A DNA stretch of 64,000 nt, taken from contig NZ_CP021378.1 in NCBI RefSeq assembly GCF_002215495.1, forward strand, positions 3,240,659-3,304,658, in the 5' to 3' direction. The stretch comes from Porphyrobacter sp. CACIAM 03H1. GTDB lineage: Bacteria; Pseudomonadota; Alphaproteobacteria; Sphingomonadales; Sphingomonadaceae. Numbering within the stretch: position 1 is the first letter of the stretch; every line of letters begins with the position of its first letter. The position numbers were made by a program, and so were the translations under genes. Below, one piece after another: positions 1-64,000 of this stretch. Below the pieces are notes generated by a model. That model was not told where the DNA came from. It worked only from the letters and a program-made list of their open reading frames with translations, and ran no database searches.

Positions 1-345
1 TCTGGGCCGACGATCGCTCGACGGCTCTAGCAGCCAACCCGGGTCTCTCGGCGCGAAACACGCCTGCCTCCTTGCGGAAGGCGCGAGACCCCTATTCGGC
101 CTTGCTCCGGGTGGGGTTTGCCATGCGGTTGCCGTTGCCGGCCCCCCGGTGCGCTCTTGCCGCACCCTTTCACCCTTGCCTGTGCCCGCGCTCCCGAAGG
201 ATGGCGGGCCATCGGCGGTCTGCTCTCTGTGGCACTTTCCCTTGCCCCGCCCGAAGGCGGGACCGGCGGGCGTTACCCGCCACCCTCGTTTCGTGGAGCC
301 CGGACTTTCCTCGCGACCCGAAGGTCACGCGGCTGCCTCAGGCCC
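1..345 (-). ncRNA. rnpB: RNase P RNA, 3' end cut by window edge
   Basis: Catalytic RNA of RNase P, which matures tRNA 5' ends. Read on the minus strand, the bacterial type A landmarks appear in order: GAGGAAAGTCCGGGCTCC (positions 315-298 area), a CACAGAGAGCAGACCGCC block, AGGGTGAAAGGGTGCGG with AAGAGCGCACCGG, and ACCCGGAGCAAGGCCGAATAGG. The GGTTGGCTGCT...GAGCC segment is normally followed by the final ACAGAA-type block and the 3' strand of helix P1. That part is absent, so the RNA runs off the left edge. The 5' end near 340-345 is an estimate. Confidence 0.93.
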
Positions 346-395
346 CCTGACGGGTCGGCCTATAGGGTCGGGACGGCGCAAATGCAAAAATCCCT

Positions 396-483
396 TTCGT
401 GCTGAGCTTGTCGAAGCACTGCACTTTTTCGGAACCGACATCGAAAAAGAAAGACAGCCCTTCAACAAGCTCAGGGCGAACGG
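396..483. repeat. REP-like inverted pair (R1/R2)
   Basis: Two copies of a roughly 25-base dispersed element lie head to head. R1 (396-419) carries TGAGCTTGTCGAAG and R2 (458-483) carries its inverse CTTCAACAAGCTCAGGGCG. A 38-base spacer separates them. The pair sits between the 5' end of rnpB and the stop codon of the amidase, and could fold into a large hairpin in RNA. The same core recurs near 2.3, 2.6, 43.65 and 43.72 kb. Confidence 0.85.
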
Positions 484-491
484 GGAATCTG

Positions 492-1220
492 CTAGCGCGT
501 GCGCCCCTGGTCGCGGTCGAGCAGCAGCTGCCACAATATCGCCGCCACCTCCCCGTCGGGCACGCCGGTGATCCGCTCGGGCCGCCAACGGCGCTCGAAG
601 GCCTCGACCGCCTTGGCAGGGTCGGTGATGTCGTAGCCGAAGCGCTCCAGCGCGAGGAAGAAGCTGCCCTCGTTGTGGAACGGGTTGCCCGCCGCAAGGC
701 ATTGCGGACGCGGCAGGCAGAGCTTGTATTGGGCAAGGCGCTCCCACGGGAACAGCTCGCCCGGATCGGTCTTGCGCATTGGCGCGACATCGGAATGGCC
801 CACCACATTGGCGCGCGGGATGTCGTAGTGCTTCACGATCCGCGCGAGCAGCGGGATCAGCGCGTCAATCTGCGCCTCGGCAAAGCCGCGATAGCCGCCG
901 TTTTCGGGCAGGTGGCCGGGGTGGTCCAGTTCGATGCCGATACTCGCCGAATTGACGTCCGGAATGCCGCGCCAATAACTCGCCCCGGCGTGCCAGGCGC
1001 GGCGGTGTTCGGGCACCAGCCGGATCACCTCGCCCTCCTCGGTGATGCAGTAATGCGCGCTGACCGAGGCGGCGGGGTCACACATGCGCTGCAATGCCGT
1101 CTCGACGGGCTTCATCTCGGTGTAGTGCAGCACCACCATGCTGATCGGCAGCGTCCGTTCGCCGTGATTGGGCGAGGGCACCTCGCGATGGACCAGCTCG
1201 TCGTCTTCCATGCCCCCCAA
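492..1220 (-). CDS. N-acetylmuramoyl-L-alanine amidase (AmpD-like)
   Basis: Zinc amidase of the Amidase_2/PGRP family that cuts the bond between N-acetylmuramic acid and L-alanine in peptidoglycan or its 1,6-anhydro fragments. The 242-residue protein has the zinc histidine in LHYTEM (about His32), a GIELDHPG segment (about 95-102) with the catalytic-side glutamate, and GHSDVAPMRKTDPG (about 141-154) with the second His and the Asp/Cys-position ligand. No signal peptide is visible, so a cytoplasmic recycling role like AmpD is more likely than export. The stop codon lies 8 bases from REP copy R2. It is followed upstream by chpT with a 12-base gap, so the two are probably cotranscribed. Confidence 0.9.
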   Translation of the reverse strand: MGGMEDDELVHREVPSPNHGERTLPISMVVLHYTEMKPVETALQRMCDPAASVSAHYCITEEGEVIRLVPEHRRAWHAGASYWRGIPDVNSASIGIELDHPGHLPENGGYRGFAEAQIDALIPLLARIVKHYDIPRANVVGHSDVAPMRKTDPGELFPWERLAQYKLCLPRPQCLAAGNPFHNEGSFFLALERFGYDITDPAKAVEAFERRWRPERITGVPDGEVAAILWQLLLDRDQGRTR

Positions 1221-1232
1221 ACCCCGGACGCC

Positions 1233-1886
1233 CTATCCGATCATGCCTTCGGGCTCGGGCAGCACCGCGCCCAGCACCAGCGCGCCGTCGCCGAGCTTGT
1301 ACTGGAGGCCGCCCTCCATCTCCTCGGCGAGCACCGCGATCATGTGCGCCGCCGCCGTGCGGCTGGTGATCTCGCCCTCGTCGAGATCGCCCTGCAGCGC
1401 GCGGCCGATTGTCTCGTCGAAGGCGATCCTGTCGCCCCGCGCGCGGGCGACGATCTCCACCGCCCCGTCGCGCCGCTCCGCCCCGATGTCGAGCGATCCG
1501 CCACGCACCAGCGCTTCCAGCGCAATCTGGGCAAGGTTGAGCAGCACCTTGACCGCAGGCTTGGGCAGGCTCGGTTCGGCAATCGCCCAGTTGACCTCGA
1601 CCCGCTTGGCATCGGCGGCAAGCGCATCGATCACGGCGCGCGCCTCGTCCACCGGGATCGCCTCGCCGAAGCCCCCCGCCGCCCCGAAGGCGAGGCGGAA
1701 GAACTTGAGCTTGTCGGTGCTGATCCGCGCCGACTGCTCGAGCAGCTCGACCACCTTGGCCCGCATCTGGGGGTCCTGCTCGTCGGCGAGCAGCTCCAGC
1801 CCGTTGGCGAGCGCGCCGACCGGCGAGAGCATGTCGTGGCACAGGCGCGAGCACAGCATCGCGGCTAGATCGGTCCGGGAAATCAT
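1233..1886 (-). CDS. chpT: Histidine phosphotransferase ChpT
   Basis: Dimeric phosphotransferase that relays phosphate from the hybrid kinase CckA to the master regulator CtrA and to CpdR. The 217-residue protein begins with a DHp-like helix containing LCHDMLSPVGALANGLELL, with the likely phosphorylated residue His17. A degenerate ATPase-like domain follows, without nucleotide-binding boxes, as in Caulobacter ChpT. It overlaps no neighbour and is read in the same direction as the amidase. RcdA (59.3 kb) and ClpXP (10-12 kb), which act in the same CtrA circuit, are in this window too. Confidence 0.92.
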   Translation of the reverse strand: MISRTDLAAMLCSRLCHDMLSPVGALANGLELLADEQDPQMRAKVVELLEQSARISTDKLKFFRLAFGAAGGFGEAIPVDEARAVIDALAADAKRVEVNWAIAEPSLPKPAVKVLLNLAQIALEALVRGGSLDIGAERRDGAVEIVARARGDRIAFDETIGRALQGDLDEGEITSRTAAAHMIAVLAEEMEGGLQYKLGDGALVLGAVLPEPEGMIG

Positions 1887-1895
1887 GCGCCTTTC

Positions 1896-2594
1896 CTAAC
1901 CATCGATCATGGTAAAGGAAAGAGCGGTGAAACCCGCTTCCCCGTCCCGCCAGAACCTTACGTCCTCTCCCGCAAGGATCGCCCAGATCCGGCCGTCCCC
2001 GGCAGCGCAGGCACGGTCGGTGGCGGAGGGGGCGGCGTCCCCGCTCGGGTGGGAATGGAAATAGCCCGCCACCGCCGCCGCCCCGGCACGGGCGGCGCGG
2101 TGGGCATCGATCAGCGCCTGCGGGTCGATCTCGAAATGGGTCTCGGGCGAGGGATGGACATTGGCTGCGAGGCGCGCCTCGAGGATGCGGGCCCCTTCGC
2201 CGAGCAGGATCCCGCAGGCCTCGCGCGGATGCGCCGCGTCGGCGGCGGCGCGCATGGCGGCGAGAGCCTGAGCGGAAAGCTCTATCTCCGTTCGCCCTGA
2301 GCTTGTCGAAGGGCCGCTTTTCCCCTTTGCCAACTGCGAAATCGCCTCCCCGTCCCCACGGACAAGGGCCATCTTCTTTGCTCGCGACCAGCCGTTGATC
2401 TGCCGTTCGGCAGCAAGTGCCTCGTAGCGGGTCGGAAAATCGTGCGACCACACCAGTTCGACGGGAAGCTTATCGCTGGTAAAGCCCTTCACCAGACCCG
2501 AATTGTGCTGCGCTATGCGGTTATCCAGATCATCGGTATGACCGGTGTAGAACGCGCCGCCGCGGCAATGGAGCATGTAGGCCCAGAACGCCAT
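1896..2594 (-). CDS. GIY-YIG endonuclease domain fused to JAMM (M67) peptidase
   Basis: A 232-residue two-domain protein. Residues 1-80 form a compact GIY-YIG domain of the UPF0213 type (AYMLHC, FYTGHT, the basic QINGWSRAKK segment and NHS-like catalytic surroundings). Residues 94-103 (GPSTSSGRTE) are encoded by a REP element (2289-2313) read through in frame. Residues 105-232 form a JAMM/Mov34 metalloprotease-like domain with Glu125 (REACGILLGE) and the zinc motif FHSHPSGDAAPSATD (His180, His182, Ser190, Asp193). In related bacteria these two domains are, to my knowledge, encoded separately. Whether the fused polypeptide is functional or cleaved is unknown. The JAMM part may be the older resident gene. 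Confidence 0.85.
   Translation of the reverse strand: MAFWAYMLHCRGGAFYTGHTDDLDNRIAQHNSGLVKGFTSDKLPVELVWSHDFPTRYEALAAERQINGWSRAKKMALVRGDGEAISQLAKGKSGPSTSSGRTEIELSAQALAAMRAAADAAHPREACGILLGEGARILEARLAANVHPSPETHFEIDPQALIDAHRAARAGAAAVAGYFHSHPSGDAAPSATDRACAAGDGRIWAILAGEDVRFWRDGEAGFTALSFTMIDG
2289..2313. repeat. REP-like element R3, inside the fusion gene
   Basis: One copy of the dispersed repeat with the core CCCTGAGCTTGTCGAAGGG. It lies within a coding sequence and supplies the linker between the GIY-YIG and JAMM domains. It is in inverted orientation relative to R4 at 2619-2643, so the two copies bracket the GIY-YIG coding region. Confidence 0.88.
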
Positions 2595-2618
2595 GCGGAA
2601 CGGCTAAGAGAAAGACGG

Positions 2619-2643
2619 CCCTTCGACAAGCTCAGGGCGAACG
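2619..2643. repeat. REP-like element R4
   Basis: Copy of the dispersed repeat (CCCTTCGACAAGCTCAGGGCG) lying 25 bases beyond the start codon of the GIY-YIG/JAMM gene. It forms the second arm of an inverted pair with R3. Its right edge (CGGAG) may supply the ribosome binding site of the pseudouridine synthase gene that follows on the plus strand. Confidence 0.88.
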
Positions 2644-2655
2644 GAGTTGGGTCGG

Positions 2656-3621
2656 GTGGTGACAGGTTCAGAGCAGGTCGAAGTGCTGGAGGGGTCAGTC
2701 ATCGCCCCCGGCCGCCTCGACAAGGCGCTGGCCGAGGCGAGCGGGCTGTCGCGCGCGCGGGTGCAGGCGCTGATCGAGGAAGGGCGGGTCGCGATCGCGG
2801 GCCGGCCTGCCGTCTCGGCCTCGGTGAAGGTCGCCGCCGGAACGCCCTTCCGCATCGACATCCCCCCGGCCGCCCCCGCCGAGGCCGCGCCGGAGGACAT
2901 CCCGCTCGCCATCGCCTTCGAGGACGAGCACCTGATCGTCGTCGACAAGCCCGCGGGGCTCGTCGTCCACCCGGCGGCCGGGAACCTCTCGGGCACGCTG
3001 GTCAACGCCCTGCTGCACCATTGCCGGGGGCAGCTCTCCGGCATTGGCGGGGTCGCGCGGCCCGGGATCGTGCACCGGATCGACAAGGACACCTCGGGGC
3101 TGCTGGTCGCCGCCAAGACCGACGCCGCGCACGAGGGCCTCGCCGCGCAGTTTGCCGCGCACTCCGTCCACCGCCGCTACATCGCGGTGGTCGCCGGGCA
3201 CCCCTCCCCTGCCGAGGGCACCATCGACGCGCGCATCGGGCGATCCGATGCCGACCGAAAGAAAATGACGGTGCTCCCCAACAATTCCTCGCGCGGCAAG
3301 AGCGCCATCACCCATTACAAGGTGATCCACAGGCTCGAATCGTCCGCGCAGATCGAATGCCGGCTGGAAACCGGGCGCACCCACCAGGTGCGCGTTCACT
3401 GTGCGTCAATCGGCCATCCGCTATTGGGAGACCCTGCCTATGGCCGCACCCCGAAACCCCTGCGCCCCGTTCTCGAGCGACTCGGTTTCGCGCGGCAGGC
3501 GCTGCACGCGGCGGAACTGGGCTTCCGGCACCCCGTGACCGGCCAGATGGTGCAATTCCGGAGCAATCTGCCGCAAGACATGATGGAACTGATCGACCAA
3601 CTTGGCCGTATTGATCGATGA
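2656..3621 (+). CDS. rluD: RluA-family 23S rRNA pseudouridine synthase (RluD type)
   Basis: Converts uridines of 23S rRNA to pseudouridine. The protein of about 321 residues has an N-terminal S4 RNA-binding domain (GRLDKALAEASGLSRARVQALIEEGRV) and then the catalytic domain. The latter has VVDKPAGLVVHPAAGN, the catalytic Asp in HRIDKDTSGLL, and a C-terminal RTHQVRVHCASIGHPLLGDPAYG block. This matches RluD more closely than RluC. No ATG is available near the N-terminus. GTG at 2656 has GGAG nine bases upstream; GTG 2659 and TTG 2647 are alternatives. It sits immediately upstream of rpoH on the same strand with a 116-base gap. Confidence 0.88.
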   Translation: MVTGSEQVEVLEGSVIAPGRLDKALAEASGLSRARVQALIEEGRVAIAGRPAVSASVKVAAGTPFRIDIPPAAPAEAAPEDIPLAIAFEDEHLIVVDKPAGLVVHPAAGNLSGTLVNALLHHCRGQLSGIGGVARPGIVHRIDKDTSGLLVAAKTDAAHEGLAAQFAAHSVHRRYIAVVAGHPSPAEGTIDARIGRSDADRKKMTVLPNNSSRGKSAITHYKVIHRLESSAQIECRLETGRTHQVRVHCASIGHPLLGDPAYGRTPKPLRPVLERLGFARQALHAAELGFRHPVTGQMVQFRSNLPQDMMELIDQLGRIDR

Positions 3622-3737
3622 AACGCGCATACATCTGACCGGTTTTCACGTATATAAGTAACCCGTGGCCCAGTTCGCGGGATGCCCATTAGGGGTCCCG
3701 TGCAGAGCGGTCGACGCCAGAAAGGTTAGGTAAACCA

Positions 3738-4643
3738 GTGTCCAAGTCCAAGACCATGTCGGTCCCGGCGCTGAGCGGCGAGCAGTCGCTCAACCGCTAT
3801 CTCGCCGAGATCCGCAAGTTCCCGGTGCTCACCGCCGAGCAGGAATACATGCTCGCCAAGCGGTATCAGGAGCACGAGGATCCCGAAGCTGCCGCCCAGC
3901 TCGTCTCCAGCCACCTGCGGCTCGTCGCGAAGATCGCGATGGGTTACCGCGGCTATGGCCTGCCGGTCGCCGACCTGATCTCGGAAGGCAACGTGGGCCT
4001 GATGCAGGGCGTCAAGAAGTTCGAACCCGATCGCGGCTTCCGCCTCGCGACCTACGCGATGTGGTGGATCAAGGCCTCGATCCAGGAATACATCCTGCGC
4101 TCGTGGAGCCTCGTGAAGATGGGGACCACGGCGGCGCAAAAGAAGCTGTTCTTCAACCTTCGCCGGATGAAGAAGAACCTCGACGCCTACGAGGACAGCG
4201 ACCTGCGTCCGGACGATCTTACCAAGATCGCGACCGATCTCGGCGTGCCGGAGCAGGAAGTCGTCAACATGAACCGGCGCATGATGATGGGCGGCGATGC
4301 CTCGCTCAACGTCAGCTTGCGCGGGGCCGAGGAAGGCTCGGGCGAATGGCAGGACTGGCTGGCGGATGACCGCCCCCTGCAGGACGAGACCGTCGCCGAG
4401 AACCAGGAAGCGCAGATGCGCATGGAGATGCTCAGCGAGGCGATGAACAGCCTCAACGATCGCGAGCGCCACATCCTGACCGAACGCCGCCTGACCGAGA
4501 AGCCCCAGACGCTCGAGGAGCTGTCGCAGGAATACGACGTCAGCCGCGAACGCATCCGCCAGATCGAGGTGCGCGCCTTCGAGAAGCTCCAGAAGGCGAT
4601 GCAGCGGATCGCGGGTGAAAGGCTGCTGCAGGGCGTCGCGTAA
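3738..4643 (+). CDS. rpoH: RNA polymerase heat-shock sigma factor RpoH (sigma-32)
   Basis: Directs RNA polymerase to heat-shock promoters. The 301-residue protein has region 2 (DLISEGNVGLMQGVKKFEP, FRLATYAMWWIKASIQEYI), the RpoH box QKKLFFNLR that separates RpoH from other group sigma factors, and region 4.2 (EELSQEYDVSRERIRQIEVRAFEKL). The start is GTG at 3738, preceded by AAAGGTTAGG. The upstream gap holds an AT-rich TATATAAG stretch that may belong to a promoter, but no clear -35 box was found. A strong terminator follows at 4715. A sigma-32-like promoter precedes clpP in this window. Confidence 0.97.
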   Translation: MSKSKTMSVPALSGEQSLNRYLAEIRKFPVLTAEQEYMLAKRYQEHEDPEAAAQLVSSHLRLVAKIAMGYRGYGLPVADLISEGNVGLMQGVKKFEPDRGFRLATYAMWWIKASIQEYILRSWSLVKMGTTAAQKKLFFNLRRMKKNLDAYEDSDLRPDDLTKIATDLGVPEQEVVNMNRRMMMGGDASLNVSLRGAEEGSGEWQDWLADDRPLQDETVAENQEAQMRMEMLSEAMNSLNDRERHILTERRLTEKPQTLEELSQEYDVSRERIRQIEVRAFEKLQKAMQRIAGERLLQGVA

Positions 4644-4714
4644 GCGCGCTGCCGTCGCCCGGCCGTTGCGCGATCATCGCGCGGTCGTTGCCGGGTCGTT
4701 GCATGATGTCGAAA

Positions 4715-4745
4715 GGGCGCTGCGAGCGATCGCAGCGCCCTTTTC
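4715..4745 (+). terminator. Intrinsic terminator of rpoH
   Basis: A perfect 10-base stem (GGGCGCTGCG at 4715-4724 and CGCAGCGCCC at 4731-4740) with a 6-base loop AGCGAT is followed directly by TTTTCG. It lies 72 bases beyond the rpoH stop codon. Confidence 0.92.
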
Positions 4746-4763
4746 GCTTTGTGGCTCCGTCAA

Positions 4764-4779
4764 TGTTTCACGTGGAACC
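4764..4779. promoter_or_regulatory. Candidate parS (ParB-binding) site
   Basis: The 16-mer TGTTTCACGTGGAACC matches the conserved bacterial parS consensus TGTTNCACGTGNAACA at 13 of the 14 specified positions; only the last base differs. It lies in the intergenic space between the rpoH terminator and the 3' end of the amidohydrolase, where a functional site would not disturb coding. No second close match to the CACGTG-centred consensus was found in the window. Confidence 0.75.
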
Positions 4780-4791
4780 TTTGGCGAACAC

Positions 4792-6126
4792 CTACTTCCT
4801 CTTCGCCGGGGCGAGGTCCAGCACCGCCGCCACCATCGCCCGGGTGCCGAGCACGACGCTCTCCCGCGGTGCGACCTTGAACAGCGGGGAGTGGTGCCCC
4901 GCCACCGCCGGGCCGCCGTTCTTGGCCGCGTCGATATCGGCCTGCGGGGTGCCGCCAACCGCGAAGTAGTAGCCCGGAACGCCGAGGCCCGCGCTCACGA
5001 AATAGGTGAAGTCCTCGGCACCCATGTTCTGCTGCTCGAAGGGCACCACCGCCGCCTCGCCCAGCTCGCGCTTCATCACAGCGTTGAGCCGCCGCGCCAG
5101 GGCGGCGTCGTTGACCGTCGTCGGCGTCCCCGCGCCGCGCACCACCTCGACCGGCATGGAGTCCGGCAGCCCGTGCGCCTTGCCGATATTGACCGCGATC
5201 CGCCCGATCGCCGCGATCACCTGTTCGCGGGTCTCCTCGTCATTGGCGCGCACCGTCACCTGCAGCTTCGCCTCGTCGGAGATGATGTTGTGCTTGGAGC
5301 CGGCATGGAACGAGCCGACCGTCACCACCACCGGCTTCACCGGCGAAATCTCGCGCGAGTCGATCGATTGCAGCGCGCTCACGATCTGCGAGGCGATGTA
5401 GACCGGGTCCTTGCCGAGGTGCGGCGAGGCGCCGTGGGTGCCGATGCCCGGCACGCGGATGTCGATCGAATCCGAGGAGGAATACTGGATCCCCTCGGCC
5501 GCCGAGACGATCCCGATCGGCAGCTGGGCGGCGACATGGAAGGCGAGCGCGTAATCGGGCTTGCCGAAACGCTGGTAGAGCCCGTCGTCCATCATCGCCT
5601 TGGCCCCCGAGACGAGTTCCTCGGCGGGCTGGACGACGAACATCAGCGTGCCCTTCCACTTGTCCTTCATCGCCGCCAGCCGCCGCGCGGTGCCGATCAT
5701 GGAGGTGATGTGGGTATCGTGCCCGCAGGCGTGCATCACCGGGTATTCCTTCCCGTCGAGGCCGGTCTGCACCGCCTTCGAGGCATGTGCGAGGCCGGTC
5801 TTCTCCTCGACCGGAAGGCCGTCCATGTCGGCGCGCAGCAGGATCGTCGGGCCATCGCCGTTCCTGAGGATCCCGACCACCCCCGTCTTGCCGACGCCCG
5901 TCGTCACCTCGAGCCCGGCCGCCTTCAGCTCCGCCGCCATCTTCGCCGCGGTGCGGTTCTCGAGGAAGGAGAGTTCGGGATTGGCGTGGAAATCGAGGAA
6001 CAGCGGGGCGAGGTAGCTGTCGTAATCCGCCTCGATCGCCTTACGCGTCTCGGGCGCTTCGGCATGGGCAGGCGCGGCGGCGACAGCCAGCGCAAGCGCG
6101 CTCGCGGCGAGGTGGAACAGGCGCAT
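4792..6126 (-). CDS. Secreted M20 family amidohydrolase
   Basis: Metal-dependent amidohydrolase of the M20D branch (hippurate hydrolase / aminoacylase-like), releasing acyl groups or peptides from amides. The 444-residue protein has a signal peptide (hydrophobic stretch ending AAPAHA). Metal-binding segments include LRADMDGLPV, HACGHDTH (with the HACGHDxH signature), PAEE, the dimerisation-domain GTHGASPH and the C-terminal NMGAEDF. The export signal places it in the periplasm. The exact substrate cannot be read from sequence. It is transcribed divergently from mtgA. Confidence 0.9.
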   Translation of the reverse strand: MRLFHLAASALALAVAAAPAHAEAPETRKAIEADYDSYLAPLFLDFHANPELSFLENRTAAKMAAELKAAGLEVTTGVGKTGVVGILRNGDGPTILLRADMDGLPVEEKTGLAHASKAVQTGLDGKEYPVMHACGHDTHITSMIGTARRLAAMKDKWKGTLMFVVQPAEELVSGAKAMMDDGLYQRFGKPDYALAFHVAAQLPIGIVSAAEGIQYSSSDSIDIRVPGIGTHGASPHLGKDPVYIASQIVSALQSIDSREISPVKPVVVTVGSFHAGSKHNIISDEAKLQVTVRANDEETREQVIAAIGRIAVNIGKAHGLPDSMPVEVVRGAGTPTTVNDAALARRLNAVMKRELGEAAVVPFEQQNMGAEDFTYFVSAGLGVPGYYFAVGGTPQADIDAAKNGGPAVAGHHSPLFKVAPRESVVLGTRAMVAAVLDLAPAKRK

Positions 6127-6230
6127 TCTTCGGTCTCCCCTTCGTGTGTGCCCGCTAGCTAACCGCCACCGGCCCCGCCCTGCAAGCGGCGATGCTTCCC
6201 ACGTCCCCCGGCCTGCGCTAGGGGCCTTGC

Positions 6231-6902
6231 ATGGTTGCCACCATTCTCCGCCTCGCGGCCAAGGCCTTTGCCGGCTTCATCGGCCTCACCCTGGTTCTGG
6301 TGATCGCCTTCAAGTGGCTCCCCGTGCCCGTCACCGCGACCATGCTGATGGACGGAAACGGCATCACCAAGGACTGGGAGAGCCTCGACAATATCGACCG
6401 CAATCTGGTGAGCGCGGTGATCGCCTCGGAGGATCAGCGGTTCTGCCAGCATTCGGGCTTCGACACCGAGGCGATCGAGCAGGCGATGCGCGAGAACCTC
6501 GAAGGCGGAAAGATCCGCGGCGGCTCCTCGATCAGCCAGCAGACCGCCAAGAACGTCTTCCTGTGGCAGGGCGGCGGCTATTTCCGCAAAGGTCTGGAGG
6601 CGTGGTTCACCTTCTGGATCGAGATGGTCTGGGGCAAGCGGCGGATCATGGAAGTCTATCTCAACGTGGCCGAGACCGGGATCGGAACCTACGGCGCCGA
6701 GGCCGGGGCGCAGCGCTATTTCGGCCATTCCGCCGCGCGCCTCAGCCGCGACGAGGCGAGCCGCATGGCCGCTGCCCTCCCCAGCCCCAAGAAACGCTCG
6801 GTGAAGAACCCCGGCGGGTGGCTCGCGCGCCACGGCAACCGGATCGAAAAGCGGATCGGCATCGTCAGGCGTGACGGCCTCGATGCTTGCGTCTACAACT
6901 GA
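6231..6902 (+). CDS. mtgA: Monofunctional peptidoglycan transglycosylase
   Basis: Polymerises lipid II into glycan strands (GT51 family). The 223-residue protein has one N-terminal membrane helix (about 5-30) and the glycosyltransferase motifs SAVIASEDQRFCQHSGFD, GGSSISQQTAKN and KRRIMEVYLNVAETG, with the catalytic Glu in ASEDQRF. There is no transpeptidase domain, as expected for MtgA. It is followed 6 bases later by the CDF transporter, so the two are likely cotranscribed. Start ATG 6231 was chosen because it precedes the membrane helix directly. Confidence 0.95.
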   Translation: MVATILRLAAKAFAGFIGLTLVLVIAFKWLPVPVTATMLMDGNGITKDWESLDNIDRNLVSAVIASEDQRFCQHSGFDTEAIEQAMRENLEGGKIRGGSSISQQTAKNVFLWQGGGYFRKGLEAWFTFWIEMVWGKRRIMEVYLNVAETGIGTYGAEAGAQRYFGHSAARLSRDEASRMAAALPSPKKRSVKNPGGWLARHGNRIEKRIGIVRRDGLDACVYN

Positions 6903-6908
6903 CCCGCC

Positions 6909-7856
6909 ATGGCTCACGCGCACGCCCATCATCACGACCATCACGGCCATGAGCACGGGCACGGGCACGGGCATGGGCACGGGCATCACCACCATGCGCC
7001 CGCCGATTTCGGCCGCGCCTTCCTGATCGGCATCATCCTCAACACCGGTTTCGTGGTGATCGAGGCCGTCGCGGGTCTGGTCTACGGCTCGATGGCGCTG
7101 ATCGCCGATGCCGGGCACAACCTGTCGGACGTGCTCGCCCTCGCGCTCGCCTGGATCGCCAGCATCGCCGCGCGCCAGCCGGCCTCGGGGCGGTTCACCT
7201 ATGGCTACAAGTCCTCGACAATTCTCGCCGCGCTCGCCAATGCGCTGCTGCTGGCGGTGGCGATCGGGGCGATCCTGTTCGAGACCCTTCACCGCATGAT
7301 GAACCCCGCCGAGCCGCAGGGCATGGCCATGGCGGTGGTCGCCGGGATCGGGATCGCGATCAACGCGTTCACGGCCATGCTGTTTCTGAAAGGTCAGGAG
7401 GATCTCAACATCCGCGGAGCCTATCTCCACATGGCGGCCGATGCGCTGGTCTCGGTGGGCGTGGTGGTGGCGGGCCTTGCGATCCTCGTCACCGGCATCG
7501 CCTGGATCGATCCGCTGGTGAGCCTCGCGATCGTCGCCATGATCGCCTGGGGCACCTGGGGCCTTGCGCGCGACAGCGTGGCGATGGGCCTCAATGCCGC
7601 GCCCGAGGGGATCGATCTTGCCGAAGTCCGCCAGCACCTCGCCTCCTTCGCGGGGGTTGCCGCGGTGCACGATCTCCACGTCTGGCCGATGTCGACCACC
7701 GAGGTCGCGCTCACCGCGCACCTCGTGATGCCCGGCCGCCCGGCCTCGGACAGCTTCCTGCACGAGGTCTCCGCGACGCTCGCAGCGCGCTTCGGGGTGG
7801 ACCACACCACGCTCCAGGTCGAAAGCGGCGAAGCCCCGTGCGAGGCGTGCGACTGA
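6909..7856 (+). CDS. CDF family zinc/cation efflux transporter
   Basis: Inner-membrane proton antiporter that expels zinc or similar divalent cations. The 315-residue protein starts with an extremely His-rich segment (about residues 3-30, HGHGHGHGHGHHHH). About six membrane helices follow, with the metal-site motifs ADAGHN and HMAADA (the paired HxxxD motif), and then a cytoplasmic C-terminal domain (DLHVWPMSTTEVALTAHL). The CzcD/ZitB subgroup fits best. Its TGA stop overlaps the ATG of the ECF sigma gene (TGATG), which implies coupled translation. Confidence 0.93.
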   Translation: MAHAHAHHHDHHGHEHGHGHGHGHGHHHHAPADFGRAFLIGIILNTGFVVIEAVAGLVYGSMALIADAGHNLSDVLALALAWIASIAARQPASGRFTYGYKSSTILAALANALLLAVAIGAILFETLHRMMNPAEPQGMAMAVVAGIGIAINAFTAMLFLKGQEDLNIRGAYLHMAADALVSVGVVVAGLAILVTGIAWIDPLVSLAIVAMIAWGTWGLARDSVAMGLNAAPEGIDLAEVRQHLASFAGVAAVHDLHVWPMSTTEVALTAHLVMPGRPASDSFLHEVSATLAARFGVDHTTLQVESGEAPCEACD

Positions 7857-8443
7857 TGGCCGCCCGACCCCGTCCGACCGCCGACGAGGCGCGCGAGGCG
7901 CTGCGCGATGCGATGGCGCGGCTCGCCGCCGGGGACCAGTCTGCGCTCGAGGAAATCTATCGCGCCACGCGGGTGAAGCTGTTCGGCATCACCCTGCGTA
8001 TCTTGGGCGACAAAAAGGAAGCCGAGGACGCCTTGCAGGACGTCTATGTCAATCTCTGGCAGCGGGCCGACCGCTACGACCCGACCCGCGCGAGCCCGAT
8101 CGCGTGGCTGGCGGCGTTCGCGCGCAACCGGGCGGTCGATCGGCTGCGCACCGGCAAGGTGCGCGCCGGCGCCGTCCCGGTCGAGGAGGCCGCGCCGCTT
8201 CCCGACGAGGCGCCGCTCGCCGATGCGCTGCTGGTCGATGCCGAGCAGGCTGCGCAGATCCACAAGTGCCTCGGCGCGCTGGATTCGAGGACGCAGGGCC
8301 ACATTCGCGCGGCCTTCTTCGAGGGCAAGACCTATGCCCAGCTGGCCGAGGCCGCCGACGTGCCGCTCGGCACGATGAAGAGCTGGATCCGCCGCGGGCT
8401 GCAACGACTGCGCGCCTGTCTCGAAGCGAGCGAAGCGGCATGA
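7856..8443 (+). CDS. ECF RNA polymerase sigma factor (SigK-like)
   Basis: Alternative sigma factor of the extracytoplasmic function type, 195 residues. Region 2 (EEIYRATRVKLFGITLRILGDKKEAEDALQDVYVNLW) and region 4 (LAEAADVPLGTMKSWIRRGLQRLR) are both clear. The ATG at 7856 overlaps the stop of the CDF gene, and the TGA stop overlaps the ATG of the anti-sigma gene (ATGA). The gene pair with an RskA-like anti-sigma factor and a fasciclin gene downstream recalls the mycobacterial SigK/RskA/MPT70-MPT83 arrangement. Confidence 0.93.
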   Translation: MAARPRPTADEAREALRDAMARLAAGDQSALEEIYRATRVKLFGITLRILGDKKEAEDALQDVYVNLWQRADRYDPTRASPIAWLAAFARNRAVDRLRTGKVRAGAVPVEEAAPLPDEAPLADALLVDAEQAAQIHKCLGALDSRTQGHIRAAFFEGKTYAQLAEAADVPLGTMKSWIRRGLQRLRACLEASEAA

Positions 8444-9216
8444 GCGGCGTGGAAGAAACCGGCCCCGAAGTGACCCGCGACGATCCGATGATCGCCGCCG
8501 AGTGGGCGCTCGGTCTGCTCGAGGGCGAGGAACTGCTCGCCGCGCGCGGGAAGTACGCGACCGACCCGCAATTCGCGTGGCGCAAGGAATGGTGGGACGG
8601 CTGGTTCGCGCCGCTGACCGACGCCATGCCGGGCGCCGAGCCGGGCGATCACGTGTGGGACGGCATCGCCGCGCGCGTGGCGGCGGCGCAGCAGGCGGCT
8701 TCGACCGCCTCCCCAGAGGCTGCCGGTGCCAACGTGATCGCGCTGGAAGCGAAGGTACGACGCTGGCAGTGGCTGGCGGGGCTTTCGAGCGCAGCGGCGG
8801 CCATCGCGCTGGCTTGGCTCGCCCTCGCCCCCGGCAGTCACCCCGTGCAGGCGCCCCCGGCACAGGTCGCCGCCGCCGCCCCGCTGGTCGCCACCGTGCC
8901 CATTGGCGAGACCGGTCTCCGGCTCGATGTCACCTACATTCCGGAAAGTGAGCGCATGGTCGTCGGCGCGGTCGGCCTCAAGCCCGATGGCGTCCACGAT
9001 CACGAGTTGTGGCTGGTGCCCACCGACGGCTCGGCGCCGCAGTCGCTGGGCGTGGTCGCACCCGGCAAGGTGCGCAGCATGGCCCTGCCCGCTGCCGTAA
9101 CCGCAAAGCTCGGCGAGGGGGCGGGACTTGCCCTCACGCGCGAGCCGATCGGCGGCAAGCCCGAGGGGCAGGACGCCGGGCCGGTGGTCGCCAAGGGCGC
9201 CTTTACCCGCGCCTGA
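8440..9216 (+). CDS. RskA-like transmembrane anti-sigma factor
   Basis: Membrane-bound inhibitor of the ECF sigma factor encoded just upstream. The 258-residue protein has an N-terminal cytoplasmic part (AAEWALGLLEGEE, HVWDGIAARVAAA) typical of anti-sigma-K factors. One membrane helix follows at about 108-128 (WLAGLSSAAAAIALAWLAL), and then a periplasmic RskA-type C-terminal domain (HELWLVPTDGSAPQSLGVV). The start is ATG 8440, overlapping the sigma stop by four bases. No catalytic cysteine or zinc (ZAS) motif was seen, unlike ChrR or RsrA types. Confidence 0.9.
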   Translation: MSGVEETGPEVTRDDPMIAAEWALGLLEGEELLAARGKYATDPQFAWRKEWWDGWFAPLTDAMPGAEPGDHVWDGIAARVAAAQQAASTASPEAAGANVIALEAKVRRWQWLAGLSSAAAAIALAWLALAPGSHPVQAPPAQVAAAAPLVATVPIGETGLRLDVTYIPESERMVVGAVGLKPDGVHDHELWLVPTDGSAPQSLGVVAPGKVRSMALPAAVTAKLGEGAGLALTREPIGGKPEGQDAGPVVAKGAFTRA

Positions 9217-9359
9217 GCGCCCTTCGCTTCGCCGCGCGTCAGCGGTGATTCATCCGCATTAGCAAATTCGGTGCATCTGCCGCACGGCGGCTTGCGTAGC
9301 TTTTCACGCAAGCGGGAGGGGCTTGCAGACGTGACCACCCCATTTGCGGAGATCCCGAA

Positions 9360-9914
9360 GTGACCCCCAAGACCACCCTCATCGCCGCCGTCGCGGCCGC
9401 GCTTGCTGCCACCACCACTCTCGTGACGCCCCCCGTCCTCGCCGACAACCACATGGCGAAGAAGGCGGAATCGAACATCGTCCAGACCGCCATGAGCACC
9501 GGCATGCACAATACGCTGGTCGCCGCGGTCAAGGCCGCCGGCCTCGTCGACACCCTCTCGAGCCCCGGCCCGTTCACGGTTTTCGCCCCGACCGACGCCG
9601 CCTTCGCCAAGCTGCCCGCCGGCACCGTCGAAACGCTGGTGAAGCCCGAGAACAAGGGCACGCTGACCACCATCCTCACCTACCATGCCGTTCCCGGCAA
9701 GGTGACCGCGGGCGACCTCGTCAAGCTGATCAACGCGAACGGTGGCAAGGCGACGATCACCACCGTTCAGGGCGGCACGCTGACCGCGATGCTCGAAGGC
9801 GGCAATGTCGTGATCACCGATGCCAAGGGCGGCAAGACCACCGTCGTGAAGGCCGACGTCATGACCTCGAACGGCGTCGTGCACGTGACCGACGGCGTGT
9901 TCCTGCCCGCGTGA
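9360..9914 (+). CDS. Secreted fasciclin (FAS1) domain protein
   Basis: Exported single-domain FAS1 protein of 184 residues, probably an adhesive surface or periplasmic protein. A signal peptide covers about residues 1-28 ([20 protein letters not shown]). The FAS1 core shows [36 protein letters not shown] and [14 protein letters not shown]. The start is GTG 9360 after GGAGATCCCGAA. It lies 143 bases after the anti-sigma gene and has its own terminator. The intergenic stretch GGTGATTCATCC...CAAATTCGGTGC could hold an ECF-type promoter, but no second copy is present to test that. Confidence 0.92.
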
Positions 9915-9983
9915 CCTAACAGACAAGCTGGCGCTGCCCTTCATTCCCCCAATCCCCTCCCGAGAGGGGCGGCGCTTTCTCCG

Positions 9984-10024
9984 ACCCCGTCCGGTCCACC
10001 TCCAGGGCCGGGCGGGGTTTCGCT
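9984..10024 (+). terminator. Terminator of the fasciclin gene
   Basis: An 11-base stem (ACCCCGTCCGG at 9984-9994 with CCGGGCGGGGT at 10008-10018, one G-U pair) is followed by TTTCGCTTTC on the plus strand. It lies 70 bases after the fasciclin stop codon. Confidence 0.75.
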
Positions 10025-10044
10025 TTCAGGGTGCCGGATGCACA

Positions 10045-10096
10045 GCGCCGCCGGAGCCCGGGAAGGCTCCGGCGGCGCGTCGTTTTCGCCTTGTTT
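10045..10096 (+). terminator. Second strong hairpin between fasciclin and clpX
   Basis: A perfect 14-base stem (GCGCCGCCGGAGCC at 10045-10058, GGCTCCGGCGGCGC at 10065-10078) with a 6-base loop is followed by GTCGTTTTCGCCTTGTTTTT. The T tract is on the plus-strand side, so it best stops rightward transcription before the convergent clpX. It may also help stop clpX transcripts. Confidence 0.72.
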
Positions 10097-10111
10097 TTCT
10101 GGGGCCGAGAC

Positions 10112-11377
10112 TTAGGCCGCCTCTTCCTTCTTCGCCTCGCCACCGTGAACGCGGATCGGTTCCTTCTTGCCCGCGACCACATCGGCGTCGATCACGATTT
10201 CGGTGACGCCTTCCATGTCGGGCAGGTCGAACATCGTGTCGAGCAGCAGGCCCTCGACGATCGAACGCAGGCCGCGCGCGCCGGTCTTGCGCTTGATCGC
10301 GCGCTCGGCGATCGCTTGGAGGGCGTCGTCGGTGAAAGTCAGCTCGACGTCCTCGAGCTCGAAGAGCTTGCGGTACTGCTTGACCAGCGCGTTCTTCGGC
10401 TCCTTGAGGATCGTCACCAGCGCCGGCACGTCGAGATCGTGCAGCGTGGCGATGACCGGCAGGCGCCCAACGAATTCGGGGATCAGGCCGAACTTGAGTA
10501 GATCCTCAGGCTCGGACTTCTCGAGCAGCTCGCCCACGCGTCGCTTGTCGGGATCGGCGACGTGTGCGCCGAAGCCGATCGAGCGCTTCTGCAACCGGTC
10601 GGCAATGATCTTATCGAGGCCCGCGAAGGCCCCGCCGCAGATGAACAGGATGTTGGTCGTGTCGACCTGCAGGAACTCCTGCTGCGGATGCTTGCGCCCG
10701 CCCTGCGGCGGAACGGAGGCGGTGGTGCCTTCCATCAGCTTCAGGAGCGCCTGCTGCACGCCCTCACCCGAAACATCGCGCGTGATCGAGGGGTTCTCGG
10801 CCTTGCGGGTGATCTTGTCGATCTCGTCGATGTAGACGATCCCGTGCTGGGCCTTCTCGACATTGTAGTCGGAGGCCTGGAGCAGCTTGAGAATGATGTT
10901 CTCGACGTCCTCGCCAACGTAACCGGCCTCGGTCAGCGTGGTCGCATCGGCCATGGTGAAGGGCACGTCGAACGTGCGCGCCAGGGTCTGGGCGAGCAGG
11001 GTCTTGCCCGAACCGGTCGGGCCGACGAGCAGGATGTTCGACTTCGCCAGCTCGACGTCGCCCGCCTTGCCGGAGTGCTTGAGGCGTTTGTAGTGGTTGT
11101 GCACCGCGACCGAGAGCACGCGCTTCGCCCGGTCCTGTCCGATCACGTAGTCGTTCAGGGTGGTGAAGATGTCCATTGGCGTGGGGATCTCGCCGTCCTT
11201 CTTGCCGGCGATCCCTGACTTGGTTTCCTCGCGGATGATGTCGTTGCACAGCTCGACGCATTCATCGCAGATGAACACCGTGGGGCCGGCGATAAGCTTG
11301 CGCACCTCGTGCTGCGACTTCCCGCAGAAGCTGCAGTAGAGGGTACTCTTGCTGTCGGATCCGCTCAATTTGGTCAT
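10112..11377 (-). CDS. clpX: ATP-dependent protease ATPase subunit ClpX
   Basis: AAA+ unfoldase that feeds substrates to ClpP and, in alphaproteobacteria, degrades CtrA with adaptors RcdA, CpdR and PopA. The 421-residue protein has the N-terminal zinc-binding domain ([26 protein letters not shown]), Walker A ([14 protein letters not shown]), Walker B ([11 protein letters not shown]), the pore loop GYVGEDVEN, and a C-terminal IGF loop region ([10 protein letters not shown]). Length is normal for the family. The gene lies 197 bases downstream of clpP on the same strand. Confidence 0.98.
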
Positions 11378-11574
11378 TCCTGTGTCCTCGAATCCGCTTG
11401 TGCAGGCGCCGGAACGTCGCGCACGGATTCGTCAAGTGTATCGCGTGGCCCCCATGAATCAACACATGGCGCGTGAATTCGTGGTGTTACCATGGCTGCC
11501 GCCCTCGACATGGCGTGGAAAAGCCACGTCTGGCGGCGCTCTGTCCCGCCGTGGTGCAGGTCGGGGCGGGAAGC

Positions 11575-12279
11575 TTATTCAGGTGCCCCGCCCGAACCGT
11601 CCTCGATGCCGGTTTCCTCGCTGTCGGGCCGGGTCTCGAACACCTTGTCGACCAGACCGAAGGCCTTGGCTTCCTCGGCCTCGAGGAAGGTGTCGCGGTC
11701 CATCGCCTTCTCGATTTCCTCGAGGCTGCGGCCGGTGAACCGAACATAGAGATCGTTCATGCGGCTGCGGATGCGCAGGATCTCGCGCGCCTGGATCTCG
11801 ATGTCCGACGCCATCCCGCGCGCCCCGCCCGAGGGCTGGTGGATCATGATCCGCGCGTTCGGGAGCGCGATGCGCATTCCCGGCTCGCCCGCGGCGAGAA
11901 GGAAGCTGCCCATCGAGGCGGCCTGCCCGATGCACACGGTCGACACGCGCGGCTTGATGTACTGCATGGTGTCGTAGATCGCGAGACCGGCGGTCACGAC
12001 GCCCCCGGGCGAGTTGATGTACATCGAGATCGGCTTCGAGGGGTTCTCGCTCTCGAGGAACAGCAGCTGGGCGACGATCAGCGAGGCCATGCCGTCTTCC
12101 ACCTGCCCGGTGACGAAGACGATGCGCTCGCGCAGCAGACGCGAGAAGATGTCGAAGCTGCGTTCGCCCCGGCTGGTCTGCTCGACCACGACGGGCACCA
12201 GCGCGCCGGTAACCGGATCGCGGGTGAACTGGCCCTGGGTTCCGTAAGCTTCGCCGGTATTGCCGAACAGATCGATCAT
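11575..12279 (-). CDS. clpP: ATP-dependent Clp protease proteolytic subunit ClpP
   Basis: Serine protease subunit that forms the ClpXP/ClpAP chamber, 234 residues. The catalytic triad is visible: Ser in [15 protein letters not shown], His in MIHQPSGG and Asp in MDRDTFL. The start was set at ATG 12279 (MIDLFGNT), which has AAGGGCCC upstream and matches related N-termini as I recall them; ATG 12297 is an alternative. A short Glu/Asp/Gly-rich tail ([13 protein letters not shown]) follows the core. A sigma-32-like promoter precedes the gene. Confidence 0.97.
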
Positions 12280-12314
12280 TGAAGGGCCCTTGTCCATTTT
12301 GGGTTCCGGATGGC

Positions 12315-12343
12315 TATGTCGGCAGGCGGGGGGCAATTTCAAG
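12315..12343 (-). promoter_or_regulatory. Candidate sigma-32 (heat shock) promoter of clpP
   Basis: On the minus strand a perfect CTTGAAA (-35, positions 12343-12337) is followed after 14 bases by CCGACATA (12322-12315). The latter partly matches the CCCCATNT -10 consensus of sigma-32. The implied start of transcription near 12305 would leave a short leader before ATG 12279. The -10 match is imperfect. Confidence 0.5.
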
Positions 12344-12444
12344 GGCGTTTACCTTGTCCCTGTGAATTGACGGGGAGGCGGCAAGGCGCGCGCCCGGCGT
12401 TTTCCCTCTTGTCGCGGGGCGGATGCGTGGCAAACCCTGTCACG

Positions 12445-13980
12445 ATGACGACCACCGCCCTCGGCCGCCCGGCCCTCGCCCTGCTCCTCGCCACCACCGC
12501 CGTCCCGGCCTTCGCCCAGTCGGCGAGCCCGCCGGTCGCCACGGCATCCGATCGGGCGGCCGTGAACGAGCTGCTCGCGGTGGACGAATATATCCTGCGC
12601 ATCCAGGCGCTCGACGATGCGGGCCCGCGCATCAACGCGGTGATCGACTATGATCCCGCCGCTTCGGTCAAGGCGCGTCAGCAGTTCGCGACCGGGCCGC
12701 TCAAGGGCCGCACCGTGCTGGTGAAGGACAATGTCGAGATCGCCGAGTGGCCGACGACCGCGGGCAGCCTTGCGCTGAAAGACAATGCCACAGGCCGCGA
12801 TGCGCCGCTGATCGCGCTGCTGCGCAAGAACGGCGGCGTGGTGCTGGGCAAGACCAACCTCAGCGAATGGGCCAATATCCGGTCCGACAACTCCACCAGC
12901 GGGTGGAGCGCGGTCGGCGGGCTGACGCGCAACCCCCACGCCATCGACCGCAACACCTGCGGTTCCTCGAGCGGCAGCGGGGCGGCGATCGCGGCGGGCC
13001 TCGCATGGGGCGCGATCGGGACCGAGACCAACGGCTCGATCACCTGCCCGGCGAGCGTGGGCGGCATCGTCGGCTTCAAGCCCAGCGTCGGCATCGTCAG
13101 CCGCACCCATGTGGTGCCAATCTCGAGCACGCAGGACACCGCCGGGCCGATGACGAAGACGGTCTATGATGCCGCCCTGCTGCTGACCGCGATCGCCGGC
13201 GAGGACCGGTCCGATCCGGCGACGCTCGAGGCGAAGCGCGTGCCCGATTACACCGCCGGGCTCGACACCGCCTCGCTCGCGGGCGTGCGCATCGGCGTGC
13301 TGCGCAGCGCGGTCGGCAGCCGCGCGGACGTCAAGGCGCTGTTCGAGACCGCGCTCGCCGACCTGACGCGCGCGGGCGCTGTGCTGGTGGACATCGAGTT
13401 CACCCCCTCGGGCGAGCTGTGGGGCGCCTCGCTGCCGGTGCTGATGTACGAGCTCAGGGTCGAGATGGACAAGTATCTCGCCGCCCGTCCCGGCACCGGC
13501 GGACCGCGCAGCCTAGCCGATGTGGTCGCCTTCAACACCGCCAACGCCGCGGCCGAAATGCGCTGGTTCGGGCAGGACCTGTTCGAGCGGGCGCTCGAAA
13601 CCACCGACGCCGAGGCCTATGCGAAGAACCTCGCCACGCTCCGCCGCCTGACCCGCGCCGAGGGGATCGACAAGCTGCTCGCCGACAACCAGGTGCGCTT
13701 CCTCGTCGCGCCCACCACGGGGCCGGCGTGGAGCACCGATCTGGTCAACGGCGACAATTTCGGCGGGCGCATCGGCGCTGGCTATCTCGCCGCGATCGCG
13801 GGCTATCCGCACCTCACCGTGCCGATGGGCGCGGTCGAGGGCCTGCCGGTGGGCTTCAGCATCATGGGCGGCCAGTGGCAGGACCACGAGGTGCTGAAGG
13901 CGGGCGCAGTCTACGAAAAGGCGCGGACAGCCAGGCTGCCCGCGCCTTCGTTCCGGGTGTGGCGACCGGCGGGGGAGTAA
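12445..13980 (+). CDS. Secreted amidase (amidase signature family)
   Basis: Amide hydrolase of the GatA/amidase signature family. The 511-residue protein has a signal peptide (ALALLLATTAVPAFAQS), the catalytic Lys in TVLVKDNVEI, the Gly/Ser-rich signature CGSSSGSGAAIAAGLAWGAIGTE with the cis-Ser, and the nucleophile Ser in NGSITCPAS. Because it is exported it cannot be the cytoplasmic GatA; its substrate is unknown. ATG 12445 starts the signal peptide cleanly; GTG 12427 is in frame upstream. The gene is oriented against tig and clpP and separates them. Confidence 0.9.
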   Translation: MTTTALGRPALALLLATTAVPAFAQSASPPVATASDRAAVNELLAVDEYILRIQALDDAGPRINAVIDYDPAASVKARQQFATGPLKGRTVLVKDNVEIAEWPTTAGSLALKDNATGRDAPLIALLRKNGGVVLGKTNLSEWANIRSDNSTSGWSAVGGLTRNPHAIDRNTCGSSSGSGAAIAAGLAWGAIGTETNGSITCPASVGGIVGFKPSVGIVSRTHVVPISSTQDTAGPMTKTVYDAALLLTAIAGEDRSDPATLEAKRVPDYTAGLDTASLAGVRIGVLRSAVGSRADVKALFETALADLTRAGAVLVDIEFTPSGELWGASLPVLMYELRVEMDKYLAARPGTGGPRSLADVVAFNTANAAAEMRWFGQDLFERALETTDAEAYAKNLATLRRLTRAEGIDKLLADNQVRFLVAPTTGPAWSTDLVNGDNFGGRIGAGYLAAIAGYPHLTVPMGAVEGLPVGFSIMGGQWQDHEVLKAGAVYEKARTARLPAPSFRVWRPAGE

Positions 13981-14000
13981 GCGCCCCGCCGCTCACCTGA

Positions 14001-15554
14001 TCACTTCTTGGCCGCAGCCTTCTTGGCCGGGGCCTTCTTGGCAGGCTTGGCTTCGCCTTCCTCGGCCGGGGCAGCTTCCTTCTTGGGAGCGGCCTTCTTG
14101 GCCGGAGCCTTCTTCGCGGCCGGCTTTTCTTCGGCAGCAGGCGCTTCCTCGGCGGCGGCTTCCTTCTTGGCCGGGGCCTTCTTCTTGGCCGGAGCCTTCT
14201 TGGCAGCCGGCGCCGCTTCGGCGGTTTCTTCCGCCTCGATCGCGGCCTGAAGTTCCTCGACGGTCACTTCGCGTTCGGTAACTTCCGCCTTGTCGAACAG
14301 GAAGTCGACGACCTTGTCCTCATACAGCGGCGCGCGCAGCTGGGCGGCAACCATCGGCTCGGACTGGACGTACTGGACGAAGCGCTCGCGGTCCTCGGCG
14401 CGATACTGCATCGCGGCCTGCTGGATCAGCATCCCCATTTCCTGCTGGGTCACTTCCACGCCGTTGGCCTGGCCGATTTCCGAGAGCAGCAGGCCGAGAC
14501 GCACGCGGCGTTCGGCGATCGAGCGGTATTCGTCCTTCTCGTCCTCGATCTGCTTGAGTGCGGCGGCCGCATCTTCCTCGCGGGCGGCTTCCTGCTGGAG
14601 CTGGGCCCAGATCTGCTGGAACTCGGCCTCGACCATGGTGCCCGGCACCTCGAAGCTGTGGCCCGCAGCGAGCTGGTCGAGCAGCGCGCGCTTCATCTGG
14701 GTGCGGGTCAGACCGGCGGTCTGCTGTTCCAGCTGGCCCTTCATGATCTCGCGCAGCTTGTCGAGGCTGTCGAGCCCGAGGCTCTTGGCGAAGTCCTCGT
14801 CCACCGTGGTCTCGGTCTCGACCTTCACCGCCTTCACGGTGACGTCGAAGGTCGCTTCCTTGCCGGCGAGGTGTTCGGCCTGGTAGTTTTCGGGGAAGGT
14901 GACGGTGATCGTCTTTTCCTGACCGGTCTTCACGCCGACCAGCTGGTCCTCGAAGCCGGGGATGAAGGTGCCCGAACCGAGCACGAGCGCCGCGTCTTCA
15001 GCCTTGCCGCCCTCGAACTCGACGCCGTCGAGCTTGCCGACGAAGTCGATGATCAGCTGGTCGCCCTCGTCCGCCTTCTTGGTCTTGGCGGCGTCCTTGT
15101 AGCTCTTGTTCTGCGCGGCGATATTGCCGAGCGCCTCGTCGATCTGCGCGTCGGTCACGGGGACCACCAGCTTCTCGAGCTTCAGGCACTCGATGCTCGG
15201 CGCCTCGATCGTCGGCAGCACTTCGAGGCTGACGGTGACGGCGGCGTCCTTGCCTTCTTCATAGTCCTCGTTGAGGCCCACTTCCGGCTGCATAGCGGGG
15301 CGCAGCGCCTCGTCGCGGATCAGCTTGTCGACCGATTCGCGGATCGTGTCGTTGACGACCTGACCGTGCAGGGCCTCGCCGTGCATCTTCCTGACGAGGT
15401 TTGCGGGCACCTTGCCGGGGCGGAAGCCGGGCATCCGCACCTGCGGCGCGATCTTCTTGATCTCGGCATCGATCTTGGCGGCCAGTTCGGCCGCGGTGAT
15501 CGTGATCAGATAGGCGCGCTTGAGCCCTTCGTTGACAGTCTGCTTGGTCTGCAT
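14001..15554 (-). CDS. tig: Trigger factor with Lys/Ala-rich C-terminal tail
   Basis: Ribosome-associated chaperone and peptidyl-prolyl isomerase. The 517-residue protein has the ribosome-binding motif region (MPGFRPGKVPANLVRKMHG), an FKBP-like PPIase domain (DEGDQLIIDFVGKLDGVEFEGGKAEDAALVLGSG is its core, about residues 160-195) and a helical C-domain. Residues 450-517 form an extra tail of repeated AAKKAPAKK and EEAPA units. It looks like histone H1 and is absent from the usual 430-450-residue family members. ATG 15554 (MQTKQTVNEG) is the likely start. tRNA-Leu lies 63 bases upstream in the same direction. Confidence 0.97.
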   Translation of the reverse strand: MQTKQTVNEGLKRAYLITITAAELAAKIDAEIKKIAPQVRMPGFRPGKVPANLVRKMHGEALHGQVVNDTIRESVDKLIRDEALRPAMQPEVGLNEDYEEGKDAAVTVSLEVLPTIEAPSIECLKLEKLVVPVTDAQIDEALGNIAAQNKSYKDAAKTKKADEGDQLIIDFVGKLDGVEFEGGKAEDAALVLGSGTFIPGFEDQLVGVKTGQEKTITVTFPENYQAEHLAGKEATFDVTVKAVKVETETTVDEDFAKSLGLDSLDKLREIMKGQLEQQTAGLTRTQMKRALLDQLAAGHSFEVPGTMVEAEFQQIWAQLQQEAAREEDAAAALKQIEDEKDEYRSIAERRVRLGLLLSEIGQANGVEVTQQEMGMLIQQAAMQYRAEDRERFVQYVQSEPMVAAQLRAPLYEDKVVDFLFDKAEVTEREVTVEELQAAIEAEETAEAAPAAKKAPAKKKAPAKKEAAAEEAPAAEEKPAAKKAPAKKAAPKKEAAPAEEGEAKPAKKAPAKKAAAKK

Positions 15555-15617
15555 GGGAACTGGTCTGAAGCCTTCTTGACTAGAAATCCGTAAGGCCGGG
15601 CCGGTGAGGGGCGAACT

Positions 15618-15702
15618 TGGTGCGGGCGAAGGGACTCGAACCCCCACATCTTGCGATGCCAGAACCTAAATCTGGTGCGTCTACCAATTTCGCCACGCCC
15701 GC
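15618..15702 (-). tRNA. tRNA-Leu (anticodon UAG)
   Basis: Minus-strand class II tRNA of 85 bases including an encoded CCA. The acceptor stem GCGGGCG pairs with CGCCCGC, followed by discriminator A. The anticodon arm CCAGA-TTTAGGT-TCTGG gives anticodon TAG. A long variable arm (CATCGCAAGATG) and the T arm GGTTCGAGTCC support a leucine tRNA. It lies directly upstream of tig. Confidence 0.97.
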
Positions 15703-15835
15703 ATGCCCGAACGAAGCCGCGCGGGAAGCGTGTGGCTCCCCGCGCGTATCAGCGGGTGCCCTTATCCGCCTCGCGCCAAAAGGGCAAGCGCAACACGCTT
15801 GAAGCTGGCGCAAAGCCCCGATAAGGGCGCGGGCC

Positions 15836-16147
15836 ATGAGCGAAGACACCCCCGAAACCGCCCCCGCCGCCTCTGCCGGCGCGGATGTGCCGCCCGATCA
15901 CCTGTCGGTCAACCCGCGCAGCCCCTTCTTCGATGCGGAGAAGCTGCAGCGCGGAGTCGGCATCCGGTTCAAGGACCGGGTGCGCACCGATATCGAGGAA
16001 TACTCGATCTCAGAAGGCTGGGTGCGGGTGCAGGCGGGCAAGGCGGTCGACCGCAAGGGCCAGCCGCTGACGATCAAGCTCACCGGCCCGGTCGAGGCCT
16101 GGTACGAGGATCTGGGCGAGAACCCGCCGGTCGCCAAGAAGGGCTGA
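15836..16147 (+). CDS. DUF3297 family protein
   Basis: A 103-residue cytoplasmic protein matching the small DUF3297 family: DHLSVNPRSPFFDAE near residues 21-36, then EYSISEGWVRV and a GQPLTIKLTGPVEAWYED segment. Family members are often misnamed glutathione peroxidase; no catalytic motif supports that. The N-terminal 20 residues are Ala/Pro/Glu-rich and probably disordered. The function is not known. It lies 52 bases upstream of der on the same strand. Confidence 0.85.
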   Translation: MSEDTPETAPAASAGADVPPDHLSVNPRSPFFDAEKLQRGVGIRFKDRVRTDIEEYSISEGWVRVQAGKAVDRKGQPLTIKLTGPVEAWYEDLGENPPVAKKG

Positions 16148-16198
16148 CCCCAGCCAAACCTTGCCAAAAGCGGCATTTGCGCCCACTTGGCGCGGGTC

Positions 16199-17611
16199 AT
16201 GTCCCTCCCCGCCAAGCCCGAAGTCGTCATCATCGGCCGACCCAACGTCGGCAAGTCCACGCTGTTCAACCGGCTCGTGGGCAAGAAACTCGCGCTGGTC
16301 GATGACCAGCCCGGGGTGACGCGCGACCGCAGGATGGGCGATGCGGTGATCGCCGGCCTGCACTTCACCGTGGTCGACACCGCCGGGTGGGAGGACGAGG
16401 ACGAACTCAGCCTCCCCGGCCGGATGAGGAAGCAGACCGAGGCGAGCCTTGCAGGCGCGGACGCGGCGTTGTTCGTGGTCGACGCGCGCGCGGGCCTGAC
16501 CCCGCTCGACGAGGAAATCGCCCGCTACCTGCGCGAACAGGAAGTGCCGGTGGTGGTGGTCGCCAACAAGGCCGAGGGCGCCGCTGCCGAAGCCGGGGTG
16601 ATGGAGGCCTATGCTCTCGGCCTCGGCGAGCCGCTCGCGGTCTCGGCCGAGCACGGCGAGGGCGTCGCCGAGCTGTTCGGCGGGCTGTGGCCGATCATCG
16701 GCGCCAAGGCCGAGGCCTGGGAAGAGGCGAACGACGCCGAACGTGCGGCCTTGCGCGACATGGACGAGGAGGATCGCCCCTCCGGCCCCCTGAAACTCGC
16801 CATCGTCGGGCGGCCCAACGCGGGCAAGTCGACGCTCATCAACCGCCTGCTCGGCGAAGACCGCCTGCTGACCGGCCCCGAAGCCGGGATCACCCGCGAT
16901 TCGATCGCGATCGACTGGGAATGGACCGACCCCAAGACCGACGAGACCCGCGAGATCCGGCTCATCGACACGGCGGGGATGCGCAAGAAGAAAAATGTCA
17001 CCGAGAAGCTCGAAAAGCTCTCCGTGGCCGACGCGCGGCGGGCGGTGGATTTTGCCGAGGTCGTGGTGCTGCTGCTCGATGCGACGCAGGGGCTGGAGCA
17101 TCAGGATTTGAAGATCGCCAGCCTCGTCCTCGAAGAAGGCCGCGCGCTGATGATCGCGATCAACAAGTGGGACGTGGCCGAGGACGCGAGCAAGCTGTTC
17201 AACGGCATCCGCGCGGCGCTCGACGACGGCCTTGCGCAGGTGCGCGGCCTGCCGCTGTTCGCCGTCTCCGCCAAGACCGGGAAGGGCCTCGACCAGATGC
17301 TCGCCGGGGCGTTCGAGCTGCGCGAGGCGTGGTCGAAGCGCGTCAGCACCTCGGCATTGAACCGCTGGTTCGACGACGCGATGGAAGCGAACCCGCCTCC
17401 GGCCCCTGGCGGCAAGCGGATCAAGCTGCGTTACATCACTCAGGCCGGCACCCGCCCGCCGCGCTTCGTGATCTTCGGCACGCGGCTCGACCTGCTCCCC
17501 AAGAGCTACGAGCGCTATCTGGTGAACGGCATCCGGGCCAAGCTCGGCTTCGACGCCGTGCCGGTGCGCGTCACGCTCAAGACCAACAAGAACCCCTACG
17601 CCAAGGACTAG
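16199..17611 (+). CDS. der: Ribosome biogenesis GTPase Der (EngA)
   Basis: Double GTPase needed for 50S subunit assembly, 470 residues. The first G domain has GRPNVGKSTLFNRL, DTAGWED and NKAEG. The second has GRPNAGKSTLINRLLGEDR, DTAGMRKKKNV and NKWDV. A C-terminal KH-like domain (about 360-470) follows. The start is ATG 16199 (MSLPAKPEVVIIGRPN), giving the usual short N-terminus. The DUF2721 gene begins 7 bases after its stop, so they probably share an mRNA. Confidence 0.97.
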   Translation: MSLPAKPEVVIIGRPNVGKSTLFNRLVGKKLALVDDQPGVTRDRRMGDAVIAGLHFTVVDTAGWEDEDELSLPGRMRKQTEASLAGADAALFVVDARAGLTPLDEEIARYLREQEVPVVVVANKAEGAAAEAGVMEAYALGLGEPLAVSAEHGEGVAELFGGLWPIIGAKAEAWEEANDAERAALRDMDEEDRPSGPLKLAIVGRPNAGKSTLINRLLGEDRLLTGPEAGITRDSIAIDWEWTDPKTDETREIRLIDTAGMRKKKNVTEKLEKLSVADARRAVDFAEVVVLLLDATQGLEHQDLKIASLVLEEGRALMIAINKWDVAEDASKLFNGIRAALDDGLAQVRGLPLFAVSAKTGKGLDQMLAGAFELREAWSKRVSTSALNRWFDDAMEANPPPAPGGKRIKLRYITQAGTRPPRFVIFGTRLDLLPKSYERYLVNGIRAKLGFDAVPVRVTLKTNKNPYAKD

Positions 17612-17617
17612 CGGGCC

Positions 17618-18106
17618 ATGCTCCCCGACCTCCTCGCCGCTGCGGCGGTGCACTCGCCCTTCGCCTTCGAAATCATCGAGCGCACCGCCTCCACCCCGCG
17701 GGTGCAGCAGGTGGTGCAGCTGAGCCTTGCGCCAGCGTTCCTGCTCTCGGGGATCGGTGCGGTGATGAACGTCATCATGAGCCGCATGATCTGGATCGCC
17801 AAGCGCATCGAGATCATCGAGGACAGGATGGAGGAACATCGCACCCCGCGCCAGACACGCGAGGTGGGCTGGCTGATGCGCCGCCGGCGGCTGATGCAAG
17901 GCGCGATCATGTTCTCGACCGCGGCGGCGGTGATGATCAGCCTCGTGATCGGCCTCTTGTTCATCAGCGCCTATATCACCGCCCAGATCGGCACGGTGAT
18001 CGCGGGGCTGTGGGTGCTGACGATGGCACTGCTGGTGACGGGGCTCGGCTTCTTCCTGCTGGAAACCCGGCTGGCGGCGATAGGGGCGGTGGAGCCGAAG
18101 GAGTAG
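17618..18106 (+). CDS. DUF2721 family membrane protein
   Basis: A 162-residue integral membrane protein of the DUF2721 family. Three hydrophobic segments are visible (about 33-55, 92-115 and 122-148), with a charged stretch AKRIEIIEDRMEEHR between the first two. The function is unknown. It follows der closely (7-base gap). Confidence 0.8.
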   Translation: MLPDLLAAAAVHSPFAFEIIERTASTPRVQQVVQLSLAPAFLLSGIGAVMNVIMSRMIWIAKRIEIIEDRMEEHRTPRQTREVGWLMRRRRLMQGAIMFSTAAAVMISLVIGLLFISAYITAQIGTVIAGLWVLTMALLVTGLGFFLLETRLAAIGAVEPKE

Positions 18107-18113
18107 CGGCAAG

Positions 18114-18150
18114 GCGAAAGAAGGGACAGAGCCTCTCGCGGCCCTGCCCC
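18114..18150 (-). terminator. Terminator of the exported protein gene
   Basis: On the minus strand GGGGCAGGGCC (18150-18140) pairs with GGCTCTGTCCC (18133-18123), using two G-U pairs, around a 6-base loop. It is followed by TTCTTTCG. It lies just beyond the stop codon of the gene ending at 18159 and resembles the bfr terminator. Confidence 0.75.
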
Positions 18151-18158
18151 CTCGCGGT

Positions 18159-18626
18159 TCAGTTCGCGAAGTTCACCTTGCGCAGCAGGTAGGTGCCCTG
18201 GATCTCGCGGATCTTGTTGTAGAGCTCGATCTGGGTCTTGTTGCCAGCGTCGATATTGGCCTTCCCGTAGGCCTCGAGGAACGCCATGTAGCGTTCCTTG
18301 CTCGGACCCAGCGCCTCGGTATTGGGAAATACGACGATCAGCACGACGTTGAACTCGCCATCGCCATAGGGCACGCCGTAGATGGCGTAGTCCTTGATAT
18401 GGCCGAGCTTCTTCTGGATCTCGTTGGCAGCGATCCAGGTCTTGCGCAGGCCGCCGAGGTAGGTGTCGGCGTGGCCTTCGTCGACCTTGACGAGGGTCAT
18501 CTCGATCACCTCGTCGGCCGGGGTGTAGTCCTTGTAGACCTCGGCAGGCTGGGCATAGGCCGGTGCCGCCAGAGCAAGCGAGCCTGCCGCGATGCCGCAG
18601 CCGATCAGTTTGGCAAGTGTCTTCAT
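18159..18626 (-). CDS. Exported protein of unknown function
   Basis: A 155-residue secreted protein. The signal peptide (MKTLAKLIGCGIAAGSLALAAPAYA, given here only as residues 1-25) is followed by a small alpha/beta domain with VIEMTLVKVDEGHAD, LRKTWIAANE and VVLIVVFPNTEALGP. I do not recognise a named family. The start ATG 18626 has a GGAGG Shine-Dalgarno five bases upstream. That GGAGG is fully paired in a predicted 8-base hairpin, so translation is probably structure-controlled. The gene has its own terminator. Confidence 0.8.
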   Translation of the reverse strand: MKTLAKLIGCGIAAGSLALAAPAYAQPAEVYKDYTPADEVIEMTLVKVDEGHADTYLGGLRKTWIAANEIQKKLGHIKDYAIYGVPYGDGEFNVVLIVVFPNTEALGPSKERYMAFLEAYGKANIDAGNKTQIELYNKIREIQGTYLLRKVNFAN

Positions 18627-18631
18627 GATGT

Positions 18632-18657
18632 CCTCCAATGCGTGATGCTATTGGAGG
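18632..18657 (-). promoter_or_regulatory. Hairpin masking a Shine-Dalgarno (possible RNA thermometer)
   Basis: In the minus-strand mRNA leader CCUCCAAU and AUUGGAGG form a perfect 8-base stem with a 10-base loop (AGCAUCACGC). The GGAGG of the right arm is the ribosome binding site of the gene starting at 18626 (spacing five bases to AUG). The stem would block ribosome entry until melted or remodelled. Confidence 0.65.
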
Positions 18658-18827
18658 GTTTGCACGCGATGATGCTGCGGTTGTCCCCTCACCCTAACGC
18701 GCGCTGGCGTGCCCGCAGCATGCCCGCGCTTCTCCCCCCGGCAGGAAAGTGCGCCTCGGCGCCGGATCAGTCAAGTGGGTTGCCCGAGACGACATAACGC
18801 CGGCTGACTTCGCCTTGGCCGTAACGC

Positions 18828-18860
18828 AAAAAGGGCAGAGCCTCGCCCGGCCCTGCCCCT
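18828..18860 (-). terminator. Terminator of bfr
   Basis: On the minus strand GGGCAGGG (18858-18851) pairs with CTCTGCCC (18840-18833) through GGGCAG/CTGCCC and adjoining pairs, with an extended GGCC/GGC inner stem. A TTTTTG tract follows (18832-18828). It lies 50 bases after the bfr stop codon. Confidence 0.8.
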
Positions 18861-18911
18861 GTGCGGCAATCGTGCCTCCGCCGCCCCCGCAGGAGCGCGC
18901 GAATTGATCCG

Positions 18912-19394
18912 TCAGCTGTCGCCGGCCGGCGCGCTCTGCAGTTGGCAGTAGTTGTGCAGGCCCATGCGCTCGATCATCTCGAATTGCTGTTCGATGAAGT
19001 CGACATGCTCTTCCTCGTTCTTGAGGATGTAAGCGAACAGCTCGCGGCTCACGTAGTCGCGCACGCTCTCGCAATATTCGATCGCGTCGCGCAGCAGCGG
19101 GATCGCCTCGTTCTCGAGCGCGAGATCGGCGCGCAGGATCTCCTCGACGTTCTCGCCGACCTTGAGCTTGTGGATCGCCTGGAAGTTGGGCAGCGCCTCG
19201 AGGAACAGGATGCGCTCCGCCAGCTTGTCGGCGTGCTCCATTTCCTCGATCGATTCGTGGCGCTCGTAGGCGGCGAGCTTCTTGAGACCCCAGTTGTCGA
19301 GCACGCGATAGTGCAGCCAGTACTGGTTGATCGCGGTCAGCTCGTTGGTGAGCGCCTGGTTGAGATAGTCGATGACCTTCTGGTCGCCCTTCAT
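18912..19394 (-). CDS. bfr: Bacterioferritin
   Basis: Iron-storage cage subunit with a ferroxidase centre and inter-subunit heme. The 160-residue protein keeps the ferroxidase ligands (Glu in LTNELTAINQY, Glu and His in EEMEHADK, ENEAIPLLRDAI, and Glu/His in NEEEHVDF) and the heme-ligand Met in EEMEHAD. The start ATG 19394 is preceded by AAGGAG. The gene for its partner Bfd lies 139 bases upstream in the same direction. The inverted repeat TTGCGA-gccgt-TCGCAA lies in that gap (about 19505-19521) and may be regulatory. Confidence 0.96.
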   Translation of the reverse strand: MKGDQKVIDYLNQALTNELTAINQYWLHYRVLDNWGLKKLAAYERHESIEEMEHADKLAERILFLEALPNFQAIHKLKVGENVEEILRADLALENEAIPLLRDAIEYCESVRDYVSRELFAYILKNEEEHVDFIEQQFEMIERMGLHNYCQLQSAPAGDS

Positions 19395-19532
19395 GGGGAA
19401 AGCTCCTTGCGTAATGTCAAAGCCGCGTGCCGGCATTGCCGTCATTGTAGACGGTGCCGGGGCCTATCCGCAAGGGTCGGGCGAGAAAAATCTTTGCGAA
19501 TCAGTCGCTTGCGAGCCGTTCGCAATCGCGGC

Positions 19533-19733
19533 TCAGGCGGCCTCTACTGCGAGGAAATCGCACTTGGCGGCGGCGCGCTCGGCGTCGATGATTTCCTGCG
19601 CTTCATCAAGGCACTGGCCGCAATTGGGGCGCTTGCCGAGGCAAGCGTAGGTCGCTTCTGCGTCACCCTCGCAGGAGAGCGCGGCTTTCCGCAAGTCGGT
19701 CTCGCGGATGGCATTGCAGATGCAGATGTACAT
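19533..19733 (-). CDS. bfd: Bacterioferritin-associated ferredoxin
   Basis: Small [2Fe-2S] protein that donates electrons to bacterioferritin to release stored iron. The 66-residue protein has the four cysteine ligands in the Bfd pattern: MYICICNAI at the N-terminus and NCGQC near residue 40. A short tail rich in Ala follows. A Fur-like box sits 44 bases upstream of the start codon, so iron-responsive expression is likely. bfr follows downstream. Confidence 0.93.
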   Translation of the reverse strand: MYICICNAIRETDLRKAALSCEGDAEATYACLGKRPNCGQCLDEAQEIIDAERAAAKCDFLAVEAA

Positions 19734-19776
19734 GGGCGTGCGAATCTTTCCTGCGAGGCGTTTGCAGGAGCGAATG

Positions 19777-19796
19777 TATGCGAACCATTCTTAATA
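19777..19796 (-). promoter_or_regulatory. Fur-like operator upstream of bfd
   Basis: Plus-strand TATGCGAACCATTCTTAAT (19777-19795) agrees with proteobacterial Fur boxes of the GCGAATnATTCTnAT type. It matches 17 of 20 bases in the second box upstream of the TonB receptor (reverse complement of 38716-38735). Its position in the bfd promoter region fits iron repression. Confidence 0.6.
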
Positions 19797-19809
19797 ACAA
19801 GTGGGAAAA

Positions 19810-21105
19810 TCACTTCCTCAAGGGAAAGACCGTCCGGTAGGTGAGACACCGCCACAGCCATTCGAGCGGGCCGTAACGGTAGCGATCGAGCCACGGCTTC
19901 GACCATGCGAGCATCAGCACCCAGGCCAGCACCACCACGACATAAAGCTGCGGGCGGTTCAGCTGCCCGAACAGGCCCAGCGCCCAGCCGTGGAACAGGA
20001 ACATCATCACCACCGAGGTGCCGAGATAGTTGGTGAAGGCCGCCCGCCCGGCTGCGCGCACGCGATCGCCGAGCCAGCCGGTGGCCGAGGGCGCATAGGC
20101 GACCAGCAGCGCGACGAGACCGATCACCATCCACAGGCGCGGCAGGGCGCTCATGCCGAGGAAGGCGGCCTGGGTGCCGAACGGGCTGAAACCGTCAGCC
20201 TGCATCAGCAGGCCGATCGCGAGGTGCGCCAGCCCTCCGGCGATCATTCCGGTCCAGCCCCAGAGCACCAGCTTCTCCCGCGCGATCGCACCCGAGAAGA
20301 ACCCGATGCGGTAGAGCGCGATGCCGATCAGCATCAGCGGCAGCGTCTCGAAGCCGAACAGGAAGACATTGGTGAAGGGCTCCAGCCCCTGCTCGCCGAT
20401 CCGGTGCGCCACCAGCGCGGCATAATCGCCCGAGGCGATCGCCTCGTTGACCGGCGCCTGCTCGGCGATCTGGGACTGCATCTCGGCCCTCATCCCGTCG
20501 CGCATCTCGGCCATCTCGGGCGAGCTGTCGCCCAAGGCGGTGCCCGTCACCAGCCAGGGGAAGACCGTGAAGGCATAGAACACCACACCCAGCATGTAGC
20601 CGGCAAGGCCCACCCAGAGCTGCGTCTTGATGCTCCATTTGAGGCAGGCCAGCACAATCAGGCCGACCAGGGCATAAAGCGAAAGGATGTCGCCGAACCA
20701 GATGAAATAGAAATGGAAAAGCCCGAAGCCCAGCAGGATGACCAGGCGCCATGCCTGAAGCCACCGGGTCGCGCCGCGCGCCCACGCCTTCTCCATGAAC
20801 AGGTACATCCCCGCCCCGAACAGCAGGGTGAACAGCCCGCGCATCTTGCCGTCGACGAGGATGAACTGCGCGATCCACATCCAGCCATCGGGATCGCCGG
20901 CGGGGACGAGAAACTTGCCGGGCGTGAAGTAGGCCATCATCGGCTGCCCGAAGGCGACGATGTTGGCGGCAAGGATGCCCATCACCGCCAGCCCGCGGAT
21001 GAAATCGAGCGTGTCGATGCGCTCGGCGGCGCCCACCGGGGCGATCGCGGACGCGGGAACCGCGGCGGCGTTGTCGTCGATGCTCGGCGCAATCGTGTCG
21101 TTCAT
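19810..21105 (-). CDS. DUF418 (YeiB-type) multi-pass membrane protein
   Basis: A 431-residue inner-membrane protein of the DUF418 family. The N-terminal signature RIDTLDFIRGLAVMGILAANI is followed by about ten membrane segments. The C-terminal family block contains GRAAFTNYLGTSVVMMFLFHGWALGLFG and WLWRCLTY. Members may act on acyl or peptide substrates like acyltransferase-3 proteins, but no reaction is established. The 3' end lies close to the bfd promoter region; the gene is otherwise independent. Confidence 0.88.
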   Translation of the reverse strand: MNDTIAPSIDDNAAAVPASAIAPVGAAERIDTLDFIRGLAVMGILAANIVAFGQPMMAYFTPGKFLVPAGDPDGWMWIAQFILVDGKMRGLFTLLFGAGMYLFMEKAWARGATRWLQAWRLVILLGFGLFHFYFIWFGDILSLYALVGLIVLACLKWSIKTQLWVGLAGYMLGVVFYAFTVFPWLVTGTALGDSSPEMAEMRDGMRAEMQSQIAEQAPVNEAIASGDYAALVAHRIGEQGLEPFTNVFLFGFETLPLMLIGIALYRIGFFSGAIAREKLVLWGWTGMIAGGLAHLAIGLLMQADGFSPFGTQAAFLGMSALPRLWMVIGLVALLVAYAPSATGWLGDRVRAAGRAAFTNYLGTSVVMMFLFHGWALGLFGQLNRPQLYVVVVLAWVLMLAWSKPWLDRYRYGPLEWLWRCLTYRTVFPLRK

Positions 21106-21200
21106 GGCTGATCCCCCGGCCCTTGAATGGCGGGAGACTAGCAGAGCGCGGCTCTTTGAAAAGAGCGGGTTGTCGAAATCGCTCGGCGGTTGGTCCGCGT

Positions 21201-22295
21201 TCAGCCCTGCCCGGCGACGACGCAGGCCTTGCCCTCGCGCTTGAGGCTTGCGCAGGCGCGGCTCGCCTCGCTCTCGCTGGCAAAGCCGGTGGCGAGCAGG
21301 CGGGTCAGGCTACCGCTAGGCACGAGGGTCTTCCTGGTTCCGGCGAGCGCGGCGTGGCCGGAAAGCTGGCCCCACAGGCGGTCGGCATTGGCGGCGACGC
21401 CGAAAGCGCCGAGCTGGACGCGCCAGTTGCCCTGCCGGCGCGGGGCGGCGGCAGGCGCGGGGACGGGCGTCGCGGCGGCGGGCTTGGGCGCGGCAGCAGC
21501 AGCGGCGGCGGCGACCGGCACAGGCGTGACCGTTCGCGGCGCGGGCGGCAGGCCGGCGGCCTTGGGTGCGGGCTGGGTCACGGCAGCGACGGCCGGGCGC
21601 TTGGCCGCTGCGCCTGCCGCAGCCGGAACCGGAGCCGGAGCCGGAGCGGCAGCCAGGCGCGTGCCCAGTTCCACTGCCGCCAGCTCTGCGGAACGCTGGG
21701 CCTTGGCCCCCGCCTCCAGCTCGCGGGCGAGCGACTGAGCCTGGGCCCGCTGGGCCTGCGGCACATACTTGTCCATCTGCGCCAACGCGTCGCGCGCCTG
21801 CGGCAGACCCGAACCGTTCGCCAGCGTCATCAGCGCATAGGCGCGCACCCAGTCGCGCGGGGCGTAGTCGGCGTTGAAGTGCGAAAGGCCGAGCACGTAT
21901 TGCGCGCGCGGATCACCGCGGTCGGCGGCAGCCTTGATCAGCGGCATGGCCTTTTCCTGCTCGCCTTCCTGGAACAGCATCAGCCCGTAATTGTCGGCCG
22001 CCTTCACATGGCCGAGCCGCGCCGCCTCTTCATAGAGCTTGCGCGCGCGGGCGTTGTCGACCTCGACCCCGCGCCCGAGGCGGTAGGCCTGGGCGAGGTT
22101 GAACAGCGCGTCGGGATCGCCCGCCGCCGCCGGACCCTGCCATTCGACCACCGCGCGGGTGAAATCGCCCGCGCTCCACGCGTCGACCCCGGCCTTGACG
22201 TCGGCCAGAGCCGGAACGGCCAGCATCGCCAGCACCGTGCCCGCAGCGACCACGCCGCGCTTTGCCATCGTCTTCGTCACCATGATCCTTGCCAT
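21201..22295 (-). CDS. Sel1-repeat protein with C-terminal SPOR domain
   Basis: Exported 364-residue envelope protein. A signal peptide (GVVAAGTVLAMLAVPALA) is followed by Sel1/TPR-like repeats (about 40-160: DPDALFNLAQAYRLGRGVEV, GHVKAADNYGLMLFQEGE, DPRAQYVLGLSHF). A long Ala/Pro-rich linker then leads to a SPOR domain at the C-terminus (WRVQLGAFGVAANADRLWGQL, TRLLATGFASESEASRAC). SPOR domains bind denuded glycan at division septa. Starts at 22295, 22283 or 22268 are possible. It is divergent from the parA operon, whose third gene also encodes a SPOR protein. Confidence 0.85.
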   Translation of the reverse strand: MARIMVTKTMAKRGVVAAGTVLAMLAVPALADVKAGVDAWSAGDFTRAVVEWQGPAAAGDPDALFNLAQAYRLGRGVEVDNARARKLYEEAARLGHVKAADNYGLMLFQEGEQEKAMPLIKAAADRGDPRAQYVLGLSHFNADYAPRDWVRAYALMTLANGSGLPQARDALAQMDKYVPQAQRAQAQSLARELEAGAKAQRSAELAAVELGTRLAAAPAPAPVPAAAGAAAKRPAVAAVTQPAPKAAGLPPAPRTVTPVPVAAAAAAAAPKPAAATPVPAPAAAPRRQGNWRVQLGAFGVAANADRLWGQLSGHAALAGTRKTLVPSGSLTRLLATGFASESEASRACASLKREGKACVVAGQG

Positions 22296-22456
22296 CGCCT
22301 GTCTGCCTCGCGGTGTGCCGGTGGATGTCTCGCAGGGCAGCATAGGCAAACACGGTTAGCAAATGGTTGCCTGCCACCCCGGCACCATGCTGCGGCAGAG
22401 GGTGCGGCAAAGGTCGCGAGGGCGATCAGGACCTTCTTGCACGCGGCAGCCCGTTG

Positions 22457-22471
22457 TTAACTCTAAATTAG
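22457..22471. promoter_or_regulatory. CtrA-like box in the SPOR/parA divergent region
   Basis: TTAA-CTCTAAA-TTAG matches the CtrA half-site spacing TTAA-N7-TTAA at seven of eight positions. It lies between the divergent SPOR gene and the parA operon, 93 bases before the parA start. Since the window encodes ChpT and RcdA, CtrA control is plausible but unproven. Confidence 0.4.
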
Positions 22472-22563
22472 GGGTATCCTGCGATCCCGTGTCCATCCAG
22501 CCGTTGTCGCAGGGTCGCAATAGGGCGGCCTGCCAGCGGTTCAATCCATGGGGGACCCAGGCG

Positions 22564-23286
22564 TTGCGTGTACTCGCTTTGGCATCGCAGAAAGGTGGAT
22601 CGGGCAAGACCACCCTGTCCGGACATCTCGCCGTCCAGGCCCAGCGCGCCGGCGCCGGGCCGGTCGTGCTGATCGACATCGACCCGCAAGGGTCGCTCGC
22701 CGACTGGTGGAACGAGCGCGAGGCGGAATATCCTGCCTTCGCCCAGACCACCGTGGCGCGTCTCGCCAACGACCTCCAGGTGCTGCGCCAGCAGGGCTTC
22801 AAGCTCGCGGTGATCGACACCCCGCCGGCGATCACGATGGCGATCCAGTCGGTCATCTCGGTGGCGGAGCTGATCGTCGTGCCGACCCGCCCCTCCCCGC
22901 ACGACCTGCGCGCCGTGGGCGCCACGGTCGACCTGTGCGAGCGCGCGGGCAAGCCGCTGGTGTTCGTCGTCAACGCCGCCACCCCAAAGGCCAAGATCAC
23001 CTCGGAAGCCGCGGTCGCGCTCTCGCAGCACGGCACCGTCGCCCCGATCACGCTGCACCACCGCACCGACTTCGCCGCCTCGATGATCGACGGCCGCACG
23101 GTGATGGAAGTCGATCCCGAAAGCCGCTCCGCCGCCGAGATCGCCGCGCTGTGGCGCTACATCGCCGACCGGCTCGAAAAGAACTTCCGCCGCACCGTCT
23201 TCGCTGCCGCCCCCAATGGCGCGGGTCAGCACATGGGCGGCGTGCCGCGTCCGGCCGGCGGCTTCGGTCGCCGGGTCGCGCAGTAA
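22564..23286 (+). CDS. ParA-family partition ATPase
   Basis: Deviant Walker ATPase of the ParA/MinD group, 240 residues. Walker A is SQKGGSGKTT (about 8-17), the A' motif is VLIDIDPQGSLADWW, and Walker B lies in FKLAVIDTPPAI. There is no N-terminal HTH domain, so this is the short ParA type rather than plasmid SopA/P1 ParA. The start is TTG 22564 with GGGGGACCC upstream; an out-of-frame ATG nearby was rejected. No parB gene adjoins it. The next gene encodes an RHH-like acidic protein, an arrangement like ParA plus small DNA-binding partner in type Ib partition or cargo-positioning systems. Confidence 0.85.
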   Translation: MRVLALASQKGGSGKTTLSGHLAVQAQRAGAGPVVLIDIDPQGSLADWWNEREAEYPAFAQTTVARLANDLQVLRQQGFKLAVIDTPPAITMAIQSVISVAELIVVPTRPSPHDLRAVGATVDLCERAGKPLVFVVNAATPKAKITSEAAVALSQHGTVAPITLHHRTDFAASMIDGRTVMEVDPESRSAAEIAALWRYIADRLEKNFRRTVFAAAPNGAGQHMGGVPRPAGGFGRRVAQ

Positions 23287-23306
23287 GCGGGAAGGCGGAC
23301 AGGCCC

Positions 23307-23987
23307 ATGTCGGATTCCGGTTTCGCCTCGCTCGGCCCCTCGCTGCTGGCCCGCAAGGGCGGCGCCAAGCCCGCGATGCGTCCGCAGGTCGCGCCGCTGG
23401 TGACGGGCGAGACCCCGGTCGCCGAGGAGCAGCTCGAGGATCTCGGCTGGAACGACATGGGCGATTCGGACCATGAGGGCGGCGCCGAGATCGTGCCGAT
23501 CAACGCCGACATCGCGCCTGACGGCATCCCCGCGCACCCCGGCCCGATCGTGCGGCGCCAGCAGCGTCGGCTCGAGGAGCGCGTGCTCGCCGATGCGGCG
23601 ATGACCGGTCCCGAGGACCGCGAACCCGAATATGACGAGGACGGCGAGGCTCTCTACGGCGAGGCCGAGGACGAGGATTACGGCTACGAGGACGAGGACG
23701 AGGACGAGGAGGCGGACACCGCGCTCTACGCCCCGCTCGCACCCGAACCCGTCGCCGCACCCGCACCCGCGCCGCGCGCACCCGCCAAGCCGCGCGTGCC
23801 CGCCGTGCAGTCCGGCCGCCGCGCCGCCTTCACGCTGCGGCTCGATGCCGACCGCCATCTCAAGCTGCGTCTCGCCGCGACGATGCAGGGCGTCAGCGCC
23901 CAGGCGCTCGTGACCGAGGCGCTCGACCGCCTGCTCGCCGAGTATGGCGAGCTCGACGTCATCGCCAACCACCTCAAGCGTCACTGA
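23307..23987 (+). CDS. Acidic protein with C-terminal RHH-like domain (ParA partner)
   Basis: A 226-residue protein not assigned to a named family. Residues 103-137 are very acidic (EDEDYGYEDEDEDEE), residues 142-168 are Ala/Pro-rich, and residues 171-212 resemble a ribbon-helix-helix or similar small DNA-binding fold (RAAFTLRLDADRHLKLRLAA then SAQALVTEALDRLL). It begins 20 bases after the ParA stop, so the two are cotranscribed. The arrangement suggests it is the adaptor or DNA-binding partner of the ParA ATPase. Direct evidence for DNA binding is lacking. Confidence 0.7.
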   Translation: MSDSGFASLGPSLLARKGGAKPAMRPQVAPLVTGETPVAEEQLEDLGWNDMGDSDHEGGAEIVPINADIAPDGIPAHPGPIVRRQQRRLEERVLADAAMTGPEDREPEYDEDGEALYGEAEDEDYGYEDEDEDEEADTALYAPLAPEPVAAPAPAPRAPAKPRVPAVQSGRRAAFTLRLDADRHLKLRLAATMQGVSAQALVTEALDRLLAEYGELDVIANHLKRH

Positions 23988-24051
23988 TCCGGCGCGCGAC
24001 CGACCACCACCACGAAACGTGAACAGCCAGGACCGAACGGGGGAAATGACA

Positions 24052-25425
24052 ATGGACCGTAAGCTCAAGACCGGCATCGCCACGCCGCGCCTCGCGCTCG
24101 CCGTCACCACTGCGATCGCCGGACTGGCGATGGCCGGGTGCATGGCCTCCGCCGCGCCGCGTGCCGACGTGTCCTTCGGCAGCGCCCAGACCGCGCTCGC
24201 CAAGGGCCAGGTCGACAAGGCGATCATGCACGCCGAGGCGGCCGTTCTCGCCGAGCCGCGCAACCCCGGCTTCCGCGCGCTGTTGGGCGCGGCCTACCTC
24301 GAGGCAGGCCGCTTCGAATCGGCGGCGACCAGCTTCGGCGACGCGCTCGATCTGGGTGACGAGAACCCGCGCACCGTGCTGAGCTTCGCTCTCGCCAAGA
24401 TCGCCACCGGCGATTCGCGCGCGGCAGTGACCGTCCTCGACGAATATGCGCAGAGCCTCGATGCCGCCGATCTCGGTCTCGCCCTCGCGCTCGCCGGGCA
24501 GCCGGAACGCGGCGTCCACGTGCTGATCAACGCCGTGCGCAGCGCCGAGCAAGCCACGCCCAAGCTGCGCCAGAACCTCGCTTACACCTATGCCCTCGCC
24601 GGCAACTGGCGCGCGGCGCGGGTGATGGCGGCCGAGGACGTGCCCGCCGACCAGCTCGAGGCGCGCCTTTCCCAGTGGGCCTCGCGCTCGGCGCCCGAAC
24701 TGTTCCAGGAACGCATCGCCGCCATGCTCGACGTGACCCCGCGGGCCGACGCCGGCCAACCGCAGCGTCTCGCGCTCGCCAATTTCCCGGCGCAGGAGGT
24801 GATGGTCGCCGAAGCCGCCGCCCAGGGCGCAAGCGAACTCGCCTATGCCGAGCCGGTGAAGGTGGCCGATCCGGCTCCCTCGGCGACCTTCACGGCCGCC
24901 TTTGCCCCCGCCGCCGCAGCGCCCGAGCCGGGAGTCGCGACGGTCGCTCCGGCCACTGCCGGCCCGCGTTTCGTCTCGGTCCCGGTGGTGCAGGAACTGC
25001 CCGCCGCTGCCGCCCAGTCGCGCCGCGCGCCGGGCGCGCCGCGGGTCGCGGGCAATGCCTCACAGCGCCGCATGGCCGCCCCCGCCGCCGCCCCCGCGCC
25101 TGCGCCGGTGGCGAGCGACAAGGCCGCCGCCTCGCACCTCGTCCAGCTCGGCTCCTACAACAGCAAGATCGAGGCCGAGCGCGGCTGGAACGCCCTCAAG
25201 GCGAAGTTCCCGCAGCTCAAGGATCACCAGCCGGTGATCACCGAGGCGCTGGTGAACGGCCGCACCTTCTGGCGCGTCGCCGCAGACGGCTTCGGTCCGA
25301 ACAGCGCCAAGGCTATGTGCGGCACGGTCAAGTCGGCCGGTCGCGGATGCTTCGCCTATGCCGCCACCACCCCGCCCGCCGGCGCCGTCAAGCGCGACGT
25401 TCGGATGGCCGCGCGCACCCGCTGA
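24052..25425 (+). CDS. TPR lipoprotein with C-terminal SPOR domain
   Basis: A 457-residue envelope protein. The N-terminus has a lipoprotein-type signal (AIAGLAMAGC, lipobox Cys about residue 26). TPR-like helical repeats follow (about 45-190: QVDKAIMHAEAAVLAEPRN, ALLGAAYLEAGRFESAATSF). After an Ala/Pro-rich linker comes a SPOR domain (about 365-440: HLVQLGSYNSKIEAERGWNAL, FWRVAADGF). ATG 24052 has GGGGGAAATG upstream; ATG 24046 is an in-frame alternative. It is the last gene of the ParA operon, 64 bases after the RHH gene, and has a strong terminator. Confidence 0.85.
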   Translation: MDRKLKTGIATPRLALAVTTAIAGLAMAGCMASAAPRADVSFGSAQTALAKGQVDKAIMHAEAAVLAEPRNPGFRALLGAAYLEAGRFESAATSFGDALDLGDENPRTVLSFALAKIATGDSRAAVTVLDEYAQSLDAADLGLALALAGQPERGVHVLINAVRSAEQATPKLRQNLAYTYALAGNWRAARVMAAEDVPADQLEARLSQWASRSAPELFQERIAAMLDVTPRADAGQPQRLALANFPAQEVMVAEAAAQGASELAYAEPVKVADPAPSATFTAAFAPAAAAPEPGVATVAPATAGPRFVSVPVVQELPAAAAQSRRAPGAPRVAGNASQRRMAAPAAAPAPAPVASDKAAASHLVQLGSYNSKIEAERGWNALKAKFPQLKDHQPVITEALVNGRTFWRVAADGFGPNSAKAMCGTVKSAGRGCFAYAATTPPAGAVKRDVRMAARTR

Positions 25426-25459
25426 CACGATTTCCTGTCACAGGAATGAGCAAGCCTTG

Positions 25460-25496
25460 CTCCCGGACAGCCCCGCGCTGTCCGGGAGTTGTTTTT
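25460..25496 (+). terminator. Terminator of the ParA/SPOR operon
   Basis: A perfect 11-base stem (CTCCCGGACAG at 25460-25470, CTGTCCGGGAG at 25478-25488) with a 7-base loop is followed by TTGTTTTTC. It lies 34 bases after the SPOR lipoprotein stop. Confidence 0.93.
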
Positions 25497-25512
25497 CGGC
25501 ACCTGCCGGAAC

Positions 25513-26748
25513 TCAGAGCGCCAGCCGCACCCCGCCCTTCCACAGGCCCAGCACCCGCCCCTGCGCACCCTGCCGGTCGAAGGGAGTATTGTCGGCGGTG
25601 GCCTCCATCTTGCGCCGGTCGATGATCCACGGCGCGTCCGGATCGATCAAGGCAAGGTCGGCCTCCAGCCCCGCCGCCAGCGCCCCGGCAGGGACGCCGA
25701 GGATGCGGGCGGGATTGGTCGCCAGCAGGTCGAAGGCGCGGGGGGTGTCGACCACGCCATCCCGCACCAGCCCCAGGGTCATGGCGAGCAACGTTTCGGC
25801 CCCCGCCATGCCGGGCAGCGCATCGGCGAAGGGCAGGCGCTTGTCCTCGGGCCCGCGCGGGTCATGGCCGCTGGCGATCACGTCCACGGTGCCGTCGGCG
25901 ATGGCGGCGAGCGCCGCCTGACGGTCGGCCTCGCTCCTGAGCGGGGGCGAGAGACGGGTGAAGGTGCGGAAGTCGGCCGTGGCGAGGTCGGAGAGCATGA
26001 AATGCGCCGGCGTGATCCCGCAGGTCACCGGCAGGCCCCGCGCCTTGGCCTCGCGCACCAGCTCGAAGCCCCGCGCTGTCGTCACCTGCCGGATGTGGAG
26101 CCGCGCCCCCGCGAGTTCGGCCAGCGCGATATCGCGGGCGATGGCGAGCGCCTCGGCCTCAGCGGGGGCAGCGGGCAGGCCTAGCCGGGTCGCGATCTCG
26201 CCTGCCGTGGCAGCCGCCTCTCCGGCCAGCCCGCCGTCTTCGGCATGGGCGACGACCACCAGATCGAGCATCGCGGCATATTGCAGCAGCCGCAGCATCA
26301 CGCCGCTGTCGGCGATCCAGCGCCGCCCGGTGGCGATGCCCCGCGCCCCCGCATCCTGCATCAGCGCCAGCTCCGCGAGTTCCCACCCCTCAAGGCCCCG
26401 CGTCGCGGCGGCGAGGGGATGGACCCACAGGTCGGGCTTGCCGCTCTTGGCGATGAAGCCCACCCGGCTCGGCAGGTCGAGCGGGGGCGACTGATCCGGC
26501 ATCAGCGCCGCACGGGTGATCCCGCCGAAGTGGAAGGCGGGCTTGTCGACCGCGAAGACCCCGAGATCGACCAGCCCGGGGGCGAGCAGACGCCCGCGGG
26601 CATCGACCACCGCGTCGCCATCCTGCGGTGCGACATCAGCCCCGATCGCGTCGATGACCCCGCAACAACACCGCAACGCACCGGCAACCACCCCCGCATG
26701 AGTGACCAGCTGCGCGTTTACGATGGTGAGCGGCTCCGCCTGTCTCAT
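25513..26748 (-). CDS. pyrX: Non-catalytic dihydroorotase homologue (PyrX type)
   Basis: Dihydroorotase-fold protein of 411 residues encoded directly after pyrB. The zinc-binding DxHxH motif of active enzymes is replaced by VDLGVFAVD. The LHIxHxS histidine is lost (LHIRQVTT), and the catalytic region reads [12 protein letters not shown] instead of TDHAPH. The overall frame is retained, including HAEDGGL and [11 protein letters not shown]. In Pseudomonas and relatives such inactive homologues are needed as structural partners of aspartate transcarbamoylase. Its ATG overlaps the pyrB stop (ATGA). An active PyrC should be encoded elsewhere. Confidence 0.85.
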
Positions 26749-27761
26749 GCCCAGCCCTCCAGCCCGCGTGCGCCGCGCGTCAGCACGTCGAGACAGGCCA
26801 TGCGGATCGCCACGCCCATCTCGACCTGCCGGGTGATCAGCGAGCGACCCGCAAGGTCCGCGACCTCGCTGTCGATCTCTACCCCGCGGTTCATCGGCCC
26901 CGGGTGCATGACCAGCGCATCGGGCCGGGCGAGCGCGAGGCGTTTCGTCGTCAGCCCGTAGAGGTGGCGGTATTCGCGCGGGGACGGCACGAACTGGCCG
27001 CTCATCCGCTCGGATTGCAGGCGCAGCATCATCACCACCTCCGCGCCCTCGAGCGCCGCATCGAAGCGGTGGTGCACCTCCACCCCCATTGCCTCGATCC
27101 CGGCAGGCATCAGCGCGGGCGGCGCGCAGACCCGCACCTTGGCACCGAGCGCCGTCAGACACAGGATGTTCGATCGCGCGACCCGGCTGTGCAGGATGTC
27201 GCCGCAGATGGTGACGGTGAGGCCGGTGAAGTCCTCGGCCCCCTCCCCGCGCTCGGCCAGCGCATGGCGCAGCGTCAAGGCATCGAGCAGGGCCTGCGTC
27301 GGGTGTTCGTGCTGTCCGTCGCCAGCATTGAGCACCGGGCAATCGACCTTGTCCGCGATCAGCCGCGTCGCGCCCGAGGAACCGTGGCGGATCACGATCG
27401 CATCGGCGCGCATCGCGTTGAGCGTGATCGCGGTGTCGATCAGCGTCTCGCCCTTCTTCACGCTCGAGGTGGCGGCGTGCATGTTGACCACGTCCGCCCC
27501 CAGCCGCTTGCCCGCGATCTCGAAGGACAGCAGCGTGCGGGTGGAGTTCTCGAAGAAGGCGTTGATGATCGTCAGCCCGGCCAGCCGGTCGCTGTGCTTC
27601 GCGCTCTGCCGGTTGAGCGCGACCCACTGCTCGGCCTCGCTCAGCAGGTAGAGGATCTCGTGGCGCTGGAGGTGCCCGATTCCGGTGAGATCGCGGTGCG
27701 GGAAGGCGAGCCTTCCGGGCGGAAAGCGGCCCGCTGAGGGCGAAGGATCGGTCGTGGCCAT
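26745..27761 (-). CDS. pyrB: Aspartate carbamoyltransferase catalytic subunit
   Basis: Catalyses carbamoyl phosphate + aspartate to N-carbamoylaspartate, the first committed pyrimidine step. The 338-residue protein has the carbamoyl-phosphate motif [13 protein letters not shown], the aspartate-side [21 protein letters not shown], and [14 protein letters not shown]. The start ATG 27761 gives a Pro/Ser-rich N-terminus before [10 protein letters not shown]. No pyrI is present. It shares a four-base overlap with the dihydroorotase homologue, consistent with a PyrB-PyrX complex. It is divergent from sppA. Confidence 0.95.
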
Positions 27762-27879
27762 TAAAGCCACGCCCTTAGTCGAGCCGCATCCGCCGCTCAA
27801 CCCCGCCGCGTAAGCTTTCCGATAGAAGTTGCCGGCCAAAGACCCTAGATCGGGAGGGCCAAGGCAAAAGGGACATCGG

Positions 27880-29787
27880 ATGAGCTTCGTCGGCAAGGTT
27901 TGGAAGATCCTCGTGGGGATCAAGGACGGGCTTGTCCTGGTGTTCATGCTGCTGTTCTTCGTGGCGCTGTTCGGGGTGCTCTCGGCCCGGCCCAATCCCG
28001 GGCAGGTGCGCGACGGGGCGCTGCTGATCGACCTCGACGGGATCGTGGTCGAGGAAAAGACCGCGCTCGATCCGATCGAGGCCCTGCTCTCGCGCAGCGC
28101 GCCGCTGGGCGAGACTCGCGCGCGCGATATCGTCCGCGCGCTCGATGCCGCCGCGACCGACACACGGGTGAAGGCGGTCGTGCTGGACATGACCACCTTC
28201 CTCGGCGGGGGGCAGGTGCACCTGAAACAAATCGGCGCGAGCATGGACCGCGTGCGCAAGGCCGGAAAGCCGGTGCTGACCTACGCGATGGGCTATGCCG
28301 ACGATCACATGCTGCTGGCTGCCCATGCCAGCGAGGTGTGGCTCGACCCGCAGGGCGTGGCGGTGATCGCCGGGCCGGGGGGCAGCAATCTCTACTATGC
28401 CGGGCTGCTGGAAAAGCTGAGCGTCAATGCGCGGGTCTATCGCGTGGGCGAGTTCAAGTCGGCGGTCGAACCGTGGTCGCGCACCTCGATGTCGGACGAA
28501 GCGCGGGCGAACATCGGCGGGCTCTACGGGGCGCTCTGGGAGGAATACCGCGCAAATGTCACAAAGGCGCGGCCCCGGCTCCAGCTGGCGCGGGTGACGG
28601 GCGATCCGGGCGCGTGGATCGAAAGTTCGGGCGGCGATCTGGCCGAGGCGGCGGTGGCGGCCGGGCTGGTCGACAAGCTCGGCGACCGCGTGCAGTTCGG
28701 CGCGCGGGTGGCCGAACTGGCGGGCAAGGACCCTTGGAGCGAACTGCCCGGCAGCTTCGCCGCGAGCGAGCTTCCCGCCTATCTCGCCGATCTCGGGCAG
28801 GAGCGGAAGGGCAAGAAAATCGGCGTCGTCACCATCGCGGGCGAGATCGTCGACGGCGATGCCGGCCCGGGCGTCGCGGGGGCGAAGCGCATCGCCGACC
28901 TGCTCGACGAGGCGCTCGACGATGATCTTGCCGCGCTGGTGGTGCGGGTGGATTCGCCCGGCGGCTCGGTGACCGGCTCGGAAGAGATCCGCCGCGCGAT
29001 CCAGCGGTACCGCGACCGCAAGATCCCCGTCGCCGTGTCCTTCGCCAATGTCGCCGCGAGCGGGGGCTACTGGGTGGCGATGGCGGGCGACAGGATCTAT
29101 GCCGAGCCCGAGACCGTCACCGGCTCGATCGGGGTCTTCGCCGTGATCCCGACCTTCGAAGGGGCCGCCGCACAGCTCGGCGTCACCTCCGACGGCTATC
29201 GCACCACGCCGCTGTCGGGTCAGCCCGACCTGATCGGCGGCTTCACCCCGGCAATGGACAGCCTGTTCCAGACCTCGATCGGCGGCACATACAAGGATTT
29301 CCTCGCGCTTGTTGCAAAGTCGCGGCGGATGCCGGTGGACCGGGTCGATGCCGCAGCACAGGGGCAGGTATGGGATGGCGGCACCGCGCGCCAGCTCGGG
29401 CTGGTGGACGAGTTCGGCGGCCTTCCCGACGCGCTCGGCTGGGCGGCGGGCAAGGCCGGGGCCAAAGAGGGCGAATGGCACGCAGTCCACCTCGGCGAAC
29501 GCGGTGCCAATTACGATTCGCTGATCCGCCAGCTGATCGTCGGCGACGATGCCCGGCAGGGCGCGTCGGCCGGGGGCGGCGACATCTTCGCGATGACGGC
29601 GCTGCGCCGCGAGCACCTCGGCGCCCGCATCGCCCGCGATGCCGAACGGCTGCTGGGAACCCGCGGAATCCAGGCCTTCTGCCTCGCCTGCCCCGCCGGA
29701 ATCGTCGCTCCCGCCGCCACGCAGCGCAGCGCCGCGCCGCCGGGCGAGGGCGTGCTGGCGCTGCTCGGCTGGCTCGCCGGCAGCTAA
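27880..29787 (+). CDS. sppA: Signal peptide peptidase SppA, 67K type
   Basis: Membrane-anchored serine protease that clears cleaved signal peptides. The 635-residue tandem-domain protein has one N-terminal membrane helix (about 17-36). The general-base Lys is Lys193 in GEFKSAVEP in the first half, and the nucleophile is Ser394 in [10 protein letters not shown] in the second half. This matches the double-length E. coli-type enzyme (Lys209/Ser409). The start is ATG 27880 with AAAAGGGA upstream. It is divergent from pyrB. Confidence 0.94.
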
Positions 29788-29874
29788 TTCGCGCAGGCGG
29801 CGCACGGGCGCTTGCCAAGCGCGCGAGGCCGCATTAAAGGCGCCCCCCTGTCCGGGCATCCGAGCCCATCGGAC

Positions 29875-29949
29875 GGGCGCGTAGCTCAGCGGTAGAGCAC
29901 ACCCTTCACACGGGTGGGGTCACAGGTTCAATCCCTGTCGCGCCCACCA
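29875..29949 (+). tRNA. tRNA-Val (anticodon CAC)
   Basis: A 75-base tRNA including encoded CCA. Acceptor GGGCGCG pairs with CGCGCCC, followed by A and CCA. The D arm is GCTC-AGCGGTA-GAGC, the anticodon arm ACCC-TTCACAC-GGGT gives CAC, and the T arm has GGTTCAATCCC. Beyond it lies a stretch of decayed genes. Confidence 0.97.
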
Positions 29950-30046
29950 TCCTTCCCACGATCTGGAAGAGATGGTGCCGGCTCTCATGGAAAAAGTATG
30001 AAAAGCGTGGGTCGGAATTGGCCCGCGACCGATCGGCCGCGCGGCA

Positions 30047-30651
30047 TCACGGGCAGGCTGTCTCGCGCAGGAAGACCGCGTCCTCGTCGCCAAATTCGAA
30101 TGCGAACCCGCGCTCGATCGCCGTGCAGCGCAGCAGGATCGCCTCGTCGCTCGACATCAGCGCGTGCTCGCAACCGATGCCCACAACGTCGTCCATCGTG
30201 AGCAGATCGAGCGCGATATCGTAGTCCATGCCTTCGACATCGAGGATGAAGAATTTCGGAACGCCCGGGGTTCCGAGGCTCCGCACCGGGGTGAGGGCCA
30301 CCGGATAGGATACCCGGTGTGCCGATATGAACGCGCGATCGCTCCCGCTGCCCGAACGCAGGTTCTGCGCATTGCTTTCCGGGCGCAGCGACGAAATGCC
30401 CCTGATCCAGTCCGCGGGCGGCGTTTCGAAGGTGTCGATCTCGAAGAAGGAGATGATGCCCGCGTGATTGTGGACCACGGCCCGGGTGACCCCGTTGCCC
30501 GGCTTCGCCAGCGCATTGCACCCGTGGCGGGAATACGCCAGTGCGCGGAACCGGCTTGGTCGTTCACGCCGACAAGGATCACCTCGCACGCGCTCTGCCC
30601 GGCATCCATCGCGGCGATGGCATCGTGCATCCGGGTGTAGATCGAGGTCAT
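30047..30651 (-). pseudogene. Frameshifted FkbM-like methyltransferase remnant
   Basis: Two reading frames together look like one protein. From ATG 30651 one frame gives MTSIYTRMHDAIAAMDAG then CEVILVGVNDQAGSAHW and loses sense near 30540. A neighbouring frame then continues with GNGVTRAVVHNHAGIISFFE, PKFFILDVEGMDYDIALDLL and CEHALMSSDEAILL to a stop at 30047. The latter part resembles the C-terminal half of FkbM-type SAM methyltransferases (DVEGMDYDxL). A single-base frameshift near 30540 is the simplest explanation. The family assignment rests only on the C-terminal half. Confidence 0.5.
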
Positions 30652-30978
30652 GACAGCCACCATTGGCTTGCTGTCCCCTCAAGGACCCTTGCGGACAATT
30701 CGCGATCGAACCAGTCGGGCCAGCCGCTGGAGACCTTGCGCAGGTCCGGCTCGCTTATCGCATCCGTTCCGATCCAGGCCCCCAAGGCCGCCCGGTTGGC
30801 CGCGGCCTCGGGGCACGAGAAGAGGGCCTCGTAATCGACCCGGAAAAGATTGCGGTGGGCCCGCAGGTGCCCCTCGACGGACTGCAGGTCGGCTTTGGTT
30901 TCGAGCGCCGTGCGGATCGCCTCGATGGTGAGGTGCAGAAATTCTGCCGCGTGCTGCGCAGATTCTCGTTTCCGAAAG
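30648..30978 (-). pseudogene. Sulfotransferase-like gene remnant
   Basis: An open frame of about 110 codons reads FRKRESAQHAAEFLHL, LFRVDYEALFSCPEAAANR, IGTDAISEPDLRKVS and WPDWFDRELSARVLEG. It resembles the C-terminal end of sulfotransferases (the xxYExL...P motif), but no N-terminal half with a PAPS site is present. A different frame just upstream (GSPNKGAAYVAGVVSGLAPLGYRI then stop near 30979) looks protein-like too. The TGA stop overlaps the ATG of the FkbM-like remnant (ATGA), so the two once formed an operon. Identification is weak. Confidence 0.4.
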
Positions 30979-31179
30979 ACTAGATCCTGTAGCCCAGCGG
31001 GGCGAGTCCGCTCACCACGCCTGCGACATAGGCCGCGCCCTTGTTCGGACTGCCGTTGAACTGCGACCCCGGCCAAGGGCTTCCGCTCGCCGGTTCCTGC
31101 CCGCTTGACCCGGGCGGGGTTGTCGCGGCAAGGCTCGCACTCTTTCCGCCGGCGTCCGGCGGACTTGCGAGGTTATCCG

Positions 31180-33807
31180 ATGCGAAAGATGTTCCGGGGC
31201 CGCTGGCTCGTCGTGCTCGCCGCCCTTGCCGGCGCGGCCCTGCCTGCCTCCGCGCAGTCCTTCATCGAGGGGCAGTTCGATCCCGCCATCCCGACCCTGA
31301 CCGCAACGGTCGGCCATGCGCCCGGCACGCGCATCACCTCGCCCGACCAGACCTATGCCTACATCAAGGCGCTGGCCGAGGCGGCGCCGGATCGCGTCCG
31401 GCTGGTGCAATATGCGACGAGCTGGGAGGGGCGGCCGCTCTACTACCTCGTGATGTCCGCGCCGCAGAACATGGCGCGGCTCGACGCGATCCGCGCCGAC
31501 ATGGCGAACATCGCCGCGGGACGACCGGGCAACGGCACCGCGATGCCCGTGACATGGCTGGCCTACGGCGTGCACGGCAACGAGATCTCCTCGACCGATG
31601 CCGCGCTGATGACCGCCTACCACCTGCTCGCCGCCCAGGGCGACGATCGCGCCGCGAAGATCATGGCCGAGACCATCGTCGTGATCGACCCGATGCAGAA
31701 CCCCGACGGGCGGGCGCGGTTCGTGAACAACTTCCTCGCCTCGACCGGCATCGCGCCGGCAGCCGACCGTCAGGCCGCCGAGCACGACGAGCCCTGGCCG
31801 AGCGGGCGGGTGAACCACTACATGTTCGATCTCAACCGCGACTGGTTCACCCTCTCCCAGCCCGAGACCCGCGGCAAGGTCGCCGCGATCCGGCAGTGGA
31901 ACCCGGTGGTGGTGATCGACCTGCACGAGATGGGCGGGGACGAGACCTATTTCTTCTCGCCCGCCGCCCAGCCTTTCAGCCCCAACCTCACGCCCGCGCA
32001 GATCCGCGCCTACGAGCTGATCGGCCGCTACAACGCCGCCGCCTTCGATGCGCGCGGCGAGCCCTATTTCACCCGCGAGGTCTACGACCTGTTCTACCCC
32101 GGCTACGGCGACACCTGGAATGCACACCAGGGGGCGATCGGTTCGACCTACGAACAGGGGTCGGCGCGCGGGCTGGTGTGGAAGCGGCGCGACGGGACCG
32201 AGCTGACCTATGCCGACACCGTCGCCAACCACTTCACCGCCAGCCTCGCGACCGCAGCGGCGGTGGCCGACAATCCGCAGAAGTTCCTCTCGGACTTCGC
32301 CGCCTACCGCGCGGCCAATGCCGGCGGGGGCGCGGGGCGCGGCACCTATGTGATCGACTTGGCCAAGCGCCGCTGGCACGCCGAGCGGCTGGGCCGCCGC
32401 CTCGCCGAACAGGGCATCACCGTTCTGCGCCGCGAGGGCAGCACGACGATCTGCGGCAAGTCCTACCCCCAGGGCTACCTCGCCGTGTCGCAGGCACAGC
32501 CCGCCGCGCGGCTGATCCGCAGCCTGCTCGACCGCGACACCCCGCTGCCGCCCGACTTCCTCGCCGAGCAGGAGCGCCGCCGCTCGGTCGACCTGCCGCA
32601 CGAGCTCTACGATGTGACCGCATGGTCGGTGGGGCCGATGGCCGGGGTCGACGTCCAGCTGTGCAACGCCGCCGCCAGCGGCGAGCCGCTGCGCGCCGAT
32701 GCGCCGATCGCCCCCAAGACCGAAGGCAGCGGCAGCTTCGCGGTCGCGGTGCCATGGACCGATGGCGGACAGGCGCGGCTCGTCACCCTCGCCCTGCGCG
32801 AAGGCATCGAGGGCCGCGTCACCGACAAGGCCTTCACCGCCGCAGGCCGCGCCTATCCGCGCGGCACGGTGGTCTTCCCCGCCGGGAGCAACACGCCCGA
32901 GAAGATGGCCCGCCTCACCGCGCTCGCCCGCGAGGTCGGCGCGCACACCGTCGCGCTCGAGAGCGGCTGGGTCGAGAGCGGCCCCAATCTCGGCAGCGAA
33001 CGCTTCGTGCGGCTCACCCTGCCGCGCGTCGCGGTGGCGTGGGACGACGGGATCTCGCAGCTCTCCGCCGGCAGCCTGCGCTATGTGCTCGAACAGCGCA
33101 TCGGCCTGCCCGTCACGCCGATCCGCACCAGCCGCCTCGCCCGCGCCGATCTCGGCAACTACGACGTGGTGCTGGTGCCCGAGGGCGATCCCTCGAGCGT
33201 GCTCGGCGAGGGCGGCCAGCGCAACTTGCGCGAATTCGTGCGCCGCGGCGGCGTGCTGGTGGCGATCGGCGACAGCCTCGAGACTTTCAGCGGCGGCGAC
33301 AATCCGCTGCTGGCGGTGAAGCGCGAGGCGGCCCTCGGCCGTGACCCTGCCGAGGCAGGGGACGAGGGCAAGGGCGCGCTCGCCGAGGCGGTCGAGATCG
33401 CCAGCGACGCCGATTACCGCGACGCGATCAAGGACCAGGCCGCGCTTCCAGACACCCTGCCGGGCGCGCTGCTCAACGTGGTGGGCGAGCCCGACCACTT
33501 TCTGTCGGCAGGTTATGACGACGGCGCGGTGGTGCTGGCGACGGGGACGCAGATCTTCACCCCGCTGGGCCGCGACAAGGGCGTCAACGTGCTGCGCTTC
33601 GCCGCCCCGGGCAACCTCATTGCCAGCGGCTATGTGTGGGACGAGAACCGGCGGCAGCTGGCCTACAAGCCCTACCTGATGGCGCAGCAGCAGGGCCGCG
33701 GGCTGGTGATCGGCTTCGCGCACGACCCCTCGACCCGGGCCTATCTCGAAGGGCTCGACCTGATGATCGCTAACGCCGTGCTGGTTGCGCCCTCACGGGT
33801 GCTCTGA
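31180..33807 (+). CDS. Secreted M14-family zinc carboxypeptidase-like protein
   Basis: Large exported peptidase of 875 residues. A signal peptide (LVVLAALAGAALPASAQS) is followed by the M14 domain. This has the zinc motif VHGNE in TWLAYGVHGNEISSTD, a conserved MQNPDGRARFVN, and the DLHEMGGDETYFF segment with the third ligand region. The C-terminal half (about 500-875) has a glutamine-amidotransferase-like fold pattern (YDVVLVPEGDP, NLREFVRRGGVLVAIGDS, GLVIGFAHDP). It probably processes peptides in the periplasm. The start ATG 31180 has GCGAGGTT upstream. Confidence 0.88.
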   Translation: MRKMFRGRWLVVLAALAGAALPASAQSFIEGQFDPAIPTLTATVGHAPGTRITSPDQTYAYIKALAEAAPDRVRLVQYATSWEGRPLYYLVMSAPQNMARLDAIRADMANIAAGRPGNGTAMPVTWLAYGVHGNEISSTDAALMTAYHLLAAQGDDRAAKIMAETIVVIDPMQNPDGRARFVNNFLASTGIAPAADRQAAEHDEPWPSGRVNHYMFDLNRDWFTLSQPETRGKVAAIRQWNPVVVIDLHEMGGDETYFFSPAAQPFSPNLTPAQIRAYELIGRYNAAAFDARGEPYFTREVYDLFYPGYGDTWNAHQGAIGSTYEQGSARGLVWKRRDGTELTYADTVANHFTASLATAAAVADNPQKFLSDFAAYRAANAGGGAGRGTYVIDLAKRRWHAERLGRRLAEQGITVLRREGSTTICGKSYPQGYLAVSQAQPAARLIRSLLDRDTPLPPDFLAEQERRRSVDLPHELYDVTAWSVGPMAGVDVQLCNAAASGEPLRADAPIAPKTEGSGSFAVAVPWTDGGQARLVTLALREGIEGRVTDKAFTAAGRAYPRGTVVFPAGSNTPEKMARLTALAREVGAHTVALESGWVESGPNLGSERFVRLTLPRVAVAWDDGISQLSAGSLRYVLEQRIGLPVTPIRTSRLARADLGNYDVVLVPEGDPSSVLGEGGQRNLREFVRRGGVLVAIGDSLETFSGGDNPLLAVKREAALGRDPAEAGDEGKGALAEAVEIASDADYRDAIKDQAALPDTLPGALLNVVGEPDHFLSAGYDDGAVVLATGTQIFTPLGRDKGVNVLRFAAPGNLIASGYVWDENRRQLAYKPYLMAQQQGRGLVIGFAHDPSTRAYLEGLDLMIANAVLVAPSRVL

Positions 33808-33840
33808 CCGGAACTGGCGCGCGATAGTGATCTAGGAAGT

Positions 33841-33857
33841 TGACACAGGTTGTGTCA
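33841..33857. promoter_or_regulatory. 17-base palindrome over the start of a membrane protein gene
   Basis: TGACACA-GGT-TGTGTCA is a perfect inverted repeat with 7-base arms. Its last base is the A of the first ATG (33857) of the following gene, so a bound repressor would cover the ribosome-binding region. TTGACA within it could double as a -35 box. The cognate regulator is unknown. Confidence 0.55.
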
Positions 33858-34603
33858 TGCTCGCGGGCATGGCGCTGTTCGAGGCCCTTGTCGTCGCCCA
33901 CGTCGCCACCGGTGCGGTGGGGCTGACGGCGTTCTGGGGCCCGATCGCCACCAAGAAGGGTGCCGCGCGGCATCGCAAGTGGGGCCGCGCCGCGTGCTAC
34001 GGCTTCCTCGGCGCGGGGACGCTTGCCATCTGCATGGCGCTGCTCTCGCTCTACGGGCCGGAAGCCCGCCACCCGGAGATCGAGGACCGCACCCTGTTCG
34101 AAGGGCTGTTCGGGTGGATGATGCTCTATCTCGGCATCCTCACCATCGGCTTCGTTGATTACGGCCTCGCCGTGGTGAAGCACAGCCGCGACCGGCGGAT
34201 GCTGCGGTCCCCGCGCTATCAGACGGTGATCGCGGCGGTGGTAGTCTCGGGCGCGTGGTGCGGCTATTTCGGCTGGCAGGTGGGCCATCCGCTGATGGTG
34301 CTGGTGGCCTTCATCGGCATCCTGTCGATGGGCATCCAGCAGCTCTACATCTGGCGCACGGTCGATCCACCCCGTCAGACCTATGTGGGCGAGCACTTCC
34401 GGGCGCTGATCGGCATGGGCATCTCGGCCTATACCGCGTTCCTCTCGGTGGGCCTGATCCGCTATGTGCCAGAGCACGTCTTCAACCCCGCCGTCTGGGC
34501 GGGGCCGAGCGTGATCGGGGTGAGCCTGATCATCTGGTTTACCCTCAAGGGCAAGAAAGCCGCAGGCCCGTGCGCTTCAGGGGTGCGCCCACATCCGCAG
34601 TAG
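33857..34603 (+). CDS. Seven-helix membrane protein of unknown function
   Basis: A 248-residue integral membrane protein with about seven hydrophobic segments (VVAHVATGAVGLTAFWG, ACYGFLGAGTLAICMALL, GWMMLYLGILTIGFVDYGLAV and others) and a His/Arg-containing loop AARHRKWGRAACY. I do not recognise a named family; the layout recalls DUF2306-like proteins. The start at ATG 33857 overlaps a palindrome, and ATG 33869 is an alternative. Its 3' end overlaps the convergent PKHD hydroxylase gene by 27 bases. Confidence 0.75.
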   Translation: MLAGMALFEALVVAHVATGAVGLTAFWGPIATKKGAARHRKWGRAACYGFLGAGTLAICMALLSLYGPEARHPEIEDRTLFEGLFGWMMLYLGILTIGFVDYGLAVVKHSRDRRMLRSPRYQTVIAAVVVSGAWCGYFGWQVGHPLMVLVAFIGILSMGIQQLYIWRTVDPPRQTYVGEHFRALIGMGISAYTAFLSVGLIRYVPEHVFNPAVWAGPSVIGVSLIIWFTLKGKKAAGPCASGVRPHPQ

Positions 34604-35254
34604 ATTGGCGATGGACTTGTCGAGCGTGAGCAGCTCGGCCGACTGCGCCGGGAGCTGCCCGCGCAGCGATGCGCGCAGGTTCTCGAGGTCGAACAGCAGC
34701 TCGCGCCGTGCCGGATCGGCGATCATGCTCTCGATCCACCCCACGCACACGATCCGCGTGCCCCGCGTGACGGGGCACACCTCGTGGAGCGCGCCCGAGG
34801 GGTAGAGCACCATGCTCCCTGCCTCGCCCTTGATGGTCTGGGTCATGCCTGCGGCATGGATCACCAGTTCCCCGCCCTCGTAATCGCCGGGCGGGGTTAG
34901 GAAGAGGGTGAAGGAGAGGTCGGTGCGCAGGCGGGATGCGCCCTTCCCCATCAGCGCATTGTCGACATGGGGACCATAGTGGCCGCCCTCGCCCGTACGG
35001 CTGATCAGCAGCGGCGACAGGCGCCGCGGCTGGGCGGCGGCCCTGACGACCGGATGATCGCCGACGATCCGCCCCAGTTCCTCCTTCAGCGCCCGGCCAG
35101 CCGGGCCGTCGAGCACCGCCTGTTCGTTGCGCTTCACCGCGCGCGCGACCGCGCCCGCCGTCTCGCGCCCGTCGCGCCACTCCAGCAGGGCGATCCGCTC
35201 GGCGATGGCGGCAAGGTCGGCCGGGTCGGGGATGGCGTCGATGACGAGGATCAT
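34577..35254 (-). CDS. Fe(II)/2-oxoglutarate PKHD-type hydroxylase (PiuC-like)
   Basis: Dioxygenase of the PiuC/YbiX family, usually linked to iron uptake. The 225-residue protein shows the 2-His-1-Asp iron site (HYGPHVDNALM with H and D, and LHEVCPVTRGTR with the distal His and the 2-oxoglutarate Arg). A C-terminal helical segment completes the PKHD form. It lies downstream of a TonB receptor and a DUF6607 gene on the same strand (94-base gap). That is the typical piuA-piuC type context. Confidence 0.9.
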   Translation of the reverse strand: MILVIDAIPDPADLAAIAERIALLEWRDGRETAGAVARAVKRNEQAVLDGPAGRALKEELGRIVGDHPVVRAAAQPRRLSPLLISRTGEGGHYGPHVDNALMGKGASRLRTDLSFTLFLTPPGDYEGGELVIHAAGMTQTIKGEAGSMVLYPSGALHEVCPVTRGTRIVCVGWIESMIADPARRELLFDLENLRASLRGQLPAQSAELLTLDKSIANLLRMWAHP

Positions 35255-35348
35255 GGGCGCCCAGCTCTAGCGGTGCGGCGGCGGCGATGCAAAGGGGCCG
35301 GCGGGAGAGAGGACACTTCCCCCGCCGGCAGGGTCAAGGAGGGGCCGC

Positions 35349-36353
35349 TTACCCCCCCTTGCGGGAAGTGCCTTCCTCGATCAGCGCCAGCGCCTTCTCG
35401 CTGGCGACGGCGGGGTCTTCCTTGCCGTCCTTGATCTTGTCGGCGAGGATCATCAGCTCATTGGCGATGGTGGTGCCGGCGCTTGCCTCCTGCGCGATGC
35501 GGATGCCGCCATTGGCTTCGGCGACCTCGTCCCACTTGCCGCGCACCGCGTCCCAGTAGCCTTTGGTCTTCTCCCAATAGGTCTCGGCCGCAGCGACATT
35601 GTAGCCGTTGAACCGCTCATAGGTGTTGAGCACGTATTCCTGCACCACCGGCTTCGCTTCGCCCGCGCCCTCTGCCGGAGTCTGCATCTTGGTGTTGTCC
35701 TGCCAGTGGATCCACCCGGTCGGGGTCAGCTGGTGACGGTTGATGCCCATGTAGTGATCGTAGACGGGGCCCCGGATCGCATCGCGCCGGGCAAGCGGCC
35801 GCGCGGTCCAGTTGGAGCGCCAGCGGCGGATGCCCTGGCTCGTCTCCCACTCGCCCCACCCGGCATAGCGCGGGCTGTCGTCGACCTGCCACACGGTCTG
35901 CGACCAGCGCCCGGCGCGCATCTTCTCGGGCACCGCCTGCCATTCCCACGTGTCCCCGCCCTTGTAGGCGAGGATCTTCTCCGGCTGGTATTCCCAGTCC
36001 TGCCGCCAGTGCTTGACGACATAGGGGTTGGCCTCGTCCCCGGTGACGAGCAGGTGCTGGAGCACGATGCGCGTGCCGGTGTCCTCGATCACCCGCACGC
36101 TCTCGTAGCCGCCCGAGATCTTGCGCTCGAGCGGGGTGTAGCCCTCCATCCAGGGAGTCGATTCCTGCATGTCGAAGGTCACCTTGAAGTCGCCCGCCAT
36201 CGCGAGGATGGTCTTGCGGTCCTCCTCGAAGGCGGCCTTGGCGGCTTCGGCGGTCTGGACGATCGGGCCGTCGGCGAGCGCCGGGGCAGGCGCGGCGGCG
36301 AGCGCGAGGGCGGCGAGGCCGGTCGAAAGGAACAGCTTGGTCAGTCGGGTCAT
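35349..36353 (-). CDS. DUF6607 family exported protein
   Basis: A 334-residue secreted protein. The signal peptide (LFLSTGLAALALAAAPAPALA) is followed by the DUF6607 pattern: DRKTILAMAGDFKVTFDMQES, VRVIEDTGTRIVLQHLLV, VKHWRQDWEYQPEKILAY and TGWIHWQDNTKM. The function is unknown. Members are, to my knowledge, often beside TonB receptors and PiuC-like hydroxylases, as here. It begins 20 bases after the receptor gene, so it is cotranscribed from the Fur-boxed promoter. Start ATG 36353 gives a clean signal peptide. Confidence 0.82.
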   Translation of the reverse strand: MTRLTKLFLSTGLAALALAAAPAPALADGPIVQTAEAAKAAFEEDRKTILAMAGDFKVTFDMQESTPWMEGYTPLERKISGGYESVRVIEDTGTRIVLQHLLVTGDEANPYVVKHWRQDWEYQPEKILAYKGGDTWEWQAVPEKMRAGRWSQTVWQVDDSPRYAGWGEWETSQGIRRWRSNWTARPLARRDAIRGPVYDHYMGINRHQLTPTGWIHWQDNTKMQTPAEGAGEAKPVVQEYVLNTYERFNGYNVAAAETYWEKTKGYWDAVRGKWDEVAEANGGIRIAQEASAGTTIANELMILADKIKDGKEDPAVASEKALALIEEGTSRKGG

Positions 36354-36373
36354 GGGTCGTCCTCCATGGTTGG

Positions 36374-38650
36374 TCAGAAGCGGTAGCTGGCCGAGACGCT
36401 GAGATTGCGGCCCGGGCGGGTGAAGGCGTCGAGAATCCCCGCGTCCGCCACGCGCAGCCCGCGCACGTCGGACCACAGGGCGTAGGTCTCGTTCGTCAGG
36501 TTGAAGAGGCCCGCGCGCAGCTTGAGCGCGTCGGTGACGGCCACGAAGGCGGTGAGATCGAGGATCGTCGAGGCGCCGGGCCGCACGAACAGATCGGTGC
36601 CGTCGCCTGCGCGTTCGAGTTCGCCCGCTTCCTTGCGGGCATTGTGGGTAAGGATCAGCTCGCCCCCGAAGCGGCGTTGCGGATCGCGGTAGCCGAGGCT
36701 GGCGACGAGGTTGAAGGGATCGATCGTGTCGAGCGGCAGGCGCGTGCCCGCCGCATCGAAGGTGTCGCCATCGGCATAGGCCATCGCGAAGCGCCCGGTG
36801 ATGCCGTTGTCGAGCTTCATCTCGGCCCGCGCCTCGATCCCCTCGATCCGCGCGCCCGGGAAATTGACGAACTGGAAGATCGCCGGGTCCTGCGGGGTGA
36901 AGGCGCCGCGGATCACCTGCTGGCTGATGAAGTTGTCGTAGTCGCCGCGGAAGGCGGTGAGCTGGAGCGAGAAGACATCGCCGACATAGCGCGCGCCTGC
37001 CTCGAAGCTCTCGCTGGTCTCGGGCCGCAGGTCGGGGTTGGGGATCGAGGTGTAGCCCCCGGCGATGAATTCGAAGAAGTTGTTCACCTGGGAAGGCGTG
37101 GGCGCGAGAAAGCCTTGCGCGTAATTGCCGAAAAGGAACACCTCGGGCGCGAGTTTCAGCGTGGCGCCGAACTTCGGCGAGAGGCGGCTGTCGCTCTGGC
37201 CTTGCGGCACGAAGGTGGTGAGCAGCGGATCGTCGGTGGGGTTCAGGTCGTAGAAATCGAAGCGCAGTGCCGGGAACAGGGTCAGCGCGCCGTCGAAGAG
37301 CGTGATCTCGTCCGAGACGAACAGCCCGCCCAGCGTGAAGTCGGTGACGGGGAAGGCACGGGTCGGGAAGCTTTCGCCGCGGCCCGGGAAGGTCCCGTCG
37401 CGCAGGCCCTGCTGGCGGGTCCAGCTGATGTCCCCGCCGATGGCGACGCGGTGCTTCGTCCCGCCGAGGTCGAAGCCGCTGCGCAGCTCCCCGACCGCGC
37501 CGTAGACGCGGTTTTCAAAAGTGTTCAGCCGCTCGCGGTCGGGCGCGGGGGTGGCGGTGAGGGTGGTGCGCTCCTCGAAAGCGAACTGGCGGTCCTCGGC
37601 GTCCTGCCAATAGGCGGAGAGGAAGGCGTATTCGACCTCGTCCCCGGGGCTGCCGTCATAGGTCCAGTCGAGCGAAGCGCGCGCGCGCGCGGTGGTGTCG
37701 CGGGCGTTCAGGGCATCGACGGTCCACACCGGACGCGGGCCGAAGGTGAAGGCCGGGCCGAGGCCGGTCAGCACCTCGGTCTCCACCGCGCTTTCGAGCC
37801 ACTCGCCCGTCAGACGGATGCGGTGCGCGCCCCTCTCCCACACCAGCTTGCCGAGCACCGCGTTGCTCTCGCCATCCTGCGGGTTGGGCGCGGTGCGCAA
37901 GGGGCCGGTGCCGGTGTTGGTGCCGCGGTTTTCCAGCTCGGCGAAGTCGCGCCGGGTGTAGGCGATCATCGCCGAGAGGTCGCCGGTGCGGCCGGCGAGG
38001 GTCGCGGTCTGGCCGAATTCATTGTCGTCCGAGGAATATTGCCAAGTCACGAAGCCGCCGAGGCTCTCGCCCCTGATGAGGTCGACCGGATCGGCGGTGA
38101 CGAAGCTGACGGCGCCCGCCAGCCCGTCCGAGCCGTAGAGCGCGCTGGCGGGCCCGCGCAGGATCTCGACCTGCTTGACGAGGCTGACATCGGCAAACCC
38201 GCCGCGCCCGGCGTCCTGCGGGCCGAAGCTGAAGCCCTGCGGGCTGCGGATGCCGTCGACCTGGATCAGCACGCGGTTGCCGCCGATCCCGCGGATCGCG
38301 ATGTCCTCGTTGCGCCCGCGCCCGGTGGACCCGATCGCCGCCCCGAAGCGCGCGGGCGCACGGCGGACGGTGACGCCCGGCTCGAAGCGCACCAGGTCCT
38401 TGATGTCGGTGGCGAGCTGGTCGGCGATTTCCTCGTCGGTGATGATGGTGACGGTCGCGGGCGCCTCTTCCTGGAGCACCGGGGTGCGGGTGGCGGTGAC
38501 GGTGATGCGCCCGGTCTGCTGCTGGGCCTCGGCTTCGGCTTCGGCGGAGGCAATGGCGGCATTTTCGGCGATCGCCGGAGCAGCGGCGAGGAGAGCGAAA
38601 GGCGACACGCAAAGGGCAAGAGATTTCGTCGAAGACACGCGGTGGGGCAT
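36374..38650 (-). CDS. TonB-dependent receptor, heme/iron type
   Basis: Outer-membrane beta-barrel of 758 residues for import of an iron carrier. Signal peptide (ends AAAPAIAE), then a TonB box-like RITVTATRTP and a plug domain (NEDIAIRGIGGNRVLIQVDGIRSPQG, EILRGPASALYGSDGLAGAVSF). The barrel includes YAQGFLAPTPSQVNNFFE and the NPDL motif in IPNPDLRPETSESFEAGARY, features of hemoglobin/heme receptors. It ends in an aromatic Phe (SASYRF), as barrels do. Two Fur-like boxes lie upstream. It heads an operon with DUF6607 and probably the PiuC-like gene. Confidence 0.92.
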   Translation of the reverse strand: MPHRVSSTKSLALCVSPFALLAAAPAIAENAAIASAEAEAEAQQQTGRITVTATRTPVLQEEAPATVTIITDEEIADQLATDIKDLVRFEPGVTVRRAPARFGAAIGSTGRGRNEDIAIRGIGGNRVLIQVDGIRSPQGFSFGPQDAGRGGFADVSLVKQVEILRGPASALYGSDGLAGAVSFVTADPVDLIRGESLGGFVTWQYSSDDNEFGQTATLAGRTGDLSAMIAYTRRDFAELENRGTNTGTGPLRTAPNPQDGESNAVLGKLVWERGAHRIRLTGEWLESAVETEVLTGLGPAFTFGPRPVWTVDALNARDTTARARASLDWTYDGSPGDEVEYAFLSAYWQDAEDRQFAFEERTTLTATPAPDRERLNTFENRVYGAVGELRSGFDLGGTKHRVAIGGDISWTRQQGLRDGTFPGRGESFPTRAFPVTDFTLGGLFVSDEITLFDGALTLFPALRFDFYDLNPTDDPLLTTFVPQGQSDSRLSPKFGATLKLAPEVFLFGNYAQGFLAPTPSQVNNFFEFIAGGYTSIPNPDLRPETSESFEAGARYVGDVFSLQLTAFRGDYDNFISQQVIRGAFTPQDPAIFQFVNFPGARIEGIEARAEMKLDNGITGRFAMAYADGDTFDAAGTRLPLDTIDPFNLVASLGYRDPQRRFGGELILTHNARKEAGELERAGDGTDLFVRPGASTILDLTAFVAVTDALKLRAGLFNLTNETYALWSDVRGLRVADAGILDAFTRPGRNLSVSASYRF

Positions 38651-38687
38651 CCTGCTGGAGAGGGAGGAACGCCGCGTGTCTGACCTT

Positions 38688-38706
38688 ATTGCGAATGAGA
38701 GTCAAT
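38688..38706 (-). promoter_or_regulatory. Fur-like box 1 upstream of the TonB receptor
   Basis: ATTGCGAATGAGAGTCAAT is a 19-base partially palindromic sequence of the Fur-box type (GCGAATGAGA...). It lies 38 bases upstream of the receptor start codon. Confidence 0.6.
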
Positions 38707-38715
38707 ACGAAATGC

Positions 38716-38735
38716 TAATAGGAATCGTTCGCATA
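38716..38735 (-). promoter_or_regulatory. Fur-like box 2 upstream of the TonB receptor
   Basis: The minus strand reads TATGCGAACGATTCCTATT, nearly the same as the box upstream of bfd (17 of 20 positions). It lies 9 bases beyond box 1, suggesting tandem repressor binding. Confidence 0.6.
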
Positions 38736-38826
38736 AACGGCGCGCAGACGGACGGAGATCGGCCGCATCGTCGACCGCCCTCCGACAGACCCGCGTTTTT
38801 CGTGAGACGCCTGCGCGCCGGCGCCC

Positions 38827-39480
38827 TCAGCGCCGCAGCAGGCCCTCGGCCAGCAGACGGTTGACCCCCGCGGCCACTTCGTCCGGACCCATCTCGGCCT
38901 CGCCCCACACGATGTAGCGCAGGCCAACGAAGACGTTCATGCCCATCATCGCCCAAGCCTCGAGCTCGCCCAGCCCCTCGCGGAACTCGCCTGCCGCCGC
39001 GCCCTTGCGCAGGCGGTCGGCGATGCGCGCGGCGATGGTCTCGTAATGCTGGCGGTAGCTTGCCGGATCGACGAACTCGGCCTCGTCGATGATCCGGTAG
39101 ATCTCCTTGTGCTCCGCCGCGAAGCGCAGGAAGGCCGCGAGCGCCGCGCGCTCGATCTCGAGCGCGCCCATGTCGTCGGTCAGCGCCGAGCGCGCGCTGG
39201 TGCGCACCTTCTCGCTCATGTCGGCGACCAGCGCCCGGAACAGCGCGTCCTTGCTGTCGAAATAGGTATAGAAGCTGCCCAGCGCCACGCCCGCACGCCG
39301 CGTGATCGAGCTGACCGAGGCCTCGTGGAAGCCCTTCTCGCCGAATTCCTCCGCCGCCGCGTCGAGCAGCTTGCGCAGGGTCCGCCGCCCGCGCTCGGTA
39401 CGCGGCGTCTTGGCGTCGCCGCAAGCGGCGTCTTCGACTCCAGATGCGATCGGCGTCGCGGTGCCCGGACTGTTGCCCAT
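38827..39480 (-). CDS. TetR-family transcriptional regulator
   Basis: A 217-residue repressor. The N-terminal HTH lies at about 30-75 (RRTLRKLLDAAAEEFGEKGFHEASVSSITRRAGVALGSFYTYFDSK, seen in parts as LDAAAEEFGEKGF and GVALGSFYTYF). An all-helical ligand domain follows. It is divergent from the TonB receptor at 39603, and a palindrome between them (39534-39557) is a likely operator. Its ligand is unknown. Confidence 0.93.
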   Translation of the reverse strand: MGNSPGTATPIASGVEDAACGDAKTPRTERGRRTLRKLLDAAAEEFGEKGFHEASVSSITRRAGVALGSFYTYFDSKDALFRALVADMSEKVRTSARSALTDDMGALEIERAALAAFLRFAAEHKEIYRIIDEAEFVDPASYRQHYETIAARIADRLRKGAAAGEFREGLGELEAWAMMGMNVFVGLRYIVWGEAEMGPDEVAAGVNRLLAEGLLRR

Positions 39481-39533
39481 CAGCTACTCCCTCCACGCTT
39501 TCGGTAGGCCGCGCAAGGGTCAGGCACAAGTCT

Positions 39534-39557
39534 AAACTTGAAAGGTGGTTCAACTTT
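39534..39557. promoter_or_regulatory. Likely TetR operator between regulator and TonB receptor
   Basis: AAACTTGAA - AGGTGG - TTCAACTTT is an imperfect inverted repeat: 9-base arms with one mismatch and a 6-base centre. It lies in the 122-base divergent promoter region, where an autoregulating TetR protein would bind. Confidence 0.55.
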
Positions 39558-39602
39558 CAATACGGTCGCCGCCAGAACGAGGGCCAGGAGAGGAAACACC
39601 CC

Positions 39603-41930
39603 ATGACCAAGACGCTTTACGTCCGCGCCGCACTGCTTGCCGGCTGCGCCGGCATCGCCACCTTCGCCGCACCCGCCATGGCGCAGGACGCTTCCGCCGA
39701 GGTTGCCGACGAGGCGCAGACCGCCGAGGAGGACGGCACGATCTACGTCACCGCGCGCCGCCGCGAGGAACGCCTGATCGACGTGCCGCTGTCCGTCACC
39801 GCGTTGTCGGGCGACGACCTGATCAAGCAGGGCGTGCAGGATATCGTCGCGGTCGCCCAGCAGGTGCCCAACGTTACGCTCGAAGTGAGCCGCGGCACCA
39901 ACACCACCCTCACCGCCTTCATCCGCGGCATCGGCCAGCAGGACCCGGTCGGCGGCTTCGAGGCCGGCGTCGGCCTCTATGTCGACGATGTCTATCTCAA
40001 CCGTCCGCAGGCCGCGGTGCTCGACATCTACGAGGTCGAGCGCATCGAGGTGCTGCGCGGGCCGCAGGGCACGCTCTACGGGCGCAACACCATCGGCGGC
40101 GCGATCAAGTATGTCACCGCCAAGCTCCCCGACGAGACCAGCGTCAAGATCCGCGGCACCTACGGCTCCTATGACCAGGCCGACCTGATCGTCAGCGCCG
40201 CCACCCCGATCTCCGACAGCTTCAAGATCGGCGTCGCCGGTGCGCGCCTGTCGCGCGGCGGCTTCGGCGACAACCTGACGCTCGGCACCGAGAACTACAA
40301 CCGCGACGCCTGGGCCGCACGCGGCACGATCGAGTTCGACAGCGGGCCGGTATTCGTCCGCCTGTCGGGCGACTACATCAAGGACAATTCCGAGGCCCGC
40401 CAGGGCCATCGCTTGATCCCCGGACGCCTGACCGGCGCGCCGGTGCTGAATGACGTATTCGACACCCGCGCAGGGCTCAACATCGTCGACCAGGAGGTCG
40501 AGGCCTGGGGCGGCGCGCTCAACATCGCGATCGAGCTGTCGGACACGATCACCCTGAAGTCGATCACCGGCTACCGCGAGGATGCCTCGACCACCCCGAT
40601 CGATTTCGACAGCCTGCCGTCCGCCGACCTCGACGTGCCGGCGATCTACGAGAACGACCAGTTCAGCCAGGAATTCCAGCTGCTCTACGAGAGCGACAAC
40701 CTCTCGGGCGTGCTCGGCTTCTACTATCTCGACGCCAACGCCTTCACCGCCTTCGACGTGGCGCTGTTCACCACCGTCGCGGGCCTGACCGCGCAGACGC
40801 TGGGCGACGTCAACACCAAGACCTGGTCGGTGTTCGGCGACTTCACCTACGACCTGTCGGACACGATCAGCGTCTCGGTCGGCGGGCGCTACACCCATGA
40901 CGAGCGCACCAGCCGGGTGCTGCGCACGACCTTCCTCGGCGGGTTCTCGAACCTGTTCGGCGGCTCGGGCGTCGCGGCCGCGGTGACCAGCAACTTCAAC
41001 GGCAGCGCGACCTTCAAGGATTTCAACCCGCGCGCCTCGATCAGCTGGCAGCCGAATGCGGACCACAACGTCTACTTCACCTATTCGCAGGGCTTCAAGG
41101 GCGGCGGCTTCGACCCGCGTGGCCAGACCACCGCGTGCCGCAACCCGCGCGGCGGCGCCTGCACCCCGCAGGAGGTGTTCGACTTCATGGCCTTCGACCC
41201 CGAAACGGTCGACAGCTTCGAGCTCGGGTGGAAGGCCTCGCTGCTCGACAACCGCCTTAACATCAGCCTCGCCGGCTTCCTCGCCCAGTACACCGACGTG
41301 CAGATCCCCGGATCGGTCGGCTTCGACGCCAACGGCGACGGGGTGAACGAGAGCTTCATCGGCATCACCTCGAACGCAGCCGATGCCGACGTCAACGGGA
41401 TCGAGTTCGAGGGCACTGCGCTCGTCGGCAAGGACTTCGCGGGCGATGGCAGCCGCTTCAGCGTCAACTGGTCGCTGGGCGTGCTCGACGCCAAGTTCAA
41501 CACCTTCATCGACGCCTTCGGCCGCGACGTGGCCGACCAGCGGGTGTTCCAGAACACGCCCGAGATCACCGCGCACATGGGCTTCAACATGGGCCTGCCG
41601 GTGGGCGGGGGCATGATGGATTTCATCGGCCTCGCCTCGCTCCGTTCGGACGCGAGCCAGTTCGAAACGCCCAACCCCTTCCTCGACCAGGACGGCTTCG
41701 TGCTGGTGGATGCGAGCGTGGTTTACACCGCCGACAGCGGTCTGTGGTCGCTGGGCGTCCACGGCAAGAACCTGTTCGACAAGGAATACATCGTCGCCGG
41801 CTACAACTTCGTGGCGGGCGGCACCCCGCCGGGCACGCCTTTCGTCCCGACGCTGGGCCGCGAGGGCACGTTGACCGGCTTCTACGGCGATCCGCGCCGG
41901 ATCTTCGTGACTGCGCAGATCAACTTCTGA
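39603..41930 (+). CDS. TonB-dependent receptor (substrate unknown)
   Basis: Outer-membrane receptor of 775 residues. It has a signal peptide (ending AAPAMAQ), a TonB-box-like segment (DGTIYVTARRREERLIDVPLSVTAL in parts), and a plug domain (FIRGIGQQDPVGGFEAGVGLYVDDVYLNRP, EVLRGPQGTLYGRNTIGGAIKY in parts). The barrel ends in aromatic Phe (TAQINF). The sequence type (RRREERL, GPQGTLYGRN) belongs to the large sphingomonad family of receptors for diverse carbon or aromatic ligands. The adjacent TetR gene suggests substrate-controlled expression. The start ATG 39603 has GGAGAGG upstream. Confidence 0.93.
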   Translation: MTKTLYVRAALLAGCAGIATFAAPAMAQDASAEVADEAQTAEEDGTIYVTARRREERLIDVPLSVTALSGDDLIKQGVQDIVAVAQQVPNVTLEVSRGTNTTLTAFIRGIGQQDPVGGFEAGVGLYVDDVYLNRPQAAVLDIYEVERIEVLRGPQGTLYGRNTIGGAIKYVTAKLPDETSVKIRGTYGSYDQADLIVSAATPISDSFKIGVAGARLSRGGFGDNLTLGTENYNRDAWAARGTIEFDSGPVFVRLSGDYIKDNSEARQGHRLIPGRLTGAPVLNDVFDTRAGLNIVDQEVEAWGGALNIAIELSDTITLKSITGYREDASTTPIDFDSLPSADLDVPAIYENDQFSQEFQLLYESDNLSGVLGFYYLDANAFTAFDVALFTTVAGLTAQTLGDVNTKTWSVFGDFTYDLSDTISVSVGGRYTHDERTSRVLRTTFLGGFSNLFGGSGVAAAVTSNFNGSATFKDFNPRASISWQPNADHNVYFTYSQGFKGGGFDPRGQTTACRNPRGGACTPQEVFDFMAFDPETVDSFELGWKASLLDNRLNISLAGFLAQYTDVQIPGSVGFDANGDGVNESFIGITSNAADADVNGIEFEGTALVGKDFAGDGSRFSVNWSLGVLDAKFNTFIDAFGRDVADQRVFQNTPEITAHMGFNMGLPVGGGMMDFIGLASLRSDASQFETPNPFLDQDGFVLVDASVVYTADSGLWSLGVHGKNLFDKEYIVAGYNFVAGGTPPGTPFVPTLGREGTLTGFYGDPRRIFVTAQINF

Positions 41931-41944
41931 CGCGAAACTCCCGG

Positions 41945-41990
41945 GGGGGCGGCGGCCTCTGGCAAACCACCGCCGCTCCCTTCTCCTTTT
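41945..41990 (+). terminator. Terminator of the second TonB receptor
   Basis: An 11-base stem (GGGGGCGGCGG at 41945-41955, CCGCCGCTCCC at 41970-41980, one G-U pair) is followed by TTCTCCTTTT. It also lies at the 3' end of the convergent small gene. Confidence 0.7.
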
Positions 41991-41993
41991 CGC

Positions 41994-42233
41994 TTACGGC
42001 TGGACGGGAGCCGACGGCGGGGGCAGCGCAGGCGCCGCCTGCGGCCCCCGCCGTTCCATGTAACGCTTGGCGGCATAGCCACCCACGCCCAGCGCCACCA
42101 TCGCCGGCAGGCTGATGCGGGTGAGCACGAACGGCACCGCGCTCGCCAGCACCGCGCCGGTCACGCCGCCTGCCGCCGGGTTCCGCTTCGCGACGCTCGC
42201 GCCGATCGCGGCGCCGATGATCTTCTTCAGCAT
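41994..42233 (-). CDS. Small membrane-associated protein of unknown function
   Basis: A 79-residue protein with two hydrophobic stretches (about 3-45: IIGAAIGASVAKRN, VTGAVLASAVPFVL, then LPAMVALGVGGYAA) and a basic/Pro-rich C-terminus (KRYMERRGPQAAPALPPP). The start ATG 42233 has AAAGGAG upstream. No family is recognised. It is divergent from serS. Confidence 0.65.
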   Translation of the reverse strand: MLKKIIGAAIGASVAKRNPAAGGVTGAVLASAVPFVLTRISLPAMVALGVGGYAAKRYMERRGPQAAPALPPPSAPVQP

Positions 42234-42366
42234 GGGTCTTTCTCCTTTACCCATCAACCGGCGGGAGGGGCCCGCTGTTCCGCCGCAGGTCGCACCTGCC
42301 GCGCGCTCCGGCGCGTTGGCCAAGCCCCCTTCCCTTGCCCCGCCCGAGCGGGCATAGGCGCGAGCC

Positions 42367-43644
42367 ATGCACGATATCCGTCTGATCCGAGAGAACCCGG
42401 AAGGCTTCGACGCCGGCCTCGCCCGCCGCGGGCTGCCCGCCCAGGCCTCCGCCCTGATCGCGCTCGACGAGGAGCGCCGCGCCGCGACCACCGCGGTGCA
42501 GATCGCCCAGAGCCGCCGCAACGAGGCCTCGAAGCTGATCGGCGCGGCCATGGCCAAGGGCGACAAGGAAGGGGCCGAGGCGATCAAGGCCGAGGTTGCC
42601 GCATTGAAGGAGCAGATGCCCGCGCTCGAAGCCCGCGCCGAGGAGCTGGCGGGGCAGCTCAAGGCGGCGCTGGAGATCATCCCCAACCTCCCCGCCGCCG
42701 ACGTGCCCGACGGTGCGGACGAGGCCGACAACCGGGTCGAGAAGGAATGGGGCGAGAAGCGCACCTTCGACTTCACGCCCAGGGAACACGCCGACATCGC
42801 CCCTGCGCTGGGCATGGATTTCGAGACCGGCGCAAGGCTCTCGGGCGCACGCTTCACCTTTCTGCGCGGGGGAATGGCAAGGCTCCACCGCGCGCTCGGC
42901 CAGTTCATGCTCGATGTGCAGACCGGTGAGCACGGCTATGCCGAATGCAACCCGCCGGTGCTGGTGGGCGACGATGCCATGTACGGCACCGACAAGCTGC
43001 CCAAGTTCGCCGAGGACAGCTTCTGCACCACCAACGGCCGCTGGCTCATCCCCACCAGCGAAGTCTCCCTCACCGCCAGCGTCATGGGCGAGCTGCTCGA
43101 CGAGGCCGCCCTGCCGATGCGCCTCACCGCGCTCACCCTGTGCTTCCGCTCGGAAGCCGGGGCAGCGGGGCGCGACACGCGCGGGTTCATCCGCCAGCAC
43201 CAGTTCGAGAAGTGCGAGCTGGTCAGCATCGTGCGCCCGGAGGACAGCGAAGAAGAACACCAGCGCATGACCCGCGCTGCCGAGACCATCCTCGAGCGCC
43301 TCGCCCTCCCCTACCGCAAGCTCCTGCTGTGCACCGGCGACATGGGCTTCGGTGCGCGCAAGACCTATGATCTCGAGGTGTGGCTCCCCGGACAGGGCGC
43401 CTATCGCGAGATCAGCTCGTGTTCCAACACCGGCGATTTCCAGGCCCGCCGCATGAACACCCGCTATCGCGTGGCGGGCGAGAAGCGGACCGAGTTCGTC
43501 CACACCCTCAACGGCTCCGGCCTTGCCGTGGGCCGCACGCTGGTCGCGGTGATCGAGAACTACCAGAACGCCGACGGCTCGGTGACCGTGCCCGAGGCGC
43601 TCAGGCCCTACATGGGCGGGCTGGAAGTCATCCGGCCCAGCTAG
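42367..43644 (+). CDS. serS: Seryl-tRNA synthetase
   Basis: Charges tRNA-Ser with serine. The 425-residue class II synthetase has an N-terminal antiparallel coiled coil (about 30-100, [24 protein letters not shown] in parts). Motif 2 is [24 protein letters not shown] and motif 3 is [19 protein letters not shown]. Length matches the family. It ends 6 bases before REP copy R5. ATG 42367 starts [14 protein letters not shown], the usual N-terminus. Confidence 0.98.
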
Positions 43645-43649
43645 ATTCC

Positions 43650-43741
43650 CGTTCGCCCTGAGCTTGTCCAAGGGCCGCACTTTCTTCATCCTGACCAGAG
43701 ACAAAGGAAATACGGTGCTTCGACAGGCTCAGCACGAACGG
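43650..43741. repeat. REP-like inverted pair (R5/R6)
   Basis: R5 (43650-43674, CCCTGAGCTTGTCCAAGGG core) and R6 (43715-43741, inverted, GCTTCGACAGGCTCAGCACG) lie 40 bases apart between serS and surE. They belong to the same dispersed family as the copies near 0.4 and 2.3-2.6 kb. The pair could form a long hairpin in transcripts reading from serS into surE. Confidence 0.85.
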
Positions 43742-43758
43742 ACCGGGGGCATGGCCTG

Positions 43759-44523
43759 ATGCGCATCCTCCTCACCAATGACGACGGCATCCACGCCCCC
43801 GGCCTCAAGGTGCTGGAGGAAATCGCGCGCCAGTTCTCGGACGATATCTGGGTCTGCGCGCCCAGCGAGGAGCAGTCGGGCGCGGGTCACTCGCTCACCC
43901 TGACCCGGCCCGTGCGGCTCCAGAAGCACGGCGAGCGGCGCTTTGCCGTCACCGGGACGCCGACCGATTCCGTGATGATGGCGCTGCGCGAGGTCATGCC
44001 CGATGCGCCCGACATCATCCTCTCCGGCGTCAACCGCGGTGCCAACCTCGCCGACGACATCACCTATTCGGGCACGGTCTCGGCCGCGATCGAGGGTGCG
44101 CTGGCGGGGGTCCGGTCGGTCGCCTTCAGCCAGGTCTACGCCCGCGAGGGGATGGGCGACGAGGTGCCCTTCGGCGCGGCGCGCGAATGGGGGGCGAAGG
44201 TGCTGGAGAAGCTGATTGACGTGCCGCTCGCCGACCGCACGCTCGTCAACGTCAATTTTCCCGCCCTGCCGCCGGAAGAGGTCAAGGGCATCCGCGTCGT
44301 GCGCCAGGGCTTCCACGATTATTCGCGCGGCACCATCGTCGAGGGCCGCGACCCGCGCGGCTACCGCTATTTCTGGTTCGGGCTCGACCCGATCGAGCAC
44401 ACGCTGGATCACGGCACCGATCTCGAGGCGATCGAGGACGGCTTCATCGCCGTCACCCCGCTCCAGCTCGACCTCACCCACTATTCCACCATCGGCATCC
44501 TCGCCGAGAGGTTTGCCGACTGA
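43759..44523 (+). CDS. surE: 5'/3'-nucleotidase SurE
   Basis: Stationary-phase survival nucleotidase that dephosphorylates nucleoside monophosphates. The 254-residue protein has the metal site LTNDDGIHAPG (Asp8, Asp9), the EEQSGAGHSLT block, and SGVNRGANLADDITYSGTVSAA. Length is normal. Its TGA stop overlaps the ATG of the K+ channel gene (TGATG). The usual partner genes pcm and nlpD do not follow. Confidence 0.96.
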   Translation: MRILLTNDDGIHAPGLKVLEEIARQFSDDIWVCAPSEEQSGAGHSLTLTRPVRLQKHGERRFAVTGTPTDSVMMALREVMPDAPDIILSGVNRGANLADDITYSGTVSAAIEGALAGVRSVAFSQVYAREGMGDEVPFGAAREWGAKVLEKLIDVPLADRTLVNVNFPALPPEEVKGIRVVRQGFHDYSRGTIVEGRDPRGYRYFWFGLDPIEHTLDHGTDLEAIEDGFIAVTPLQLDLTHYSTIGILAERFAD

Positions 44524-45602
44524 TGGCGCGCGGGACGGGTCAGCCGGCAAGCCGCAACCCGTTCAAGCGCAAGGCGCTGCTGGCCGAGTTCCGGCCGCTG
44601 CGGCGGCAGGTGAAGATCCCGGTCTGGGGCGATCTCGGCCTTCGCGCAGGGCTGGCGCTGTTCCTGCTCGGCATGGTCATCATGATCCACTGGTGGGACC
44701 GCGAGGGGCTGGTCGACAATGTCGACGGGCAGATCAGCTTCCTCGACGTGGTCTATTTCACCATGATCAGCGTCACCACCACCGGCTTCGGCGACATCGC
44801 CCCGGTGTCCGACCGCGCGCGGCTGATCGAGGCGGTGATCGTCACCCCCGTGCGCATCGCGGTGCTGTTCATCTTCGTGGGCGCGGCCTACGATTTCGTC
44901 ATCAAGCGCAGCTGGGAGAAATGGCGCATGGCCCGCATTCAGGAACAGCTGACCGATCACGTCGTGGTGCTGGGTTACGGCGTGTCGGGCTCGCAGAGCG
45001 TAGGCGAGCTGATCGAGCGCGGGGTCGATCCGCGCTGCATCGTCGTGATCGACCCCTTCGAGGAGCGCCTCGCCGAGGCCGAGAAGCTCGGCGTCAACGT
45101 CATGGCCGGCGATGCGACGCGCGACGAGACGCTGAAGGCGGTGCGGATCGCCGAGGCATCGAGCGTGCTGGTCAGCGCCGGGCGCGACGACACCTCGATC
45201 CTGATCGTGCTGACCGTGCGCCACCTTGCGCCCAAGGTGCCGATCAGCGTGGTGGTGCGCGCCGAGGACAACGAGCTGCTGGCGCATCAGGCGGGAGCGA
45301 ACAACGTCATCAACCCGGTGCGCTTCACCGGCCTGCTGCTGGCGGGCAGCGTCAAGGGCGCGCACATCGCCGATTACCTCGCCGACCTCGCCAGCGTGGA
45401 AGGGCGGGTGCAGCTGGTCGAGCGGGTGGTCACGCCCGAGGAATGCGGGCGCTCGATCACCGACCTCTCCAGCGGCGGACAGGGCCTGCGCGTATATCGC
45501 AACGGCCGCCCGATCGGCTTCTGGGAACCCGAGTGCCAGACCCTCCAGCCCGGCGACGTGGTGGTCGAGATCGTGCCCACCGCCCCACGCGAGGCGGAGT
45601 AG
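44523..45602 (+). CDS. Potassium channel with RCK (TrkA) domain
   Basis: Membrane ion channel of 359 residues. One N-terminal helix (LRAGLALFLLGMVIMIHWW), a pore loop with the selectivity filter TTTGFGD, and a second helix (RIAVLFIFVGAAYDFV) precede a cytoplasmic NAD-binding RCK-N domain. That domain starts VVVLGYGVSGSQSVGEL, continues VIDPFEERL, and is followed by an RCK-C domain (about 270-350). This is the Kch/MthK-like two-helix architecture. The start codon overlaps the surE stop, so translation is coupled. Confidence 0.92.
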   Translation: MARGTGQPASRNPFKRKALLAEFRPLRRQVKIPVWGDLGLRAGLALFLLGMVIMIHWWDREGLVDNVDGQISFLDVVYFTMISVTTTGFGDIAPVSDRARLIEAVIVTPVRIAVLFIFVGAAYDFVIKRSWEKWRMARIQEQLTDHVVVLGYGVSGSQSVGELIERGVDPRCIVVIDPFEERLAEAEKLGVNVMAGDATRDETLKAVRIAEASSVLVSAGRDDTSILIVLTVRHLAPKVPISVVVRAEDNELLAHQAGANNVINPVRFTGLLLAGSVKGAHIADYLADLASVEGRVQLVERVVTPEECGRSITDLSSGGQGLRVYRNGRPIGFWEPECQTLQPGDVVVEIVPTAPREAE

Positions 45603-45686
45603 GCGGGGGGCCAGTCCGGGCGTGCGGGCCGTCAGCAAAAAGCTGCCTCTTCGGCTGTCAGCCCTAGATCGGTAATCTGGCGCGCC

Positions 45687-47099
45687 TTACGGGAGGACCA
45701 TTCGGAAGACGGTTCCCCGGCCTTCGCGCGCACCGACACGGCCGAGGGTGCCGCTGGTCAGCGTGACGCCATAGAAGGACCCGTCAGGCGCTTGGACCAG
45801 CCCGCCGTGGGGCTCTGCCGGATTGACGTCCACGGGGCCGAATGAAAAGAGCGTAGTCTTCACCCCGGCAGGCGTGATGCGGAAGATCGTTCCGGTTCTC
45901 ACTGTCGGAGCGCCCGTTTCAGATGCCGTGACACCGTAGAAGTTACCGTCACGCGCGCGCAGCAGGTAGGCCCCCGGGCTATAGCCGTCGGGAGTGGGGC
46001 TGGAGCCGACGGGGGGCGGGGGCACGAATGCGTAAAGGACGTTGACCGTTCCCGCCGCGCTCATCCTGAATACGGTGCCGCAGCCTGCCATCTCGGCGCA
46101 CCCGCCGAACCGGCCTCCCGCGATGGTTGTCCCGTAGAAGAAACCGTCTCCGCCCGGGGTCAGCGGCCCTTCGGGCTGCGCCCCGTCACCGGCCACCGTC
46201 CCGCCGAACGCATATAGCACCGTCACTACGCCGCCAGGCGTCATGCGGAACACGGTGCCGCAACCGAAAATGCCCGGAACATTGCTGCAGTTTCGGACCC
46301 CACCGCCGGCGCTGGTTCCGAGAAGATTGCCGTCGGCAGTCTGGATGAAGGCGCCGTTCGGACGTTCCGCGTCGCCTTCGAAGGCGCCGAATGAATAGAG
46401 CTGGCGATAGTCGTTGCCGCTCTTCGAGATGCGAAAGGCAGTCCCGCAATCATCGCGGGTAAGCGGGCACGGGCCGGTGCCGCCCGCCAGGGTTGCCCCG
46501 TAAAGGTTGCCGTCTCGACCCTCGAGAAGCGCACCGCGCGGCAGTTTGCCGTCGCCCGGCGACATGCCGAACGAGTGGAGCTGGGAGTAGGCACCGTCGA
46601 GAGTGATCCGGAAGACCGTGCCAAAGCCGCCTCGTCCACCGCTGGTCGTGACGCCGTAAATTGCACCATCGCTCGCTTGGATCAGTGGTGCTGACGGCAC
46701 AAACCCGTCCGTGGGCGAGGCTCCGAACGCATGGAGGAGGGTAACCGTGCCCTGTGGTGTCATTCTGAAGATGGTGCCGCAGGATTCGATTCTTTCGAAG
46801 CAACCGTTCGTACCGCCGCTAACCGTGATCCCGTAGAAGTTCCCGTCACTCGCGAGCAGCAGCGGCCCCCTCGGCTGATTTGCCGAGCCGGTCGTGGTTC
46901 CGAAGGCGTGAATGTAGGAAACGCCTGCTGAGGAGGTGGGAGACGGAGAGGGGGAAGGAGAGGGAGACGGAGAGGGAGAGGGACTCGGCGAAGGTGCGGT
47001 TTGCACGCCCCCAGCGGACGATCCTCCACCACCACAGCTGCCAAGTGCAAAAGCAAGGACGAGCGCCATGCAAGAACGGTGGCGCAGTTGGTTGTACAT
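45687..47099 (-). CDS. Lipoprotein with seven GloVer-type repeats
   Basis: A 470-residue exported lipoprotein. The signal ends in ALGSC (lipobox, Cys about residue 22), then GGGG and a Pro-Ser repeat (PS x 9, about 37-56) forming a stiff linker. Seven repeats of about 55 residues follow, each with a DGNFYGVT-like core (DGAIYGVTTSGG, DGNLYGATLAGG, DGFFYGTTIAGG) and GTVFRMTP...LYAFG. They are probably beta-propeller blades. This is the choice-of-anchor GloVer pattern. The start ATG 47099 has GGAGGGATC upstream. Function is unknown; a surface display role is inferred. Confidence 0.82.
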   Translation of the reverse strand: MYNQLRHRSCMALVLAFALGSCGGGGSSAGGVQTAPSPSPSPSPSPSPSPSPSPTSSAGVSYIHAFGTTTGSANQPRGPLLLASDGNFYGITVSGGTNGCFERIESCGTIFRMTPQGTVTLLHAFGASPTDGFVPSAPLIQASDGAIYGVTTSGGRGGFGTVFRITLDGAYSQLHSFGMSPGDGKLPRGALLEGRDGNLYGATLAGGTGPCPLTRDDCGTAFRISKSGNDYRQLYSFGAFEGDAERPNGAFIQTADGNLLGTSAGGGVRNCSNVPGIFGCGTVFRMTPGGVVTVLYAFGGTVAGDGAQPEGPLTPGGDGFFYGTTIAGGRFGGCAEMAGCGTVFRMSAAGTVNVLYAFVPPPPVGSSPTPDGYSPGAYLLRARDGNFYGVTASETGAPTVRTGTIFRITPAGVKTTLFSFGPVDVNPAEPHGGLVQAPDGSFYGVTLTSGTLGRVGAREGRGTVFRMVLP

Positions 47100-47546
47100 T
47101 GATCCCTCCGTTGCTCCTGTGATCGTCCAACCAGGAAGTCACGTCAATGTTTTGGAACGAGAAAATACGGAGCGAGCGGGAAGGGCCGCGCACTGCAGAT
47201 CGCGGGACATGAAGGACCTCGATTATTTCACCAAGGCGATCCGCAGCAGTCGCGCCGAGGGGCGGTGCCGGACCTTATGGTTGCTGTTCGGGCGAGCATG
47301 CACCTTCCTGTCGGCGCTTTCCTACCGGCAACCCGGCCGTTAGCCTCGGGCGGTTCTTTCGCATCGTCGTTGCCGCGCGAAGCCGCCGTGCCGGGTTGCG
47401 CCTCCCCCCTTCAGGCAGGGAAAACGCAAAACACAGTGTCAACTTCGCTTTTGCCGGGAAAGCCCATGAGAACTATGGAGAATTCCTGTAGGAAATCGAA
47501 GTTTACAGTGTCAACTTTGTAAACTTCGCAGCGCAGGCAATCCGCC
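47100..47546. other. Non-coding stretch with a repeated TTGACAC-type motif
   Basis: This 447-base gap holds no convincing gene. The 13-mer ACAGTGTCAACTT occurs twice, at 47433-47445 and 47505-47517. The second lies inside the inverted repeat GTTTACA...TGTAAAC (47502-47525). The motif read on the other strand is AAGTTGACACTGT, similar in style to TetR operators of fatty-acid genes. A small open frame at 47209 has no ribosome binding site and was not called. Confidence 0.5.
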
Positions 47547-47948
47547 TCAGCCCCGGAACCAGACAAACACCCCGCCCATCGCCGCCATGCCGACCAGGAA
47601 GTGTCCGGCGTCGATCAGGAACAGCGTGAAGGGTTTCCTGAGGTAGAGGTAGTTGATCCCGATCGCCGGGATCATCACGCCGCCAGCGAAGCCCAGCGCC
47701 ATCATCATCACCACGTGGGGCGGCGGGTCGGTGCGGGCGAGGAGGTGCCACAGGACCATCGCGATCAGCATCTCGAAGGCGAAGGTCAGCGCGAAGATCA
47801 GCCCCATCTTGCCGACCTGGAGCTGGGTGTTGGTGAGCCCTGCCACACGCTGCCACGGCTTGGCGAAGATCAGCCCGTACCACAGCGCGCCCACGAGGAA
47901 GAAGGCCAGCGTGCCCGCCAGCACCGGCAGGAGGGCGAAATCGTTCAT
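47547..47948 (-). CDS. DUF1761 family membrane protein
   Basis: A 133-residue inner-membrane protein with four helices. It opens with the DUF1761 signature LLPVLAGTLAFFLVGALWYGLIFAKPW and ends GHFLVGMAAMGGVFVWF. The start ATG 47948 overlaps the TGA of the gene upstream (ATGA), so both are made from one mRNA. Function is unknown. Confidence 0.85.
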   Translation of the reverse strand: MNDFALLPVLAGTLAFFLVGALWYGLIFAKPWQRVAGLTNTQLQVGKMGLIFALTFAFEMLIAMVLWHLLARTDPPPHVVMMMALGFAGGVMIPAIGINYLYLRKPFTLFLIDAGHFLVGMAAMGGVFVWFRG

Positions 47949-48466
47949 GCCCGCTCTCCTGCCATTTCCGGCCACGCGAGCGCGATCGCCTCGCCTTCCG
48001 GCAGGGTGCGCCATTCAGCAAGGAAGGCGTCCAGCCCCGTGCGGATCGCCGCCAGCCGGTCGGTCACTCCTTCGGGCGGGGGAACGTGGGAGGCGGCCCA
48101 GGCGGGTTCGGCCATCGCCATGATGGCCGCATCGTCCGCCCCGCCGCTCCAGCTTGCCGCCTCGAAGCATTCGACGAGCCGCTCGGCCTGGAGAAGCTCG
48201 ACGATCCCCGCATCGGGCATCCCGGCCCGCTTGGCACTGGCATGGCCGCCCGCGAGCGCGAGCGCCTGCACCTCGCCCGGCGCCATGCCGGACGCGACCA
48301 GGCCCCAGAAGCCTGCCGTCATCCCGAGCTCGCGCTCGACGAAGAAGTGATAGGCATCATGGGGATAGGGGCCTTTCTTGGGGAAGGCGAATGCGGTCCG
48401 CGTGCCGTCGGCACGTTCGACCGCGACGTGATCCTGCCCGGCGCCCTTGGTTATCGCGATACGCAT
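47945..48466 (-). CDS. Cytoplasmic protein of unknown function
   Basis: A 173-residue protein without signal or membrane segments. Notable parts: RIAITKGAGQDHVAVERADGT at the N-terminus, FPKKGPYPHDAYHFFVERELG (about 28-48), and LAEWRTLPEGEAIALAWPE at the C-terminus. I do not recognise a named family. It is read upstream of, and overlaps by four bases with, the DUF1761 gene, suggesting a shared role. Confidence 0.75.
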   Translation of the reverse strand: MRIAITKGAGQDHVAVERADGTRTAFAFPKKGPYPHDAYHFFVERELGMTAGFWGLVASGMAPGEVQALALAGGHASAKRAGMPDAGIVELLQAERLVECFEAASWSGGADDAAIMAMAEPAWAASHVPPPEGVTDRLAAIRTGLDAFLAEWRTLPEGEAIALAWPEMAGERA

Positions 48467-48516
48467 CGCCGGGAATGTAGCGCCTTTCGGTCCGTTCGGA
48501 CAGGGCCGGCGCGCCC

Positions 48517-48756
48517 TCAGATGACGTAGGCGAATTCCTCCGCGCCCGGCGCCGGCTTGCGGCCGCGCATCTCGGCATCGAGCTGCACCACGGTCCGGCT
48601 CGCGGTCTTGACGAAGAGGCCCGGAACGATGGCGTGGACCATGCAGGCGAGCCCGCCCACCACCATGCGCCAGCCGAAGCTCAGCGCGGTGCGGGCGTGC
48701 TGCGAGTAGGTCTCGCCGATGGACTGCGGGTGGTCGGTGAAGAGCTTGGCGATCAT
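48517..48756 (-). CDS. DUF6356 family protein
   Basis: A small protein of 79 residues (83 if ATG 48768 is used) with the family N-terminus KLFTDHPQSIGETYSQHARTALSFGWRM in parts. A hydrophobic stretch follows (VVGGLACMVHAIVPGLFVKTASRTV) and the C-terminus is short. It is probably membrane-associated; function is unknown. It lies 50 bases upstream of the 173-residue gene and reads in the same direction. Confidence 0.78.
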   Translation of the reverse strand: MIAKLFTDHPQSIGETYSQHARTALSFGWRMVVGGLACMVHAIVPGLFVKTASRTVVQLDAEMRGRKPAPGAEEFAYVI

Positions 48757-48809
48757 GGTTGCCGTCATGCCCGCCGGGGGCGATGATCGTCAAGCCTAGC
48801 GCGCGGGGG

Positions 48810-48822
48810 CTACACAGTGTAG
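48810..48822. promoter_or_regulatory. 13-base palindrome upstream of rimO
   Basis: CTACAC-A-GTGTAG is a perfect palindrome ending 13 bases before the rimO start codon and 54 bases before the divergent DUF6356 gene. It could be an operator; no regulator gene is adjacent. Confidence 0.35.
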
Positions 48823-48835
48823 GGGGCGCGCCGCC

Positions 48836-50209
48836 ATGAACACCGCCCCCCTCACCCTGCCCGACCAGAAGAAGATCGGGATGGTCAGCCTCGGCTGCCC
48901 CAAGGCGCTCGTCGATTCCGAGCGCATCCTCACCCGTTTGCGCGCCGACGGCTATGCCTTCGCCGAGGACTATGCGGGCGCGGACGTGGTGCTGGTCAAC
49001 ACCTGCGGCTTCCTCGATTCCGCCAAGGAGGAGAGCCTTGCCGCGATCGGCGAGGCGATTGCCGAGAACGGGCGGGTGATCGTCACCGGCTGCATGGGCG
49101 AGGAGGCGGACGCGATCCGCGCGGTCCACCCGCAAGTCCTCGCGGTGACGGGGGCGCACCAGTACGAGCAGGTGGTCGAGGCTGTGCACACCCACGCGCC
49201 GCCCTCGCAGGGGCCGTTCGTGGACCTCATCCCTCAGCCCGACATCAAGCTGACCCCGCGCCACTACAGCTACCTGAAGATCTCCGAGGGCTGCAATCAC
49301 TCCTGCGCCTTCTGCATCATTCCCGCCTTGCGCGGGAAGCTCGCCAGCCGCCGCATCGACGCGGTGCTGCGCGAGGCTGAGAAGCTGGTCGCTGCGGGCA
49401 CGAAGGAACTGCTCGTCATCTCGCAGGACACCAGCGCCTACGGGGTCGACATCCGCCACGAGCCGCGCCAGTGGAAGGGCCGTGAGGTGCGCGCGCACAT
49501 GACCGACATGGCGCGCGAACTGGGCCAGCTGCGCACGCCTGAAGGCCAGACGCCGTGGGTGCGGCTCCACTACGTCTACCCCTACCCGCACGTGGATCAG
49601 GTCATCCCGCTGATGGCCGAGGGGCTGCTGACGCCCTATCTCGACATTCCCTTCCAGCACGCCTCGCCGAAGGTGCTGAAGCTGATGCGCCGCCCCGCCA
49701 ACGAGGCCAAGGTGCTCGAACGGCTGAAGTCGTGGCGCGCGATCTGCCCCGACATCGCGATCCGCTCCAGCTTCGTGGTCGGCTTCCCTGGCGAAACCGA
49801 GGAGGATTTCCGCTATCTCCTCGACTGGCTTGAGGAAGCGCAGCTCGACCGCGTGGGCGCCTTCCGCTTCGAGCCGGTCGAGGGTGCCGCCGCCAATGCC
49901 CTGCCAGATCAGGTGCCGGAGGAGGTCAAGGAAGAACGCTACGCCCGGATCATGGAGGTGACCGAGCGCATCTCCGCCGCCAAGCTCGCCGCCAAGGTCG
50001 GCCGGACGCTACCCGTCATCATCGACGAGGTGGGCGAGCCCGACGAGGACGGCGATATCGGCGCCACCGGCCGCAGCCAGGCCGACGCGCCCGAGATCGA
50101 CGGGGCCGTGTATCTCAGGAACGTCCCCGCCACCCTCGCCCCCGGCGACATCGTCGAGGCGACCATCGAGGATGCCGGCGCCCACGACCTGTTCGGGGTG
50201 ATCGCCTGA
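48836..50209 (+). CDS. rimO: Ribosomal protein S12 methylthiotransferase RimO
   Basis: Radical-SAM enzyme that adds a methylthio group to Asp88 of ribosomal protein S12. The 457-residue protein has the N-terminal MTTase domain with three Cys ligands ([36 protein letters not shown]). The radical SAM cluster motif is CNHSCAFC, and a C-terminal TRAM domain follows. The start ATG 48836 gives [21 protein letters not shown]. Confidence 0.97.
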
Positions 50210-50219
50210 GGCTGCGCGC

Positions 50220-51776
50220 CTAGCGGGCCGCCCCTTCCTTGCGCGCCACCCGCTTCAGCGCGGCTTGCGGTATGAAGGCCTCGGGCATGGGGCGCACATG
50301 CTTGGCCAGTTCGGCGGCAAGATCGGCATGGGCGGCCGTGAGATCGCTCGGCTGGCGCAGGATCGTGGCGGTGTAGAACAGGTCGAGCTCGTCGGTCTCG
50401 AATGCCGCGAGCGTTCGCGGGCGCGTCGTGTCGTCGCGCAGGCCGTCGAGCAGCAGGCCCACGGCCTCGGCCTCTTGCCGGTGGCATAGCAGGCCGCGCA
50501 CGGCAAGACCCACCCCCTCCTTCCAGTTCTCGCGCAGATAGGCGAGCTCCGGCGCGGCATCCCCCGCCCGGCCCAGCCGCTCGAGGGCGCAGGCGCGATC
50601 GCTGGCGATGATCAGCTTGGCATAGGTGCTGCCCTGCTTTTCCGCGACCTTGCGCGCGAGTTCGGTCGCCTTGAGACCCTCTTTCCAGCGTCCCTGCCCG
50701 ACCAGCCGGGTGGCACGGTTGATGACGAAGTTCACCACCCAGTTGTGCTCGTCGGGATCGAGCTTCGCCAGCTCCTCGAACACCGCATCGGCCTTCCTGG
50801 TCTCTCCCAGGGAATCATGGGCATAGGCTTCGATGTTGAGCGCCCACGCATCGCCCTCCTCTATCGCCTTGCCGCGTGCCGCCCTCTCGCGCCACCGCTG
50901 CGAGAGCGCGATCGCGTCTGCGAACTGGCCGTTGTAGTGGAGCGCATGGGCCGCTTCAGAGAAGCGGTCGCGATCCTCCGGCGCATTGACAAGCCGGGCG
51001 CGGGTGACGCGCACGTGCTCCTCCCCGATCAGCGCCAGATGGTTGCCGGCGCGCGCCTCGATCTGCGGCCAGAAGGGCGCGTAGACCCGGTGTGTGAGCA
51101 TGGTGATGTAGCTGACCGGACTCGTGATCGACACCAGCAGTCCTTCCGCCAGATCGCCGCGCCCTGCCACGGCCGCCGCACGCAGGCCTGCTCTCGCGAC
51201 GCCTTCGTGGACAGCGGTATCGAGGAAGGCGAGTTTGCCACCATCGGCCCATGCCAGCGCGAGCGCATCGAATTCGGCCGACCGCCCGACCCGCTGCGCA
51301 AGACGCATGGCGGTCCAGTAATCGTCAGGATCAAGCTTCCCGAGCCCGGCATCGTCGAGCCCGCGCAGATGGGCGATGGCGGTGTCCGCATCGTCGAGGC
51401 GGTGGGCGAAGTAAAGCAGAAGACCCGTCGGCGGATCGGCCGGTTCAAGCGCAGCCAAAGCGGCCGCGATCCTGGCACCGTCGGCATAGCGCTTTTCGCG
51501 ATCGGCGCACAGCGCTTCGGCAAACAGGCGCAGGGGCTTGATCTTGGAGGGATCATTGGCCTTGCCCTCGAGCGCGGTGGTCACCGGCACGCCGAAGGTG
51601 CACGGCTCGCGCATCCAGCGGTTCTCGTCCTGTGAGAACAGTTGCGCAATCCCGCGGGCATCCATCGCCGCCAGATCGGGCAGCGGCTCGGCAGCGGGCT
51701 CTCCGGCCGCGAGCGGCGGCGCGAGCAGTGCGCCGGTCAGCGCGAGTAACGGGCGAAGGGCTGATGCCATGCGCAT
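50220..51776 (-). CDS. Exported helical-repeat (TPR-like) protein
   Basis: A 518-residue protein with a signal peptide (LRPLLALTGALLAPPLAAG). Paired helices follow along the whole length, resembling tetratricopeptide repeats (YADGARIAAALAALEPAD, DYWTAMRLAQRVGRSAEF, HDSLGETRKADAVFEELAKLDPDE). No enzyme motif is visible. It probably mediates protein contacts in the envelope. Starts at ATG 51776 or 51770 are both acceptable. It is divergent from the L,D-transpeptidase; the 175-base gap holds two GTTAAC sequences. Confidence 0.78.
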   Translation of the reverse strand: MRMASALRPLLALTGALLAPPLAAGEPAAEPLPDLAAMDARGIAQLFSQDENRWMREPCTFGVPVTTALEGKANDPSKIKPLRLFAEALCADREKRYADGARIAAALAALEPADPPTGLLLYFAHRLDDADTAIAHLRGLDDAGLGKLDPDDYWTAMRLAQRVGRSAEFDALALAWADGGKLAFLDTAVHEGVARAGLRAAAVAGRGDLAEGLLVSITSPVSYITMLTHRVYAPFWPQIEARAGNHLALIGEEHVRVTRARLVNAPEDRDRFSEAAHALHYNGQFADAIALSQRWRERAARGKAIEEGDAWALNIEAYAHDSLGETRKADAVFEELAKLDPDEHNWVVNFVINRATRLVGQGRWKEGLKATELARKVAEKQGSTYAKLIIASDRACALERLGRAGDAAPELAYLRENWKEGVGLAVRGLLCHRQEAEAVGLLLDGLRDDTTRPRTLAAFETDELDLFYTATILRQPSDLTAAHADLAAELAKHVRPMPEAFIPQAALKRVARKEGAAR

Positions 51777-51951
51777 GATCCCCTTGTTCACACGGCCTTT
51801 TCCCCCGATCCGACTGCAAAGGGAAGAGTAAAGCGACAGCCCCGTCGGCAATGATCCTCCGCGTTAACCCCTGCCCCCGGCGCGTCCCCGCAAGGGACGG
51901 CGCACGGTTAACCGCTGGCAACCAACCGGCTGACGCGGCATAATCCGCCGC

Positions 51952-52797
51952 ATGGTCCGGATTCTCGCCTTCCTCGCCGCCGTCGCGCTGCTGCAATATG
52001 CCGCCTTTGCGCACGTCCCCGCAGGTCAGGCCGCCGACGCGGCCGAGGCCGTCGCGGCGCGCGCTGCGGGCACCTTCGAGGCGATCGACCCCGACGCCGA
52101 GATGCCGGAGCGTGCGGATGCCGCCGCCGTCTATGCCGGCCTGCCGCCGCTCGGCAGCGCGGCGCCCGTCGGCACGGTGGAAGCCGAACCCGAATTCGCC
52201 GAGGAAGCCGACGCCTATGCGCAAGCCCCTCGCGGCCCGGCAGTGCGGATGATCGCCACCGAGGTGGTGCAGCCCCTCCCCGTCGCCGCGCCCGCCCAGG
52301 TCCGCGCCCCCGCGCGGGCCCCGGCGAGCCGCGATCCCTTCGTCATCAAGTCGATCCTGCCGATCGAGGGCTCGATCCGCTACGGCGACTGGTTCTGGGA
52401 CGAGAGCGCCGCGCCCGCGACCGGCAAGCTCGTCATCACCGTCGACCTCGAAGCGCGCGTCATCAGCGCCTTCCGCGACGGGCACGAAATCGGCACCGCG
52501 GTCGCCCTGCTTGGAACGCAGGCGCACCCGACACCGCTCGGCACCTTCCCGATCCTGACCAAGGAGAAGGACAACGTCTCCGAGAAATACGGCAACGCTC
52601 CCATGCCCCACACCCTGCGCCTGACCTGGGACGGGATCGCGATCCACGGCTCGCCGGTGCTGAACGGCTATGCCTCGCACGGCTGCATCGGGGTGCCCGA
52701 CGAATTCGCCGCCCTGCTCTTCGCCGCCGCCAAGCGCGGGGACAAGGTCATCATCACCCGCGGCAAGATGATCGGGGTCGGCGACAAGGTGATGTGA
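51952..52797 (+). CDS. L,D-transpeptidase (YkuD domain)
   Basis: Peptidoglycan cross-linking or lipoprotein-attaching enzyme of 281 residues. After an N-terminal signal or anchor helix (ILAFLAAVALLQYAAFA) and a disordered Ala/Glu-rich region (about 20-120), the YkuD domain occupies about 160-280. It has the catalytic motif IHGSPVLNGYASHGCIGV, where His and Cys are the key residues. Residues HPTPLGTFPILTKEK precede it. The envelope genes nearby (cpoB, RodZ-like) fit this role. Confidence 0.9.
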   Translation: MVRILAFLAAVALLQYAAFAHVPAGQAADAAEAVAARAAGTFEAIDPDAEMPERADAAAVYAGLPPLGSAAPVGTVEAEPEFAEEADAYAQAPRGPAVRMIATEVVQPLPVAAPAQVRAPARAPASRDPFVIKSILPIEGSIRYGDWFWDESAAPATGKLVITVDLEARVISAFRDGHEIGTAVALLGTQAHPTPLGTFPILTKEKDNVSEKYGNAPMPHTLRLTWDGIAIHGSPVLNGYASHGCIGVPDEFAALLFAAAKRGDKVIITRGKMIGVGDKVM

Positions 52798-52818
52798 TCG
52801 CGGCCCGCCGGCGGACGT

Positions 52819-53811
52819 TCAGTTCACCGAACCCCTCGTCGGCTCCGGCCTGAAGCGCCAGACGCGCATCATCACGCCCACCTTCTCGACCCGCTCCACC
52901 CCCGGCACCGCCAGCACCCCGCCCAATGAGGCGTTCTCCCCCGCCCACAGGCGCTCCCACGCCCGCGCCGCCTCGCTGCGGGTGGCGTGGCCGCCGAGCG
53001 CGCGGATGACCCTGAGGATCGTCTCGATCGCGATCACACGTGGCACGTTGGCGCAATAGGTATAGCCGGGCAGGCCCTCGGGCGTGTCCTCGCGCATCAC
53101 CATCTCGTGCCAGTCGAGTTCGGCATACCATTCGAGCGCCTGCCAGCTTTCCGCCAGATGCGCCGCGCTGGCGGCGATCTGCACCGGGTCGAGCCAGTCG
53201 GCTTCGGCCAGCCGGGCACGCAGGCGGGCGCGGTCGAAGGCGGGGTCGGTGTTGGAAGGGTCGTCGGCGGGGGAGATTCCGGCTTCGGCCACGACCTGCG
53301 CCAGCTCGGCCTTGCGCCAGCCCAGCAGAGGGCGCAGCAGCGGGATCTCGCTGCCCTCGATCAGTGCGCGCGGGCGCACGCCGGCAAGGCCCGCCAGCCC
53401 GCTCCCCCGGTTCAGGCGCATAAGCAAGGTTTCGGCCTGATCGTCGGCGTGGTGGGCGGTCGCCACTGACCCCAGCCCTTGCGCCGCCGCCCACTCCGCC
53501 AGCGCCGCATAGCGCGCCGCGCGAGCCTGCGCCTGGAGGTTGCCGGGGGCCAGCTTGACCGCAAGCGGGGTGAAGGGAATGCCGCGCGCGGCAGCGACCC
53601 GCTCGACCAGCGCGACCTCGCCCGCGGCTTCGGGCCTGAGGCCGTGATCCACGCTGCACACCGCGATCCGCCCCGGCAGGGCGGCATGGGCGAGCAGCAG
53701 CAGCGCAAGACTGTCCGGCCCGCCCGAGACCGCAAGGCCCAATGGCCCCTCGCGCTCCTCCTCGGGCCAGAGCGCCGCCAGATCGGCGGCAAACCGGGCT
53801 GCTAGCTGCAC
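52819..53811 (-). CDS. tilS: tRNA(Ile)-lysidine synthetase
   Basis: Converts cytidine 34 of tRNA-Ile(CAU) to lysidine so that it reads AUA. The 330-residue protein has the PP-loop SGGPDSLALLLLAHA (residues 30-44 region) and the conserved HHADDQAETLLMRLNRGSGLAGLAG segment. The C-terminal substrate domain is short. The start is GTG 53811, which overlaps the cpoB stop by about ten bases, indicating translational coupling. Confidence 0.94.
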   Translation of the reverse strand: MQLAARFAADLAALWPEEEREGPLGLAVSGGPDSLALLLLAHAALPGRIAVCSVDHGLRPEAAGEVALVERVAAARGIPFTPLAVKLAPGNLQAQARAARYAALAEWAAAQGLGSVATAHHADDQAETLLMRLNRGSGLAGLAGVRPRALIEGSEIPLLRPLLGWRKAELAQVVAEAGISPADDPSNTDPAFDRARLRARLAEADWLDPVQIAASAAHLAESWQALEWYAELDWHEMVMREDTPEGLPGYTYCANVPRVIAIETILRVIRALGGHATRSEAARAWERLWAGENASLGGVLAVPGVERVEKVGVMMRVWRFRPEPTRGSVN

Positions 53812-54809
53812 TTCACCTTCGCGCGGTTCGCCTGGTACTCGCTCGCCAGTCGCCCGGAGGCGATCAGCGGATAGGTCTCGGCGAATTCGGCGAGCGCGAT
53901 GCAGGCGCGCTTGGTGTCCTTCATCGCGATCATCGAGGCGCCGAGATAGAGCAGGCTGTCGGGTGCGCGGTCACCGGCCTTGTTGGCCTGGTAGTTCTTG
54001 AGGAACCACTGCGCCGCCTCCTTGGGCATGTTGTCGTCGAGGAAGGCGCGGCCCAGCAGGTTGCGGCCGAAGCTGATGCGCGGGTGGTTGGGGTATTGCT
54101 CGACGAACTTCGTGAGCTGCTGGCGCGCTTCGGGGAAGAACCCGGCGTTCCACAGGCGGAAGCCGTAGGAATATTCGTCGTCGCCCGCATCGGCAGTCTG
54201 GGGCTTGGCGATCGCCTGCACGGCGGCGAGGCGCGTGGCGCTCGGCGCGGAAACCGTGGCGGCAGGCGGGGGCGCAGCGGTCGTGGCGGCGGCGGGCGGC
54301 GGCGTGGCCGGAGCGCGCGCGGCGGGCGCGGGGGTGGCGGATGCGAGCGTCGCGGCGGGCTGGATCGTCGGCGCGGCACCGGCGATCGGCGCATTTCCGG
54401 CAGTCTCGAGCGCGGCCACGCGCTGTTCGAGCAGGCTCATCGCGTTCGCCTGTTCCTCCGAGCGCGCGGTCAGCGTGCGCAGCTGCGCCTCCAGCGCGTC
54501 GAGCCGCACGAGGATGTCGGTCACTGCGGTCGTGGACGGCGCGCCGGTCGTGGCGGGTGCGGACGTGGTCGCGGGGCTTTGCGTGCCCGGCGCGATCTGC
54601 GGCTCGAAAAAGCGCCCGTCGCCGCCGGGGAAGACCTTGCGCTGAAGCGCGCGCACCTCGGCCTCGATCTTGCGCAGCCGGGCCTCCTCGGCTCCGTCCT
54701 GCGCAAGCGCCGGGACCGCGGTAGCGGCGAGGGTCGCGGCGGACAGGACAGCACCGGCGAGACGCAGGGGGATGATCCTCGGGGCGCGGGGTCGCGGGGT
54801 GGGGGTCAT
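53802..54809 (-). CDS. cpoB: Tol-Pal system periplasmic protein CpoB (YbgF)
   Basis: Coordinates peptidoglycan synthesis with outer-membrane constriction during division. The 335-residue protein has a signal peptide (LSAATLAATAVPALAQ). An N-terminal coiled coil is split by a long Ala/Pro/Thr linker (RLRKIEAEVRALQRKVF and LVRLDALEAQLRTLTAR, then about 130-195). C-terminal TPRs follow (DDEYSYGFRLWNAGFFPEARQQL, ISFGRNLLGRAFL, ALAEFAETYPL). tilS follows immediately, as in many relatives. The upstream tolQRAB-pal genes are not in this window. Confidence 0.92.
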   Translation of the reverse strand: MTPTPRPRAPRIIPLRLAGAVLSAATLAATAVPALAQDGAEEARLRKIEAEVRALQRKVFPGGDGRFFEPQIAPGTQSPATTSAPATTGAPSTTAVTDILVRLDALEAQLRTLTARSEEQANAMSLLEQRVAALETAGNAPIAGAAPTIQPAATLASATPAPAARAPATPPPAAATTAAPPPAATVSAPSATRLAAVQAIAKPQTADAGDDEYSYGFRLWNAGFFPEARQQLTKFVEQYPNHPRISFGRNLLGRAFLDDNMPKEAAQWFLKNYQANKAGDRAPDSLLYLGASMIAMKDTKRACIALAEFAETYPLIASGRLASEYQANRAKVKCS

Positions 54810-54936
54810 GGCTGGTCAGGCTCCCTTGGCAATGATCGCGCCGCTCTGGCGCGGGCCGGATGAACGAGGCCGGAACCCTGCCGAACGCCGCCGGTCAAGT
54901 CGAGAGCGGCAGGACGCCTAATCAACGGGAAAAGGG

Positions 54937-55914
54937 TTAACGCCGGGCCGAGGGCGCCGGATCGCCTGCCGGAGGCGGCGCGGCCTCGGCCGGAGCAGCG
55001 GCGTCGTCAGGGGCGGGCGCGCGCTCGCTCGCCGGTGCAGGCGCGGACAGCTGTCGGCGCGAGGTCCGCGCGGCGGGCACCGTCTCGCTTGCGACGGGCG
55101 TCGCCGCAGCAGTGGCAGGGGCAGCGCCGCGCGCCGCCAGGGCCGCAGCCGAAACCGGCACGCCCGAGATCGTCGTCGGCCGGTCAGACAGCGGCGCGAC
55201 CGGCTGGCCGCCGATCGTCACCGCCAGCGCGTCGGGTCGCCCGGTATTGATCCGCGGATCGACCGCCGCTGGCGGCACCTCGAGCGTCTCGCCCTTCCTC
55301 AGATAGCGCTCGGCCAGACGCTCGCCGCCTTCCTCGTAGATGCGCACCCAGATATTGTCCTCGAGCGCGGTCAGCACCACCGGACCGCCCGGCACCGCAG
55401 CGGCGGTCGGCGCGGGGCTTGCGGCAGGGGCAGGCGCGCTCGCTGCCGGTTCGGGCGTCAGCAGCGAGCCCGGCTCGCTCCCCGCCCCGAAATAGCTGTT
55501 GTAGAAGGCGAAGCTCCCCACCGCGAGGATCAGCACCGCGCCCACCATCGCCCAGGCGAGGCCCGCCGAGGGCAGACGCGCCGGATCTCCTGGCTCCATC
55601 GCCGGCGAGGGCACGGTGCGCCGCATCGAGCCATCCGCCAGTTCGGCGCGCACCGCGTCGGTGATCACCGCCGGATCGAGCCCGACGGCCTTGGCATAGG
55701 TGCGCGAGAAACCGATCGCGTAGGCGCGGCTCGGCAGGCTCTCGAAATCGCCGGCCTCGATCGCCTCGAGATGGCGCAGCGGAATGCGCGTCTCGGCGGC
55801 GATGTGCGCCAGCTCCAGCCGCTGCGCCTCCCGCGCCCCGCGCAGGGTCGCGCCGGGACCGGATGCCTCCGGTGCAGGCGCCGTCTCCGCGCCGTTGAAT
55901 TCTTCGCTGTCCAT
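54937..55914 (-). CDS. RodZ-like protein (HTH, membrane helix, DUF4115)
   Basis: Bitopic membrane protein of 325 residues. The N-terminal HTH domain (LRGAREAQRLELAHIAAETRIPLRHLEAIEAGDFESLPSRAYAIGF in parts, about 24-85) faces the cytoplasm. It is followed by a helix at about 131-148 (LAWAMVGAVLILAVGSFAFY) and a periplasmic DUF4115-like domain (VVLTALEDNIWVRIYEEGGER). An Ala/Pro tail ends the protein. RodZ proteins connect MreB to the cell wall. Start ATG 55914 fits best (MDSEEFNGAE). Confidence 0.87.
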   Translation of the reverse strand: MDSEEFNGAETAPAPEASGPGATLRGAREAQRLELAHIAAETRIPLRHLEAIEAGDFESLPSRAYAIGFSRTYAKAVGLDPAVITDAVRAELADGSMRRTVPSPAMEPGDPARLPSAGLAWAMVGAVLILAVGSFAFYNSYFGAGSEPGSLLTPEPAASAPAPAASPAPTAAAVPGGPVVLTALEDNIWVRIYEEGGERLAERYLRKGETLEVPPAAVDPRINTGRPDALAVTIGGQPVAPLSDRPTTISGVPVSAAALAARGAAPATAAATPVASETVPAARTSRRQLSAPAPASERAPAPDDAAAPAEAAPPPAGDPAPSARR

Positions 55915-56068
55915 GTGACCCGGGTCCCGCGCCTTCTTGCCGAGGCTTCGCTTGTGAGAGTTTTGGTGAATTTGGCTTGAACGCGGACTCACCCGCTGGG
56001 CTGCATTCTGTCAAGCGCTGCCATAGCACGCCGCCGCATCCCGCGCACGCCTCTCCGCAAGCCGCCGC

Positions 56069-58354
56069 TCAATCATATTCGATCTCGCGCGCATCGGCCC
56101 ATTCGGAGAGCGCGGCGCGTAGCGAGCCCTGGGGGCTCGCAAGCCAGCCGTTCATCGCCGCAGTCAGTTCGGCCAAGTCGACCTTGCGCACCAGCTCCTT
56201 GATCGGGCCGACCGCCGCGGGCGTGATCGAGAGGCGGCGATAGCCGATCCCGAGCAACGCCAGCGCCTCGAGCCGCCGCCCGCCCATTTCGCCGCACACC
56301 CCGATATCGACCCCGCTGCCGATGCTGGTCTGCATTACGCGCCGCAGGAACCGCAGGATGGACGGCGACAGCCAGTCGTAGCGTTCGGCAAGCTTCGGGT
56401 TGGCGCGGTCGGCGGCGAACAGGAACTGGGTGAGATCGTTGGTCCCGATCGACAGGAAGGAGAGGCGCGGCAGCAGCAGGTCGAGCACCTCGGCAAGCGC
56501 GGGCACTTCAAGCATCGCGCCAAAGTGGATCCGTTCGGGCAGCAGCTTCTTCTGCGCGCGGAGGAAGGCGAGCTGTTCGTCGAAAACCTGTTTGGCGGCG
56601 TCGAACTCCCACGGCTCGGACACCATCGGGAACATGACATAGAGCGAGCGGCCCGCCGCCGCCTCAAGCAAGGAGCGCGCCTGGATCTTCATCAACCCCT
56701 CGCGTTCGAGCGCGAGGCGCAGCGCGCGCCAGCCCATCGCGGGGTTCTCGTCCTGCGCGGCGATCTCGGAGGCGAGATAGGGCACCGACTTGTCCCCGCC
56801 GATATCGACCGTGCGGAAGATTACCGGCTTGTCCCCGGCCGCGTCCAGAACATCGCGATAGAGCCGGGTCTGGCGCTCGCGCTGGGGCAAGGTGGCCGAA
56901 ACGAGGAACTGGAACTCGGTGCGGAACAGCCCCACCCCGTCAGCGCCGGTCAGGCCGAGCGCGCTCATGTCGTCGCGCAGGCCGGCGTTCATCATCACCT
57001 GGATGCGCGTACCGCAGCGGGTGAAGGGCTCGACGTCCCTGAGCGAGGCATAGGCCGCCTGCTTCTCGCGGCTCTTGGCAAAGCGCGCGTGGAAGGCATC
57101 GGCGACCTGAGGAAGCGGGCGGACGATGGCATTGCCCGCAGTCGCATCGAGCAGGATCTCGTCGCCCTCGCGGATCGTGCCGCGCACGCCAGCGCCCTTG
57201 CCGTTGGCGATGCGCCCGATCACCGGCACGTTCATCGCCCGCGCCACGATCACCACGTGCGCCGTAACCGAGCCTTCCTCGAGGATCACGCCCTTCAGCC
57301 GCCGCTTGTCGTATTCGAGCAGTTCGGCCGGGCCGAGGTTGCGTGCGATCAGGATCGTGTCCTTGCGCAGCCCCTGCGAGGCTGCAGTGCCGACCTGTCC
57401 GGCGACGATGCGGATCAGGCGGTTCGCCAGATCCTCCAGATCGTGCATCCGGTCGGCGAGCAGCGGATCGTCGATTTCGCGCATCCGCATCCGGGTGTGC
57501 TGCTGCACACGTTCGATTGCCGCTTCGGCGGTGAGGCCGGAGTCGATCGCCTCGTTGATGCGCCGCGACCAGCCCTCGTCATAGGCGAACATCTTGTAGG
57601 TCTCGAGCACCTCCTCGTGCTCGCCGCCGACGCCGAATTCGGCCTGGCTGGCGAGCCCGTCGATCTGCTCGCGCATTTTGTCGAAGGCGCGGTAAACGCG
57701 CTGGCGCTCGGCCTCGATGTCCTCGGCCATGACCTGCGTGATCTCCACGCGGGGCTGGTGATAGACCGCGACACCCGCACCCAGCCCCTTGACCAGCGTC
57801 AGGCCCGTAAGGGTCTGCGGGCCGGTCTGTTCGGCGGTGAGGCCGAGCGCCTGTTCCTCGTCGACCAGTTCGGCATTGGCAATGAGTTCGGAGAGCACCA
57901 TCGCGGTGGTCTGGAGCGCCTCGATCTCGACTTCTTCGTAGCGGCGCGGCTCGACGTGCTGGACGCACAGCACCCCGACGGCGCGCTCGCGGTAGACGAT
58001 CGGCACGCCTGCGAAGGAGTGGAACTTCTCCTCGCCGGTTTCGGGGCGATACTGGAAATCGGGGTGGGCCTTGGCCTCGGCGAGGTTGAGAGTCTCGACC
58101 TTCTGGGCGATCGCGCCGGTCAGACCCTCGCCGATCGCCATCCGGGTGACGTGTACCGCGCTCTGGTTGAGGCCGCGCGTCGCGAACAGCTCGAGCATCC
58201 CCTCTCGCAGGAGATAGATCGAGCATACCTCGCTCGAGAGGCATTCGCCGATGATCTCGACCACCTGATCGAGCTTGGCCTGCGCGTGCATTCGCGAGGC
58301 CATGACCTCGGTCAGGCGGGTGAGGATCTGGCGGGCGGCAGCGGCTGCGGTCAT
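56069..58354 (-). CDS. ptsP: PEP-protein phosphotransferase, EI-Ntr (PtsP)
   Basis: First enzyme of the nitrogen-related phosphotransferase chain, moving phosphate from phosphoenolpyruvate to NPr. The 761-residue protein has an N-terminal GAF sensor (about 15-165: IGECLSSEVCSIYLLREGML, FHSFAGVPIVYRERAVGVL). The His-domain active site lies in TAHVVIVARAMNVPVIGRI. PEP-binding parts are GADGVGLFRTEFQFL, MFPMVSEPWEFDA, LSIGTNDLTQF and GVCGEMGG. The C-terminal part is complete. The rodZ-like gene lies downstream after a 154-base gap. Confidence 0.96.
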   Translation of the reverse strand: MTAAAAARQILTRLTEVMASRMHAQAKLDQVVEIIGECLSSEVCSIYLLREGMLELFATRGLNQSAVHVTRMAIGEGLTGAIAQKVETLNLAEAKAHPDFQYRPETGEEKFHSFAGVPIVYRERAVGVLCVQHVEPRRYEEVEIEALQTTAMVLSELIANAELVDEEQALGLTAEQTGPQTLTGLTLVKGLGAGVAVYHQPRVEITQVMAEDIEAERQRVYRAFDKMREQIDGLASQAEFGVGGEHEEVLETYKMFAYDEGWSRRINEAIDSGLTAEAAIERVQQHTRMRMREIDDPLLADRMHDLEDLANRLIRIVAGQVGTAASQGLRKDTILIARNLGPAELLEYDKRRLKGVILEEGSVTAHVVIVARAMNVPVIGRIANGKGAGVRGTIREGDEILLDATAGNAIVRPLPQVADAFHARFAKSREKQAAYASLRDVEPFTRCGTRIQVMMNAGLRDDMSALGLTGADGVGLFRTEFQFLVSATLPQRERQTRLYRDVLDAAGDKPVIFRTVDIGGDKSVPYLASEIAAQDENPAMGWRALRLALEREGLMKIQARSLLEAAAGRSLYVMFPMVSEPWEFDAAKQVFDEQLAFLRAQKKLLPERIHFGAMLEVPALAEVLDLLLPRLSFLSIGTNDLTQFLFAADRANPKLAERYDWLSPSILRFLRRVMQTSIGSGVDIGVCGEMGGRRLEALALLGIGYRRLSITPAAVGPIKELVRKVDLAELTAAMNGWLASPQGSLRAALSEWADAREIEYD

Positions 58355-58441
58355 CACCTGCGCAGGTCTATGCGACCGGCGCGGCAAATGCAAAAGCCGT
58401 GATGCGCAGCCGCCAGCCGTTCAGGCGACAATCCGTCTGCG

Positions 58442-58609
58442 TCAGACGCCGGCGATCTCTTCCTTCAATCGCAGCTTCTGCTTCTTCAGGGACTGGATCG
58501 TCGCGGTGTCGGGCACGGGCCGGGCCATCTCTTCGCGCAGACGGGCTTCGAGGCCGGCGTGCTTGGTCTGGAGGGCGTTGAGGTGCGAGGACACTGCGGT
58601 CGATGCCAT
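58442..58609 (-). CDS. Small DUF465 (YdcH) family protein A
   Basis: A 55-residue helical protein of the YdcH type: VSSHLNALQTKHAGLEARLREEM then IQSLKKQKLRLKEEI. The pattern is a helical hairpin with a basic C-terminal half. Function is unknown. A second member of the same family starts 281 bases away on the opposite strand. Confidence 0.82.
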   Translation of the reverse strand: MASTAVSSHLNALQTKHAGLEARLREEMARPVPDTATIQSLKKQKLRLKEEIAGV

Positions 58610-58889
58610 GAGGCGTTCTCCTGTCAAAGCGGGGGGATGCCCCCGGGCAGGCGACTCGGCCGACGGTGCGGCCGGGCCGCAGGCTCGAAAGAACCACAGT
58701 CAGGCTAGCTTGCAAAGCCCTGATCATTCCTTAAGCGGCGCATCCGCACCCGGCTGCGACGGGCCGTTTTCGCGAGGACGGGGGGCAGCGCGCAAAGCCA
58801 TCTTCCAACACGGCGCAGGAACGCGTAGCGGGGGCGTGCATTTGCGGGCGTGACGCAGCGTGCCGCCGGACGAGAAGGACAAGGGGCGA

Positions 58890-59099
58890 ATGACCGAGCA
58901 GGAGCTCAGGAAAAAGCTCGAATTGCTCAAGACCGAGCATCGCGACCTCGACGCCGCGATCGCCGCCCTGACCGAGGCGGCGCGCGGTTCGGCTTCGGCC
59001 GACATGCTCCAGATCGCCCGCCTCAAGAAGCGCAAGCTGCGTTTGAAGGACCAGATCGCGATCATCGAGGACACGCTGCTGCCCGATATCATCGCGTAG
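58890..59099 (+). CDS. Small DUF465 (YdcH) family protein B
   Basis: A 69-residue protein of the same type as the one at 58442: ELRKKLELLKTEHRDLDAAIAAL and LQIARLKKRKLRLKDQIAIIED. Start ATG 58890 has AAGGGGCGA upstream; GTG 58860 is in frame but less likely. It is followed by a long perfect inverted repeat and then rcdA. The two paralogues are divergent. Confidence 0.82.
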   Translation: MTEQELRKKLELLKTEHRDLDAAIAALTEAARGSASADMLQIARLKKRKLRLKDQIAIIEDTLLPDIIA

Positions 59100-59124
59100 A
59101 TTCTTTTCGGCCACATTCGGTGGC

Positions 59125-59213
59125 GCAGACCGCCCGCCCAGCCTTCCCACCCGGCCACCATATCATAGTGGTACTATTGGTGGCCGGGTGGGAAGGCTGG
59201 GCGGGCGGTCTGC
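59125..59213. repeat. Perfect 36-base inverted repeat (long hairpin)
   Basis: The 36-base sequence at 59125-59160 (starting GCAGACCGCCCGCCC) is repeated as an exact reverse complement at 59178-59213, around a 17-base AT-rich centre. The loop itself contains ATAGT...ACTAT. No T tract follows on either side, so a plain intrinsic terminator is unlikely. It could be a palindromic mobile remnant, an RNA hairpin, or an assembly artefact. Confidence 0.85.
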
Positions 59214-59235
59214 ATCGCGGTCCAGCGCGATCAAA

Positions 59236-59305
59236 CATGGTTACCGAATAATCAATTCTGTATCCGCAAGGGACGGGTGCGAAAATTGCTTGGAAAGTAA
59301 CCATG
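59236..59305. repeat. Second inverted repeat upstream of rcdA
   Basis: CATGGTTAC (59236-59244) is matched by its exact reverse complement GTAACCATG (59297-59305), with 52 bases between. It lies in the leader of rcdA, next to the 36-base repeat. Whether it is functional is unknown. Confidence 0.5.
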
Positions 59306-59336
59306 ACGATATGGCGGGCGCAGGCCGGGAGGCGTA

Positions 59337-59810
59337 GTGTCCCGCGCCATGGCTCGCACCACCAATCTCTCGCGCCCGATCATCGAGGCGCTTTACACCG
59401 AGGCGCTGGTTTTGGCTGACGAGGTGCGCGCGGTGTTCGCCGCCGGCGTGCGCGAGCCCATCCCGGGGGAGGACGCCTTCGTGCGCCTCGCGCTCTCGAC
59501 CGAAGGGCTGAAGACGACCACCCGCATGATGCACGTGCTGGCCTGGCTGCTGAACCAGCGCGCCCTGTTCTCGGGCGAACTGAGCGAAAGCCAAGTGCGT
59601 CTCCACGGCGCCCTGCCGCCGGATCGCGGATCGGACGAGGCGCAGCTCGCGCTGCTCGAACCCGAGACCCGCGAACTGATCGCCGACACCGAAAGGCTGC
59701 ACCAGCGCATCGCCCGGCTCGATGAGGCATGGCGCCAGCATTTCGAGATGACCTCCCCCGCCCGCGCCTTCCAGGACAGGATCGGTCGCGAACTGGGAAG
59801 GCTTGGCTGA
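59337..59810 (+). CDS. rcdA: Regulator of CtrA degradation (RcdA, DUF1465)
   Basis: Adaptor that helps ClpXP degrade CtrA and other cell-cycle proteins. The 157-residue protein matches DUF1465: LSRPIIEALYTEALVLADEVR, LALSTEGLKTTTRMMHVLAWLLNQRA and LIADTERLHQRIARLDEAW. All-helical, as expected. GGGAGG lies close upstream of GTG 59337, while ATG 59349 lacks a well-placed site; both give almost the same protein. clpX, clpP and chpT are also in the window. Confidence 0.9.
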   Translation: MSRAMARTTNLSRPIIEALYTEALVLADEVRAVFAAGVREPIPGEDAFVRLALSTEGLKTTTRMMHVLAWLLNQRALFSGELSESQVRLHGALPPDRGSDEAQLALLEPETRELIADTERLHQRIARLDEAWRQHFEMTSPARAFQDRIGRELGRLG

Positions 59811-59813
59811 GCC

Positions 59814-61286
59814 TCAGGCGGCGGCGAGCGCCTTGCGCCACGCCGCCAGCCGCGCGTCCCGCACCTCTGCCGCCATCGCCGGTTCGAAGCGGCTCAGCCG
59901 CCCACGCATCGCCTGCGCCGCGCTGGCGAGATCGGGGTACAGCCCCGCCCCGCTCGCGGCGAGCATCGCTGCGCCGAGCGCGGTGGTCTCGATGAAACCG
60001 GGCCGCTCCACCGGCACCCCGAGCACGTCGGCGAGATCCTGCGCCATCCAGTCGTTGGCCGCCATGCCGCCGTCGATCCTGAGGGTCTGCCACGGCGCCC
60101 CGTCGGCGGCATAGGCGGCGGCGAGGTCGTGGGTCTGGTGCGCCATCGCCTCCAGCGCCGCGCGGGCGAGCTCGGCCTTGCCGCTGGCGAAAGAGAGCCC
60201 GGCAATCACCCCGCGCGCCTCAGCATGCCAGTGCGGCGCGCCGAGGCCAGAGAGCGCGGGCACGATCACTACCCCGCCGCTGTCCGGGATCGAGCGCGCA
60301 AGCTCCTCGGTCTGGCTCGCCACATCGACTATGCCGAGCGAGTCCCTGAGCCACTGGACGAGACTCCCGGCGACGAACACCGATCCCTCGATGGCATAGG
60401 TGCGCTGCCCTTCGATCTGGGTCAGCACGGTGCCGAGCAGACGGTTCTTCGAGCGTGGGATGCGGGCGCCCTGGCAGGTCAGAACGAAAGCGCCGGTGCC
60501 GTAGGTCGCCTTGGTCTGGCCGGGCGCGAGGCAGGCCTGGCCGACGGTCGCGGCCTGCTGATCGCCGGCAAGGCCGGTGATCGGGATGGCGCGGCCGAAC
60601 AGGTCGGGATCGGTCACCGCCAGCGGTCCTGCCATGTCGACGACCCCGGGAAGCGCCGCCAACGGCACGCCGAAGAGGTCGCAAAGACCTTCGTCGAACT
60701 GCGCGTCCTCCAGCCCCATCAGCAGCGTGCGGCTGGCGTTGGAGGCATCGGTGATGTGGGCCGCGCCGCCCGTCAGCTTGTAGACCAGCCAGCTTTCCAC
60801 CGTCCCGAAGGCGAGCGTGCCCTTCTCCGCCGCCGCCTTCACCTCGGGCACGTTGTCGAGCATCCAGCGCATCTTGGTGCCCGAGAAATAGGGATCGAGC
60901 AGCAGCCCGGTGCGCTCCTGCACCTCCGCCTCGTGCCCCGCCTCGCGCAATTCGGCGCAGAAGGGCTCGGTGCGGCGGTCCTGCCAGACGATCGCGTTGG
61001 CGAGCGGCTCGCCGGTCTGCCGGTCCCACGCCACCACGGTCTCGCGCTGGTTGGTGATGCCGATGCAGGCGATCATCGCCGCTCCGCCCGCCTTGGGCAC
61101 CATCGCCTGCGCGCAGGCGAGCGTCTTGTCCCAGATCTCGCGCGGATCGTGCTCCACCCAGCCGCCTTGCGGATAATGCTGGGTGAGCGGCTCCTGCGCC
61201 GAGGCGACCAGCACCCCGTCGCTGGCAAACAGCATCGCGCGGGTCGAGGTGGTGCCTTCATCGAGGACGAGGATGTAATCGGACAT
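59814..61286 (-). CDS. glpK: Glycerol kinase
   Basis: Phosphorylates glycerol to glycerol-3-phosphate. The 490-residue FGGY-family kinase begins YILVLDEGTTSTRAMLF (phosphate-binding loop; Glu replaces the usual Gln of DQGTTS). It has IGITNQRETVVAWDRQTGEP and CQGARIPRSKNRLLGTV for the glycerol site, GLGAPHW, and the C-terminal IDGGMAANDWMAQ. Its stop is three bases past that of the convergent rcdA. No glpF or glpD is adjacent. Confidence 0.95.
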   Translation of the reverse strand: MSDYILVLDEGTTSTRAMLFASDGVLVASAQEPLTQHYPQGGWVEHDPREIWDKTLACAQAMVPKAGGAAMIACIGITNQRETVVAWDRQTGEPLANAIVWQDRRTEPFCAELREAGHEAEVQERTGLLLDPYFSGTKMRWMLDNVPEVKAAAEKGTLAFGTVESWLVYKLTGGAAHITDASNASRTLLMGLEDAQFDEGLCDLFGVPLAALPGVVDMAGPLAVTDPDLFGRAIPITGLAGDQQAATVGQACLAPGQTKATYGTGAFVLTCQGARIPRSKNRLLGTVLTQIEGQRTYAIEGSVFVAGSLVQWLRDSLGIVDVASQTEELARSIPDSGGVVIVPALSGLGAPHWHAEARGVIAGLSFASGKAELARAALEAMAHQTHDLAAAYAADGAPWQTLRIDGGMAANDWMAQDLADVLGVPVERPGFIETTALGAAMLAASGAGLYPDLASAAQAMRGRLSRFEPAMAAEVRDARLAAWRKALAAA

Positions 61287-61403
61287 GGACAGGCTCTCCC
61301 GTTTTGCGGTGTCCTAGCCGGACGGGGCGCGGGAAGTCGAGACGCTCTTCCCTGCGATCCGCCTGATCCGGAGCGGGGGTTGCCCAAAGAAGATGGCGGG
61401 GCC

Positions 61404-62306
61404 ATGTGTGCCCCCATGGTCACGATCCCCGAGAAACCCTGGCCCACCGGCCTTGCCGAAGATGTCGAGCCACTCGTCAGGCGCGTGCTCGCGCCCAACC
61501 CTTCGCCCTACACCTTCACCGGCACCCAGACCTATGTCGTTGGCGAGGCGCAGGGGCCCGACTGTGCGGTGATCGATCCCGGTCCGGACGAACCCGCGCA
61601 CATCGAGGCGATCATCGCCGCCGTCGCGGGCCGCAGGGTGCTGGCGATCATGTGCACCCACACCCACCGCGACCACTCACCCGCCGCTGCCCCGCTCGCG
61701 GCGAAGACCGGCGCGCCGATCGTCGGCTGCGCGCCGCTGGTGCTGACGGTGGACGGCCCGCGCTCCGACGAGGCCTTCGACCCGACCTATGATCCCGACC
61801 GCGTGCTGCTCGATGGCGAGGCGATGCGCGGCACCGGCTGGACGCTCACCGCCGTCGCCACGCCGGGGCACACCTCGAACCACCTGTGCTTCGCGCTGGA
61901 GGAATCGGGCGCTCTGTTCACCGGCGATCATGTCATGGGCTGGTCGACCAGCGTCGTCATCCCGCCCGACGGCGACATGGGCGATTACATGGCGAGCCTC
62001 GAAAAACTGATGGGGCGCGACGACGTGCGCTACCACTCGGCCCATGGCGCGGCGATCGAAAAGCCGCGCCAGCTGGTGCGCGGCATGATCGGCCACCGCC
62101 GCCAGCGCGAGGCGCAGATCCTGCGCCTGCTGGGCGAGGCTGCGCGGCCCGTGAGCGGCTTCATCCCCGAGATGTACAAGGGGCTTGACCCGCGCCTTGT
62201 CGGCGCTGCCGAGATGAGCGTGACGGCGCATCTGCTCGACCTCGAGAAGCGCGGCATGGTGCGGCGCGCCGAGGGCGACGGGGCGGACATCTGGCAGCCG
62301 GCCTGA
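61404..62306 (+). CDS. MBL-fold metallo-hydrolase with winged-helix tail (LACTB2-like)
   Basis: Metallo-beta-lactamase-fold enzyme of 300 residues. The zinc site is THTHRDHS with further ligands in TPGHTSNH, FTGDHVMGW and YHSAHG. The C-terminal part (about 230-300: HRRQREAQILRLL, AHLLDLEKRGMVRR) forms a winged helix found in LACTB2-like RNA hydrolases. The substrate is unknown. ATG 61404 is used; ATG 61416 is close by. It is divergent from glpK. Confidence 0.88.
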   Translation: MCAPMVTIPEKPWPTGLAEDVEPLVRRVLAPNPSPYTFTGTQTYVVGEAQGPDCAVIDPGPDEPAHIEAIIAAVAGRRVLAIMCTHTHRDHSPAAAPLAAKTGAPIVGCAPLVLTVDGPRSDEAFDPTYDPDRVLLDGEAMRGTGWTLTAVATPGHTSNHLCFALEESGALFTGDHVMGWSTSVVIPPDGDMGDYMASLEKLMGRDDVRYHSAHGAAIEKPRQLVRGMIGHRRQREAQILRLLGEAARPVSGFIPEMYKGLDPRLVGAAEMSVTAHLLDLEKRGMVRRAEGDGADIWQPA

Positions 62307-62377
62307 CGCGAAGCGGCTTGCACCCCCGCGCGATCCGTGTTCCACTCGGTGCGGGTCGCGTTCAGGGGGGAACGGCT

Positions 62378-63151
62378 TTGGCCACAGCAGCAGCACCGCG
62401 CCGCGCGCCCGCACGGGACAGGCGCTTCTTCGTGATCATGACCTTCGCGATGACGCTGGTCATCGTCGCTGGGTTCTCAGTCAATCTCGCGATGGGGCGC
62501 TCGAGCTTCGCCCTGCCCATGCCGTTCCATGTCCACGGCATAGTCTTCATGGGCTGGCTGGGGTTGGCAATCGCGCAGGTCGTGACCATCGCCACCGGCA
62601 ACACCGCGCTGCACATCAGGCTGGGCAAGCTCGCCTACCTGTGGATCCCGCTGATGGTCGCGGCGGGCACGATGATGATCGTCGTCTCGGCGCGCACCAC
62701 GGGCGGGCCGTTCTTCTTCGCCATGAACGAGTTCCTGGTAAGCAACTTCGCGGGCCTGCTCACCTTCGGCGGTCTCGCGCTGTGGGCGCTGCGCGTGCGG
62801 CGCCACACCGGCTGGCACCGTCGGCTGATGCTGGTGGCGATGAGCGTGCTGACCGGCCCCGGGCTGGGGCGGCTCCTTCCGATGCCGCTGTTCATGCCCT
62901 ACGCATGGAGCGCCACGATCCTGCTGACCTTCATTGTCCCGGTGATCGGCATGATCGCCGACCGGCGCAGCGAAGGCCGCGTGCATCCCGCCTGGTGGTG
63001 GGGGATGGGCATCAATGTCGGTGCCTTCGCCGCCTCGATGCTGCTCGCCTATTCGCCCCTCGGCTACGCCTTGACGGAATGGGTGGTGAGCGGATCGCCG
63101 GGCGCCGCACGGCCGATGGAGGCGCATATTCCGCCGGGCTTCAAGTTCTAG
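62378..63151 (+). CDS. Multi-pass membrane protein of unknown function
   Basis: A 257-residue integral membrane protein. About seven helices follow an Arg-rich N-terminus ([11 protein letters not shown]), including VIMTFAMTLVIVAGFSVNLAM, GIVFMGWLGLAIAQVVTIA, and a His/Trp-containing RRHTGWHRRLMLVAM loop. I do not recognise a named family. TTG 62378 with GGGGGG upstream is the best start. It resembles the membrane protein at 33857 only in general layout. nadA starts 81 bases after its stop. Confidence 0.7.
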   Translation: MATAAAPRRAPARDRRFFVIMTFAMTLVIVAGFSVNLAMGRSSFALPMPFHVHGIVFMGWLGLAIAQVVTIATGNTALHIRLGKLAYLWIPLMVAAGTMMIVVSARTTGGPFFFAMNEFLVSNFAGLLTFGGLALWALRVRRHTGWHRRLMLVAMSVLTGPGLGRLLPMPLFMPYAWSATILLTFIVPVIGMIADRRSEGRVHPAWWWGMGINVGAFAASMLLAYSPLGYALTEWVVSGSPGAARPMEAHIPPGFKF

Positions 63152-63232
63152 CGGCCCCCACGCTTTTCGCTCGAAAATCGCGGCCCAGCGCCTATATCCC
63201 CGCGCAACAGCCAACAGCGGGATCGTCAACCC

Positions 63233-64000
63233 ATGAGCTATGTCACCAAAGTCCCCACCGGCGCGGACCTGCTCGCCGAGATCGACCGTCTGCGCAAGGA
63301 ACGCAATGCGGTGATCCTCGCGCATTACTACCAGACGCCCGACATTCAGGACATTGCCGACTTCGTGGGGGATTCGCTGGAGCTTTCGCGCAAGGCGGCG
63401 GCGACCGATGCGGACGTGATCGCCTTCTGCGGGGTCAAGTTCATGGCCGACACCGCCAAGATCCTCTCGCCCCAGAAGACCGTGATCCTGCCCGACATGG
63501 ACGCCGGGTGCAGCCTTGAAGACAGCTGCCCGCCCGAGAAGTTCCGCGCCTTCCGCGAGGCGCACCCCGATCACATCGCGCTGACCTACATCAACTGCTC
63601 GACCGAGGTGAAGGCGCTCTCGGACATCATTGTGACGAGTTCGAGCGCCGAGACGATCCTCGCCCAGATCCCTCCCGAACAGAAGATCATCTTCGGCCCC
63701 GACCGGCACCTCGGCGGCTATCTGGCGCGCAAGTTCAACCGCGAGATGCTGCTGTGGCCCGGCGTGTGCATCGTCCACGAGGCCTTCTCGGAGACCGAGC
63801 TTCTGAAGCTCAAGGAGCAATTTCCCGGCGCGCCGATTGCCGCGCACCCGGAATGCCCGCCGACGATCATCGACCACGCGGACTATGTCGGCTCGACCAG
63901 CGGCATCCTCAGCTTTGCCAAGACCTTTCCCGGCGACACCCTGATCGTCGCCACCGAGCCGCACATCATCCACCAGATGCAGAAGGCCCTGCCCGAGAAG
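63233..64000 (+). CDS. nadA: Quinolinate synthase, 3' end cut by window
   Basis: Iron-sulfur enzyme that condenses iminoaspartate with dihydroxyacetone phosphate to quinolinate in NAD synthesis. The 256 visible codons include [21 protein letters not shown], the first cluster Cys in [42 protein letters not shown] and STSGIL. The last cluster cysteine and C-terminus lie beyond the right edge. Start ATG 63233 ([10 protein letters not shown]). Confidence 0.96.

Follow-up and report, generated by a model that had tools for sequence, protein, structure and literature searches.

Several systems resemble the locus described here. RAYT transposases have been proposed to spread GTAG-tagged REPs. Inverted REPs lie on both sides of RAYT genes, gene and REP coevolve and REP abundance is correlated with the gene (PMC2817692), and RAYTs were described as single-copy genes, apparently unable to self-mobilise (PMC3116915). 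Another group, the CGTC-tagged REPs, has been reported in five phyla and, according to the 2013 survey of Di Nocera et al. (PMC3733652), apparently lacks a dedicated transposase. As defined in that survey, these elements have a terminal CGTC (or TGTC/CCTC) tag, a stem of 8-9 bp and a CCA tail; they include dRS3 of the Neisseriae (= CGTC-1) and RPE-4 and RPE-6 of Rickettsia conorii, and families were reported in S. wittichii, S. meliloti and A. lipoferum, among others. Palindromic elements that Rickettsia proteins contain as in-frame insertions are described in the same source. A GIY-YIG nuclease is associated with a reverse transcriptase in Penelope retroelements (PMC1564403). Among the open-licence PMC papers returned by searches, none was seen, by its listing or by passages of its text, to connect GIY-YIG genes with REPs, and the words GIY and UvrC were absent from the text of PMC3733652 as covered by a word search.

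The locus under study lies in a 64,000-nucleotide stretch of Porphyrobacter sp. CACIAM 03H1, hereafter the window, to which all positions refer. An earlier note on this DNA had described two inverted REP-like elements, R3 (2289-2313) and R4 (2619-2643), around a GIY-YIG coding region. This was borne out by direct reading of the window, where the identity proved even longer: CTCCGTTCGCCCTGAGCTTGTCGAAGGGCCG is found perfectly inverted at 2286-2316 (+) and 2616-2646 (-), with 31 identical bases out of 31. R4 is the outer-end arm, with an exact core GAGCTTGTCGAAG; it is located 5' of the GIY-YIG start codon and outside the fusion ORF, upstream of the ATG at 2594, and R3 is located 3' of the GIY-YIG region. 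The complete REP-GIY-REP unit covers 361 bp (2286..2646, minus strand), and homology between units of this repeat type at different loci begins and stops at the outer ends of the REPs. The fusion ORF of 232 aa (1896..2594, minus strand) is composed of the GIY-YIG nuclease coding region (2319..2594, minus strand, residues 1-92), of R3, whose minus-strand translation GPSTSSGRTE forms residues 94-103, and of a captured Prok-JAB (JAMM) domain (1896..2285, minus strand) of which the own start codon is missing by comparison with nine aligned unfused orthologues. ORF translation and Pfam both agreed with the earlier reading of the inner REP as an in-frame linker to the JAMM domain. The only domains matched by Pfam in this protein were GIY-YIG (PF01541, residues 4-74, 53.1 bits for a cut-off of 22.6) and JAB-type (PF14464, residues 108-216, 81 bits for a cut-off of 25), and the HSHP..D visible in the translation fits the HxH...D motif of JAB metalloproteases. 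A defence-system reading was rejected: PADLOC matched none of three stand-alone GIY-YIG proteins and, in the fusion, the JAB part alone, weakly.

The resemblance to RAYTs and REPINs is extensive: inverted REPs flank the gene, REPs pair as REPINs, gene and REP coevolve and REP abundance tracks the gene, the latter with a weak REP3, orphan repeats in some genomes and tests that ignore kinship. The differences concern the enzyme, a GIY-YIG nuclease and not a Y1/HUH transposase, the Y1 domain being absent from the window protein; the repeats, which are CGTC-type or, in the window, of a CGTTCG type, and not GTAG; and the behavior of the units, which duplicate within genomes, whereas RAYTs have been described as single-copy (PMC3116915). 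A Pfam profile search gave no match to the Y1 transposase (PF01797) in the genome of this strain. RAYTs were therefore rejected as movers of the window REPs, and the distinction from RAYT (HUH) transposases drawn in the earlier note stands. Terminal inverted repeats, perfect over 31 bp in the window unit, are shared with insertion sequences and transposons. Rickettsia palindromic elements are likewise translated in frame, but here the repeat joins a captured gene to a nuclease domain. Penelope elements also carry a GIY-YIG nuclease in a mobile element; in contrast, the window protein has no reverse transcriptase domain and belongs to a minimal, bacterial unit.

The window repeat, REP1, is a genuine dispersed family. 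Its 13-bp core GAGCTTGTCGAAG, with at most two mismatches, had 16 matches in the window against 1.69 expected (maximum of 5 in 100 shuffles), and the 16-mer CCTGAGCTTGTCGAAG, with at most one mismatch, was present in 36+36 copies in the genome, a closed sequence of 3.53 Mb, where its reversed-pattern control had 0; the 13-mer was less clean genome-wide (137 matches vs 59 in its control). Chance origin of the repeats was ruled out by the window shuffles and the reversed-pattern control. Among 30 loci of this genome taken around exact core hits, a reverse copy started 44-60 bp after 14 of the 19 distinct forward copies (24/30 with overlapping loci counted), which is a REPIN arrangement. R3 and R4 are oriented to each other like the arms of a REPIN, and the GIY-YIG gene occupies the position of the loop. 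One such REPIN was found at 394..484 (cores at 404-416 (+) and 460-472 (-)) beside rnpB, whose RNase P RNA of class A (RF00010, 195 bits) at 1-348 (-) is cut by the window edge. A scan of the window with the core revealed another inverted pair at 43660..43730, with one mismatch to GAGCTTGTCGAAG in each arm. The same genome harbors three bracketed GIY-YIG genes with three repeat families, namely REP1 (window), REP2 (L031, beside dnaG) and REP3 (L032).

REP1 is built of CCGTTCG followed by a 5-bp stem and an 11-nt loop. When REP1 or REP2 was folded alone as a single strand, its energy was no better than that of shuffles, so that the case for a hairpin in REP1 rests on covariation: two variable stem positions were paired in 32/32 and 31/32 copies taken from the fetched loci of this genome (G-T counted as a pair), as compared with about 16.6 in a partner-shuffled control (maxima of 26 and 24), and compensatory stem types were present (CCCT/AGGG, GGCT/AGCC, TGCT/AGCA, TCCT/AGGA). 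With its 5-bp stem and without a CGTC tag, REP1 is not a CGTC REP. Many repeats bracketing other GIY-YIG genes do fit the CGTC structure, e.g. CGTC-ATTCCCGC-loop-GCGGGAAT-CCA. By sequence and folding, the REP4 type has a CGTC tag, an 8-bp stem, a 4-nt loop and a CCA tail, and the three CGTC-type repeats that were tested folded better than shuffles. GIY-YIG genes bracketed by CGTC-type repeats were found in Sphingomonadales, S. meliloti (CCTC variant), A. lipoferum and a Neisseria.

To evaluate the bracketing of GIY-YIG genes, the sequence upstream of each gene was aligned locally with the reverse-complemented sequence downstream of it, and a gene was counted as bracketed when the best alignment scored at least 16. 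Genes of Sphingomonadales were collected by similarity to the window protein, and the sample is therefore centred on it. Inverted palindromic repeats bracketed 104 of these 114 small GIY-YIG genes (95/101 in a first pass, 8/12 and 1/1 among genes added later), the other 10 being below the cut, versus 2 of 241 neighbouring ORFs. Swapped flank pairs reached the cut in 269 of 2000 cases because related genes share repeats. For Pseudomonadota, the sample was drawn with Pfam from 120 genomes and retained the strongest among the matches listed, weaker non-UvrC matches being left out; among these, 33 of 89 non-UvrC GIY-YIG genes were bracketed as opposed to none of the 39 control ORFs; of 2000 swapped pairs, 40 reached the cut. 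Control ORFs were called by a simple longest-ORF rule, and their counts rose to 11/241 and 4/39 when the cut was lowered from 16 to 14. The earlier note had named, as evidence against its idea, REPs flanking GIY-YIG genes no more often than other genes; both comparisons, the second among the matches listed, gave the opposite result. One duplicate (L146, of L036) was kept in the Sphingomonadales, co-variation and tree counts; L033 and L058, which repeat L035 and L065, were excluded.

Flanks were also read for the repeat itself. Counted by hand, 17 of the 28 distinct genes at least 50% identical to the window gene had a GAGCTTGTCGAAG-type repeat no more than 60 bases away at each end, as the earlier note had proposed to check; one of the 17 (L151) has its nearest upstream copy in the other orientation, and seven of the remaining 11 have another repeat type, REP2. 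The proposed association of GIY-YIG genes with REPs thus stood insofar as REPs flank these genes, but not as one repeat, since each clade has its own and 49 of 50 genes on the other main side of the GIY-YIG tree are unflanked. A single repeat family attached to GIY-YIG genes was ruled out on reading the flanks listed.

A GIY-YIG match was present in 47 records of a plasmid collection, of which 16 were chosen for reading and 9 proved bracketed. These were from Sinorhizobium meliloti, Sinorhizobium sp. K101, Shinella, Sphingomonas parapaucimobilis, Neisseria gonorrhoeae, Azospirillum lipoferum (between sufB and sufC), Methylobacterium, Rhizobium CIAT894 and the cyanobacterium Planktothrix. The unbracketed ones were from Pseudomonas NY11382, Xanthomonas citri pF, Cupriavidus, Sphingomonas paeninsulae, Acidiphilium, Acetoanaerobium and Subdoligranulum. 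The GIY-YIG gene of N. gonorrhoeae (L255) lies between repeats of the dRS3 type, and more such repeats were seen in the downstream stretch that was read. Units were also observed beside or inside conserved sets of housekeeping genes (L076, L077, L031, L126, L132, L149, L304): before lpd, dnaG, sucD and era, as named from the start of the next gene, and between sufB and sufC, as annotated.

The distribution of bracketing over the GIY-YIG family is far from random. A quick tree of 96 columns was computed from 190 GIY-YIG domains, with a support of 91 for the main split. Divided at its midpoint, it had bracketing in 127 of 140 rows of one half and in 1 of 50 rows of the other. The bracketing label changed 14 times along the tree versus 52.5 times in shuffles, and none of 500 shuffles was as low. 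The half with 49 of 50 rows unflanked provides an internal negative control with the same domain. On the REP side, 13 of 140 rows were below the score cut. Starred branches force at least five label changes, so that a strict single gain without loss is unsupported by the tree. The bracketed clade, as sampled here, spans Alpha-, Beta- and Gammaproteobacteria and one cyanobacterial plasmid. The GIY-YIG gene of the gammaproteobacterium Methylomicrobium sp. wino1 (L150) is 59% identical to that of the window, a likeness that suggests transfer between classes. Among 40 aligned REP-flanked GIY-YIG proteins, Y16, G18, R26 and H30 were invariant and Y6 and E63 were present in at least 90%. The conserved Y6, Y16, R26 and E63 correspond to the catalytic Tyr, Tyr, Arg and Glu of GIY-YIG nucleases, and on this conservation the REP-flanked proteins are likely to be active nucleases.

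Different GIY-YIG clades have different repeats, which go with the protein and not with the genome. For 72 genes with a second flanked GIY-YIG gene in the same genome, arm similarity was higher with the nearest protein elsewhere in 57 cases and with the same-genome gene in 15 (p 6.5e-7). An arm similarity of at least 0.6 was reached by 92% of pairs at a protein similarity of at least 0.8, 50% at 0.6-0.8, 10% at 0.5-0.6 and 0-3% below. Pairs without detected shared neighbourhood (tblastn, up to 1.5 kb on each side) nevertheless had the repeat in common in 10/10 cases at a protein similarity of at least 0.8 and in 100/231 at 0.6-0.8, which indicates that the repeat travels with the gene.

Copy numbers were compared between genomes with and without the cognate gene, in tests that ignore phylogeny and kinship and in which flank subtraction removed two copies per gene. 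The medians were 32 vs 1 for REP1 (p 4.4e-6; flanks subtracted, 1.3e-5), 56.5 vs 0 for REP2 (p 5.2e-6; 5.7e-6), 8 vs 0 for REP3 (p 0.0013; 0.016) and 11 vs 0 for REP4 (p 2.1e-9; 1.3e-7). The REP3 link is weak after flank subtraction (p 0.016, as above; 0.061 within the genus). Exceptions that weigh against a dedicated spreader were repeat-rich genomes in which no cognate gene was found: G011 (64 REP1), G025 (46 REP2) and G045 (39 REP4).

Duplicate units within one genome were observed five times: in G028 (L122/L142, 98.5% identity over 481 bp), G026 (L112/L114, 97.3% over 450 bp), G036 (L098/L144, 93.8% over 453 bp), G038 (89.8% over 420 bp) and G012 (L087/L096, 81.5% over 432 bp). Their homology ended abruptly at the REPs or shortly beyond. 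For units of the window type (L053 vs L036/L037), the match began some 50 nt ahead of the gene and stopped some 30 nt past the domain, spanning the unit from REP end to REP end. For the CGTC-type duplicates L122/L142, L112/L114, L098/L144 and L087/L096, it ran 20-50 nt past the REPs, and this additional sequence could be target or part of the unit. It resembles another dispersed repeat, GTCCGC...ACCC...AGC, and part of the flank of the G026 duplicate matches several other places in that genome. Apparent in-frame stops in one duplicate copy (L144, G036:C5) imply that units also decay in place.

Sites occupied in one species were found vacant in others. At tadA, a unit is present in G036 and three genomes are free of both unit and REP. 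Between valS and queE, G026 has a unit and the five genomes compared, which were chosen for the shortest gaps, have no more than a few bases; longer gaps occur in several genomes outside these five, that of the window included. For the L122 unit, no clean unit-free site was found in the other genomes listed, where its flanks are non-adjacent. Filled and unit-free sites were compared between species only and a target-site duplication was not readable; insertion at tadA, valS-queE and rluD-JAMM is accordingly an argument of parsimony, the unit-free sites coming from other species. Co-variation, duplicates within genomes and unit-free sites all support the proposal of the earlier note that the units move with their own repeats, and we infer that the nuclease itself moves them.

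The history of the window fusion was traced in 61 genomes, 37 of them from the genus. A JAMM match was obtained in 36 of these genus genomes; it belonged to the fusion in 6 and was without a GIY-YIG part in the other 30. An ancestral GIY-JAMM fusion, which the earlier note had given as the outcome that would contradict it, is thereby ruled out. When nine unfused rluD-JAMM junctions were aligned with six fused ones, the REP-GIY-REP block was absent from all nine and the ATG of JAMM was kept at the junction, in agreement with the suggestion that a GIY-YIG/REP unit landed at the 5' end of the JAMM gene. The unit would have inserted between rluD and JAMM, two divergent genes with little space between them, and replaced the JAMM start codon, as a result of which JAMM would now be translated through the REP as a GIY-YIG fusion.

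Neither the REP1 core nor any 8-bp stem was found at 20 of the 22 unfused rluD-JAMM loci checked; the two others, L052 (G025) and L056 (G033), have palindromic repeats at this site and no gene. The variety at this position consists of a REP1 core plus another palindrome in L052, a CGTC-type palindrome in L056 and a reversed unit in L065, a G036 unit, which adjoins the same JAMM start in the opposite orientation. This intergenic site is an apparent hot spot. The fused frame was open across the REP at 9/9 distinct loci, seven using one REP frame and two, G008 and G009, another. At least two independent insertions have probably occurred at the JAMM start, three with that of G036, but the frame of G008 and G009 may also have changed after insertion. 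We considered that the fusion might be an annotation artefact, with JAMM expressed from an internal start and a dead GIY-YIG region. In-frame ATG codons do sit just within the JAMM domain, yet an open frame over the REP at every distinct fused locus and a median pN/pS of 0.26 in the GIY-YIG part (0.43 in the JAMM part, with saturated dS in 13 of 36 pairs for GIY-YIG and in 2 for JAMM) make this unlikely.

Altogether, the window unit probably belongs to a family of minimal mobile units whose cognate REPs and REPINs are spread by a dedicated enzyme, the GIY-YIG nuclease that they encode. The layout throughout the family is REP - GIY-YIG gene - inverted REP, over about 360-480 bp. We infer that catalysis and transposition are due to the GIY-YIG nuclease, which would recognise the hairpin of its own REP and cut there. 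To our knowledge, strand-transfer chemistry is not a property of GIY-YIG enzymes, and host repair or replication functions are for this reason invoked to complete the copying or insertion of the REP pair. REPINs would be internally deleted, non-autonomous derivatives of the units.

The main rival reading reverses these roles: the GIY-YIG gene would be a parasite akin to homing endonucleases that cuts and enters REPIN loops, the REPs being its target and spreading by other means. The precise position of the gene in the REPIN loop, the classic homing nuclease fold of GIY-YIG (PMC1564403) and the repeats without gene at 2 of the 22 unfused rluD-JAMM sites (L052, with a REP1 core, and L056) are compatible with it, and target specificity would likewise yield a match between repeat and protein. 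Such a parasite should, however, occupy many of its targets, and the genome of this strain has one REP1-type gene for 72 REP1 copies. No REP was present at the unit-free sites of tadA (three genomes), valS-queE (the five fetched) and rluD-JAMM (20/22), and no other mover was found, the genome being without a Y1 transposase match. The units share with GIY-YIG homing endonucleases the fold of the catalytic domain and a selfish spread; but they are intergenic or fused, not in an intron or intein, the window gene being fused between rluD and JAMM, and they have flanking palindromes of their own, with genes far fewer than repeats and many uninterrupted REP pairs that persist. This reading is considered quite improbable.

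Two further explanations retain very little probability. RAYTs or other transposases encoded in these genomes could move both REPs and GIY-YIG units, and a Y1_Tnp match does occur in 10 of 61 genomes, but the other 51, including that of the window, have none, G002 combines six Y1 matches with one REP1 copy, and the CGTC survey reported no RAYT gene flanked by CGTC REPs and few, fortuitous transposase associations (PMC3733652). Retention of REPs by selection, as terminators or regulators needed by GIY-YIG genes, would suit their reported location mostly downstream of genes and possible action in RNA (PMC3733652), but is hardly credible given that neighbouring ORFs lack bracketing (2/241), that the repeat goes with the gene at unrelated sites and that it lies inverted on both sides and is duplicated along with the gene.

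If the GIY-YIG nuclease is retained as the spreader, the consequences extend beyond the window. We rate the system as new as a mobile unit, though working like RAYT/REPIN, because it combines three properties of RAYTs with the absence of a Y1 domain and because CGTC REPs have been reported without an enzyme. The best reading of our data is that a GIY-YIG nuclease supplies the enzyme described as missing for CGTC-tagged REPs in the survey cited above (PMC3733652). More generally, it seems rather probable that a large share of the palindromic repeats other than GTAG, CGTC REPs like dRS3 among them, owe their mobility to one GIY-YIG clade dedicated to this task. REP mobilisation would then have a second solution, unrelated to the first, and the units would form a new class of minimal mobile elements in bacteria that can capture host genes when the reading frame continues through the repeat. 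Should the GIY-YIG nuclease be the CGTC REP enzyme, unrelated enzymes would have come to mobilise REPs on two or more occasions, and a superfamily of nucleases with roles in homing, restriction and repair would acquire a class of minimal mobile units in bacteria; the question left open for these repeats would become testable at the bench. In the window itself, the consequence would be that a unit whose repeat doubles as a protein linker took over the start of a host protease gene, and capture through such a linker would represent a route to new domain fusions.
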